From Candidatus Neomarinimicrobiota bacterium (GTDB lineage: Bacteria; Fidelibacterota; SORT01), in contig JADFGO010000006.1 of the NCBI GenBank assembly GCA_022567655.1, positions 1 to 45,331 on the forward strand: DNA of 45,331 nt, given 5' to 3'. A program made the translations under genes and the position numbers. Below, one piece after another: positions 1 through 45,331 of the stretch. Each line of letters opens with the position of its first letter. The first letter of the stretch is position 1. A model generated the notes under the pieces. It was not told the origin of the DNA. It was given only the letters and a program-made list of their open reading frames with translations, and made no database searches.

Positions 1-1269
1 ACGCGGATCCGAAATATTCGTGAATACCATCGAGGGACCGCAAAAGACATAGTCCTCAAGCTCTACGCCCTCATATACAGATACATTGTTCTGAATTTTA
101 ACATTATTTCCTATCCTGACGTTACTCCCGATGTTCACGTTTTGCCCTATTGAGCAATTTTCCCCTACAACTGAATCGGACTGAATATGAGAAAAGTGCC
201 AGACCTTTGTGCCTTTTCCGATTTTCACTCCCTCATCGACAAAACTTGACGGGTGAATAAATGCATCCTCTTCGCTTTTATCCTTTGATTGTATTTCGGG
301 GTTAACACTTTCGCCCGACAAGCTCCGGGTAGCCAGTTCCAATACTTTAAGTACATCTAAGGCGCTTTTACCGTCAGCTATCTCGACCGGAGTTCCGTCC
401 AGGTGATCGATAAAGTAACTCAACTCGTTTGAGAGTGGCATCCCCTCTTCGTATTTGATAAGAGTAGTAGGTCCTTCCCTCTTGACCGGTTCTCCCCTTA
501 TAAAATCAATTCCCTTTTCATAAAATTTTATTTCTTTGGAGCCGTCCGAATCATTGAAAGAGAGCATTCCTTTCGATCCTATCAGTACCAGGCGGTGTTC
601 CTTGAAAGGATGAAGCCAGCTTACAAATATATGCCCGACAACATTATCAGGATATTTTAAGATAGTCATAGTCGTATCATGCAAATGCGGCTGTGTGTAT
701 GCCCCGCCGCGCGATACCACCTCAACCGGTAGATTACCGGTTAAATAACCGAAGATAGAAATATCGTGCGGGGCAAAACTCCATAGTATGTTTTCCTCGG
801 TTCTGACCGTCCCGAGATTCAACCTGTTGCTATAAATATATTGTAGTTTGCCGATCTGTCCTGAGTCTATTATTTCTTTTATCTTCCAAATCGCCGGATG
901 AAATAAAAGGAGATGTCCGACCATTAGATTGACGTTCATTTTAATCGAGAGTTCCACCAGCTCCTCAGCCTCAGACAAATTCAATGCAAGCGGTTTCTCT
1001 ACAAGCGTATGCTTCCCCTTGCCGATAAGTTGTTTTGCAATCTTAAAGTGGGTATCGGCTGGCGTTGCCACCGTATATCCATCATAGTCATGTTCTAATG
1101 CATCGTCTATCGATTCGTGTATATGCACCCCCTTATAATGAGCTAAAATCTCCCCCAACTCATCATTATTCAAATCCACAACCCCGCCGAGCGATCCCAG
1201 TTCCCTCAAGGTTTTAATATGGTTTTTACCCCAGCGCCCTGCGCCGATTACACAAATCTTCTTTCCCAT
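1..1269 (-). CDS. Gfo/Idh/MocA oxidoreductase fused to left-handed beta-helix acetyltransferase (3' partial)
   Basis: The reading frame stays open from ATG at 1269 to the window edge (423 codons, no stop), so the C-terminus is missing. Residues 5-14 carry the Rossmann motif (VIGAGRWG), residues 91-93 the EKP motif, and residues 167-169 a PHD motif typical of the WlbA/WbpB sugar-nucleotide dehydrogenases. After a linker at about 320-336, residues 337-423 form hexapeptide repeats ([28 protein letters not shown]) closely resembling WbpD/WlbB N-acetyltransferases. By family, WbpB oxidises the 3-hydroxyl of a UDP-GlcNAc uronate and WbpD acetylates the resulting 3-amino group, on the way to di-N-acetylated uronates in surface glycans. 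Both steps would sit on one cytoplasmic polypeptide. The exact sugar is inference. Confidence 0.88.
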
Positions 1270-1429
1270 TTATCCTATCACCACGCGTTGTCCTCCCGGT
1301 AAATTGTCATTAAGTTTTCGACCTTGAAGATTCAAGATCCAAAACTATTAAATGAAAATCCTGTTAATCGGCACAATATAAGGATATTAGCCGGTGGTTG
1401 AAATAACTTTTACAGAGAAGGAAGAATCT

Positions 1430-1816
1430 TTACTGAAGCTCTTCTATCAGTTCGCGAATCTCATTAATCCGGACCGGCTTCCTCAGTATTCTCTCAGCCG
1501 GGGGAGGTGCGTTCGCAGGAAGAGTTTCATGGCTCGGCAGTCCTGTAATTACCGCCGCAGGAAGCTTGGGATACAATGCGTGCACCTGCTGTAAGAACTC
1601 CCATCCTCCCATTTCCGGCATGTTGATGTCGGTGAATACGATGTCGATCTCCTCGCTTGCGAGAATCTTTAAGCCCTCTTTCCCGTCTCCTGCAAGATAT
1701 ACACTGTGGCCATCTCTGATCAAAACCCTTTTCATAATTTTACGAAATGCAGGCTCATCATCAACGACAAGTATTCGGACACTGACACCTTTTTCTCTTC
1801 TTATAGTTACAATCAT
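1430..1816 (-). CDS. Single-domain response regulator (CheY-like receiver)
   Basis: A 128-residue stand-alone receiver domain with no output domain. The acidic pair is D19-D20 (VVDDEP), the phosphoacceptor is D63 (FTDINMPEMGG), the switch Thr is T91 and the conserved Lys is K113 in LRKP. It would be phosphorylated by a histidine kinase not present here and act through protein-protein contact. ATG at 1816 is the first start in frame; a GTG-looking sequence nearby is out of frame. No good ribosome binding site is visible. It lies 160 bp upstream of the oxidoreductase fusion on the same strand, so it may share a transcript with it. Its target is unknown. Confidence 0.85.
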   Translation of the reverse strand: MIVTIRREKGVSVRILVVDDEPAFRKIMKRVLIRDGHSVYLAGDGKEGLKILASEEIDIVFTDINMPEMGGWEFLQQVHALYPKLPAAVITGLPSHETLPANAPPPAERILRKPVRINEIRELIEELQ

Positions 1817-2035
1817 TCTATGTCAATTTTTTACGACTTATATTGCCCGGAGGTTCCCATAAAGGACATTAAATCTATAAATATTATGCTGATTTGCAAG
1901 AAAAAAGTGGCTTTCAACAATAAATTTTCGATTTTATTTAAAAGTCAGTATTTTAATAGTTTGCTTCAGTAGATGTATATCGGATTCACTAATATCATCT
2001 TATTATGCGCCGTACTTCTGCTTTCCCCTTCTATC

Positions 2036-2064
2036 TTGACTCTCACGCACAATCAGAGTAATTT
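2036..2064 (+). promoter_or_regulatory. Candidate promoter for tRNA-Thr
   Basis: TTGACT at 2036-2041 is followed after 17 bp by TAATTT at 2059-2064, about 20 bp before the mature tRNA. The -35 is good (5 of 6) but the -10 is weak (3 of 6). The rest of 1817-2084 is AT-rich and holds no gene I can support. Confidence 0.4.
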
Positions 2065-2084
2065 CTATCAAGCTCATAAGCAAT

Positions 2085-2157
2085 GCCACCCTAGCTCAGT
2101 TGGTAGAGCAGCCGCCTCGTAAGCGGCAGGTCGTCGGTTCGACTCCGATGGGTGGCT
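2085..2157 (+). tRNA. tRNA-Thr (anticodon CGU)
   Basis: A complete cloverleaf can be folded by eye. The acceptor stem GCCACCC pairs with GGGTGGC at 2150-2156 and T2157 is the discriminator base. The anticodon stem GCCGC/GCGGC (2111-2115 with 2123-2127) encloses the loop CTCGTAA, placing anticodon CGT at 2118-2120, which reads ACG (Thr). The T-arm contains GGTTCGACTCC. The CCA end is not encoded. No terminator hairpin is evident before rarA. Confidence 0.96.
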
Positions 2158-2257
2158 CAATCCATCGCTTCTATTTAAATTATCCTCAATTACTTGCTTT
2201 ACGCAGTTGTAAATTGCCAACAAATCAAGTACTTTATCGTAGTATTAACAGGCTTTT

Positions 2258-3574
2258 ATGATTATGGATCTCTTTACCAAAAAGAACTCGGCTGATAGTG
2301 ATGCAGCGGCCCCGCTCGCCGATCGGGTGCGACCGAGTACGATTGACACGTTCTTCGGGCATTCAGAATATCTCGATAAGGGCAAATTACTTCACAATCT
2401 GCTGAAAAACCGTGGGATTATCAGCGTTCTGCTTTGGGGGCCTCCGGGCACGGGAAAAACAACTCTCGCAAGGATATTAGCAAAAAACGCCGGGGCAGAC
2501 TTCCGGCAGATATCAGCGGTCGATTCAGGCGTAAAAGAGCTGCGAGAGATAATAAAACTCGGCGAAGCAAATAAATTAAACGGAATAACTACTGTACTTT
2601 TCATAGACGAAATTCACCGATTCAATAAGGCTCAACAGGATGGGTTGTTATCAGCGGTAGAAAGCGGAACCTTGATCCTGATAGGCGCAACCACAGAAAA
2701 CCCATCGTTCGAAGTAATTTCGCCGTTATTATCAAGAACACGTGTTATCAGACTTAACTCACTTTCAGACAAAGACATGAAATCCATATTAGACAATGCC
2801 TTAACTAATGATTCTCTGCTGGCTGAACTTGAACCGGTGATTGAGCAAAAAGCTGTCAAGCTCCTGATTGAATCAAGCAACGGCGATGCAAGACGAATGC
2901 TTAATACATTGGAATTATCAATTCGACTCGCGGGTCGGAATTCCCGCATTACTACTAAAACAGTGTCCGAAGCGCTTTTGACTCGTACACCCGGATATGA
3001 TAAAAAGGGTGAGAACCATTACGACTTGATATCAGCATTTATTAAAAGCGTTCGCGGTTCAGACCCGGACGCAGCGGTATATTGGTTGGCACGGATGCTT
3101 GACGGCGGTGAAGATCCCAAGTTTATAGCGCGAAGAATGATTATTCTTGCCTCGGAAGACATCGGAAATGCTGATCCGTTAGGCATTGTATTAGCAAATA
3201 GCGCTTTCTCGGCAGTCGAAAAGATCGGGATGCCCGAAGCGCGCATAGTCTTATCCCAGGCGGCTACTTACCTTTCGGGCTCTCCCAAAAGCAATGCGGC
3301 GTATGTGGCTATAGATAAAGCATTTGATGAAATAAAAACCGGTAAAGAATATCCCGTTCCCCTTCATCTACGGAATGCACCCACAAAATTGATGAAAGAA
3401 GAAGGTTATTCCGAAGGATATATCTATCCACACGATTCACCGGATCATTTTGCCGAGCAAGAATATCTTCCGCCGGAACTTTCGAACAAAATATTCTATG
3501 AACCCTCCGAAGAGGGGCACGAACGAAAAATCGGTGAACGTCTTGCTCTTCTGTGGAATAAGCGCAAGAGATAG
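2258..3574 (+). CDS. rarA: Replication-associated recombination protein RarA (MgsA), AAA+ ATPase
   Basis: A 438-residue AAA+ clamp-loader-like ATPase acting at stalled replication forks. Walker A is at 61-68 (GPPGTGKT), Walker B at 112-118 (VLFIDEIHRF context), sensor 1 near 142-150 (GATTENPSF) and the arginine finger in SRTR near 158. The C-terminal MgsA tetramerisation domain follows (ISAFIKSVRGSDPDAA, ILASEDIGNADP). Length and order match E. coli RarA. ATG at 2258 or 2264 could be the start (MIM at the N-terminus). It lies 100 bp after the tRNA gene and directly before lptD. Confidence 0.95.
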   Translation: MIMDLFTKKNSADSDAAAPLADRVRPSTIDTFFGHSEYLDKGKLLHNLLKNRGIISVLLWGPPGTGKTTLARILAKNAGADFRQISAVDSGVKELREIIKLGEANKLNGITTVLFIDEIHRFNKAQQDGLLSAVESGTLILIGATTENPSFEVISPLLSRTRVIRLNSLSDKDMKSILDNALTNDSLLAELEPVIEQKAVKLLIESSNGDARRMLNTLELSIRLAGRNSRITTKTVSEALLTRTPGYDKKGENHYDLISAFIKSVRGSDPDAAVYWLARMLDGGEDPKFIARRMIILASEDIGNADPLGIVLANSAFSAVEKIGMPEARIVLSQAATYLSGSPKSNAAYVAIDKAFDEIKTGKEYPVPLHLRNAPTKLMKEEGYSEGYIYPHDSPDHFAEQEYLPPELSNKIFYEPSEEGHERKIGERLALLWNKRKR

Positions 3575-3603
3575 CAATCACGTTAACGAGTAAACGGCGC
3601 TGT

Positions 3604-6600
3604 TTGATTGTTCTTGTTCTGATTCATGCAAGTTTCGATTTGGGCTTTTCTCAAAAATCCGGCACGGGTGTTTTAAACCTCATTCACGCGGATGAGTTGA
3701 TCACTTTCCGGGTTCAGGGGAAACAGTTCAGAAAGGCTGTCGGCAACGTGATATTTCGACAGGGAAGCACCGAAATGAAAAGCGATCAGGCCGAGTTCTT
3801 ACCTAACCTGAATTGGGCTAAATTCAGCGGCAACGTAAAAATTACTGATCCCGGGAGAACATTAACCGCATTGCAGGTGATCTACCGTACGAATGAAGAC
3901 CTGATGATAGCGACCGGTAACGTTTTAATAATTAGGGAGGAAAGCAGGCTTTCCGCTGACAGCATTTACTATTATCGAAGGGACAAGATTTCTATAGGCA
4001 TGGGAAATGCTAAGCTGATCAGGGATGGAACTGAAATATATTCCGATAAAATCAGATATGACGAAATCCGAAAATCTGCCCGTGCCGAAGGAAACGCCCT
4101 GTTGAAAAACATTGAAGATAAAACCGAGCTTCGCGCCGGTATCATCGATTATGATCTGAACCTTGATTCTCTCACGGCAACCGTCGATCCTTTTTTGATC
4201 AAAGTTGACAGTACAGACGGTGATACTCTCTTCATTCGGAGCATCAGTATAACCGGAAACAATGCAATTTCAACTTATTATGCGCACGACTCGGTTAGGA
4301 TAGACAGGCTTCAACTCCACGCCGAATCGCAATCCGCAGAATACAACGCAACGGCGGATATTATTACTCTATCAGAGGATCCGTTTGCTGTTCAGGGCGG
4401 AGAGAAACTTATGGGAGATCAAATTTTAATGCTGCTCGAGGAACAGAAAGTTACTCAAATATACGTTCCTCAGAACGCTCGAACCGAATCAAAGCGTGAA
4501 TTGCTTGTCCGCCGACCTGCCGAAAAATCGCTGTCATCCGATACAACAGACAGTTTAGAACTTAAACTCACGCGTCAACTCGTCGTTGACCGGTTGAACG
4601 CAAAAACGCTTCGAATGTATATCAAAGATAACAATGTAAACAGGATAGTGGCGGCTGGAATGGCTTCGAGCGAATATCATATGGATGAAGACGGTGTGCT
4701 GCAGGGGATAAATAAGGTTTCCGGCGATACGATAGTCATCGGGTTTATTGATAACGATATCCGATCAATTCTCGTTCTGGGCGGAGCCAGAGGCACATTC
4801 TTTCCCGATAAATATGCTCAGGGAGCCGATACAACGATAAAATATAGCGCCGAAACTATCTTGTATAACATTCCGAGAGAGATAACTCGCCTGAAAACAA
4901 AATCCACAGTTCAATATCAAGATCTCACTCTCAATGCCGATGAAGTTCTGGTTGATTGGTCCAGCTCTATTCTTACAGCAACCGGCGATGAGATTACCGC
5001 GCCGGATTCTGTTATTGAAATCAGCGGTGACTCCACAATGACCATAGGCATTCCCGAGCTAATCCAAAAGGGGAATAAACCTGTTTATGGGAAGGAGATG
5101 GAATATAACCTCCTGACCCGGCGCGGCAAAATCCGTTCAGGAGAAACACGATTTCAGGACGGTTATTACACGGGAGAGACGATACTTAGGCTGGGCCCGG
5201 ATATTATGACTATCAATCATGGTTATTACACCACCTGTGACCTGGATGAACCGCATTTCTACTTCAAAAGCAGGCAGATGAAACTGATAGTCAAAGATAA
5301 GGTAATAGCCCGCCCTGTGGTATTATATATAAGTGACGTTCCGGTTTTTGCCCTGCCGTTCGGGGTGTTCCCGAATAGAGGCGGGCGACACACCGGGATA
5401 CTGATTCCTTCATACGGCGAAACGGGCTCTGACGGGAGGTTCCTCAGGGGCGGCGGTCTATACTGGGCTGGGAGCCAATATCACGATGCGACATTCATCG
5501 TAGATTTTTTTGATAAAAAGGGAACTCTATTTCGCGGAAGCTCAAATTACAAAAAAAGGTACACCCTTAACGGCGGAATTTCCGCGTCGTTGACTCCGAA
5601 ATCGTTCAGTGACCAGAACAGAAGAAGGTGGGACCTGACGTGGAATCACACTCAAAAAATCGATCCGACTACAAACCTGAGGGGAAACGCAAGGTTTGTC
5701 TCCGACGAACGGTTTTATGACGACCTGTCGTCGAACAGAAACAGCCGGCTGAATCAACAGCTGCGATCCAATCTTACGCTAAACAAACGATGGGAGGGCA
5801 GCGGAAACGCTCTGTCCATGAATCTATCCCGAACTGAAAACTTGCAATCAAAGATTATAACCGGAAACCTTCCGGACTCTAATTTGCGCCTGTCCGAGGT
5901 GCTTCCGAGCTTTAATTTTCGTGTGGGAAGGAAACAGCTTTTCAAACCGAGCAGAGGCGATGACCAACGTTGGTTCAATTCGATTTACTATTCCTACTCA
6001 AACAACGGTGAGAGAAAACGCTCTGTAACTACTATCATTGACACGATTCACACTAACACTACTGTCATTGACACCATATTCACGGAGAAAGAAGACGTAA
6101 AGCAAAAAATCACGCACTCGATCTCAATAAACAGCCCGCAGAAAGTATTCAAATACTTCACTTTTGACCCGAACTTCAACTACAGCGAGGGCTGGATAAA
6201 CGAATGGTTTGAGCCGGAAAAAGATGATGCGGGAGTTTTCTTATACGATAAAAACGGAAAAATCGAGACGACCAAAAAGGGTACGTTTAAGGCGAGGCGC
6301 ACTTTTTCCACCGGGTTTCGTATGGCTACTAAAATTTACGGAAACTTTGCTCCTCGAATCGGCGCGCTTTCCTCGATAAGACACGTGATCACTCCTTCAA
6401 TCGGATTCCGGTATACGCCTGATTTCAGCACCGATTTATACGGTTATTTTACAACAGGCGTTGATTCTCTCGGTAATGAGGTTCGATATGATCTGTTCCA
6501 GGGTTCTGCCATCGGATCGACCCCATCTAAAGAAACCAGAGTATTGAATTATAGCATCAGCAACACTTTTCAGGCAAAACTGCATGAAGCCGAGGAGAAC

Positions 6601-7284
6601 GAAAGAAAAATTGAGCTGTTCAGTTTGAATCTAAACGGAGGCTATAATTATACGGCCGAGTTCAGGAAAATGAGCCCGCTTTCAGCTTCCTTCCGCACAA
6701 AATTTATCCCCGGAGCAAGCCTTGATATCTCTTCAAGATATAATTTCTATCGATGGATCGACGGAAGCATATCAAACGAATTCAGAGTCATTCCACGCCT
6801 GACGAATCTGACGTTCTCCACCAGTTTTTCTCTATCCGGAGACAGGAGAACCAGGACGGACGTGCTCCGGTCGGATGCCGTTGAACAATATGCTTCGGAC
6901 AATATGGACGACAGGTTTGAACAATTGAAATTTAACGACCTTGCCGGAGAAACATGGAATTCAAGAATATCCTTGAGCTACGCGTTGAATAAATCCAATC
7001 CTGACCTGACCTCAAAAACCTTCTGGCTGAGAGGAGACCTGAATTTTAGTCCTACAAGGGGATGGTCTGTAGGTTATAATTACAACCTGGATCTTATCAG
7101 AAAAATAATCACAAACCACAGCGTAAACGTGCAACGCGATTTACATTGCTGGCGATTCTCCCTTAACTGGACTCCATCAGGTCCGGGGGCCGGCTATTAC
7201 TTTATAGTTAATGTGAAATCCTCCCATCTAAGCGATCTCAAGATTGAGGAACGCGGCGGCAGGAGCAGCCTGTTCGGCAGGTAA
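3604..7284 (+). CDS. lptD: LPS-assembly outer-membrane protein LptD (long, OstA-like N-terminus)
   Basis: A 1226-residue protein, far longer than the roughly 780 residues of E. coli LptD. The N-terminal half (about 30-470) contains repeated OstA/LptA-like beta-jellyroll segments (VQGKQF, GNVIFRQGSTEMKSDQAEF, LSADSIYYYRRDK). The C-terminal half is the 26-strand barrel domain: YYTTCDLDEPHFYFKS near 540, LYISDVPVFALPFGVFPN near 578, a GILIPSYGE turn, and LHCWRFSLNW near 1180. It would insert lipopolysaccharide into the outer leaflet with LptE, which is not seen here. The TTG at 3604 gives a hydrophobic signal segment without basic residues; the same frame upstream (open from 3562) encodes SKRRC, a better n-region, so the true start may be upstream at a non-standard codon. 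Confidence 0.88.
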   Translation: MIVLVLIHASFDLGFSQKSGTGVLNLIHADELITFRVQGKQFRKAVGNVIFRQGSTEMKSDQAEFLPNLNWAKFSGNVKITDPGRTLTALQVIYRTNEDLMIATGNVLIIREESRLSADSIYYYRRDKISIGMGNAKLIRDGTEIYSDKIRYDEIRKSARAEGNALLKNIEDKTELRAGIIDYDLNLDSLTATVDPFLIKVDSTDGDTLFIRSISITGNNAISTYYAHDSVRIDRLQLHAESQSAEYNATADIITLSEDPFAVQGGEKLMGDQILMLLEEQKVTQIYVPQNARTESKRELLVRRPAEKSLSSDTTDSLELKLTRQLVVDRLNAKTLRMYIKDNNVNRIVAAGMASSEYHMDEDGVLQGINKVSGDTIVIGFIDNDIRSILVLGGARGTFFPDKYAQGADTTIKYSAETILYNIPREITRLKTKSTVQYQDLTLNADEVLVDWSSSILTATGDEITAPDSVIEISGDSTMTIGIPELIQKGNKPVYGKEMEYNLLTRRGKIRSGETRFQDGYYTGETILRLGPDIMTINHGYYTTCDLDEPHFYFKSRQMKLIVKDKVIARPVVLYISDVPVFALPFGVFPNRGGRHTGILIPSYGETGSDGRFLRGGGLYWAGSQYHDATFIVDFFDKKGTLFRGSSNYKKRYTLNGGISASLTPKSFSDQNRRRWDLTWNHTQKIDPTTNLRGNARFVSDERFYDDLSSNRNSRLNQQLRSNLTLNKRWEGSGNALSMNLSRTENLQSKIITGNLPDSNLRLSEVLPSFNFRVGRKQLFKPSRGDDQRWFNSIYYSYSNNGERKRSVTTIIDTIHTNTTVIDTIFTEKEDVKQKITHSISINSPQKVFKYFTFDPNFNYSEGWINEWFEPEKDDAGVFLYDKNGKIETTKKGTFKARRTFSTGFRMATKIYGNFAPRIGALSSIRHVITPSIGFRYTPDFSTDLYGYFTTGVDSLGNEVRYDLFQGSAIGSTPSKETRVLNYSISNTFQAKLHEAEENERKIELFSLNLNGGYNYTAEFRKMSPLSASFRTKFIPGASLDISSRYNFYRWIDGSISNEFRVIPRLTNLTFSTSFSLSGDRRTRTDVLRSDAVEQYASDNMDDRFEQLKFNDLAGETWNSRISLSYALNKSNPDLTSKTFWLRGDLNFSPTRGWSVGYNYNLDLIRKIITNHSVNVQRDLHCWRFSLNWTPSGPGAGYYFIVNVKSSHLSDLKIEERGGRSSLFGR

Positions 7285-7302
7285 GGATCCCGTTTAAAAT
7301 AA

Positions 7303-8076
7303 ATGCCCTCAAAATCATACCTGAAGCTTGTTAGATCGCTGCAAAAGAAAAAACATAGAAACGAACTTTCTCTGTTTCTGGTAGAGGGAGTCCGGAATTG
7401 TGAAGAACTAAAACGTTCTAAATTCATTGCCGACAGAATATTGTACACATCTCGGGTTCTATCCAATAAACGAGCTCAAACCCTGATAGACGGCTATAGC
7501 TCGGCGGGAGTGGAGTGTGAAGAAATATCACCCGAAGAGATGAATTCAATTTCAGACGCGGTTTCTGCTCAGGGGATGGTTGCCGTTGTCCGGATACCGC
7601 AAGAAATCGGTGAATTTGATGAAAACATGAATTCAGCTGTCTGTCTTGTAACAATATCTGATCCGGGTAATCTCGGTACTATCATCCGGACGGCCTCATG
7701 GTTTGGAATCGATGCAATTTTTATTTCGGACGATTCGGTAGATTTATATAATCCGAAAGTCGTACGCTCCTCCGCCGGAGCCATATTCCAAATTCCGATT
7801 TTTACCGGCGTGGATCCTTACGGTTTGATGGTTGATTCTAAAAGTAAAGGGTTTTCAACTATCGCAGCGGTTCCACATGGCGGCGAGAATATATACCATT
7901 TCACTTTTCCCGGTAAATCCGTTTTGTTTTTCGGCTCGGAAGCAGCCGGATTATCTGAAGAGATCACTTCTTCATCTGACAATCAAATTTCCATTCCGTT
8001 GCTCGGTAAGGGTGAATCTCTGAACATCGCTGTTGCTTTTGGTATAGTAATCGGAGTTATGAGTAAAACTTCATAG
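7303..8076 (+). CDS. TrmH/SpoU (SPOUT) family RNA 2'-O-methyltransferase
   Basis: A 257-residue protein with an N-terminal RNA-binding domain (about 1-95, SpoU substrate-binding type, FLVEGVRNCEE) and a C-terminal trefoil-knot SPOUT domain. Motif 1 is at 120-131 (DPGNLGTIIRTA, with catalytic Arg129), motif 2 at 209-219 (FFGSEAAGLSE) and motif 3 at 230-244 (SIPLLGKGESLNIAV). It methylates a ribose 2'-OH using S-adenosylmethionine, most likely in 23S rRNA (RlmB-like) rather than tRNA; the exact site cannot be read from sequence. ATG at 7303 lies 18 bp after lptD. Confidence 0.92.
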   Translation: MPSKSYLKLVRSLQKKKHRNELSLFLVEGVRNCEELKRSKFIADRILYTSRVLSNKRAQTLIDGYSSAGVECEEISPEEMNSISDAVSAQGMVAVVRIPQEIGEFDENMNSAVCLVTISDPGNLGTIIRTASWFGIDAIFISDDSVDLYNPKVVRSSAGAIFQIPIFTGVDPYGLMVDSKSKGFSTIAAVPHGGENIYHFTFPGKSVLFFGSEAAGLSEEITSSSDNQISIPLLGKGESLNIAVAFGIVIGVMSKTS

Positions 8077-8164
8077 ACCTTTTACTACTCGCAGCGCTTT
8101 TCAAGGTTTTCATTCATTAACTCGTTATCTAAAGTATTGACTTACTTAAGGGCTGAAAATAACT

Positions 8165-8170
8165 TATAAT
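8165..8170 (+). promoter_or_regulatory. Consensus -10 box close to the CPBP protease start
   Basis: A perfect TATAAT lies 9 bp before the ATG at 8180, predicting a transcript with almost no leader. A TTGACT at 8137-8142 sits 22 bp upstream of it, too far for a standard spacer. The rest of 8077-8179 shows nothing else. Confidence 0.4.
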
Positions 8171-8179
8171 ATCTACGTT

Positions 8180-9019
8180 ATGGATATTAGAACAACACCT
8201 GATAAAAAGTCCGCCATGTGGATTTCCGTGCTCAGTGTCATCTTTGCCTTCGGAGTCGCCGCCTTGATCGCTCTGTTTCTGTTCCCCGTCTTCGGAATGG
8301 GAACCGTACGGTGGGTAGCCCTCATATTTGGGGAGGCGCTTATTATAGTGCCGGCGCTCATTTATGTTCGGTCGCGACACTACGATCTGCAAAAAAGCTT
8401 CAGATTGGCAACGCCACCGTCAGGCACGCTGCCTCTCGCTGCGCTAATAGGAATATCCATTCAACCCATAGCGGATGAGCTCGACAAACTATTTTCTCAG
8501 CTGTTCTCTATGCCCGAGCAGGTTCAAGAATATTTACAGAAAGCCCTTGATGCGTTCAAAATTGATAATTTGGGTTCTTTGGTGTTGATCACGCTCGGTG
8601 CTGTTATTATAGCAGCGATAACGGAGGAAATATTGTTTCGCGGATTTTTACAAAGCGCCTTCGAGCGTGACGGCTCTCCCTTCAGAGCGGTACTGATTTC
8701 CAGCCTGGTTTTTGCCGTTGTTCATTTCTCGCCGCAATTTTTTCAGATATTTCTGCTGGGCTCACTGCTCGGCTATATGGCGCTTAGAACCGATAGCCTG
8801 TACCCCGGCATCCTCCTTCATATGGTAAATAACGGAATAGCCATTACTTTCATAAATATTAACACTGAAAATTATTCGTTTTACAGTATGGGAAATCACG
8901 TATCACCATTGATACTTATCCCGTCAATATTGATATTTGTAGCATCGCTGAAATCGTTTCACACAAAAACAGCGGCACGAATAATAATTAAAAGTTCAAA
9001 CCTTGAAGCAGTCTCTTAG
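8180..9019 (+). CDS. CPBP-family intramembrane metalloprotease (Abi/CAAX-like)
   Basis: A 279-residue polytopic membrane protein with about seven hydrophobic segments. The CPBP/Abi motifs are present: EExxxR at E149-E150-R154 (TEEILFRG), a histidine at H182 (VVHF), and HxxxN at H214/N218 (LLHMVNNG). The family includes CAAX-type prenyl proteases and bacteriocin self-immunity proteins; the bacterial substrate is usually unknown and cannot be inferred here. It ends 11 bp before the cystathionine beta-synthase gene and probably starts a transcript running through mgtE. Confidence 0.88.
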   Translation: MDIRTTPDKKSAMWISVLSVIFAFGVAALIALFLFPVFGMGTVRWVALIFGEALIIVPALIYVRSRHYDLQKSFRLATPPSGTLPLAALIGISIQPIADELDKLFSQLFSMPEQVQEYLQKALDAFKIDNLGSLVLITLGAVIIAAITEEILFRGFLQSAFERDGSPFRAVLISSLVFAVVHFSPQFFQIFLLGSLLGYMALRTDSLYPGILLHMVNNGIAITFININTENYSFYSMGNHVSPLILIPSILIFVASLKSFHTKTAARIIIKSSNLEAVS

Positions 9020-9030
9020 GAATTTGGGTT

Positions 9031-10404
9031 ATGGCGGCAGAAGTTTACAATAACATACTCGAACTTATCGGAAATACACCCATTGTGAAGCTCAATAAAG
9101 TTGTCAAAAAGAAAGGTGCTGAGGTATTCGCGAAATTAGAATACTTAAATCCCGGCTCAAGCCTCAAAGACAGGATCGCAACTTATATCCTGGATGATGC
9201 TGTCGAAAGCGGCAAATTAAAACCCGGCGGAACAATTGTTGAAGCGACAAGCGGGAATACGGGTGCGGGACTCGCAATCGCCGCCGCCGTATTAGGATAC
9301 AATACGATTTTTGTAATGCCTGATAAAGTATCAAAAGAAAAAATACAGCTTTTGAAGGCATTGGGGGCGGAGGTGATAATTACTCCGACCGCCGTGGCGC
9401 CCGATTCACCCGAAAGTTATTACTCCGTGGCCAAAAAGGTTACTTCCGATACTCCTAATGCTTTTCTTTCCAACCAATATTTCAACCAGGCGAATCCGAA
9501 AGCGCATTACGAGACAACCGGACCTGAAATTTGGGAGCAGATGGGAAGTGAACTGGACGTCTTTGTATGCGGATTGGGTACTGGCGGTACAATAAGCGGC
9601 GTTGGAAAGTATTTGAAAGAAAAGAATCCTGATATAAAGATTATCGGCGCCGACCCTTACGGATCGATTTTGAAGACATTTAAGGAAAGCGAGGTTTTGA
9701 CCCAGGGAACTCCCTATCTCGTGGAGGGAATAGGAGAAGACATCATACCGGGCACTCTTCATTTGAAGTATGTGGATGAAATAATAAATGTTACGGACCG
9801 TGATTCGTTCAGAATGTCCAGACGGCTCACCCGCGAAGAGGGAATTTTTTGCGGCGGCTCCTCCGGGACGATTGCGCATGTTGCAGTAAACATTGCTTCT
9901 AAAATGAAGTCCGGAGAAAAAGTTCTTTGTATTATCCCTGACACCGGCGAGAGGTATTTATCGAAGCACCACTCGGACGAGTGGATGAGGGAAAAGCGGC
10001 TCCTTGGATCCGAGCTGACCACTGTTCGGTTGATATACGAAACTAAACCGGATAAAATTCCTCCCCTTCTATCCGTAAGCAAAGACCAATACGTAAAAGA
10101 TGCGTTAAAACTCATGAACGAATATAATGTTTCACAAATTCCCGTGATTGATGACAACGACTCCATCGGCTGTGTTCGGGAGAACAGGCTCCTCAGTAAG
10201 GTTCTTGACGATTCTGAGAACGTTAATCTGTTGATAGGAGAAATTATGGACAAGCCGTTACCGGTAATTGACGAAAGCAGCAATATAAAAAGCGCATCGA
10301 AAACCCTGAAAAAATCACCCGCTGCGCTTGTCCGCGACAGGGGAAAGATTGTGGGAATTATAACAAGGTTCGATATTCTTGAATTCACCGCCCATCTGGA
10401 ATAA
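9031..10404 (+). CDS. Cystathionine beta-synthase with C-terminal CBS-domain pair
   Basis: A 457-residue fold type II PLP enzyme. The PLP Lys is K46 (GSSLKDRIA), the substrate loop is TSGNTG at 73-78, and the phosphate-binding loop is GTGGT at 183-187. The segment YLVEGIGEDIIPGTL and the pattern DTGERYLSKHHSDEWM resemble eukaryotic-type cystathionine beta-synthase more than CysK/CysM. Residues about 340-457 form two CBS domains (Bateman module), a regulatory unit absent from plain cysteine synthases. It would condense serine and homocysteine to cystathionine in the cytoplasm; cysteine synthase activity is the alternative. The gene ends 3 bp before mgtE. Confidence 0.9.
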   Translation: MAAEVYNNILELIGNTPIVKLNKVVKKKGAEVFAKLEYLNPGSSLKDRIATYILDDAVESGKLKPGGTIVEATSGNTGAGLAIAAAVLGYNTIFVMPDKVSKEKIQLLKALGAEVIITPTAVAPDSPESYYSVAKKVTSDTPNAFLSNQYFNQANPKAHYETTGPEIWEQMGSELDVFVCGLGTGGTISGVGKYLKEKNPDIKIIGADPYGSILKTFKESEVLTQGTPYLVEGIGEDIIPGTLHLKYVDEIINVTDRDSFRMSRRLTREEGIFCGGSSGTIAHVAVNIASKMKSGEKVLCIIPDTGERYLSKHHSDEWMREKRLLGSELTTVRLIYETKPDKIPPLLSVSKDQYVKDALKLMNEYNVSQIPVIDDNDSIGCVRENRLLSKVLDDSENVNLLIGEIMDKPLPVIDESSNIKSASKTLKKSPAALVRDRGKIVGIITRFDILEFTAHLE

Positions 10405-10407
10405 CTG

Positions 10408-11757
10408 ATGCAGCCTCCTGAATCACACGTATTGTTAGACACTTACCGCAAGCTTATCCGGCGCGGCGCCACGAAGCATATATTGAATATGTTCAATAAA
10501 ACCCACCCGGCGGATACGGCGGTATTGTTCAGGCATTTTTCTCAAAAAGAAAGAATAATACTTTTCTCAAACATGTCGCCGGAATATGCTGCTGAAGTAA
10601 CGCGGGAATTGGATGAGACGCTGATTGTGGAGCTGCTGACCCAAAGCCAGGCAAATGATATCGTTATGTTGTTAAAACACATTCCCTCGGATGATGAAGC
10701 TGATATACTCGGCATTCTCCCCGAAGACTTGGTTGATGAAATACTCAACCTGTTGAAGGTGGAAGAAACAAGCGAAATGGAAGAACTCCTCAAATACGAC
10801 CCGCTTTCCGCCGGTGGTATTATGACTCCCCAATATTTCGCACTAAATGAAACGACCAGCGTGCAGGATGCCATAGACTCGCTCCAAAAATCCGAAGAAG
10901 CCGAAATGGCATTTTATCTCTATGTTACTGACGACAGGAACCACCTCGTGGGCGTTGTTTCGCTCAGGCAGCTCATCACAAACCTACCCACAATGAAGCT
11001 TTCCGAGATAATGAACGAAAAGCCGATATCCGTAACGACGGAGATAGAACAGGGTGAAGTCGCAAAGCTTGTTTCGAGATACAACATCATCGCGATACCG
11101 GTAGTGGATTCTGAGAACAAATTACTGGGTATAATTACCGTAGATGACATAATTGACGTCATAAGAGAAGAAGCTACGGAAGATTTTTTCAGAATGGCAG
11201 GCGCTGGAAAGGACAGGGAGATATTGCTGAAATCAACTTTTGGGGCGGCAAAATTACGATTCCCCTGGCTTCTTGCGACGTGGCTCGGTGGAATTATGGC
11301 ATCTCTGATCATAGGTCTTTATAAGGATTTTTTAGCAAATTGGATAATTATTGCCGCCTATATGCCTATCATAGTCGGTATGGGCGGAAACATAGGAACC
11401 CAGTCCTCTACCATTATCGTAAGGGGACTTGCAACGGGAAGGGTTACATTCAAATCTTCCTGGAACATTTTGATTAAAGAGATGCGCGTCGGACTCTTAC
11501 TCGGAGTTACATATGGAGTGTTGCTCACGATTTTCGCCGGCTATTTTTTTGAGGCGAATCTGACTATCGGACTGGCTGCCGGAATCGGAATTCTCTCCTC
11601 CATGGCTCTTGCCACGCTAACCGGAACTATGGCGCCTATACTACTTCAAAGATTCAATATTGACCCCGCTGTTGCGGCAGGACCATTCGTGACCACTTCC
11701 ATCGACATACTCGGTATAGCGCTTTATCTTTACGTTGCTGCATCCATGCTTGAATGA
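10408..11757 (+). CDS. mgtE: Magnesium transporter MgtE
   Basis: A 449-residue protein of typical MgtE length. It has an N-terminal helical superhelix (1-125), two CBS domains (about 130-255, GGIMTPQYFALNETTSVQDA and IAIPVVDSENKLLGIITVDD) and a five-helix transmembrane domain. Pore motifs are PIIVGMGGNIGTQSST near 315-330 and AAGPFVTTSIDILG near 425-440. It conducts Mg2+ across the inner membrane and is gated by Mg2+ binding between the N and CBS domains. It starts 3 bp after the cystathionine beta-synthase gene and overlaps the following glycosyltransferase by 23 bp, so the three are probably co-transcribed. Confidence 0.95.
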   Translation: MQPPESHVLLDTYRKLIRRGATKHILNMFNKTHPADTAVLFRHFSQKERIILFSNMSPEYAAEVTRELDETLIVELLTQSQANDIVMLLKHIPSDDEADILGILPEDLVDEILNLLKVEETSEMEELLKYDPLSAGGIMTPQYFALNETTSVQDAIDSLQKSEEAEMAFYLYVTDDRNHLVGVVSLRQLITNLPTMKLSEIMNEKPISVTTEIEQGEVAKLVSRYNIIAIPVVDSENKLLGIITVDDIIDVIREEATEDFFRMAGAGKDREILLKSTFGAAKLRFPWLLATWLGGIMASLIIGLYKDFLANWIIIAAYMPIIVGMGGNIGTQSSTIIVRGLATGRVTFKSSWNILIKEMRVGLLLGVTYGVLLTIFAGYFFEANLTIGLAAGIGILSSMALATLTGTMAPILLQRFNIDPAVAAGPFVTTSIDILGIALYLYVAASMLE

Positions 11758-12925
11758 CATACCCGTATCGTTAGCTGCCGTTTCAAATATTTTGCCTCCG
11801 TTCAATGCGCTAATAATTTTAATAGGTCTGCTTCACGGGCTTGTTATTATTTTCTTTCTGACAGGACTTCTTAGGAATAATAAGAAAAGACAAAATAACT
11901 ACACACCCTTCGTATCCATAATAATCGCCGCGCATAACGAAGCCCAGGGAATTGGAGATTGCCTGAACACTATCCTCGACCAATCTTATCCGTCAGACTC
12001 ATATGAGATCATCGTAGTTGATGACAGGTCCACGGACGAGACGGCTGAAATAGCAAAGACCTATTCGGCCAAACACGCGAACCTGAGTGTGGTGCACATC
12101 GACTCGGTCCCAAGCGGCATACATCCCAAGAAAAATGCTATAACGGAGGGTGTAAAAATTGCCCGTGGAGAAATAATAATCGAAACCGATGCCGACGTAT
12201 CAGTCGGTAAGAATTGGATCAAATCTATTACAAGCAGCTTTACACCCGATGTGGGTTTGGTGGTCGGGTCTTCGACAATACGCAAAGGTAAAAACAGATT
12301 CTTGGAAAACTTTCAGGCTGTTGATTTTCTAATGCTTGTTGCATCTGCCCAGGGGGCGTTAGGACACGGCATGCCGATGGGGGCAACCGGGCAAAATTTG
12401 GCGTATCGAAAAAAAGTGTTCGATGAAGTAGGCGGATTGTCAATTGATACCCGAAGATACGTCAGCAATGATATCCTTTTCCTCACTAAGGTGACGAAGA
12501 CCGGCTGGAAAATAGCAGGCAATAAAGATCGGGATGCCATCGTTTCGACGCTTGCCGTTGAGGGGTGGAGGCAGTTTTTTTCTCAACGGACACGGTGGGC
12601 TTCAAATGCTTACTGGAAAGAGATCAATTCACTCTTGTTGCTCATGTTGGGTGTCAACTACTTTATGAATCTGTTCGTTTTGAACGGTGTTTTCCAGCTG
12701 CTCTCAACCCAATCTATTTCTATGCCTTTAGTTTATTTGATCATTTACAAATTTGTAACCGAAGCTATTTTCTTAACCGTTGCGTCCGCTCCTTTCGGTC
12801 GCAGGGATCTATTAAGAAGTTTTCCGGCATGGTTCATGGTGGTTACGCCTTATATAATCCTTGTCGGTTTACTGGGGGGAATAGGAATCTTTAAATGGAA
12901 AGGCTATAGGGTAAGGTCGGTTTGA
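11735..12925 (+). CDS. Family 2 glycosyltransferase, membrane-anchored (first paralogue)
   Basis: About 396 residues. An N-terminal transmembrane helix (about 24-45) leads into a GT-A domain: VSIIIAAHNEA nucleotide-binding start, VVDDRSTD, a DxD-type TDADV, and QRTRW (QxxRW) near 285-289. Two or three hydrophobic helices close the protein. This is the architecture of processive or lipid-linked GT2 enzymes that use a UDP-sugar at the cytoplasmic face. The acceptor is unknown. No ATG start exists; TTG at 11735 or 11750 are candidates, giving an overlap with mgtE. It overlaps the next, homologous gene by 4 bp. Confidence 0.87.
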   Translation: MLHPCLNDIPVSLAAVSNILPPFNALIILIGLLHGLVIIFFLTGLLRNNKKRQNNYTPFVSIIIAAHNEAQGIGDCLNTILDQSYPSDSYEIIVVDDRSTDETAEIAKTYSAKHANLSVVHIDSVPSGIHPKKNAITEGVKIARGEIIIETDADVSVGKNWIKSITSSFTPDVGLVVGSSTIRKGKNRFLENFQAVDFLMLVASAQGALGHGMPMGATGQNLAYRKKVFDEVGGLSIDTRRYVSNDILFLTKVTKTGWKIAGNKDRDAIVSTLAVEGWRQFFSQRTRWASNAYWKEINSLLLLMLGVNYFMNLFVLNGVFQLLSTQSISMPLVYLIIYKFVTEAIFLTVASAPFGRRDLLRSFPAWFMVVTPYIILVGLLGGIGIFKWKGYRVRSV

Positions 12926-14055
12926 GCCTGATAGTAGTTTTAGCTCTAATTTATGCCGCGCTGATATTTTGGCTAACGGCAGGATTGCTCAAAGGTAAAA
13001 AAGTCTCCGGTTCCGGATATAGACCTAAAGTATCGGTGATTATTGCCGCACGAAACGAAGAATTGAATTTAGAACAATGCCTATTATCTCTTTCGAATCA
13101 AGACTATCCGGAAAACCTTTATGATGTATATATTATTGATGACAGGTCGGAAGACAAAACAAGGAAAATCGTTTCCAAGTTTACCGATCAACAACCCAAT
13201 TTCAACTTGATCGTTGTGGATGAAGTCCCCTTTAATGTCTCACCTAAAAAGAATGCTATTCAAAAGGGAATCGATGCATCGGACGGAGAAATAATAATGA
13301 CGACGGATGCTGACTGTTCCCCTCCCGAGGGTTGGATATCGGGTATCGTTTCGCATTACAATGATGAAAAGATAGGAATGGTAGCCGGGTATGCACCGTT
13401 ATATAAAAAAAATAAAGGACTAAAGGAAAGCCTTCTGAAGCTTGACGCTCTGTCTATCGCCGCAGTCGCATCCGGTTCGATCGGAATTGGATATCCGGTT
13501 ACATGTACCGGAAGAAATTTTTCTTACCGCCGGAGTGTTTATGAATCTATCAACGGATTCGAGGGATTGTGGCATTTCATGAGCGGTGACGATGACCTGT
13601 TGCTGCACAAGGCAAACAAAAAAGGGATAAAAATTTCTTATTCCTTTTTGTCATCTACGTTCGTTGAATCAAAAACTTACAGTGAAATCGGCGAAATATC
13701 AAACCAAAGAAGAAGGCACGCATCAAAAACACCGCACTACTATTCATTAACTGGTATGACAGGATTGAAAATCGCCCTTCCCTTAGTCTATCTTCTAAAC
13801 TTGTTCATAGTTTCTGGGCTGCTCGGAATCGGGGTCAGTCCTGCAGTTTTAGCCGTCTCGTTACTCTTGAAATCAACGGCGGAATTTTCACTTTTATACA
13901 CATTTTCATCTTTCACCGGAGACAGAAACGTTCTTAAATATTTTCCCCTTGCCCTCTTGATTCATCCATTTTATGTTGTAATTTATGGCGCCTGGGGTGC
14001 TTTAGGGAAATTCACATGGAAAGGACAAACAAGCAATCCTCTTAAGAGCAGTTAG
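12922..14055 (+). CDS. Family 2 glycosyltransferase, membrane-anchored (second paralogue)
   Basis: 377 residues, same architecture as its upstream neighbour: an N-terminal membrane helix, VSVIIAARNEELN, DDRSEDKT, TDADCSPPEGW, and C-terminal membrane helices. The QxxRW position reads QRRRHASK, a variant in which the final Trp is replaced by His. TTG at 12922 overlaps the previous stop codon in a TTGA junction, implying translational coupling. The pair looks like an old tandem duplication, or two steps of one glycolipid or polysaccharide pathway. Donor and acceptor are unknown. Confidence 0.87.
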   Translation: MSLIVVLALIYAALIFWLTAGLLKGKKVSGSGYRPKVSVIIAARNEELNLEQCLLSLSNQDYPENLYDVYIIDDRSEDKTRKIVSKFTDQQPNFNLIVVDEVPFNVSPKKNAIQKGIDASDGEIIMTTDADCSPPEGWISGIVSHYNDEKIGMVAGYAPLYKKNKGLKESLLKLDALSIAAVASGSIGIGYPVTCTGRNFSYRRSVYESINGFEGLWHFMSGDDDLLLHKANKKGIKISYSFLSSTFVESKTYSEIGEISNQRRRHASKTPHYYSLTGMTGLKIALPLVYLLNLFIVSGLLGIGVSPAVLAVSLLLKSTAEFSLLYTFSSFTGDRNVLKYFPLALLIHPFYVVIYGAWGALGKFTWKGQTSNPLKSS

Positions 14056-14086
14056 TTCAAAATTATCTTCATCTCGGCTCAGAGTT

Positions 14087-15127
14087 ATGCTTAGTACGGC
14101 GCTCCGAAACGCACGTGTGGTCAGTGCCTATAAATTATGGAACGCCCTTTTGGTCGCCACCTCATTTTATCTTTCCCGCTACTTCAAAAGAGTCGTTCAC
14201 TGGGGTAACCCGCTTATTCTCATGGTAGAACCTACTAATTATTGCAATTTAAAGTGCCCGCTCTGCCCATCAGGCAATGGGATGATGCAAAGGAATAAGG
14301 GAATGATGGAGCTCGATCTTTTCAAACGACTCATAAACTCTACTAAGGATTCGTTGTTTTTAGCAATGTTCTGGAATCAAGGCGAACCGTTCCTGAATAA
14401 AACGCTCCTTGACCAGGTGAAGTATGCGTACGAAAATAATGTTGCAACGGTCATAAGCACAAATGCGCACTACATTAGAACCCGGGCGGAGGCTGCAGCA
14501 GTGATAAATTCGGGCTTGAGCGAACTTATTATTTCACTTGACGGCGCCACAAAAGAAACTTATCTCGAATATCGGATAGGTGGAGACTTTGAAAAAGTAC
14601 TCGCTGCTATTCGGCTGCTCTCAGCCGAAAAGAAACGAACCGGTGCCCTGAGTCCTATAATTCACATCCAATTTTTACTTTTCAAGCACAATCAGCATGA
14701 GGTTGAACGTATAAGCCAAATGGCTAATGAACTGGGAGCTGATAAATATTCTTTTAAAACTGCGCAGGTCTACACCGACGCCGATGCAGAGAAATTTCTA
14801 CCGACCATTTCAAGCATGAACCGGTATGATGTCACCAACGGGTCCCGGACGCTTAAAGCTAATTGGCATGCCGGCTGCAAACGCATTTGGTTTACGGCTA
14901 TGGTAAACTGGGATGGCTCGATCGCTCCGTGCTGTTATGACAAAGACGTCGATTTCAAGTTAGGCGACGCAACCGGAGAGGAAATAAATAGTGTCTGGGA
15001 TGGTGATAACTTTAACCAATTTCGTGAAACAGTTTTAAAAGACAGACAGTCAATTGAAATGTGCCTCAATTGCACCGAGGGATTGAAGGTTAAACAGTTC
15101 CACAAGGTCAGATGGATATCACAATAA
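14087..15127 (+). CDS. Radical SAM protein with C-terminal SPASM-like cysteines
   Basis: 346 residues. The [4Fe-4S]/SAM motif CxxxCxxC is C53, C57, C60 (YCNLKCPLC). The core contains MFWNQGEPFLN and ISLDGATKETY, typical of this superfamily. The C-terminal part has APCCYDKD and MCLNCTEG, a SPASM/twitch-type auxiliary cluster region. Such proteins modify peptides, sugars or lipids by radical chemistry; the substrate cannot be read here. No small precursor peptide lies next to it. It follows the two glycosyltransferases by 31 bp in the same direction, so a role in the same surface or lipid pathway is a reasonable guess only. Confidence 0.85.
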   Translation: MLSTALRNARVVSAYKLWNALLVATSFYLSRYFKRVVHWGNPLILMVEPTNYCNLKCPLCPSGNGMMQRNKGMMELDLFKRLINSTKDSLFLAMFWNQGEPFLNKTLLDQVKYAYENNVATVISTNAHYIRTRAEAAAVINSGLSELIISLDGATKETYLEYRIGGDFEKVLAAIRLLSAEKKRTGALSPIIHIQFLLFKHNQHEVERISQMANELGADKYSFKTAQVYTDADAEKFLPTISSMNRYDVTNGSRTLKANWHAGCKRIWFTAMVNWDGSIAPCCYDKDVDFKLGDATGEEINSVWDGDNFNQFRETVLKDRQSIEMCLNCTEGLKVKQFHKVRWISQ

Positions 15128-15249
15128 ACCGGAAAACTACTGTTTGCATTATATACTTTACCCAATTATTTTTCCTGCATGTTCAGCCGAATCACTTCAA
15201 CGGTTATGTCACCTGATCTCTTAACGCGTCTTCCCCCTATAAGTTTTTT

Positions 15250-15663
15250 ATGAAAAATACACTGTCTGATTTTTTCGGGGCATTCCGTAAAACCATTATT
15301 GTATGGACGCTGCTGATTATCTTCGTTATTGCCGGAGTTTATTTCGGTGTACCAAAGAAAATTATCGGCGGGGGCATCATAGCTGTCGGATGGGTGACAG
15401 GCGCTTTCGCCGGGCTGATGATAATGATAGGCCTTGTTCCCTTGGTCGGCCCTATCATCGTAAGCGTCCTTTCGCTGCCTGTTATCTGGCTTTTAAACGG
15501 ACTTGGATACTTTGTTTCGATAATTGCTATAAAAAAGGGTTATAGCAAGGAAGTGGTAAATTCCCGAATATTAACAGCAGTCCTTATAGTTGGAATTGTT
15601 ATTGGATACGTCATATCGAAACTGATAGATTATTTTGGGGATACAGGCTTTAATATAATGTGA
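15250..15663 (+). CDS. Small four-helix membrane protein, unknown function
   Basis: 137 residues, not recognised. Four hydrophobic helices are visible (about 18-32, 38-62, 66-94, 109-126), with a Gly/Pro-rich loop (GLVPLVGP) and no polar catalytic motif. The ATG at 15250 is preceded 6 bp upstream by TATAAG (15238-15243), which could be a -10 box giving a nearly leaderless transcript. The stop codon is part of a hairpin shared with the convergent dinB. The preceding 122 bp hold no gene. Confidence 0.7.
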   Translation: MKNTLSDFFGAFRKTIIVWTLLIIFVIAGVYFGVPKKIIGGGIIAVGWVTGAFAGLMIMIGLVPLVGPIIVSVLSLPVIWLLNGLGYFVSIIAIKKGYSKEVVNSRILTAVLIVGIVIGYVISKLIDYFGDTGFNIM

Positions 15664-15683
15664 TCTGTTTTCGGTTCAGATCA
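15661..15683. terminator. Short hairpin between convergent genes
   Basis: TGATCTG (15661-15667) pairs perfectly with CAGATCA (15677-15683) around a 9-nt loop. The left arm begins with the stop codon of the membrane-protein gene and the right arm ends with the stop codon of dinB, read on the other strand. No long T tract follows on either side, so it is at best a weak bidirectional terminator. Confidence 0.45.
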
Positions 15684-16745
15684 TCTTTCGGGAAATAAGT
15701 CGATCTGTAAATTTTCCGGCTCAAAATTAAACAGTTTCACGCCTATCAGGCGTATACTTCTTCCTTTTTTGAAGTTCGAATAAATCATCTGCTCGGTGAG
15801 ATTCTGAATTATTAGCGTATCGTTACTCGAACGGGCGAGAGTTTTTGTCCGTGTGATAGTATCGAAATTTTCGAATCTCATCTTGATCCCGATACTTCTT
15901 GCCGTCAAACCTTTCTCTTTCATGAGGCGACATATATCAGCACACATCCTTGACGCCGTTTCTGCCAATCGTTCTGGTTTTTGAACATCAACTCTAAATG
16001 TTCGTTCCTTGCTTATGGATTTTCTCCTGTGTTCCAACAAGAGTTTATCGCTCGCAATCCCTCTGGCTCTTTTATATAGACCTTCCCCGTGTATCCCGAA
16101 TCTACTGCGAAGTTCTTTTTCGCTTAAACCTCTTAATTCGGCTATTGATCTTATGCCCAAATTCTTTAACCGCTCGCGCGTCTTAGGACCAACGCCCGGT
16201 ATAACGCCAACGTCCATAGGGCGGAGAAATCCGGCTTCTTTTCCCGGAAGTATTTCTAAAATACCTTCCGGCTTTGCATGATCTGACGCTATCTTCGCCA
16301 TCATTCTGTTGGTTCCTATTCCGATCGATACCGACAACTTCAAGTCTCTTGAAATTCTTAGTTTGATTTCTTCTGCAACGTTTAACGCTTTGTTTCCATT
16401 CGCTTCTATAGAGTCTGTCAGATCCACATATCCCTCGTCGATGCTCGTCCGCTCCACGTGCGGAGAATATTCTTTCAATATGCTGAAGACACTGTTTGAA
16501 TATCGCGAATATTCACCGAACCTCCCGCTTATTCTGATCAAGTGTGGACATAATTTGAATGCTCTGAACATAGGCATCGCTGAGTGAATTCCATATTTCC
16601 TTGCTTCATATGATGCGGAGGCAACAACACCTCTTCCAGTCGGGCTTCCACCAACAACCACCGGTTTACCCTTAAGACTTGTATCTTTCGCCTGTTCGAC
16701 TGAAACGTAAAACTGATCGATGTCCATATGTGCTATTATCGCCAT
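15681..16745 (-). CDS. dinB: DNA polymerase IV (Y-family translesion polymerase)
   Basis: 354 residues, standard DinB length. Catalytic acidic residues are D8 (MDIDQFYVSVE) and D103-E104 (SIDEGYVDLT). A helix-hairpin-helix segment (VGPKTRERLKNLGI) and a little-finger domain follow. The C-terminus ends QIDLFPER, in which Q347-F351 (QIDLF) fits the beta-clamp binding motif. It performs error-prone bypass of damaged template. It starts 19 bp downstream of lexA on the same strand, so it is expected to be in the SOS-controlled lexA transcript. Confidence 0.96.
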   Translation of the reverse strand: MAIIAHMDIDQFYVSVEQAKDTSLKGKPVVVGGSPTGRGVVASASYEARKYGIHSAMPMFRAFKLCPHLIRISGRFGEYSRYSNSVFSILKEYSPHVERTSIDEGYVDLTDSIEANGNKALNVAEEIKLRISRDLKLSVSIGIGTNRMMAKIASDHAKPEGILEILPGKEAGFLRPMDVGVIPGVGPKTRERLKNLGIRSIAELRGLSEKELRSRFGIHGEGLYKRARGIASDKLLLEHRRKSISKERTFRVDVQKPERLAETASRMCADICRLMKEKGLTARSIGIKMRFENFDTITRTKTLARSSNDTLIIQNLTEQMIYSNFKKGRSIRLIGVKLFNFEPENLQIDLFPER

Positions 16746-16764
16746 GGCTGCCTTAACCGCCTTT

Positions 16765-17376
16765 CTATAGGTATTTTCGAAGGATGCCTATTACTACCCC
16801 CCTTATTTGTACGCTGTCGGCGGGCAGTATAAGCGGCAACATTTTTTCATTCGCCGGCTGCAGTCTTATTTTACCGTTCTCCGGATAGAATTTCTTTATA
16901 GTCGCCTCGTCTCCCCCTACAAGCGCGACTACCGTTTCGCCGCTTTCGGCATTGGATCGCTCTTCCACAATTACATAGTCACCGTCCCTTATCTGTTCAT
17001 CTATCATCGAATTACCCCTGACTTTCAAGACGTAGTGGCTTCCGAATCCTATCATATCTCCCGGTACGCTTATCTCCTCAGTGGGGTCTTCTATGGCGAC
17101 AATAGGCTCGCCAGCAGCGACAAGTCCAAGCAGCGGAAGATTTACAGCCTTGATTTCAGACGGTTCTGAAACGATCTCAATTGACCTGCTTCGATTCCAC
17201 TGTTTGGTAATCATCCCCTTTTCCACAAGATGCTTTAAATGTTTGTGCACCGTCCCCTTAGATCGATATCCGAGTCCGTCCGCTATCTCTTCGTAGCTCG
17301 GCGAGTATCCATTCAATTCCTGAAAGCTGCCGATGTAGTCCATGACACGCCGCTGTTTTTTTGTGAGTACCAACAT
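16765..17376 (-). CDS. lexA: LexA SOS repressor (S24 autopeptidase)
   Basis: 203 residues. An N-terminal winged helix-turn-helix (1-70; SPSYEEIADGLGYRSKGTVHKHLKHL) is followed by the S24 peptidase domain. The self-cleavage bond is A88-G89 (VAAGEP), the nucleophile S123 (RGNSMID) and the general base K161 (ATIKKF). RecA-ssDNA filaments would trigger cleavage and derepress the regulon, which includes dinB immediately downstream. ATG at 17376 has an AGGAGG ribosome binding site at 17379-17384, one of the few strong ones in the window. It is transcribed divergently from nothing: dnaA lies upstream on the same strand. Confidence 0.97.
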   Translation of the reverse strand: MLVLTKKQRRVMDYIGSFQELNGYSPSYEEIADGLGYRSKGTVHKHLKHLVEKGMITKQWNRSRSIEIVSEPSEIKAVNLPLLGLVAAGEPIVAIEDPTEEISVPGDMIGFGSHYVLKVRGNSMIDEQIRDGDYVIVEERSNAESGETVVALVGGDEATIKKFYPENGKIRLQPANEKMLPLILPADSVQIRGVVIGILRKYL

Positions 17377-17405
17377 AGCCTCCTATCAATTAGTGAACAA
17401 AATGC

Positions 17406-17424
17406 GTACGTATTATAAGCGTAC
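17406..17424. promoter_or_regulatory. Candidate LexA operator
   Basis: The inverted repeat GTACG-N9-CGTAC is centred on the -10 box of the lexA promoter, where autorepression is expected. TACGC also recurs upstream in the spacer on the coding strand. It does not match the E. coli (CTGT-N8-ACAG) or Bacillus (GAAC-N4-GTTC) boxes, so assignment rests on position and symmetry. Confidence 0.5.
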
Positions 17425-17440
17425 AAAAAGCGTATGTCAA
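17412..17440 (-). promoter_or_regulatory. lexA-dinB promoter
   Basis: On the minus strand TTGACA (17440-17435), a 17-bp spacer and TATAAT (17417-17412) match the sigma70-type consensus exactly. The expected transcription start near 17405 leaves a leader of about 29 nt containing the AGGAGG site. Confidence 0.85.
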
Positions 17441-17504
17441 GCTTTTTCGCTGAGCTTTCAGTAAATTACAATCTGCGCTATATTTTATTCTGACTACGGA
17501 ATTG

Positions 17505-18866
17505 TTAAGAGGAGGCGTATTCCAGCTTTTTCTTTAACCGTTCTACGCTGTCCTTGAACTCGCTGTCCTCGCGTACACGTCCTGCTATCAGCTTACAGGC
17601 ATAGATCACTGTGCTGTGATCTCTACCTCCGAAATGCAGCCCTATAGTCTTTAGAGAATGCCCTGTGAGTATCCTGGTTAGGTACATAGCTATTTGCCGT
17701 GTCGTGGCTACTTCCATTTGCCTGCCTTTTCCGATAATAGCATTTGACTCTATTCCGAATTCCTGTGCGGTGTGAGAGATAATATCCTCGATAGTGGTCT
17801 GAGCTTTTGAGCTTCCGAGGACTTCCTTCAGCACTCTTCTCGCAAGATGCAGGTCAATCTCGACCGCCGAAAGGGATGCGTAAGCCAACAGTCTTATCAG
17901 CGAACCCTTAAGCTCCCTGATATTTCCTTTAATGTTTGTAGCAAAGAGCTCTATGATATCGGCGGAAACAGGTATTTGATTTTCCTCCGCCATACGGTTA
18001 AGAATAGCAATTCTCGTTTCGAGCTCGGGCTCTTGAACGTCAGCTGACAACCCAGCCTGAAATCTTGAAATCAGCCTTCCCTCCATCCCCAGCAAATCGC
18101 GGGGCGGTCTGTCGGAGGTTAATACTATTTGTTTATTATCCTGATACAGGGCATTGAACGTATGAAAAAATTGCTCCTGAGTTTGTTCCTTTTTAATAAA
18201 AAACTGTATGTCGTCGACTATGAGCAAATCTATGCTGCGATAATAGCGTGTAAACGCGTCTGTCCTTCTCTTTTCCAACGCATTAATAAATTCGAGTGTG
18301 AAAATCTCGCTTGGGACGTACAGGACACGTTCAGCCGTTCCTGTTGCCCGGGCATGATTTCCTATCGCCTGAGCCAGATGTGTTTTGCCCAATCCTACCC
18401 CCCCGTATATGAAGAGCGGGTTGAACGAAGTTTTACCGGGTGAATCTCCCACCGCCTGAGCCGCAGCTCTTGCAAATTGATTAGAGGATCCCTCTACGAA
18501 CGTTTCAAATGTGTATTGGTCGTTCAGTCCGCTTTTGTCGTCTTTTTCGACCCTCCTTTTTTCCATAGATGAGTTAAAGGTCTCCGCCAAAGGACTATCA
18601 GCGGGCACGACATAATCTAAAACTATATCAGTATACCCCGCGTTTCTTAAAGCTGCGCGTAAGACTTCGCTGTAATGGCTTTCTATCCATTCAACGTGAT
18701 AACGATTCGGCATACGCAAAGTCATTAAACCGTCTTCTAATTTGACAGATTTGATCGGTCGGAACCATGTCTCAAAAGACTGTTCTCCTAAGTTCGATTT
18801 TAAGTATTCCAGGCAGCCATCCCATAGCTCCTGGTGTAATGCATCTTGATTATAGTTTAGTGACAA
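17505..18866 (-). CDS. dnaA: Chromosomal replication initiator DnaA
   Basis: 453 residues with all four DnaA domains. Domain I (1-85; LGEQSFETWFRPIK) mediates helicase and self contacts, a variable linker covers 90-115, and domain III is the AAA+ core with Walker A at 155-162 (GGVGLGKT), Walker B at 214-220 (LLIVDDI) and an arginine finger region (GRLISRF). Domain IV carries the DNA-binding signature GGRDHSTVIYA. It opens the origin and is recruited to DnaA boxes. The start is TTG at 18866, supported by AGGAG about 5 nt upstream in the purine-rich leader (GGAAGAGGAGAA). It reads away from rpmH. Confidence 0.98.
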   Translation of the reverse strand: MSLNYNQDALHQELWDGCLEYLKSNLGEQSFETWFRPIKSVKLEDGLMTLRMPNRYHVEWIESHYSEVLRAALRNAGYTDIVLDYVVPADSPLAETFNSSMEKRRVEKDDKSGLNDQYTFETFVEGSSNQFARAAAQAVGDSPGKTSFNPLFIYGGVGLGKTHLAQAIGNHARATGTAERVLYVPSEIFTLEFINALEKRRTDAFTRYYRSIDLLIVDDIQFFIKKEQTQEQFFHTFNALYQDNKQIVLTSDRPPRDLLGMEGRLISRFQAGLSADVQEPELETRIAILNRMAEENQIPVSADIIELFATNIKGNIRELKGSLIRLLAYASLSAVEIDLHLARRVLKEVLGSSKAQTTIEDIISHTAQEFGIESNAIIGKGRQMEVATTRQIAMYLTRILTGHSLKTIGLHFGGRDHSTVIYACKLIAGRVREDSEFKDSVERLKKKLEYASS

Positions 18867-19096
18867 TTCTCCTCTTCCTTTTTGGTTATATTGTTATTTT
18901 AATCCGAAAAACATAAATAAAATTGCCCGTATCCTGATATCTACCCTAAGATGGCAACAAAAATCCGTGTTTTTGTTCGTAAATAACAGGATTTGTTTAC
19001 TTCTAACGGCATAGACCAATAGGTTTCAGTTAAAGTTATATGTTAGGTGTTTCTAAAACTTGTTCTAATTACCAGCAGAAAGAGATGGTGTTTGGG

Positions 19097-19105
19097 TTAT
19101 CCACA
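19097..19105 (+). promoter_or_regulatory. DnaA box
   Basis: TTATCCACA, an exact match to the DnaA-box consensus, in an AT-rich context (followed by ATTTATTAACA). It may serve origin function or dnaA autoregulation. Confidence 0.65.
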
Positions 19106-19236
19106 ATTTATTAACATGCTCCTTGTGCCGCTGGAAATATTTAACCCTGTTGAATAGTAAATGTCAAGATAAATTTACGTTCTTCAAAAATAACCTCTAT
19201 TCGTGCCATAGCAATGATTTATGAAAGAGAAAATTC

Positions 19237-19264
19237 TTGCATTTAAGAGAATTTAATGTATATT
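19237..19264 (+). promoter_or_regulatory. Candidate promoter for the rpmH operon
   Basis: TTGCAT, a 16-bp spacer and TATATT would start transcription near 19271, about 50 nt before rpmH. Confidence 0.45.
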
Positions 19265-19320
19265 TCTCACCGCTTTGAAAAATGGGAAAAAAGCTATCAA
19301 CACCGAAACATGGACAATAA

Positions 19321-19476
19321 ATGAAGAGAACGTATCAGCCAAGTAACCGTAAACGCCGCAATAAACATGGATTTCGCAAAAGAATGTCTTCTGCCGACGG
19401 AAGGGAAATTTTGAAAAGAAGAAGAGCCAAGGGGCGGAAGAGACTTACTGTATCCTCAGAAATAGCCAAGAAATGA
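19321..19476 (+). CDS. rpmH: Ribosomal protein bL34
   Basis: 51 residues, highly basic: [20 protein letters not shown] at the N-terminus and a Lys/Arg-rich tail ([14 protein letters not shown]). It is an unmistakable L34, slightly longer than the usual 44-46 residues at its C-terminus (SSEIAKK). It is a large-subunit ribosomal protein and opens the conserved rpmH-rnpA-yidD-yidC-mnmE-mnmG series. There is no Shine-Dalgarno sequence before the ATG. Confidence 0.97.
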
Positions 19477-19480
19477 CAAA

Positions 19481-19831
19481 TTGGACAGACGGCTTCCAAA
19501 AAAGGAGGTCCTTCGCGGAAGAAAAAAAATCAGTGATCTTTTCCGTTATGGTGATAAAATATCTTCCGGCACTCTGTGTGCCTACTGGAACCGATGTCAT
19601 TCAAGAAAAGTCGCATTTCACGTTTCCACAAAGGTGGGCAATTCAGTAACCAGAAATAAACTCAAACGCCGTTTAAGAGAAATCTATCGAAACAATAAAG
19701 CCTTATTCCCGGGTGATATCTGCATAATATTTTCAGCCCCGGAGCCCGTTGTCGAAAGTTCATACCATAGCCTCGAATTAACCATTAAAGATATAGCCGC
19801 ACGGATTTCGTCGAAATATGCTCAATCTTAA
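19481..19831 (+). CDS. rnpA: Ribonuclease P protein component
   Basis: 116 residues. The RNR motif is [13 protein letters not shown], with an upstream [15 protein letters not shown] segment that binds the P RNA and pre-tRNA leader. It is the protein cofactor of RNase P, which matures tRNA 5' ends. TTG at 19481 gives the family's expected N-terminus ([17 protein letters not shown]) and lies 4 bp after rpmH. It overlaps yidD by 14 bp. The RNase P RNA gene is not in this window. Confidence 0.95.
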
Positions 19832-20048
19832 ATCGATCCCTAAACACACCGTTCTCGGCCTGCTGAAGCTATATCGGTTGACAATTTCTCCGTTTTTAGG
19901 AGCAAATTGCAGATTTTATCCCTCCTGTTCACAATATTCGATCGAGGCGGTCGAGAAGTACGGCGCATTTAAAGGGGGGCTTCTTTCTCTCAAGAGGGTA
20001 TCTAAATGCCATCCGCTGCATTCCGGCGGAGTAGATATGGTACCATGA
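19818..20048 (+). CDS. yidD: Membrane protein insertion efficiency factor YidD
   Basis: 76 residues with the family motif: [31 protein letters not shown] and [14 protein letters not shown]. It is an inner-leaflet membrane-associated protein assisting YidC-dependent insertion. It starts within rnpA and its stop codon overlaps the start of yidC (ATGA), so translation is probably coupled along rnpA-yidD-yidC. Confidence 0.95.
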
Positions 20049-21802
20049 AAAAGACAGATAAAAATACAGTTTTAGCCATTCTTCTGATCGGGCTAATTCT
20101 TGTAATGACCCCTTCATATTTAAGATGGCTTAACCCGCCGCCGCCCGTATCTCCCGAAGCTGATAATCTCATTTTTGGCGTTGATTCCGTGCTCACGCCG
20201 AAATTTCGGTCGTTCGATTCCGATGCAGCGATTTACGACCCGGTCATTACAACCCTTCCGGAAGAAGCCGAACTGTTCGACACCGCCGAAGAAATGATTG
20301 TGTCCATAGAAACACCTCTTTATTCTGCCGGCTTGTCTTCAAGGGGGGGCGGAAGCATAATTAGCTGGGTGCTTAAAAATTATCAGGGACCCGATAAGAA
20401 TCCGGCAAAACTGTTATCTTCCTACAAAGGCGGCAACCTTGGTATTCGATTCGTCAACGTAAACCGGGATACCGTAGATCTGTCAAAGCTCAACTGGACC
20501 CCTTCTCCGGAAAATCAATCTTATATTTCCCTTGATTACGGCCAGTCGGCGGAAATTTCTTTTACTTTTCGTCTGCCGAACGGCTTCAGTATAAGGAAAT
20601 CGTTCAGGTTCAACGGTGACGGTTATGATTTTTCACTTGACGTGGACGCTTCTGCCTTAAGCGGCTCAACAATAAACAACAGATATACGCTTTCATGGGA
20701 TACGCCCCTGCTGTCTACAGAGAAGTATCTGGTCGATGAGATGCAGTATGCCCGTGCACTGGCATTGCTCGGTGATGACGTCGAAGAATTAGACGCCGTA
20801 GTCAACAAGGTCGAAAGGGAATACTACGATGGAAACGTTTCATGGGCTGCTACGCGAACCAAGTATTTTACCGCAGCTATTATTCCGGAAACGATGCCTG
20901 CAAACAGGGTTATGCTCAAGTCAACAGGAAAGAATACGCGGGATGAAGAGCTCTATAAATCCTTTGCGGTTTCGCTTGACATGCCTATAAGCGGACAATA
21001 CGCAATTGGCAGCGATAGATTTACCGTTTACATAGGACCTCTAAGTTACGATTTACTCAAAAGTTACGGATTTGAGCTTGAGAAGATGATGAACTTCGGA
21101 TGGGGCTTTATCAGACCGATAAGCAAGGCTGTCCTCTGGTCATTTACGAAGCTGCACGCTTTCATACCTAATTACGGCTTGGTAATTATCCTCTTTTCCG
21201 TTCTTGTTAAGATTCTGGTTTATCCGCTTACCCATAAAAGCTTTGTCTCCATGAAGAAGATGCAGGATTTGCAGCCTGTTATTGCCGAGCTTAAGGAGAA
21301 ATATAAGGACGATCAGCCTACAATGCAAAAGAAGCAGATGCAGCTTTTCAAAGAGAAGGGAGTAAACCCTCTCGGCGGATGTTTACCCATGTTGTTACAA
21401 ATGCCGCTGCTTTTCGCGCTTTTCACCGTGTTCCGCTCCACTATAGAGCTGCGCGGCGCCGCATTCGTTTGGTGGATAACAGACCTCTCTTCCCAGGACA
21501 CGCTATTCACTCTCCCGTTTGCTCTGCCGTTTTATGGAGCTAATGTTAATTTCTTGCCGATCTTTATGGGTTTTACGATGTACCTCCAGCAAAAATATTC
21601 CGGTCAGTCAACAATGAACCAACAGCAAAAATTTATGGGATATTTTATGCCGATCTTCTTGGTTCTCTTTTTTAATACATTTCCCTCCGGACTGAACTTA
21701 TATTATTCTCTATTTAATATTTTCAGCGTAATTCAGACCAAATATCTCTCCGACGGAATATTTGGCAAGAAAAAACAGGCAGAGGACAAAACGGACAATT
21801 AA
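20045..21802 (+). CDS. yidC: Membrane protein insertase YidC
   Basis: 585 residues from ATG at 20045, chosen because it gives a clean signal-anchor ([20 protein letters not shown]) and the ATGA overlap with yidD; an upstream ATG at 20006 would add 13 residues lying inside yidD. A large periplasmic P1 domain of Gram-negative type (about 60-340) precedes the conserved five-helix insertase core ([57 protein letters not shown]). It inserts membrane proteins with or without SecYEG. The C-terminus is basic (FGKKKQAED). Confidence 0.97.
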
Positions 21803-21821
21803 ATAATCCTCCATCCGGACT

Positions 21822-23201
21822 ATGCTAAACCGGCAGCTAAACGAAGACACAATCACAGCGCTCTCAACACCGCCGGGAATCGGTGGTATTGCTGTTGTCA
21901 GAATATCGGGTGAAAAATCATTACAAATAATCAATAAATTGCTGCCAAAGAGTAAGCATCTGTCCAGCAAATCTCACGGAATTGCCACGCCGGCTACTAT
22001 AATTGACGGAAAATCGCAAGAACCTATAGACGAGGTCATTGTTACCTATTTTAGGGGGCCGAATTCTTATACCACGGAAGATCTTGTGGAAATTAGCTGC
22101 CATGGAGGACTTTACGTACAGGGAATACTACTTGAGCTAATCACCGATCTTGGCGCCCGGGTAGCCCAGCCGGGAGAATTCACGAAGAGAGCTTTCCTCG
22201 GTGGAAGAATTGACCTATCGCAGGCGGAGGGTGTAGCCGACATTATCGCCGCCAAAGTAGAATCCGCCCATAAATCCTCTTTGCTACAAATCCAGGGAAA
22301 CATAAAGAGAAGCGTCAAGTCGCTGAGATCAAGGATTATTGAAATCGCTGCGCTGATAGAAGCGGAGCTGGATTTTTCCGAAGACGAAATAGAGCATACT
22401 CCGAATAAAAAATTAGCCGAAATGATCAAGGCGCTGCACACGGACGCGCTCGGACTGCTTCAAAATTACGGATACGGTAAGATTCTGAGAGAAGGCGCTC
22501 TTGTGCCTATTATCGGTAAGCCGAATGCGGGTAAATCCAGCCTTCTCAACGCCATCCTCAACAGTGATCGGGCTATAGTAACCCCTACGCCCGGTACCAC
22601 ACGAGATACCATCGAGGAAGAAGTTGAATTAGGGGGATATTTGATTCGCCTTGTAGATACCGCCGGACTGAGAGAGTCCGGAGACAACATCGAACAGATC
22701 GGAATCGATAAGTCCATTTCCCGGCTTGAATCGGCAGACCTGACAGTGTGGCTGCTTGACAGATCTACGCCGATTGAAAATGAAGACCTTGCCATATTCG
22801 AGAGACTCGAAGGGAAGAATTACATCACAATCGAGAGCAAGGTAGACCTTGAAAGGGATGCCTCCTTTTCACCACAAAAAAACGGGTTCAATATAGAGTG
22901 CTCGATTTCATCTTTAACCGGCGAGGGGATGGAAGCGCTCGGGGAAAAAATCGCAGAGCGTGTTGGTGAAATCAGCTCCGGGGAAGCCGCGATTATTACA
23001 AATGCCCGACACGCGAATGCGATCAAATTAGGGGCTGCATCACTTCAAATGGCGGTTGAGGCGGCAAAGGAAGGTCGGGGGGGAGAATATTTAGCCGTCG
23101 ACCTGAGAGAGGCAATGGACCACCTGGGAGAGCTCACCGGTGAAGTCACGACCGACGATATACTAAACGAAATATTCGGGAAATTCTGCATTGGAAAGTG
23201 A
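21822..23201 (+). CDS. mnmE: tRNA modification GTPase MnmE
   Basis: 459 residues. The N-terminal tetrahydrofolate-binding domain (about 1-120) is followed by a helical domain with an inserted G domain. G1 is at about 231-238 (GKPNAGKSS), G2 TTRDT, G3 DTAGLR and the G4-like motif is ESKVD in place of NKxD. The C-terminus is FGKFCIGK, the invariant C(I/L/V)GK. With MnmG it installs the cmnm5 group on wobble uridine of certain tRNAs. It lies 19 bp after yidC and 114 bp before its partner mnmG. Confidence 0.97.
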   Translation: MLNRQLNEDTITALSTPPGIGGIAVVRISGEKSLQIINKLLPKSKHLSSKSHGIATPATIIDGKSQEPIDEVIVTYFRGPNSYTTEDLVEISCHGGLYVQGILLELITDLGARVAQPGEFTKRAFLGGRIDLSQAEGVADIIAAKVESAHKSSLLQIQGNIKRSVKSLRSRIIEIAALIEAELDFSEDEIEHTPNKKLAEMIKALHTDALGLLQNYGYGKILREGALVPIIGKPNAGKSSLLNAILNSDRAIVTPTPGTTRDTIEEEVELGGYLIRLVDTAGLRESGDNIEQIGIDKSISRLESADLTVWLLDRSTPIENEDLAIFERLEGKNYITIESKVDLERDASFSPQKNGFNIECSISSLTGEGMEALGEKIAERVGEISSGEAAIITNARHANAIKLGAASLQMAVEAAKEGRGGEYLAVDLREAMDHLGELTGEVTTDDILNEIFGKFCIGK

Positions 23202-23204
23202 AAC

Positions 23205-23220
23205 TGTTTCACGTGAAACG
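23205..23220. promoter_or_regulatory. parS centromere site 1 (one mismatch)
   Basis: TGTTTCACGTGAAACG matches 15 of 16 positions of the parS consensus bound by chromosomal ParB. No parA or parB gene lies in the window. Confidence 0.88.
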
Positions 23221-23252
23221 GGTTTGGTTCAATTGATTTTTGTAAACATGGT

Positions 23253-23268
23253 TGTTTCACGTGAAACA
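23253..23268. promoter_or_regulatory. parS centromere site 2 (perfect)
   Basis: TGTTTCACGTGAAACA is the exact 16-bp parS sequence known from Bacillus and widely conserved. It lies about 48 bp from site 1 and about 4 kb from the dnaA-rpmH region, as expected for an origin-proximal centromere. Confidence 0.93.
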
Positions 23269-23302
23269 GTTTACGATATTTGGATTAACCGAACGATCAT
23301 CG

Positions 23303-23308
23303 TATAAT
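23303..23308 (+). promoter_or_regulatory. Consensus -10 box just before mnmG
   Basis: A perfect TATAAT ends 7 bp before the TTG start of mnmG, so a transcript begun here would be leaderless. The -35 region (TTGGAT at 23280) is poor. Confidence 0.35.
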
Positions 23309-23315
23309 TATCTCC

Positions 23316-25205
23316 TTGAAAGATACATTTGACATAATAGTCGTAGGCGCCGGACATGCCGGTGTTGAAGCCGCTCTTGCCGCCGCCCGCATGGGAAACA
23401 ATGTGGCGATTGTCACCATGGACACATCCGCCATCGGGCGCATGTCGTGTAATCCGGCCATCGGCGGTTTGGCAAAGGGGCATCTTGTGCGCGAGATCGA
23501 TGCGCTCGGCGGCGAGATGGGGCTTGCCGCTGATTCCACAGGCATACAATTTAAAATGCTGAACCGCTCAAAGGGGAGGGCGGTCTGGTCTCCGCGCTGC
23601 CAGAGTGATAAATATGCGTACTCCGCTTATATGGAAAATGTAGTGAAATCCGAGAAAAACATCACACTTATAGGCGACGCCGTATCAGAAATTATTACAT
23701 CAGGCGATAGGGTAACCGGGGTAAGCACAAAAACGCATGGCGCAATCTCGGCCAGTGCGGTAGTGCTCACATGCGGTACTTTCCTGAACGGATTAATGCA
23801 CACGGGTCTCAGCTCCAGAGATGGAGGAAGGGTGGGAGAAAAAACAGCTAAGGGTCTCACGGAAAATCTCAAGTCTTATGGGTTTCAATCAGGAAGATTA
23901 AAAACGGGTACGCCGCCGAGATTAAAAAAAGCTACGATCGATTTTGATAGCACCCAAATTCAATACGGCGATGATCATCCGACCCCCTTTTCGTTTCGTA
24001 CGCTGAATTTTAATCCCAAGAATGAACCCGCCTATATAACTCATACAAATGAAAAAACGCATCGAGTCATAGAATCGGGGCTCGATCAATCCCCGATGTA
24101 CACCGGAGCGATCGAGGGGATCGGACCGAGATATTGTCCGTCGATTGAAGACAAGGTGGTGCGCTTCTCGGACAGGCCGTCTCACCAGCTCTTCCTCGAA
24201 CCGGAGGGGCTTGATAGTGATGAGATATACGTCAACGGCTTCTCGACGAGCTTACCGGAAGAAATTCAGCTAAGGGCTATCAGAACCGTGCCGGGTTTGC
24301 ACCGGGTTGAATTTACCAGAGCGGGGTATGCGGTCGAATATGATTTTTTCCCTCCCCACCAGCTCTACCACAGCCTCGAGACAAAGCTGATTGAAAATCT
24401 TTTCTTTGCCGGTCAAATAAACGGAACAAGCGGTTACGAAGAAGCCGCCGCCCAGGGTTTTGTTGCTGGAGTGAATGCCGCATTAAAAATAAATGGCGAA
24501 AAGCCGTTCGTGACAGACAGGGCGGAGAGCTACATCGGTGTACTGATAGACGACCTTGTGTCCAAGGGTACGCTCGAACCTTATCGGATGTTTACTTCAC
24601 GCGCAGAATACCGTATTCTTCTCCGGCAAGATAACGCTGATATTCGGTTATCCGAGAAAGGATACGAGCTCGGATTGATTCCTGAAAAAATTCATAATCG
24701 CGCAATGGAAAAAAAGGCTTTAATTCGTGAGGCTATATCCTTGCTAAGCAAGAGCTCCGTCTCCGCTGCGGAGATAAATGATTACCTGTCCGCTTTTATA
24801 CTAAAGCCGGCGGTGAATTCGTCCACGCTCATACGCATTATCCGGCGGCCCGAACTTCGACTGCTTGACATGATGCCGATCATCGAAAATAAGCTTCCCG
24901 GGCTCGCAGAAAAAATTAGGCTGGACGAAGAATCCGGCGAACAAATCGAACTTGAAATTAAGTACGAAGGATATTTGAAAAGACAAGAGGAACAGGTTGA
25001 ACGCTTCCGCAAGATGGAACATAAAAGTATTCCGCCCGGCTTTGACTACGGAATTATTCGTTCGCTCTCATCGGAGGGAAGAGAAAAGCTAGCTTCTATG
25101 AAACCTGAATCGCTCGGGCAGGCATCCCGCATTTCCGGTGTTAGGCCATCTGACATCTCTCTCGTTGCCGTGGCGCTAAAAGCCTTTAGCGCTAACAGCG
25201 GATAA
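23316..25205 (+). CDS. mnmG: tRNA uridine-5-carboxymethylaminomethyl modification enzyme MnmG (GidA)
   Basis: 629 residues, standard length. The FAD-binding Rossmann motif is at 11-16 (GAGHAG), with the family signatures GRMSCNPAIGGLAKGHLVRE and GTSGYEEAAAQG (FAD-binding), and a C-terminal helical domain (PGFDYGIIRSLSSEGREKL) that binds MnmE. With MnmE it forms cmnm5U34 in tRNA. TTG at 23316 is the only good start before the FAD motif and has no Shine-Dalgarno sequence; two parS sites lie just upstream. mfd follows after 7 bp. Confidence 0.97.
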   Translation: MKDTFDIIVVGAGHAGVEAALAAARMGNNVAIVTMDTSAIGRMSCNPAIGGLAKGHLVREIDALGGEMGLAADSTGIQFKMLNRSKGRAVWSPRCQSDKYAYSAYMENVVKSEKNITLIGDAVSEIITSGDRVTGVSTKTHGAISASAVVLTCGTFLNGLMHTGLSSRDGGRVGEKTAKGLTENLKSYGFQSGRLKTGTPPRLKKATIDFDSTQIQYGDDHPTPFSFRTLNFNPKNEPAYITHTNEKTHRVIESGLDQSPMYTGAIEGIGPRYCPSIEDKVVRFSDRPSHQLFLEPEGLDSDEIYVNGFSTSLPEEIQLRAIRTVPGLHRVEFTRAGYAVEYDFFPPHQLYHSLETKLIENLFFAGQINGTSGYEEAAAQGFVAGVNAALKINGEKPFVTDRAESYIGVLIDDLVSKGTLEPYRMFTSRAEYRILLRQDNADIRLSEKGYELGLIPEKIHNRAMEKKALIREAISLLSKSSVSAAEINDYLSAFILKPAVNSSTLIRIIRRPELRLLDMMPIIENKLPGLAEKIRLDEESGEQIELEIKYEGYLKRQEEQVERFRKMEHKSIPPGFDYGIIRSLSSEGREKLASMKPESLGQASRISGVRPSDISLVAVALKAFSANSG

Positions 25206-25212
25206 TCAAATC

Positions 25213-28200
25213 TTGGCTCCGGTATTTGAAGGGATAAATTTCATTGAAGAGCTGATCGGGAAGGACGAAGCATCGAAGTCCTTTGCCGAAAAAGCTGCGC
25301 TTGGGGGGCGATATAAAGTCTCCGGACTCTCCGGCTCCCTCACGGCGTTCCTCGCAAAATCTACATTCAAGTCCACGGGGCGAAGCCTATTAATTGCGGC
25401 CGAATCACTAAAAAGGGCGGAGGCGTATCGAGACGACTTAGAAACATTATTGGGCAAAGAGTTCGTTTATTTTTTCCCCGAGTCCGGCAAATCAATAGGA
25501 CAAGAATCGATCACTATACAAGCCTTTCAATCCCATGCGCTGCAGGGACTGCTCGGAGGCGATCACGCACTTATTATTTCTACGTTCCGCGGGTTGTTAG
25601 AGATGGTCCCGCCATTAGGAGATCTTATTAAAAACCGGATTCAGCTGAACGCAGGAGATGAAATCGAGATTGAAACCCTTATCTCCCGGTTGACTAATAT
25701 CGGATATGAACGGGAAAAAATGGTATCACGCCCATTTGAGTTCAGCGTTCGCGGCGGCATTCTGGATATTTTTCCCATATCTTCCGAATATCCCGTGAGG
25801 ATAGATTTTTTTGACGACACAATAGATTCGATTAGAGAATTTGATATTATCACGCAGAGGTCGCATAAACACATTATAAACAGTATGATAAGCCCTGATT
25901 TTCTTGTCGAAAATCTATGGCAGGGAGCGAGCCAGAGCCTTGTTTCGGTAATTCCGCCAGACACCATGATTTGGATAGACGGCTATGACAGGCTTGCACA
26001 AATTGCCGACGATGATCCGAACATCGACCTCGAAGAAATTAAAAACAAGATTGATGGGAGCGATGGAGCAGACATCCTCTCCGTCTCGTCGCCGGGATCG
26101 ATACGGTTTAACTCTTCACCCCAAACAAGATATCGCAGCTCGATGAGCGCTTTATCCAAGGACTTACATAAGTGGGAAACCGATAAGGATTTCGTTTTCA
26201 TTTTATGCGAGAACGATTTTCATCAGGAGCGCCTCAGCAAGACACTCGATAACGACGGGACAGCTATCGAAACCGCACCGCTCTCTGCCGGGTTCAACCT
26301 TCCGTCTGTGAATTTACGCGTTCTAACCGACCACGAGATTTTTGATCGCACCAGGAAGAGGCGCTCTTTCAACCGATTTATATCCCATGGAACTCCGGTC
26401 CGGGATTCTGCCGGAATCCAAATAGGTGATTTTCTCGTTCACATTGATCACGGAATCGGAGAGTACCGGGGTATGGAAAAAATAAAAATCTCCGGCGCAA
26501 TGAGAGAATGCCTGAAGATTTTATATGCGGGCGGAGATAAGATATATCTTCCGGTAGAAAACTTTCGCCGTATCCAAAAATACAAAGCCGCTGAGGGTAT
26601 CGTTCCCAAGTTAAACAAGCTCGGAAGCAATGAATGGGAAAAGATAAAAAAACGAACCCGCTCTTCCACCGATAAGATAGCCCGGGACCTTGTAGAGCTT
26701 TATGCCAAAAGGCTTAGCTCAAAAGGGTTTTCATTCGCCCCGGACATCGATATGCAGTGGGCTTTGGAGGCTAGCTTCCCGTTCGAGGAAACGCCCGATC
26801 AGCTCCGTGCTGTCGAAGAGGTCAAGGCTGACATGGAAAAGGAGCATCCTATGGACCGGCTGCTTTGCGGTGATGTGGGGTTCGGCAAAACAGAAGTGGC
26901 ATTACGCGCAGCATTTAAATGCGTCCTGAGCGGAAAGCAAACCTCCCTGCTTGTGCCTACTACTATTTTAGCCGAGCAGCATTACCGGACATTCAGGGAG
27001 AGATTAGAGCCTTTTCCGGTTATTGTCGAATCCCTGAGCAGGTTCAAAAGCAAGAAAGAGCAGAGTGAAATATTAAAGCAACTTGAATCCGGAAAAGTAG
27101 ATATTCTAATCGGCACTCACCGAATTTTATCCGCCGACGTTAAATTCAAGGACTTAGGATTGCTTATTATAGACGAAGAGCACCGTTTCGGCGTCCGCCA
27201 GAAGGAATCATTAAAAAATCTGAGAATCTCTGTCGATACCCTGTCTATGACGGCAACCCCAATCCCGAGAACTCTCAACTTTTCCTTGCTCGGAGCCCGT
27301 GACCTGTCAAATATAAATACGGCACCCAAAAACCGGCTTCCGATTTACACGGAAATCACCACCTTAGACGAAGGTGTTGTCCGCGATGCCGTGATGAGAG
27401 AGGTTGAAAGAAACGGACAGATCTATTTCGTTCATAACGAAATCAAGTCTATCAATCGGATTTATGAGAAGCTCAGGCGCTGGGTGCCGCATGTCAGAAT
27501 CTGCATAGCTCACGGTCAGATGAAGCCCAAAGAGCTCGAAAGCATAATGTCTGATTTCATGGGGCGGAAATATGAACTTTTGTTGAGCACGATGATAATT
27601 GAAAGCGGACTCGACATACCCAATGTCAACACCATTTTAATCAACCGGGCTGACAGGTTTGGACTTTCGCAGCTATATCAGCTTCGTGGAAGAGTCGGCA
27701 GGTCGGATAAACGGGCGTTCGCATACTTGCTCATCCCACCGATCCATAAGTTGGGCAGCAATGCAATAAGTCGATTAAACACGCTTGAAAATTTTTCCCA
27801 TCTCGGGGCAGGATTCAGCATAGCGATGCAAGACCTCGAAATTCGGGGCGCCGGAAACTTATTGGGCACACAGCAAAGCGGCTTCATGGAAGCCGTCGGA
27901 TTCGATATGTATAACCGGCTTGTCGCCGAAGCCGTGGATAAAATTAAGGAAGAGTTCGGAATAAAGCAATCATCCGTGCAAAGCGTGGAAACGGAAATAT
28001 CTTGTGATCTCGATGCTTATTTACCGGACTCGTACATCTTGGACGGTGAGGTTCGTGTGGATTTTTATAAACGATTAGCCTCGCTTACTGAAATGTCTGA
28101 ACTCGAGGATATCAGGGAAGAATTATCCGATAGATACGGATCGATTCCGCAGGAGGCTAAAAACCTGCTCGACATAACCGAGATAAAAATCATATCGTCT

Positions 28201-28434
28201 AAATTAAGGATAAGGTCTCTCAAAATTAAGCGCTCGGAGATCAGCGGCTTACTCGGAGATTATGAAGAAGTCTCGCCTGAGGACATTTTTTTCAAATCTC
28301 TGTCAACAAGCGATGGTTTGGATAAATATGATTTAACTATTGATTCTGCAAACGGGGTGAGTTTCAGGGCAAAGCTTTCCGATAAAAACAAACTCAAATC
28401 AGCGAAAACCCTGTTGAATTCATTATCGCCATAA
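25213..28434 (+). CDS. mfd: Transcription-repair coupling factor Mfd
   Basis: 1073 residues. An N-terminal UvrB-homology module (about 1-330) leads to the RNA polymerase-interacting domain (LVHIDHGIGEYRGMEKI near 410) and the superfamily 2 translocase with Walker A near 553 (GDVGFGKTE), DEEH near 653, and SMTATPIPRT. The TRG motif region (RGAGNLLGTQQSG) and a C-terminal D7 domain follow. It displaces RNA polymerase stalled at lesions and recruits UvrA. Start TTG at 25213 with no ribosome binding site; it is likely in the mnmG transcript. Confidence 0.97.
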   Translation: MAPVFEGINFIEELIGKDEASKSFAEKAALGGRYKVSGLSGSLTAFLAKSTFKSTGRSLLIAAESLKRAEAYRDDLETLLGKEFVYFFPESGKSIGQESITIQAFQSHALQGLLGGDHALIISTFRGLLEMVPPLGDLIKNRIQLNAGDEIEIETLISRLTNIGYEREKMVSRPFEFSVRGGILDIFPISSEYPVRIDFFDDTIDSIREFDIITQRSHKHIINSMISPDFLVENLWQGASQSLVSVIPPDTMIWIDGYDRLAQIADDDPNIDLEEIKNKIDGSDGADILSVSSPGSIRFNSSPQTRYRSSMSALSKDLHKWETDKDFVFILCENDFHQERLSKTLDNDGTAIETAPLSAGFNLPSVNLRVLTDHEIFDRTRKRRSFNRFISHGTPVRDSAGIQIGDFLVHIDHGIGEYRGMEKIKISGAMRECLKILYAGGDKIYLPVENFRRIQKYKAAEGIVPKLNKLGSNEWEKIKKRTRSSTDKIARDLVELYAKRLSSKGFSFAPDIDMQWALEASFPFEETPDQLRAVEEVKADMEKEHPMDRLLCGDVGFGKTEVALRAAFKCVLSGKQTSLLVPTTILAEQHYRTFRERLEPFPVIVESLSRFKSKKEQSEILKQLESGKVDILIGTHRILSADVKFKDLGLLIIDEEHRFGVRQKESLKNLRISVDTLSMTATPIPRTLNFSLLGARDLSNINTAPKNRLPIYTEITTLDEGVVRDAVMREVERNGQIYFVHNEIKSINRIYEKLRRWVPHVRICIAHGQMKPKELESIMSDFMGRKYELLLSTMIIESGLDIPNVNTILINRADRFGLSQLYQLRGRVGRSDKRAFAYLLIPPIHKLGSNAISRLNTLENFSHLGAGFSIAMQDLEIRGAGNLLGTQQSGFMEAVGFDMYNRLVAEAVDKIKEEFGIKQSSVQSVETEISCDLDAYLPDSYILDGEVRVDFYKRLASLTEMSELEDIREELSDRYGSIPQEAKNLLDITEIKIISSKLRIRSLKIKRSEISGLLGDYEEVSPEDIFFKSLSTSDGLDKYDLTIDSANGVSFRAKLSDKNKLKSAKTLLNSLSP

Positions 28435-28492
28435 ATTAACTTTCCAGCATGCTTAAGTATCGAAACATAGAAAACAACGAGGAAAATGTTAA

Positions 28493-30235
28493 ATGAAATT
28501 AGATCGTATACTGGCAATATTGTTAATCCCGATTTTTATATTATCCGCCTGCTCAAAGAAACACCCGAAAGAGAAAGGTCCGGTCATCGCGAAGATAGGG
28601 AATGAGTATTTATATCTTTATGATATGATTACACCGAGCGACAGCCTCAGGTTTTCTGACAAGGGGGCCTCCTTTAAGAAAAACCGTGTTGAAGTGTTTG
28701 TAATGAGATATCTGTACGCAAAGCTGGGCTATTCGGATGGAATCCATAAAAAGGAGTCTATACAGGAACAATTAAGTAACCATATTAACAAAAGCATGAT
28801 AAACGTTGTATATAAAAAGGCGGTACTCGATAAATTCGTCAATGAAAAAACCATGAGAGACCTGTATGAGCGTCTCCAGGGGCAGATTTCCGGCAGACAT
28901 ATTTTAATTTCTTATGCTGATGCGGAGAGCAATCCTAAAGACGTTAGCCGATCCAAATCCGACGCTCTTCAGCTTATCGGCGACATAAGGGAAAGGATCG
29001 CCTCAGGGGACGATTTTATATCGTTAGCCGACGAACTGTCTGAAGACACGACTTCAACAGATGGCGGAAACATAGGCTTCTTTAAGTGGGGTGATATGGA
29101 AGATTCATTCCAGGAGGTGGCGTTTTCCCTTCCTGTCGGATCGGTCTCCGAGCCAGTAGAAACATCTTACGGATATCACATCATATGGATAGATTCAATC
29201 CGTACCGTTGACTACAGTTCTTTTGCAAGAATGGAGAGGGGGCTGAATAGAAGATTGTCCAACACTCATAAGGATGAAATTATACAAGCAGGCAAAGATT
29301 TTATAAATTCCTTAAACTCCGCAGCCGGAACGGAGCTGTATGACGATAGGATTGAAAGCCTGTCTGTTCTTATGTTGGAATATGTTCAGTCTGACAGCTC
29401 TTATAAGGCCGGAATAAAGCCTGTAGTGTTTTTGGAAGAAGCAAAATCCATTGGACCACTCGCGACTTACGATGGTAAAGATGTAACAACGCAGATTCTG
29501 ATAGGTCTTATTAAAGACCCGAAAACCGGCTGGACGATAGCTTCTCTTACGGATACTTCCACGATCAAGAATTTAGTCGTTAACGAGATCAACAAAAAAT
29601 TAATTACAGAATACGGATATACAAATAAATTTGACGAAGACAGCTCTATGGCTGAAGATTTAAAGAAGCAAGAAAGAGGTTACGTCTGGCAGGAAATCAA
29701 AAAGTTGAATATTGAAGATCGTATCGATGACAGAGAGGAAAATCTCCTAAAATATTATAATGAAAACAAAGACAATTATGTTTCAAAACGAATCTCTGAC
29801 ATCTTAGAGATACTGGTTTCTGAAAAAACCTTAGCCGACTCACTTTACTCTCTCGTCATGAGTGGAGGTGACATGGAGTCTCTGGCATTAGAATTTTCGG
29901 AGCGCAGCACGGCGAAAAAGAATAACGGCATAATCAAGGGAGTCACGTCAAAGCGCCTCGGACCTATAGGAAAACAAGCCGCCAAGATGAACGTCGGTGA
30001 TATCTCCAAGCCGCTAAGGGCCGGTAAAAAGTGGTCTATATTCAAAATCGTGTCCGCTGTGCCGCCCGGCTATATTCCATTTAGCGAAGCAAAAAGCAGG
30101 CTGGTTGCTAATTTCAAGAACGACGAAATAAAGAGACTTACAGAAGAATTCGGCAGGTATTTAATAAATAAATACAATCCGCATTACTATTTCGAAAACA
30201 TAAACGCCCAAGTGGCAACATCAGAAATTGAGTAA
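28493..30235 (+). CDS. Parvulin-type peptidyl-prolyl isomerase, lipoprotein (first of three)
   Basis: 580 residues. A lipoprotein signal (IPIFILSAC, lipidated Cys20) anchors it to a membrane. Residues about 130-250 form a clear parvulin domain (GRHILISYAD, GGNIGFFKWGDM, FSLPVGSVSEPVETSYGYHIIWID). A second, more divergent parvulin region lies near 420-540 (ISDILEILVSEK, GPIGKQAAKMNVGDISKP). By family it would assist folding of exported and outer-membrane proteins. It starts 58 bp after mfd and overlaps the next isomerase gene by 8 bp. Confidence 0.88.
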   Translation: MKLDRILAILLIPIFILSACSKKHPKEKGPVIAKIGNEYLYLYDMITPSDSLRFSDKGASFKKNRVEVFVMRYLYAKLGYSDGIHKKESIQEQLSNHINKSMINVVYKKAVLDKFVNEKTMRDLYERLQGQISGRHILISYADAESNPKDVSRSKSDALQLIGDIRERIASGDDFISLADELSEDTTSTDGGNIGFFKWGDMEDSFQEVAFSLPVGSVSEPVETSYGYHIIWIDSIRTVDYSSFARMERGLNRRLSNTHKDEIIQAGKDFINSLNSAAGTELYDDRIESLSVLMLEYVQSDSSYKAGIKPVVFLEEAKSIGPLATYDGKDVTTQILIGLIKDPKTGWTIASLTDTSTIKNLVVNEINKKLITEYGYTNKFDEDSSMAEDLKKQERGYVWQEIKKLNIEDRIDDREENLLKYYNENKDNYVSKRISDILEILVSEKTLADSLYSLVMSGGDMESLALEFSERSTAKKNNGIIKGVTSKRLGPIGKQAAKMNVGDISKPLRAGKKWSIFKIVSAVPPGYIPFSEAKSRLVANFKNDEIKRLTEEFGRYLINKYNPHYYFENINAQVATSEIE

Positions 30236-31055
30236 TAAATCCAGAATTTATTTGTTTTTGTTATTCCTTGCTTCCGCGGCGCTTATTTTCGGAATATATA
30301 CTAATCGAGGATTTTCAAACAGTGATGGCGCTATTATCGTTGCGAGGGTGGGCTCATCAAAACTTACCGAAAAAGACCTGTCGGAATTGGTATCAAGCTC
30401 CGGAGTGGATAAATATAGACTTAAGCTCCTTGCAGAAGGGTGGGTGAATCGTGAACTCCTTGCTCGCAGCGCTGAAGAGGCGGATCTTTCTAATGACGAG
30501 TTGTTGTCTTACAGCCTTGAAAATTATAGAAGGGAGCTTCTTGCCAATTTATACCTTCAGGATAGGTTCAGACATATGCCGTTTGTGAAGGATCGGGAGA
30601 TTGCAGAATTCTATAAAAATAATATTGAAACTTATCTGCGTGATGAAAAGCAAATCAGGGCATATCATTTCCTGCTTGATGATGAAACGACAGCAAACGA
30701 CCTGAAAGACGCTCTAAGCACAAGCGACGATCAGAAAATGTCTTTGCTGTTAAATAATTATCACGGCACACTAAGAACCTTCGGTAGAAACGATGTTATT
30801 GAGGAGATATCATCTAATGCTTTCGGCTCAAGAAGAGATATTGTCGGACCTATCGCTACCGAGTATGGGTACCACGTTCTACAAATTCTTGACCGGTTTG
30901 AAGCTGAATCTCTAATACCGATACATGAAGTGAAAGACGAAATCATTCAAAAACTTAAAATACATAAACAAAATATATTGTATTATCAAATCTTAGACAG
31001 CCTTAGGCTGTCCGTCGATTACTACATAAATGAATCATACCTTGATCAGCAATAA
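30228..31055 (+). CDS. Peptidyl-prolyl isomerase-like protein with membrane anchor (second of three)
   Basis: 275 residues, start TTG at 30228 inside the end of the previous gene. One N-terminal hydrophobic segment (about 6-22, LFLLFLASAALIFGI) serves as signal anchor. A SurA-like N-terminal helical chaperone region precedes a degenerate parvulin domain (AYHFLLDDE, GPIATEYGYHVLQILDRFEAESLIPIHEVKDEI). Several catalytic-pocket positions look changed, so it may be a chaperone rather than an active isomerase. It overlaps the following surA-like gene by 26 bp. Confidence 0.78.
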   Translation: MSNKSRIYLFLLFLASAALIFGIYTNRGFSNSDGAIIVARVGSSKLTEKDLSELVSSSGVDKYRLKLLAEGWVNRELLARSAEEADLSNDELLSYSLENYRRELLANLYLQDRFRHMPFVKDREIAEFYKNNIETYLRDEKQIRAYHFLLDDETTANDLKDALSTSDDQKMSLLLNNYHGTLRTFGRNDVIEEISSNAFGSRRDIVGPIATEYGYHVLQILDRFEAESLIPIHEVKDEIIQKLKIHKQNILYYQILDSLRLSVDYYINESYLDQQ

Positions 31056-32325
31056 ACTCAACACTCTCATATTCGTCTGTTTTATGGCTAACGCGCCTAA
31101 CCTTGCCTCCCAGGTAATAGACGGTATCGCTGCTGTGGTCGGAGACGAGATCATATTGAAAAGTGAGGTGGATCAGTTTGCTAAAACACAGGCGCTGCGT
31201 ATGAGGATAGATCCAATAAGAAATCCGAGCAGGTATGAAAGTATTTGGCGCAGGACGCTTAAAACTCTTGTGGACCAAAAAATATTACTCGACCGTGCCG
31301 AGTTAGACAGCATAGAGATTAGTGACAGGGAAATTGAAGAGGCGCTGGACAATCAAATAGAAGGAATAATACAAAGAGCGGGCTCACGCGAAATGGTAGA
31401 AGAACTCATAGGATACTCTTTAAACAGACTCAAAAGAAATTATCGTGAAGAAATCAGAAAACAAAAATTAGTTGACAAAGTTCAACAATTGAAGTTCAGC
31501 GACATGTCTGTAAACAGGCGAGAAGTTGAAGAATTTTTCTCTGAATATTCTGATAGTCTTCCTGAACTGAAACCTGCTGTAAAGATAAGTCATATATTGA
31601 AAGAAGTTGTCGCAGGCCCGGGCGCCGACAGCATCGCATATCAGAAAGCCGACAGCCTCCTGGGATTATTGAAAACCGGATCTGATTTTGACGAAATAGC
31701 CATGAAATACTCAGACGACACTAATTCAGCCGTTAACGGGGGCGAGCTTGGTTTTATGAAGAGAGGAACTCTTGTACCTGAATTTGAGGAAGCATCATAT
31801 TCTCTACTGCCCGGCTCTATAAGCAAGATAGTTAAAACCGAATTCGGATATCATGTCATTAAAATGATAGAGAGGCGAGGCGACAAAATTAACGTCAAAC
31901 ATGTTTTGATAATGGCTAAAACAAGTACGTCAGATGAAGATCGTGTCATAAGTTTATTGAACGATATCATCGAAAAAATTAATTCGGGCGATCAGTTTGA
32001 AAAGATGGCGTTGGAACACAGTGACGATCCTGAGGTGAAGCTTAATAATGGAGATCTCGGGTGGCTTGATCTTGCTTCTCTAAATATACCTCAATTCGCC
32101 TTTGTATTGGATACGCTGCAAGTTGGAAATATTAGTGCTCCATTCAAAACGGATTTTGGTTATCATATTATTAAAAAAATCGATTACCGTGAGGGAGGAC
32201 CGCTTTCATTAGAAAATAATTGGCATGAAATTGAATCCATGGTTGTAAGGAACAAAAGATTAAAAGTATATAATGAATGGCTGAATTCAATCCGTAATGA
32301 AGTATATATTGATATCAAAATGTAA
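31030..32325 (+). CDS. surA: SurA-like periplasmic chaperone/peptidyl-prolyl isomerase (third of three)
   Basis: 431 residues, about the length of E. coli SurA. A signal peptide ends near NAPNLASQ, followed by the SurA N-terminal domain (VIDGIAAVVGDEIILKSEVD), two parvulin domains (about 178-290: ISHILKEV, GGELGFMKRGTLVPEFEEA, FGYHVIKM; and about 293-395: VKHVLIMAKT, NGDLGWLDLASL, FGYHIIKKID) and a C-terminal helix. It escorts outer-membrane proteins through the periplasm. It is the last gene of the overlapping parvulin trio; an AT-rich block separates it from dnaN. Confidence 0.9.
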   Translation: MNHTLISNKLNTLIFVCFMANAPNLASQVIDGIAAVVGDEIILKSEVDQFAKTQALRMRIDPIRNPSRYESIWRRTLKTLVDQKILLDRAELDSIEISDREIEEALDNQIEGIIQRAGSREMVEELIGYSLNRLKRNYREEIRKQKLVDKVQQLKFSDMSVNRREVEEFFSEYSDSLPELKPAVKISHILKEVVAGPGADSIAYQKADSLLGLLKTGSDFDEIAMKYSDDTNSAVNGGELGFMKRGTLVPEFEEASYSLLPGSISKIVKTEFGYHVIKMIERRGDKINVKHVLIMAKTSTSDEDRVISLLNDIIEKINSGDQFEKMALEHSDDPEVKLNNGDLGWLDLASLNIPQFAFVLDTLQVGNISAPFKTDFGYHIIKKIDYREGGPLSLENNWHEIESMVVRNKRLKVYNEWLNSIRNEVYIDIKM

Positions 32326-32336
32326 ATAAATTATTG

Positions 32337-32369
32337 ATAAGATGTTAACGAGCACGTTAATAAGATGTT
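32337..32369 (+). repeat. Direct repeat ATAAGATGTT, 23 bp apart
   Basis: ATAAGATGTT at 32337-32346 and 32360-32369, separated by AACGAGCACGTTA. The same ten-mer occurs once more near 43446 in the other gene-poor region. Confidence 0.5.
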
Positions 32370-32584
32370 TAAATTCTTGTTAGTCAATTTTTAATATACA
32401 ATTGAGCGATGATATAAAAATTAATCTGGATATCTATCCGGTTTACTAACATTATGTTAAGGATATTTACAGTAGGTAAGTATATATTCTTAATGTATTT
32501 ATAGTATCTAATGTTATACTATTAACACTATTATTAGTATAAGTATTATTCTGCAGTTTTTATAATTATAAGTCAATAAATGTA

Positions 32585-32613
32585 TTGTCAATTTCAGTGG
32601 TGAGTAGTAACTT
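32585..32613 (+). promoter_or_regulatory. Possible dnaN promoter
   Basis: TTGTCA, a 17-bp spacer and TAACTT, about 60 bp before dnaN. The -10 is weak; other AT-rich hexamers nearby, such as TATAAT at 32561, are alternatives. Confidence 0.28.
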
Positions 32614-32674
32614 ATATCCTTAGTTATATTCGTTGATTTGAAATAGATTTTTCTTTTAGATAAGGATTTGGTCA

Positions 32675-33796
32675 ATGAAGTTTTCAATAGAAAGAGAATC
32701 GATTTATAAGGAACTTCAAAGAGCTAATAGGGTAGTTCCAGTCCGTTCTACTTTGCCTATTTTGACTTGTGTTTTACTTAGTGTAAAAGACTCGAGATTA
32801 AAAATATCTGCTACGGATATAGAGATTACATTTGTTAGCGAGGTGGATGTAAAAGATTCGGATGATGGATCGGTTGCTGTTCCTTCAAAAGTTTTGAATG
32901 ATATTATCGGAGTCTTGCCTCAAGGTGAGATTAAAGTTAGTTCTGATGATAAACAAAATGTGCAAATAGATTGTTCAAGCGGGAGATATTCTATTGCCGG
33001 TAGATCTGCTGAAGATTTTCCAGCTACGCCTGATTTAAAAGATGAACAGCAGATTGATATTGATAACGACACTCTTCATAGAATCATTGAAAAAACAGTT
33101 TTTGCGGTTAGCGCTGATATGTTGAGACCTGCTCTGACCGGAGTATTGTTTGAATTTAATGGAAGCGGTTTGACTACCGTAGCTACTGACGGACATAGGT
33201 TGGCTAAGCTCTCTAATGATAAATTATCTACTTCCAAGATGAATTCAGGAGTTATTATACCAAAAAAATTCCTGAATCTTATACTGAATTCTTTAGTTAA
33301 CGGTGATGAGAATCAGTTTTATATCAGCGAAAATCATGCTATGGTAACGATCGGTGATTCAAATTTTTATACAAGGATTATTGATGAAAAATATCCTGAC
33401 TACAATAGTGTGATTCCTTCTGAAAATGATAAGGAACTGTCAGTTAGTGTTGAAAGTATTCTGTCATCTGTAATTAGGGTTTCTATTTTTGCGAATAAGA
33501 CAACACAGCAAATAAAACTTAGTATATCCAACAATAAACTTAGAATATCATCTGCTGATCCGGAGTCAGGTGGTTCAGGATCGGAAGAAATAGAATGTGT
33601 TTACAGCGGCGAAGATATAGAGATAGGATTTAATTCAGAGTATCTTAAGGATATACTAAGGCAAATAGATACGAAAGATCTCATCATGAGCTTGAAAGCC
33701 CCGATAAGTGCCGGGTTAATCTATCCTTCTGATCAATTGGAAAATGAGAAATATACTATACTTCTTATGCCAATCAGGTTGACCGAAGAAGCATGA
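32675..33796 (+). CDS. dnaN: DNA polymerase III beta subunit (sliding clamp)
   Basis: 373 residues, three repeated clamp domains as in all DnaN proteins: MKFSIERESIYKELQRANRVVPVRSTLPIL at the N-terminus in pieces, TDGHRLAKL in domain 2, and the C-terminal LLMPIRL that lines the peptide-binding pocket (MPMRL in E. coli). It forms the dimeric ring tethering polymerases to DNA, including the DinB of this window. ATG at 32675 is preceded by AAGGA. Sampled coding lines are about 37-38% GC with many T-ending codons, clearly more AT-rich than the gyrase or mfd genes. recF follows after about 13 bp. Confidence 0.98.
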   Translation: MKFSIERESIYKELQRANRVVPVRSTLPILTCVLLSVKDSRLKISATDIEITFVSEVDVKDSDDGSVAVPSKVLNDIIGVLPQGEIKVSSDDKQNVQIDCSSGRYSIAGRSAEDFPATPDLKDEQQIDIDNDTLHRIIEKTVFAVSADMLRPALTGVLFEFNGSGLTTVATDGHRLAKLSNDKLSTSKMNSGVIIPKKFLNLILNSLVNGDENQFYISENHAMVTIGDSNFYTRIIDEKYPDYNSVIPSENDKELSVSVESILSSVIRVSIFANKTTQQIKLSISNNKLRISSADPESGGSGSEEIECVYSGEDIEIGFNSEYLKDILRQIDTKDLIMSLKAPISAGLIYPSDQLENEKYTILLMPIRLTEEA

Positions 33797-33809
33797 CGCA
33801 TATCGAGTG

Positions 33810-34885
33810 ATGCATCTCGATAGAATGCGATTGTCAAATTTCAGAGTATACGAAAACTTCGAGACAGATTTCTCGAAATCATTAAATGTAATTACAGGCG
33901 ATAACGGCGTAGGAAAATCCACAATTCTTGAGGCGGTTTATTATCTTTCGCTTACAAAGAGCTTCCGCTCGAATAAAGATGATGATGTGGTTAGGTTTAA
34001 TTCCGATTTCTTTATGTCTACAGGTACGTTTATTTCTGATAATGGGGTAGATGATACTATCTTGGTATCTTTCTCAAGAGATACCGGAAAATCAGTTAAG
34101 AGTCAGGGGAAAAAGGTTAGCAGGTATAGCGATATAGTTGGAAGACACTCTATTGTGATGTTATCCCCTGAAGATATGCTTGCCACTCTCAGCTCGCCTT
34201 CCGGCCATAGACGGTTTATGAATCTGACAATCTCGCAGGTGAATTCAAGCCACTTGAATAAACTGGTATCGTACAGGACACTCCTGCGTCAACGTAATTC
34301 CGCAATTGGGTTAGCCGCATCCGGAAACAGGTCCGACGAAGAAACATTGGATGTAATAGAAGAGCAGCTTGGCGAGCTTTGCAATTCAATTATCAGCGAC
34401 AGAAACGACTTTATAGAAAAAATATCTCCGGAATTTGAAACGATATTTAGCGCGCTTAATGAGGGCAAAAAAGAAGGAACGATTGCGTATAATCCATCTA
34501 TGAGAGGAAATAAAGAAGAGCTGTTAAGATTATTCAGAGAACGAAGATCGTCAGATTATGAGAGCGGATATACCGTTAGGGGTCCGCATAGAGACAGTCT
34601 TTCATTTAACATCGACGGCAGGCAACTAAAAAAATTCGGCTCAAAGGGCGAAAATAAAATTTTCTTGGTCGCCTTGAAATTGGCACAGGGAAACTATACA
34701 GCTGAAATATCCGGGGTTAAACCGATCTACCTTCTCGATGATATTTTCATGGAGCTCGACAGGAGCCGTGCCCTGAAGACAATGGAATACATAAATAATG
34801 TCGGTCAGGTAATAATTACTACTACTGATTTTGAGGAATGGTCTGAATTGGTAGACACCGATGTAAATATTATCGGGCTGTCCTG

Positions 34886-34886
<1 letters not shown>
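33810..34886 (+). CDS. recF: DNA replication and repair protein RecF
   Basis: 358 residues from ATG at 33810; a GTG immediately before it (33807) is an alternative. SMC-like ABC ATPase with Walker A near 30-38 (GDNGVGKST), a signature region around KKFGSKGENKIF, and Walker B PIYLLDDIFMELD. It loads RecA at single-strand gaps with RecO and RecR. It sits in the classic dnaN-recF-gyrB order, and its stop codon overlaps the dciA start by one base. Confidence 0.96.
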
Positions 34887-37089
<2,203 letters not shown>

Positions 37090-37106
37090 GGGAACGCCAA
37101 TAAGAA

Positions 37107-39614
37107 ATGGCAATTAAAAGAGAAAAAATATTTCCTATAGATATCGTCGATGAGATGCGGAGTTCGTACCTTGATTACTCGATGTCCGTAATTGTGTCAC
37201 GAGCGCTCCCGGATGCACGCGACGGGCTGAAGCCGGTACACAGGCGCATACTGTACGGCATGGAAGATCTTGGCTTGAGAGCCAACAAACCGTTCAAGAA
37301 ATGCGCCAGAATAGTGGGTGAAGTTTTGGGCAAATATCATCCGCATGGAGATACCGCGGTTTACGATTCACTCGTTCGCATGGCGCAGGATTTTTCGTTG
37401 AGGTATCCTTTGATAAACGGCCAGGGGAATTTTGGATCCGTTGACGGCGACGGCGCAGCGGCAATGAGATATACCGAAGCCAAGATGTTCAAGATCGCCG
37501 AGGAAATGCTTCGGGATATCGATAGAGATACAGTAAAATTCGTGCCTAATTTTGACGACAGTCTTCAAGAGCCGTCTGTCCTTCCTACAAGACTCCCGCA
37601 GCTGCACATGAACGGATCGAGCGGGATAGCCGTAGGAATGGCAACAAATATCCCCCCTCATAACCTTAACGAAATCTCGAATGCGCTGATCGCAATTATA
37701 GACAACCCGGACATTGAGTTAGAAGAAGTCATATCCCTCGTGAGCGGTCCGGATTTCCCGACAGGTGGAATAATATACGGCAAAAAGGGGATAGCGGAGG
37801 CTTATAAAACAGGCAAGGGTTCGCTGAAGATTCGCGCAAGATTAAGTGTCGAAACCTCCAAGGGGGGGAAGGAATCGATCATAGTTTCAGAAATACCCTT
37901 TCAGGTAAATAAATCCAACATGATAATGAAAATGGCAAATTTGGTTCGTGATAAGATTATAGAGGGTATTCGGGACATCCGGGATGAATCTGATAGGGAC
38001 GGCATCAGAGTAGTAATCGATCTAAAAAAAGATGTCATACCTGACGTTATCATCAATCAGCTCTTCAAATACACACAGCTTCAAAACACTTTCGCGGTAA
38101 ATTTCCTGGCGCTGGTAGATGGTCAGCCAAAAGTATTAAACCTCAAGGAGTCCCTCCTTCCGTTCATTGAATTCAGACACGAAGTGGTGTTGAGGAGAAC
38201 CGAGTTTGACAAAAAGAAAGCTGAAAAGAGGGCGCATATACTCGAGGGATTGAAAACCGCGCTGGATAATATCGATGCGGTCATAGCGGTCATCAAAAAA
38301 TCCGATTCTCCGGAGACGGCAAGAAATAAACTTATGAGCTCGTTTAAGCTTTCCGAGGTACAGGCGAAATCAATTTTGGAAATGCGGCTTCAATCTCTGA
38401 CCGGCTTAGAACAGAAAAAACTGCTGGACGAATACAAGGAACTGCTAAAACTAATAGAAAAATTAAGCGGCATCCTCGATAACAAAACGCTGCGCATGGA
38501 GATAATAAAAGAGGAAATTCGGGAGATCAGTGAAAAGTACGGTGACAAGAGAAGAACGGAAATTGTGGAAGACGAAGGCGAATTTTCCATTGAAGATATG
38601 ATAGCGGAAGAGGACGTTGTAATAACTATCTCTCACAAAGGTTTTATCAAAAGGTTTCCGGTAAGCGGTTTCAAGCGCCAGATGAGGGGTGGAAGAGGTC
38701 TAAAGGGGGCGTCGACCAAAGAAGACGATTTCGTGGAATACCTGTTTGTAGCGTCCACGCACCATCACCTGCTGATCTTTACAGACAGAGGGAAATGTCA
38801 CTGGTTGAGAGTTCACGAAGTGCCGCAAGCCGGGCGGGCATCCCGGGGCAGGGCTATAGTGAACATCCTTCAGCTTGAAAAGGAAGAAAACCCGCAAGCA
38901 TTTCTTGCGGTAAAAGAGTTCGATGAAGACCACTACATACTCATGGCAACAGAGCGGGGTCTTGTGAAAAAAACGGTGCTATCGGCATATAAAAGACCGA
39001 TGAAAGGGGGTATTTACGCCATAGATATTCTTGAGGGTGACAAGCTTATCGAAGCCAGGCTGACAGACGGCTCGAACGACGTAATACTCGGTTCGTCAAA
39101 AGGAAAGGCGATAAGATTCTCGGAAACGGACGCCCGTCCGATGGGCAGAAAAACAAGAGGCGTCCGGGGAATGAAATTGGAAAAAGATGAAGATATAGTT
39201 ATCGGCATGATCGTTATTAAACGTTCCGGCACCGTTCTGGCGGTGAGCGAAAACGGCTATGGGAAGCGTACCGGGATCGATGCTTATCCGATCAGGAAGC
39301 GCGGCGGTAAGGGGGTCTTGACCATCAGGACGACCGAAAAGATAGGTAAAATGCTTTCGATAAAGGAAGTGGTGGATTCAGACGATCTGATGATTATTAC
39401 CGAGAACGGAATAATGATCCGGCAGCCGGTGGCAACTATACGAACAATAGGCAGGGCGACTCAGGGAGTCAGGCTTATAAGGCTTGACAAGGGAGATTCT
39501 ATCGCGTCGGTGACACGTGTGATGGAAAAGGTGAATGATAACGAAAATGAAGAAAATGAAGAAAAAGAGGAAGAATCGAACACAGAGCCGTCTGACGAAA
39601 CTTCCAAGTCTTGA
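37107..39614 (+). CDS. gyrA: DNA gyrase subunit A
   Basis: 835 residues. The catalytic tyrosine is Y122 (AAMRYTEAK); the quinolone-resistance region reads [11 protein letters not shown], with Thr83 at the position of E. coli Ser83. A GyrA-box-like motif QMRGGRG near 523-529 opens the C-terminal beta-pinwheel and favours gyrase over topoisomerase IV. The C-terminus is an acidic low-complexity tail ([15 protein letters not shown]) resembling the regulatory acidic tails of other GyrA proteins. It is the last gene of the dnaN-recF-dciA-gyrB-gyrA series. Confidence 0.97.
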
Positions 39615-39644
39615 TACAACTCAAATCCTAACGATAACTTACGC

Positions 39645-40382
39645 TTGATTCCTTCGGATGAACAAACGTCCAAACTATATGACAGGTGGGTTGAGTTCAT
39701 GGTCGGTACCCACGGCGCTTTCGAGGATGATCCGCGAAACCGGTTTATCTTTGAAGAAATATTAGCGTTTTCCAATTCAATTCAAGACGGCTCTACCATA
39801 ATAGATATAGGCGCCGGTCAGTGTGAGCTGGCAATGTTCTTTGAAAATTCTAATTATGTTGGACTTGACCTTGGTATAGGCGATGAGAATTGGGATTTTT
39901 CTAATATATCCGTTCGTGGGGACGTTCAAAATTTACCGCTAAAAGACTCTGTTGCCGATGCGGCATTGAACGTGTGGGTGATGGAGCATATACCCGACCC
40001 GCCGCTTGTGATGCACGAGATGTTCAGGGTATTGAAGCCCGGAGGCAAGGTTTTTCTCGTTGCTCCGTTTTCACTACACGAACATCAGCAGCCTTTTGAT
40101 TTTTACAGATATACCCGGTTTGGGATAAAGCATTTATTTGAGTCTTCCGGTTTTTCAAGCATAAGAGTCTATTCTGATTCTTCTCAGGAATTTGCCATGG
40201 GTCATGAATCCTACAAGTGGCTGTTAGCGCTCTCAGAAAGGCTCACAATGCAGGAAGAACAAAGAGAACACCTGAATCGGGCGCTTGAGACAACCCGCGC
40301 TCTAATGCTTGCGACGGCTAAACAATTCCCCGCTAAGACGGGAGATTTCGCACTCAACTGGATTTGTGTTGCCGAAAAATGA
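39645..40382 (+). CDS. Class I SAM-dependent methyltransferase
   Basis: 245 residues. Motif I is IIDIGAGQCELA near 50-60, followed by the acidic VGLDLG, VRGDVQNLPL, the motif IV-like DAALNVWVMEHIPD and the post-motif VLKPGGKVFLVAPF (Methyltransf_11 type). The C-terminal part (HEHQQPFDFYRYTRFGIKHLFESSGF) resembles methyltransferases found in surface-glycan clusters, but the substrate is unknown. TTG at 39645 is the best start (no ATG before motif I with good spacing). It is 30 bp after gyrA and converges with metF. Confidence 0.85.
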   Translation: MIPSDEQTSKLYDRWVEFMVGTHGAFEDDPRNRFIFEEILAFSNSIQDGSTIIDIGAGQCELAMFFENSNYVGLDLGIGDENWDFSNISVRGDVQNLPLKDSVADAALNVWVMEHIPDPPLVMHEMFRVLKPGGKVFLVAPFSLHEHQQPFDFYRYTRFGIKHLFESSGFSSIRVYSDSSQEFAMGHESYKWLLALSERLTMQEEQREHLNRALETTRALMLATAKQFPAKTGDFALNWICVAEK

Positions 40383-40400
40383 TCTACAGGAAAAAAGAGG

Positions 40401-41264
40401 CTACAGGTCTAATTCTCTTATCACCGCTATAGTCGGCTTGGAATTATTAAGCGTGTAAAAGTGAATACCGGGAACCCCGGATTCAAGCAATTCAGCGCAT
40501 TGAGCCGTTGCCTGCTCAATGCCAAGTGCTGTCGATTTATCTTTATCGCTGCCGGCTTCTAACATTTTAGATTGAAGTTCCCCGGGTATTTTTGTGTGGT
40601 TCATCTTGGCGAAGCGCATCACGAGTTCTGAGTTTACAAACGGAATCACACCGGGAATTATCGGCTTGTCGATGCCTATAGCTTTGGCGGATTCAACAAA
40701 CTCGAAGTAATAGTCGTTATTAAAAAAGAACTGTGTAATGACGAAATCAGCGCCGGCATCAAGTTTTTTCTTGAGATTTAGGAGGTCATCCTCAACAGAT
40801 GTTGAATCAGGATGACCTTCGGGATGACCGGCTACTCCGACCGAAAAATGTTCGAATTTTCCTACCAGCTCGACCACCTCCGATGCGTAATTAAATCCAT
40901 CGGGATGAGGAACGAACTTTCCTCCTCCCGGCATGTCTCCCCTGAGCGCGAGAATGTTTTCGATTCCTCTTTTTTTGATAGTGTCGATATATTCTTCGAG
41001 ATAATCTTTCGAGTGGTTGACGCAAGTCAGGTGAGGCATCGCCGTAACGCCGTACTCGTCCTGAATTTTGCTCACAAGGTCAAGAGTTGGTCTGGCCGTG
41101 CTGCCCCCAGCTCCGTATGTGACAGAATAAAAGCCGGGTGAGATCTCTTTTAGCCGGTTGAATACCTTGTATAATTTTTGAAAGCCGGTCTCTGTTTTTG
41201 GCGCATAAAACTCACAGGAGAGTACGGGCTTTTTACTCTCCTCATATATCCGGGAAATTTTCAA
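40401..41264 (-). CDS. metF: Methylenetetrahydrofolate reductase [NAD(P)H]
   Basis: 287 residues, the length of bacterial MetF. TIM-barrel signatures: SCEFYAPKTETG, SVTYGAGGST, HLTCVNHSK, ALRGDMP, GVAGHPEGHP, DAGADFVITQFFFN and PGVIPF. It reduces 5,10-methylene-THF to 5-methyl-THF with FAD, supplying methyl groups for methionine synthesis. TTG at 41264 gives the typical N-terminus; no ribosome binding site is clear. It lies 22 bp downstream of the M2 peptidase gene on the same strand. Confidence 0.95.
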   Translation of the reverse strand: MKISRIYEESKKPVLSCEFYAPKTETGFQKLYKVFNRLKEISPGFYSVTYGAGGSTARPTLDLVSKIQDEYGVTAMPHLTCVNHSKDYLEEYIDTIKKRGIENILALRGDMPGGGKFVPHPDGFNYASEVVELVGKFEHFSVGVAGHPEGHPDSTSVEDDLLNLKKKLDAGADFVITQFFFNNDYYFEFVESAKAIGIDKPIIPGVIPFVNSELVMRFAKMNHTKIPGELQSKMLEAGSDKDKSTALGIEQATAQCAELLESGVPGIHFYTLNNSKPTIAVIRELDL

Positions 41265-41286
41265 TCAGAGCGGATTTCTGATATGC

Positions 41287-43113
41287 CTAAATATCTTCAA
41301 GAGTATGCTCTCTGCCCTTGTTTTGTTCTTGCAGCCAGACCATGAGCGGCTCAAAGTATTCGAGCATCGATTGTGCCGAGAGGTAGCTGCCCGTTTTTTC
41401 TCTCAACAGTTCGCGCCAATCAGCGCTCCCCCCTGTTTCGAGGATCGACCAGAGGAATTTCCCAACCTCTTTATTCCCAAAATAGTTTGTTGCATGCGGG
41501 TCCTCATTCAGGATATTTGCCGCTATATGATCGTGGAGCTGAAAGAGAAGAATGTTCGACACCGCATAGTCGTAATATTGGGCGGGATCGTTGTTTATAT
41601 GAGTCTTTGAGGCCGGGTCGTTGTATTCCTCTCCCCTTGCGGAGGGCGGCACTATCCCTTGATATTTCTTCTTTAGACTCCACCATGTCTTGTTGTAAAC
41701 CGCCGGATCGAGCGGGGACTCATATAGTTCTTTTTCAAACATGGTCATTACGCCGCTTGACCAGGGTATAAAGACCACGTAATTAAGCGCCTCTGCCATC
41801 AAAGCCTGAATTTCGTTTATCTTTCCTCCCTCAGGCAGCAGCCCGATAGCTTCTACGAACGGTTTTTGCATAGCTGCCAACCCTATCAGGCTGCCGATCG
41901 CCTCATGGTATGCCCTGTTTGCTCCTCCGCGCAGTAACGGCGGAACGTCATCATTTGTGTAAGCCATGTAGTAATATATGTGACCAAGCTCGTGATGGGT
42001 CGTTTCATACCAGGACGGATTTGCCTCGACGCTCATCAGTGACCTGACGTCATTCTGAAGGTCTAAGTGCCAGGCTGAGGCGTGGTTGTTTTTCTTGTAA
42101 TTCGCATCCTTCGGGAGTGGATATAGAGACGAGCGTTCATAAAAGCTTTCAGGCAGCTCGTCGTATCCGAGACTCACAAAAAATCTCTCGGCTTGTCTAA
42201 CTACCCATTCGGCATCCTTTTCCGCAAGAGCGGAAGACAGGTCCAGCCCCTCGACGGTTACCAGGGCGGTCCAGTCTTGACCCCACCTGTTTGGCAGCCA
42301 GTGAGCCGGGAGCAAATCAGGTACCGGCTCGCCGTATTTCCCGGCAAGCTCATACCGCCAGTAGGTGTGGAGCTCCCGGTAAAGAGGTCTCAGCTCACGA
42401 TTGAACCTGTTCATAAGATCGACCATTTCTTCGACCGTCATATCGTAATCGCTTACCTGATATTGGAAAAAATCATCATATCCGAGAGCCTGAACGGTGG
42501 AGTTTCTCAGGCTAACAAGGTTCGTCAGCCCTTCTTTCAGCTCGATTCCGACCTCTTTGGATGCAGACCAGGCGGCGAGCCTTTCGTCAAGGTCTGCGGA
42601 GGTTCTTAATATTTCGTCTATTTCGTTGGTGGTCACAGATTCTCCATCGATCTTAAAATCGAATCCATAGAGCTTTTCTACCTGCTCGGTTTGTGCTGCG
42701 ATTTTCTTTTTCACGACGTCCGGTATTGTCTGTGGTGAGCTGGCGGCACCGTAAAGGATCGCCTCGAGCTGTTTCACCTGAAGCGGCTCCAATGAATCTC
42801 TCTTACTCAGAAAGCCGCGGGATTTTTCTATGTTTTCTATACTTCCTGTAAATATTGCCAATTCCTCATTCGCCCTGTTGGTGCGGTAGGCGTTCATTGT
42901 ATCACCCTCTATAATCATCGTGTTCGAACTCCATTCCGCTTCGGCAGAGGCGTATCGAAGCTCAAGGAATTTTTTCGTGTAGGAATCAAGGTAATTCTGC
43001 GCCTCGGCTGCGATACTCACGGCATCAGATGAACTCTCATCTTTGATGCTTTTAGTGCCGGTGCAGGAAAAGCCAAGGAATATTACCGATAAAATGATAG
43101 TTTGTTTTTTCAT
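41287..43113 (-). CDS. M2-family peptidyl-dipeptidase (ACE-like), exported
   Basis: 608 residues. The zinc site is HEXXH at H374-H378 (THHELGHIYY) with the third ligand E404 (AYHEAIGS) in GGANRAYHEAIG, the pattern of angiotensin-converting-enzyme-like gluzincins. The N-terminus has a short hydrophobic signal ending FSC17, possibly a lipoprotein signal, though the lipobox is weak. It would remove C-terminal dipeptides from oligopeptides in the periplasm or at the surface, a nutrient-scavenging role. ATG at 43113 follows a purine-rich AAGGAAGGG leader. It stands upstream of metF. Confidence 0.93.
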   Translation of the reverse strand: MKKQTIILSVIFLGFSCTGTKSIKDESSSDAVSIAAEAQNYLDSYTKKFLELRYASAEAEWSSNTMIIEGDTMNAYRTNRANEELAIFTGSIENIEKSRGFLSKRDSLEPLQVKQLEAILYGAASSPQTIPDVVKKKIAAQTEQVEKLYGFDFKIDGESVTTNEIDEILRTSADLDERLAAWSASKEVGIELKEGLTNLVSLRNSTVQALGYDDFFQYQVSDYDMTVEEMVDLMNRFNRELRPLYRELHTYWRYELAGKYGEPVPDLLPAHWLPNRWGQDWTALVTVEGLDLSSALAEKDAEWVVRQAERFFVSLGYDELPESFYERSSLYPLPKDANYKKNNHASAWHLDLQNDVRSLMSVEANPSWYETTHHELGHIYYYMAYTNDDVPPLLRGGANRAYHEAIGSLIGLAAMQKPFVEAIGLLPEGGKINEIQALMAEALNYVVFIPWSSGVMTMFEKELYESPLDPAVYNKTWWSLKKKYQGIVPPSARGEEYNDPASKTHINNDPAQYYDYAVSNILLFQLHDHIAANILNEDPHATNYFGNKEVGKFLWSILETGGSADWRELLREKTGSYLSAQSMLEYFEPLMVWLQEQNKGREHTLEDI

Positions 43114-43275
43114 TACCCTTCCTTTTGGAATTAGTATAAATATCTATTCTGGTTTTTTAGGATTATGAAATATACCTTGACGATACTGAAATTTCAACGC
43201 TTTATTGTTACGCTCTAAAGACGTGGAAGGGAGAGAGAAAAAGAAGAAATAAGAATGCCGGGGGGAGTACTTTTA

Positions 43276-43365
43276 ATGAAGAATAAAGTCTTGAAAGATG
43301 TTTTTCGAAACATCCTATCTTCTGTCGGAGTAAACGTAAATGGAAAGGAGCCAAGGGCTGCCTGA
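43276..43365 (+). CDS. Possible 29-residue peptide
   Basis: ATG at 43276 lies 8 nt after a G-rich GGGGGAG element and runs 29 codons (MKNKVLKDVFRNILSSVG at the start) to TGA at 43363-43365. The peptide is basic and could form an amphipathic helix. The UUCG hairpin lies inside it. No similarity is recognised; chance is a real possibility. Confidence 0.2.
   Translation: MKNKVLKDVFRNILSSVGVNVNGKEPRAA
43297..43314 (+). other. UUCG-tetraloop hairpin
   Basis: GATGTTT-TTCG-AAACATC is a perfect 7-bp stem with the exceptionally stable UUCG loop sequence. There is no T tract after it, so it is not a standard terminator. Confidence 0.4.
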
Positions 43366-43581
43366 GCCTGCGATAAATTAGATTTTGATTGATGGAGAGG
43401 ACAATTAAGCTAATATAATGATTAAGTTAATTTCTATGTTAACCGATAAGATGTTAGAAGGGTAAAGTTAGAGGGAGCATAAACCGATAAGGAATTTTTG
43501 AATAAAGTCCTTTTACACAGGCAGGGGAGACACCCTTGAAATATAGTAAGATGATTTACTCAAAGAATCAAGATTTTGATT

Positions 43582-43597
43582 TCAGTCGGTCGACTGA
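43582..43597 (+). other. Short hairpin upstream of the protease gene
   Basis: TCAGTC-GGTC-GACTGA, a perfect 6-bp stem with a 4-nt loop, about 110 bp before the protease start. It could be an operator or leader structure; nothing further supports it. Confidence 0.3.
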
Positions 43598-43708
43598 CAG
43601 ATACCTGAGCTTGCCGGGCGACAGGGAATTTTTACTTGTTATAAGGTCCGATAGCGCGTATATTAGCAACGTTAATACATCAAGATTATCAGACAGGAGA
43701 ATTTAAAG

Positions 43709-45331
43709 ATGCGTTCAGAACGATTTCATTTCTCGCGACCATTCATCCTTCTCAGCCTTATGCTGTTGGCTGGCCTGCTTTTGGTTGGCTGCGATCAAGC
43801 GACGGAGGTCACCTCTGTTCCTCAAGAAGAGGCCTTACTGGAATTAGCCTCAGCGAGCCAAATCCAAGCTGTAATGGCTATTCAAGACCGTCATACAGAT
43901 CGCCTCTTGGCTATTTCCGGCGCTGTGGGCACAGCCACCGGACTGACTGAAGACGGCAAACCGGCCATCGTGGTATTTATCACGACAAATACTCTGGCAA
44001 AAAGTGCGCGGATACCTGCCAGTATAGAAGAAGTGCCGGTTATTGTAGAAGTGACCGGCATGTTCGTTGCACTGACTGACACTGACCCCAAGGCCAGGCA
44101 GCCCCGACCTGTACCAATTGGCGTTTCAACCGGTCATCCGGATATTACCGCCGGCACCATCGGGGCGCGGGTCAAAGATTCTGACGGAAACGTGTTCGCC
44201 CTGAGCAACAACCACGTCTACGCCAACCTCAATGAGGCTAATTTCGGCGACAGTGCGCTACAGCCGGGTTCTTTCGATGGCGGCGAGGACCCGGCCGACA
44301 AGATCGGCGAGCTATCCGACTTTGAGCCGATCCTGTTCGACGGCAGTGATAACATTATTGACGCCGCAATCGCAATCTCCTCGACGGATCTGCTCGGCAA
44401 CTCTACCCCGCATGAAGGGTATGGGACGCCAAATTCGGCTACTGTCTCGGCAGCGTTAGAGCAAGCGGTGCAGAAATACGGGCGGACGACTGGACTTACG
44501 ACAGGGGAGGTTGTCGGAGTTAACGCCACTGTGAATGTCTGCTACAAGTCTCGTGGACCATTTATGTGCAACTCAAACTTCATTGCGAAGTTTGTGAAGC
44601 AGATTGTCATAAGCTCCAGCTCCGGGGATTTCAGCTCGGGAGGCGACTCCGGGTCCCTGATCGTGACTAACGACGGGAGCAATAACCCGGTTGGGCTGCT
44701 GTTCGCGGGTAGCTCTACACGCACGATTGCCAACCCGATCGACTCAGTGCTCTTTCGATTCGGTGTGACCATAGACGACAGCGAACCGGTAGCGCCAGGA
44801 GCGGCGGATGCGACGACCTCCACGATCACGGCCTCGCCGACGTCGATAACGGCAGACGGGACCAGCGAGTCTACCGTCACTGTGCAGTTGAAAGATGCGG
44901 ACGGGAACAGCCTCACCAGCGGCGGGGATGTCGTCGCGCTGAGCACGGACCTGGGTACCATTGGCGCCGTCACGGATAACGGGGACGGCACATACTCGGC
45001 GACGCTGACAGCAGGCACGACGGCAGGGACGGCAACAGTAACGGGTACGTTGAACGGGGTACCGATTACAGATACGGCCACGGTCACCTTCACCGAGCCC
45101 GCTGCAGGTGTTAACGTGACGAGTATTGCCCCGAACACAATGCAATCGGGCACCATGATAGTTGTAATAACTATCAGCGGCTCGGGCTTTGCGGCTGGGG
45201 CCGAAGTGACATTCGAAAACGGATCCGGTCCAGCTCCTAGCACATCTAACGTTGTCGTTGTTGATGCCAACACTATCACGGGTACAGTTACTGCCAAGAG
45301 CGGCGGCCCGGGACGCAACCGCGTCTGGGAT
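43709..45331 (+). CDS. Lipoprotein trypsin-like serine protease with Ig-like domains (3' partial)
   Basis: 541 codons are open to the window end with no stop. A lipoprotein signal is clear (LLLVGC, Cys28). Residues about 60-355 look like an S1-type serine protease: H169 (ALSNNHVY), D218 (IIDAAIA) and S314 (GGDSGSLIV). Residues about 370-465 form an invasin/intimin-type Ig-like domain (TADGTSESTVTVQLKDADGN, GDGTYSATLTAG) and about 468-541 an IPT/TIG-like repeat (VTSIAPNTMQSG, VTISGSGFAAGAEVTF). It is probably a cell-surface or extracellular protease. A strong AGGAGA ribosome binding site and a GC content well above its neighbours (a sampled line is about 63%) suggest acquisition by transfer. 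Confidence 0.85.
   Translation, partial: MRSERFHFSRPFILLSLMLLAGLLLVGCDQATEVTSVPQEEALLELASASQIQAVMAIQDRHTDRLLAISGAVGTATGLTEDGKPAIVVFITTNTLAKSARIPASIEEVPVIVEVTGMFVALTDTDPKARQPRPVPIGVSTGHPDITAGTIGARVKDSDGNVFALSNNHVYANLNEANFGDSALQPGSFDGGEDPADKIGELSDFEPILFDGSDNIIDAAIAISSTDLLGNSTPHEGYGTPNSATVSAALEQAVQKYGRTTGLTTGEVVGVNATVNVCYKSRGPFMCNSNFIAKFVKQIVISSSSGDFSSGGDSGSLIVTNDGSNNPVGLLFAGSSTRTIANPIDSVLFRFGVTIDDSEPVAPGAADATTSTITASPTSITADGTSESTVTVQLKDADGNSLTSGGDVVALSTDLGTIGAVTDNGDGTYSATLTAGTTAGTATVTGTLNGVPITDTATVTFTEPAAGVNVTSIAPNTMQSGTMIVVITISGSGFAAGAEVTFENGSGPAPSTSNVVVVDANTITGTVTAKSGGPGRNRVWD

Follow-up and report, generated by a model that had tools for sequence, protein, structure and literature searches.

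The window (the entire 45,331-nt stretch of DNA that was analysed) carries dnaA, rpmH, rnpA, yidC, mnmE, mnmG and mfd in this order, with two sites resembling the parS sequence bound by ParB lying in the 114-bp gap between mnmE and mnmG (Table 1). Past mfd follow three peptidyl-prolyl isomerase/SurA-like genes, dnaN, recF and gyrase-like genes. The dnaA gene marks the origin region, and the gap between dnaA and rpmH, which holds a perfect DnaA box ~4.1 kb from the parS sites, is a candidate oriC. With dnaA and the DnaA box 4–5 kb from the pair and the GC-skew minimum nearby, at ~20–22 kb in the window, the sequence supports an origin-proximal position of the pair, in line with the place near the origin that an earlier, sequence-only reading of this DNA had associated with parS. 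Translation alone further points to two minus-strand genes adjoining dnaA (15681–17376), one for a LexA-like repressor and one for a DinB-like DNA polymerase, which would place an SOS pair beside the origin.

Table 1. Features of the parS locus and of the parAB genes; positions are those of the window unless a contig (L034) is named.
Feature	Position	Strand	Remarks
dnaA	17505–18866	-	marks origin region; TIGR00362, 509 bits
DnaA box	19097–19105	+	TTATCCACA, perfect match
rpmH (ribosomal protein L34)	19321–19476	+	by translation
rnpA	19481–19831		
yidC	20006–21802		
mnmE (tRNA modification GTPase)	21822–23201	+	NF003661, 422 bits against a cut-off of 380
Left arm of 19-bp inverted repeat	23201–23219	+	AAACTGTTTCACGTGAAAC; base 1 is the final base of the mnmE stop codon; outer flank varies
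parS site 1 (left)	23205–23220		TGTTTCACGTGAAACG; differs at one position from the 16-bp consensus; its 14-bp core is unaltered and shared by G001 and G002
parS site 2 (right)	23253–23268		TGTTTCACGTGAAACA; exact consensus; invariant in all four aligned family members
Right arm of 19-bp inverted repeat	23254–23272	-	outer flank varies among relatives
Probable sigma-70-type mnmG promoter	23280–23308	+	TTGGAT (23280–23285), 17-nt spacer, TATAAT (23303–23308)
mnmG (gidA)	23316–25205	+	TTG start; TIGR00136, 825 bits
mfd	25213–28434	+	begins 7 bp past mnmG
parB ORF	L034:6690–7556	-	contig other than the parS contig
ParA ORF	L034:7546–8310		directly upstream of parB, overlapping the parB start

The sequence-only reading had described a pair of parS sites between mnmE and mnmG, one exact and one with a single mismatch, 48 bp apart and forming a perfect 19-bp inverted repeat. 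Its coordinates were verified: the centre-to-centre distance is 48 bp, both sites fall within 64 bp, and the 19-bp arms are exact reverse complements of each other, the left arm being overlapped by the TGA of mnmE. Only 0.09 parS matches with up to three mismatches were expected by chance in the window, and 0 of 100 shuffles equalled the observed count. When the complete assembly (2.14 Mb in 150 contigs, 96.6% complete, so that sites in missing sequence are possible) was scanned with up to two mismatches, as had been proposed, these two proved to be the only parS sites, both near the origin and with no scatter elsewhere, and a reversed-pattern control scan at the same threshold yielded 0 matches.

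The matching flanks of the two sites had in turn been taken as extending the symmetry and as a sign of selection beyond the core or of duplication by inversion. The arms are indeed exact, but their flanks add little: the 14-bp parS core is its own reverse complement, so that two parS sites, wherever they lie, necessarily form an inverted as well as a direct repeat, and the symmetry beyond the core comprises AAACT/AGTTT only, one base of which belongs to the parS consensus. Because two relatives from sister genera (G001 and G002) keep both cores at 47–48 bp but not the AAAC/GTTT flanks, the extended mirror symmetry of the arms is best read as chance. Selection on the ACTG/CAGT flanks was rejected on the same grounds, since these flanks differ in G001 and G002 despite the kept cores and spacing. 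Duplication by inversion likewise found no support, given that the flanks differ in sister genera and that a palindromic core by itself produces mirror symmetry.

A search of the genome for parA and parB revealed that a ParA and a parS-type ParB are both encoded, on a different contig and with no parAB genes seen adjoining the parS sites. A single ParB_N protein is present (ParB_N E 2.8e-28), while the ParA-type profile matches to the ParA ORF each stayed under their curated cut-off. The ParB protein matches solved ParB–parS and Spo0J structures (best E 3e-51), with its N-terminal and DNA-binding parts aligning with H. pylori ParB (4umk), Spo0J (1vz0, 6sdk) and Caulobacter ParB (6t1f). It carries the GERRLRA CTP-binding motif and a GKxR...GHAR helix-turn-helix pattern, the latter supplying R173 and G201 (Caulobacter numbering), two residues that are reported to be invariant among ParB orthologs and to be replaced by Q and R in Noc (PMC7383237). 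TIGR04285 (noc) was the top NCBIfam match of this ParB, yet under its cut-off (223 vs 315 bits). Noc shares a related protein fold with this ParB, but the site here is parS with its CACGTG centre, and the protein has R/G rather than Q/R at positions 173/201. Membership of the Noc–NBS system was rejected, as the site is not of the ATTTCCCGGGAAAT type and the Noc residues QKKR are absent from ParB. An SMC gene is present as two overlapping pieces on two contigs (L393, G000:C24 and L394, G000:C39), probably reflecting an assembly break.

Exact-core sites number one or two in most near-complete genomes of the same phylum, two being commonest, and several genomes lacking the TTTC form carry the variant GTTCCACGTGGAAC. 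This phylum is probably Ca. Neomarinimicrobiota, since L091, which bears that label, groups with its genomes close to the own family. Regions were read in 34 genomes of the phylum, own genome included, and parS lay within the mnmE–mnmG–mfd block in all 34. The commonest arrangement (19/34) has one site in the mnmE–mnmG gap and one just past mnmG, ~1.9 kb apart. Three genomes, all of the own family, have both sites in the mnmE–mnmG gap (spacing 47, 48 and 48 bp), five (genus g17) have both before mfd at 98–115 bp, and seven have one site, located at one of the flanking positions in six of them and single in the other. In our genome the mnmG–mfd gap of 7 bp leaves no room for the downstream parS found there in most families. 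In genus g17 (L040–L043, L055) a ~4.6-kb stretch separates mnmG from the parS pair before mfd, and the second parS of L042 follows an ATG and can be translated in its frame (VSRET); it may lie within the start of mfd.

As had been proposed, the mnmE–mnmG gap was compared among relatives. Alignment of the four family members (own, G001, G002 and G004) showed that the right core is invariant and that both cores occur in three genomes, G001 and G002 having them 47–48 bp apart. Most of the gap varies, and pairs at 47–48 bp thus persist across three genera despite otherwise dissimilar gaps. In G004, a single parS has the outer flank of the left site fused to that of the right site (L051:2600–2790 compared with L050 of G002), as would be expected from a deletion between two copies, and no second parS was found in its mnmG–mfd region. 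We propose that the place beside mnmG was inherited and that in the own family the second copy lies next to the first and not past mnmG. The sequence-only reading had called the position striking, which holds for the presence of both sites in one gap, special to this family, but less so for the place itself, mnmG being a widely shared location of parS.

One or more sites upstream of mnmG were present in 68 of 80 named loci, which came from Ignavibacteria, Kryptonia, KSB1, Calditrichota, Neomarinimicrobiota and others. Ten of the 80 have no parS at mnmG, all ten without mnmE beside mnmG, and several of these genomes hold a parS pair elsewhere, which lies after yidC where the locus was read. A position-blind search of whole genomes for two facing parS half-sites 20–80 bp apart, at any place, detected pairs in the Ignavibacteria-like class (61 of 391 genomes), the own phylum (4 of 245), another small phylum (6 of 9) and a Bacteroidota-wide sample (93 of 396). 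Where such loci were read, the pair was at mnmG in 47 of 58 Ignavibacteria-like cases and after yidC in 8, between mnmE and mnmG in 6/6 of the small phylum, and beside mnmG in 29/30 of the Bacteroidota-wide sample (the counts for the class and for Bacteroidota cover genomes with close pairs). Judged by these sequences, a centromere at mnmG is a widely shared feature of these phyla, and the mnmG locus would have hosted the centromere over a broad range of phyla, its format varying between one flanking pair and nine-site arrays. A strict anchoring to mnmG was rejected, given that some Ignavibacteria-like pairs follow yidC without mnmG and that Bacteroidota pairs occur at mnmG without a nearby mnmE match.

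Two further architectures were observed in these samples. In the Bacteroidota loci (L401–L430), mnmG is accompanied by an array of 2 to 9 parS sites, and no match to mnmE was found within 1.5 kb. In a subset of the Ignavibacteria-like loci (L177, L178, L201–L206), pairs at 43–47 bp just past yidC enclose a G+C-rich hairpin and a T-run, resulting in a parS–terminator–parS order.

The spacings of the Ignavibacteria-like pairs cluster at ~26–28, 34–38, 43–51, 55–61 bp and so on, with none at 29–33 or 39–42 bp. At a period of 10.5 bp the discovery set (n=27) gave a Rayleigh R of 0.73, and further genomes (n=42) gave one of 0.34 (p ~0.009) at almost the same phase. Grouping all pairs of the Ignavibacteria-like set and the own family at 75% nucleotide identity yielded 63 clusters with R=0.46, for which 10.5 bp was the best period over 6–20 bp. 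The phase of ~4.6–4.9 of 10.5 is near a half turn, and the 48-bp spacing of our pair fits it. None of 5000 Brownian simulations on the MnmG tree reached the observed R, jitter nulls also fell short of it, and a control distance, that between mnmG and the second parS, gave R=0.03. Some relatives moreover differ by approximately whole turns (47/37, 46/36, 58/78 and 76/46), and the small further phylum (34, 37, 47, 47, 49 and 59 bp) gave R 0.69, with n=6 and two of these having been part of the discovery set. Contrasts on the tree gave no more than a hint (z 1.6 for differences of at least 4 bp), and the Bacteroidota arrays gave a non-significant R=0.14 at the same phase. Among the matches listed for viral contigs, periodicity is weak and the phase is 2.8, vs ~4.7 in the chromosomal set. 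Close parS pairs occur in many of these viral contigs (L212–L392), and 23–24 bp is the spacing seen most often among the matches listed, unlike that of chromosomal pairs.

With weak tree contrasts, a non-significant Bacteroidota signal and a differing viral phase, half-turn spacing is not established as a general parS rule, and for close pairs we regard it as a tentative lead drawn from these spacings. Half-integral spacing would set neighbouring ParB dimers on opposite faces of the helix, although this step is among the weaker ones. If true, it would constitute a direct in vivo constraint on ParB–parS geometry. A wider proposal makes close pairs a distinct centromere format, spaced at half-integral turns (~26, 36.5, 47 and 57.5 bp) so that dimers on opposite faces either avoid a clash or cooperate, and tied to mnmG across many phyla in order to couple segregation with mnmG transcription; this we consider rather doubtful. 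A literature search returned no paper tying parS to helical phasing or linking it to the position of mnmG in these phyla; the 2007 parS survey (Livny et al.) was outside its coverage, making an earlier description possible.

The two palindromes are, in our assessment, very probably the parS centromere of the chromosome, loaded by the ParA/ParB system encoded elsewhere in the genome. The sites, their uniqueness in the assembly, the genes for ParA, ParB and SMC, the proximity of the origin and the conservation of core and position were all seen directly. By analogy with known ParABS biology, ParB dimers would bind and load at both sites, close in a CTP-dependent manner to form sliding clamps, and spread along the mnmE–mnmG region ~4 kb from oriC, where they would engage ParA for partition and recruit SMC. 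The detectable centromere in this assembly is one 64-bp element, and the two sites are almost certainly the whole centromere of this bacterium, as far as its sequence tells. Against this reading, the G004 member of the same family retains one site, so that the pair would be dispensable unless the G004 assembly is faulty. This might in turn indicate that the centromere is real and the close pair a chance product of local duplication, with the number of sites and their spacing having no functional meaning. Such an explanation would agree with the single site of G004, with the sufficiency of one parS near oriC in studied species (PMC7022226), and with a helical phase that was not cleanly replicated in Bacteroidota (R 0.14) or, among the matches listed, in viral contigs (2.8 vs ~4.7). 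It is nonetheless rather improbable, because genomes of the phylum usually have two sites, because pairs at 47–48 bp were retained in three genera with otherwise unlike gaps, and because the 29–33 and 39–42 bp spacings are empty in the Ignavibacteria-like set.

Alternatively, the sites might mainly be an operator through which ParB would repress or adjust the mnmG promoter and so link tRNA modification with segregation, the centromere role being secondary. The probable promoter begins its –35 element 11 bp past the right parS and ends its –10 element 7 bp before the TTG codon, from which the mnmG mRNA seems to be leaderless or near-leaderless, starting at about this codon. Its –35 matches 3 of 6 positions and it falls under the cut-off of a consensus scan, but a TTG-N17-TAtaaT spacing is also readable between the right parS and mnmG in G001, G002 and G004, and its retention directly past the right parS in four family members speaks for an operator. 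So does the persistence of sites upstream of mnmG across Bacteroidota-like phyla, and there is a precedent in P. aeruginosa, where ParB bound near promoters can lower expression (PMC5521831). An influence of ParB on mnmG expression, which the sequence-only reading had suggested by way of ParB spreading, is plausible. As the main role, however, it is very unlikely: where the mnmE–mnmG block is split, 8 loci have parS pairs after yidC without mnmG, indicating that sites can stay with the yidC locus and not with the mnmG gene, and the ten mnmG loci lacking mnmE carry no site. Moreover, loss of parB alters few parS-adjacent genes in most studied bacteria, effects on neighbours usually being small (PMC7022226). 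Less likely still, to the point of being hardly credible, is that the inverted repeat acts mainly as a structure, either a 19-bp stem-loop terminating or attenuating mnmE–mnmG transcription or a cruciform. The RNA fold of –33.5 kcal/mol (z –5.5 vs shuffles) and the DNA fold (z –5.6) would favour it, and an intrinsic-terminator scan listed the left site alone as a terminator-like hairpin. However, any pair of palindromes folds in this way, so that the fold scores show only palindromes folding, and the tail GTTTGGTTCA is a poor U-run without a proper U-tract. Furthermore, most families have their sites 1.9 kb apart flanking mnmG, making a long stem impossible, and it is the ParB consensus that is conserved, with a variant in some relatives, instead of compensatory stem changes. 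A terminator or cruciform as the main role was set aside as unlikely in view of these fold controls and the flanking architecture in relatives.

As a parS centromere, the element is ordinary in kind, while its form is unusually compact and its place conserved over several phyla. With canonical ParABS systems (B. subtilis Spo0J, C. crescentus ParB) it shares the 16-bp palindrome, the ParA–ParB gene pair, parS-type ParB residues, origin-proximal clustering and SMC. It differs from these in that the assembly contains no more than two sites, placed 48 bp from each other in a single gap. In B. subtilis, ParB occupies ~10 sites, with ~5–39 kb between the four strongest, and the five strongest parS sites of Caulobacter lie inside 5 kb (PMC5815017; PMC7022226). 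An uncultured phylum would hereby gain a defined minimal centromere of two sites in 64 bp, none else being detected, and the natural variation among its relatives offers a test set for the number of parS sites needed, the distance permitted between them and the role of helical phase in ParB clamp loading. Some plasmid centromeres, such as F sopC and iteron arrays, also consist of spaced repeats and resemble the present element in having several binding sites at regular spacing on a short stretch. They differ from it in that the pairs here are chromosomal parS sites, among which a preference for half-turn spacing appears in some clades only.
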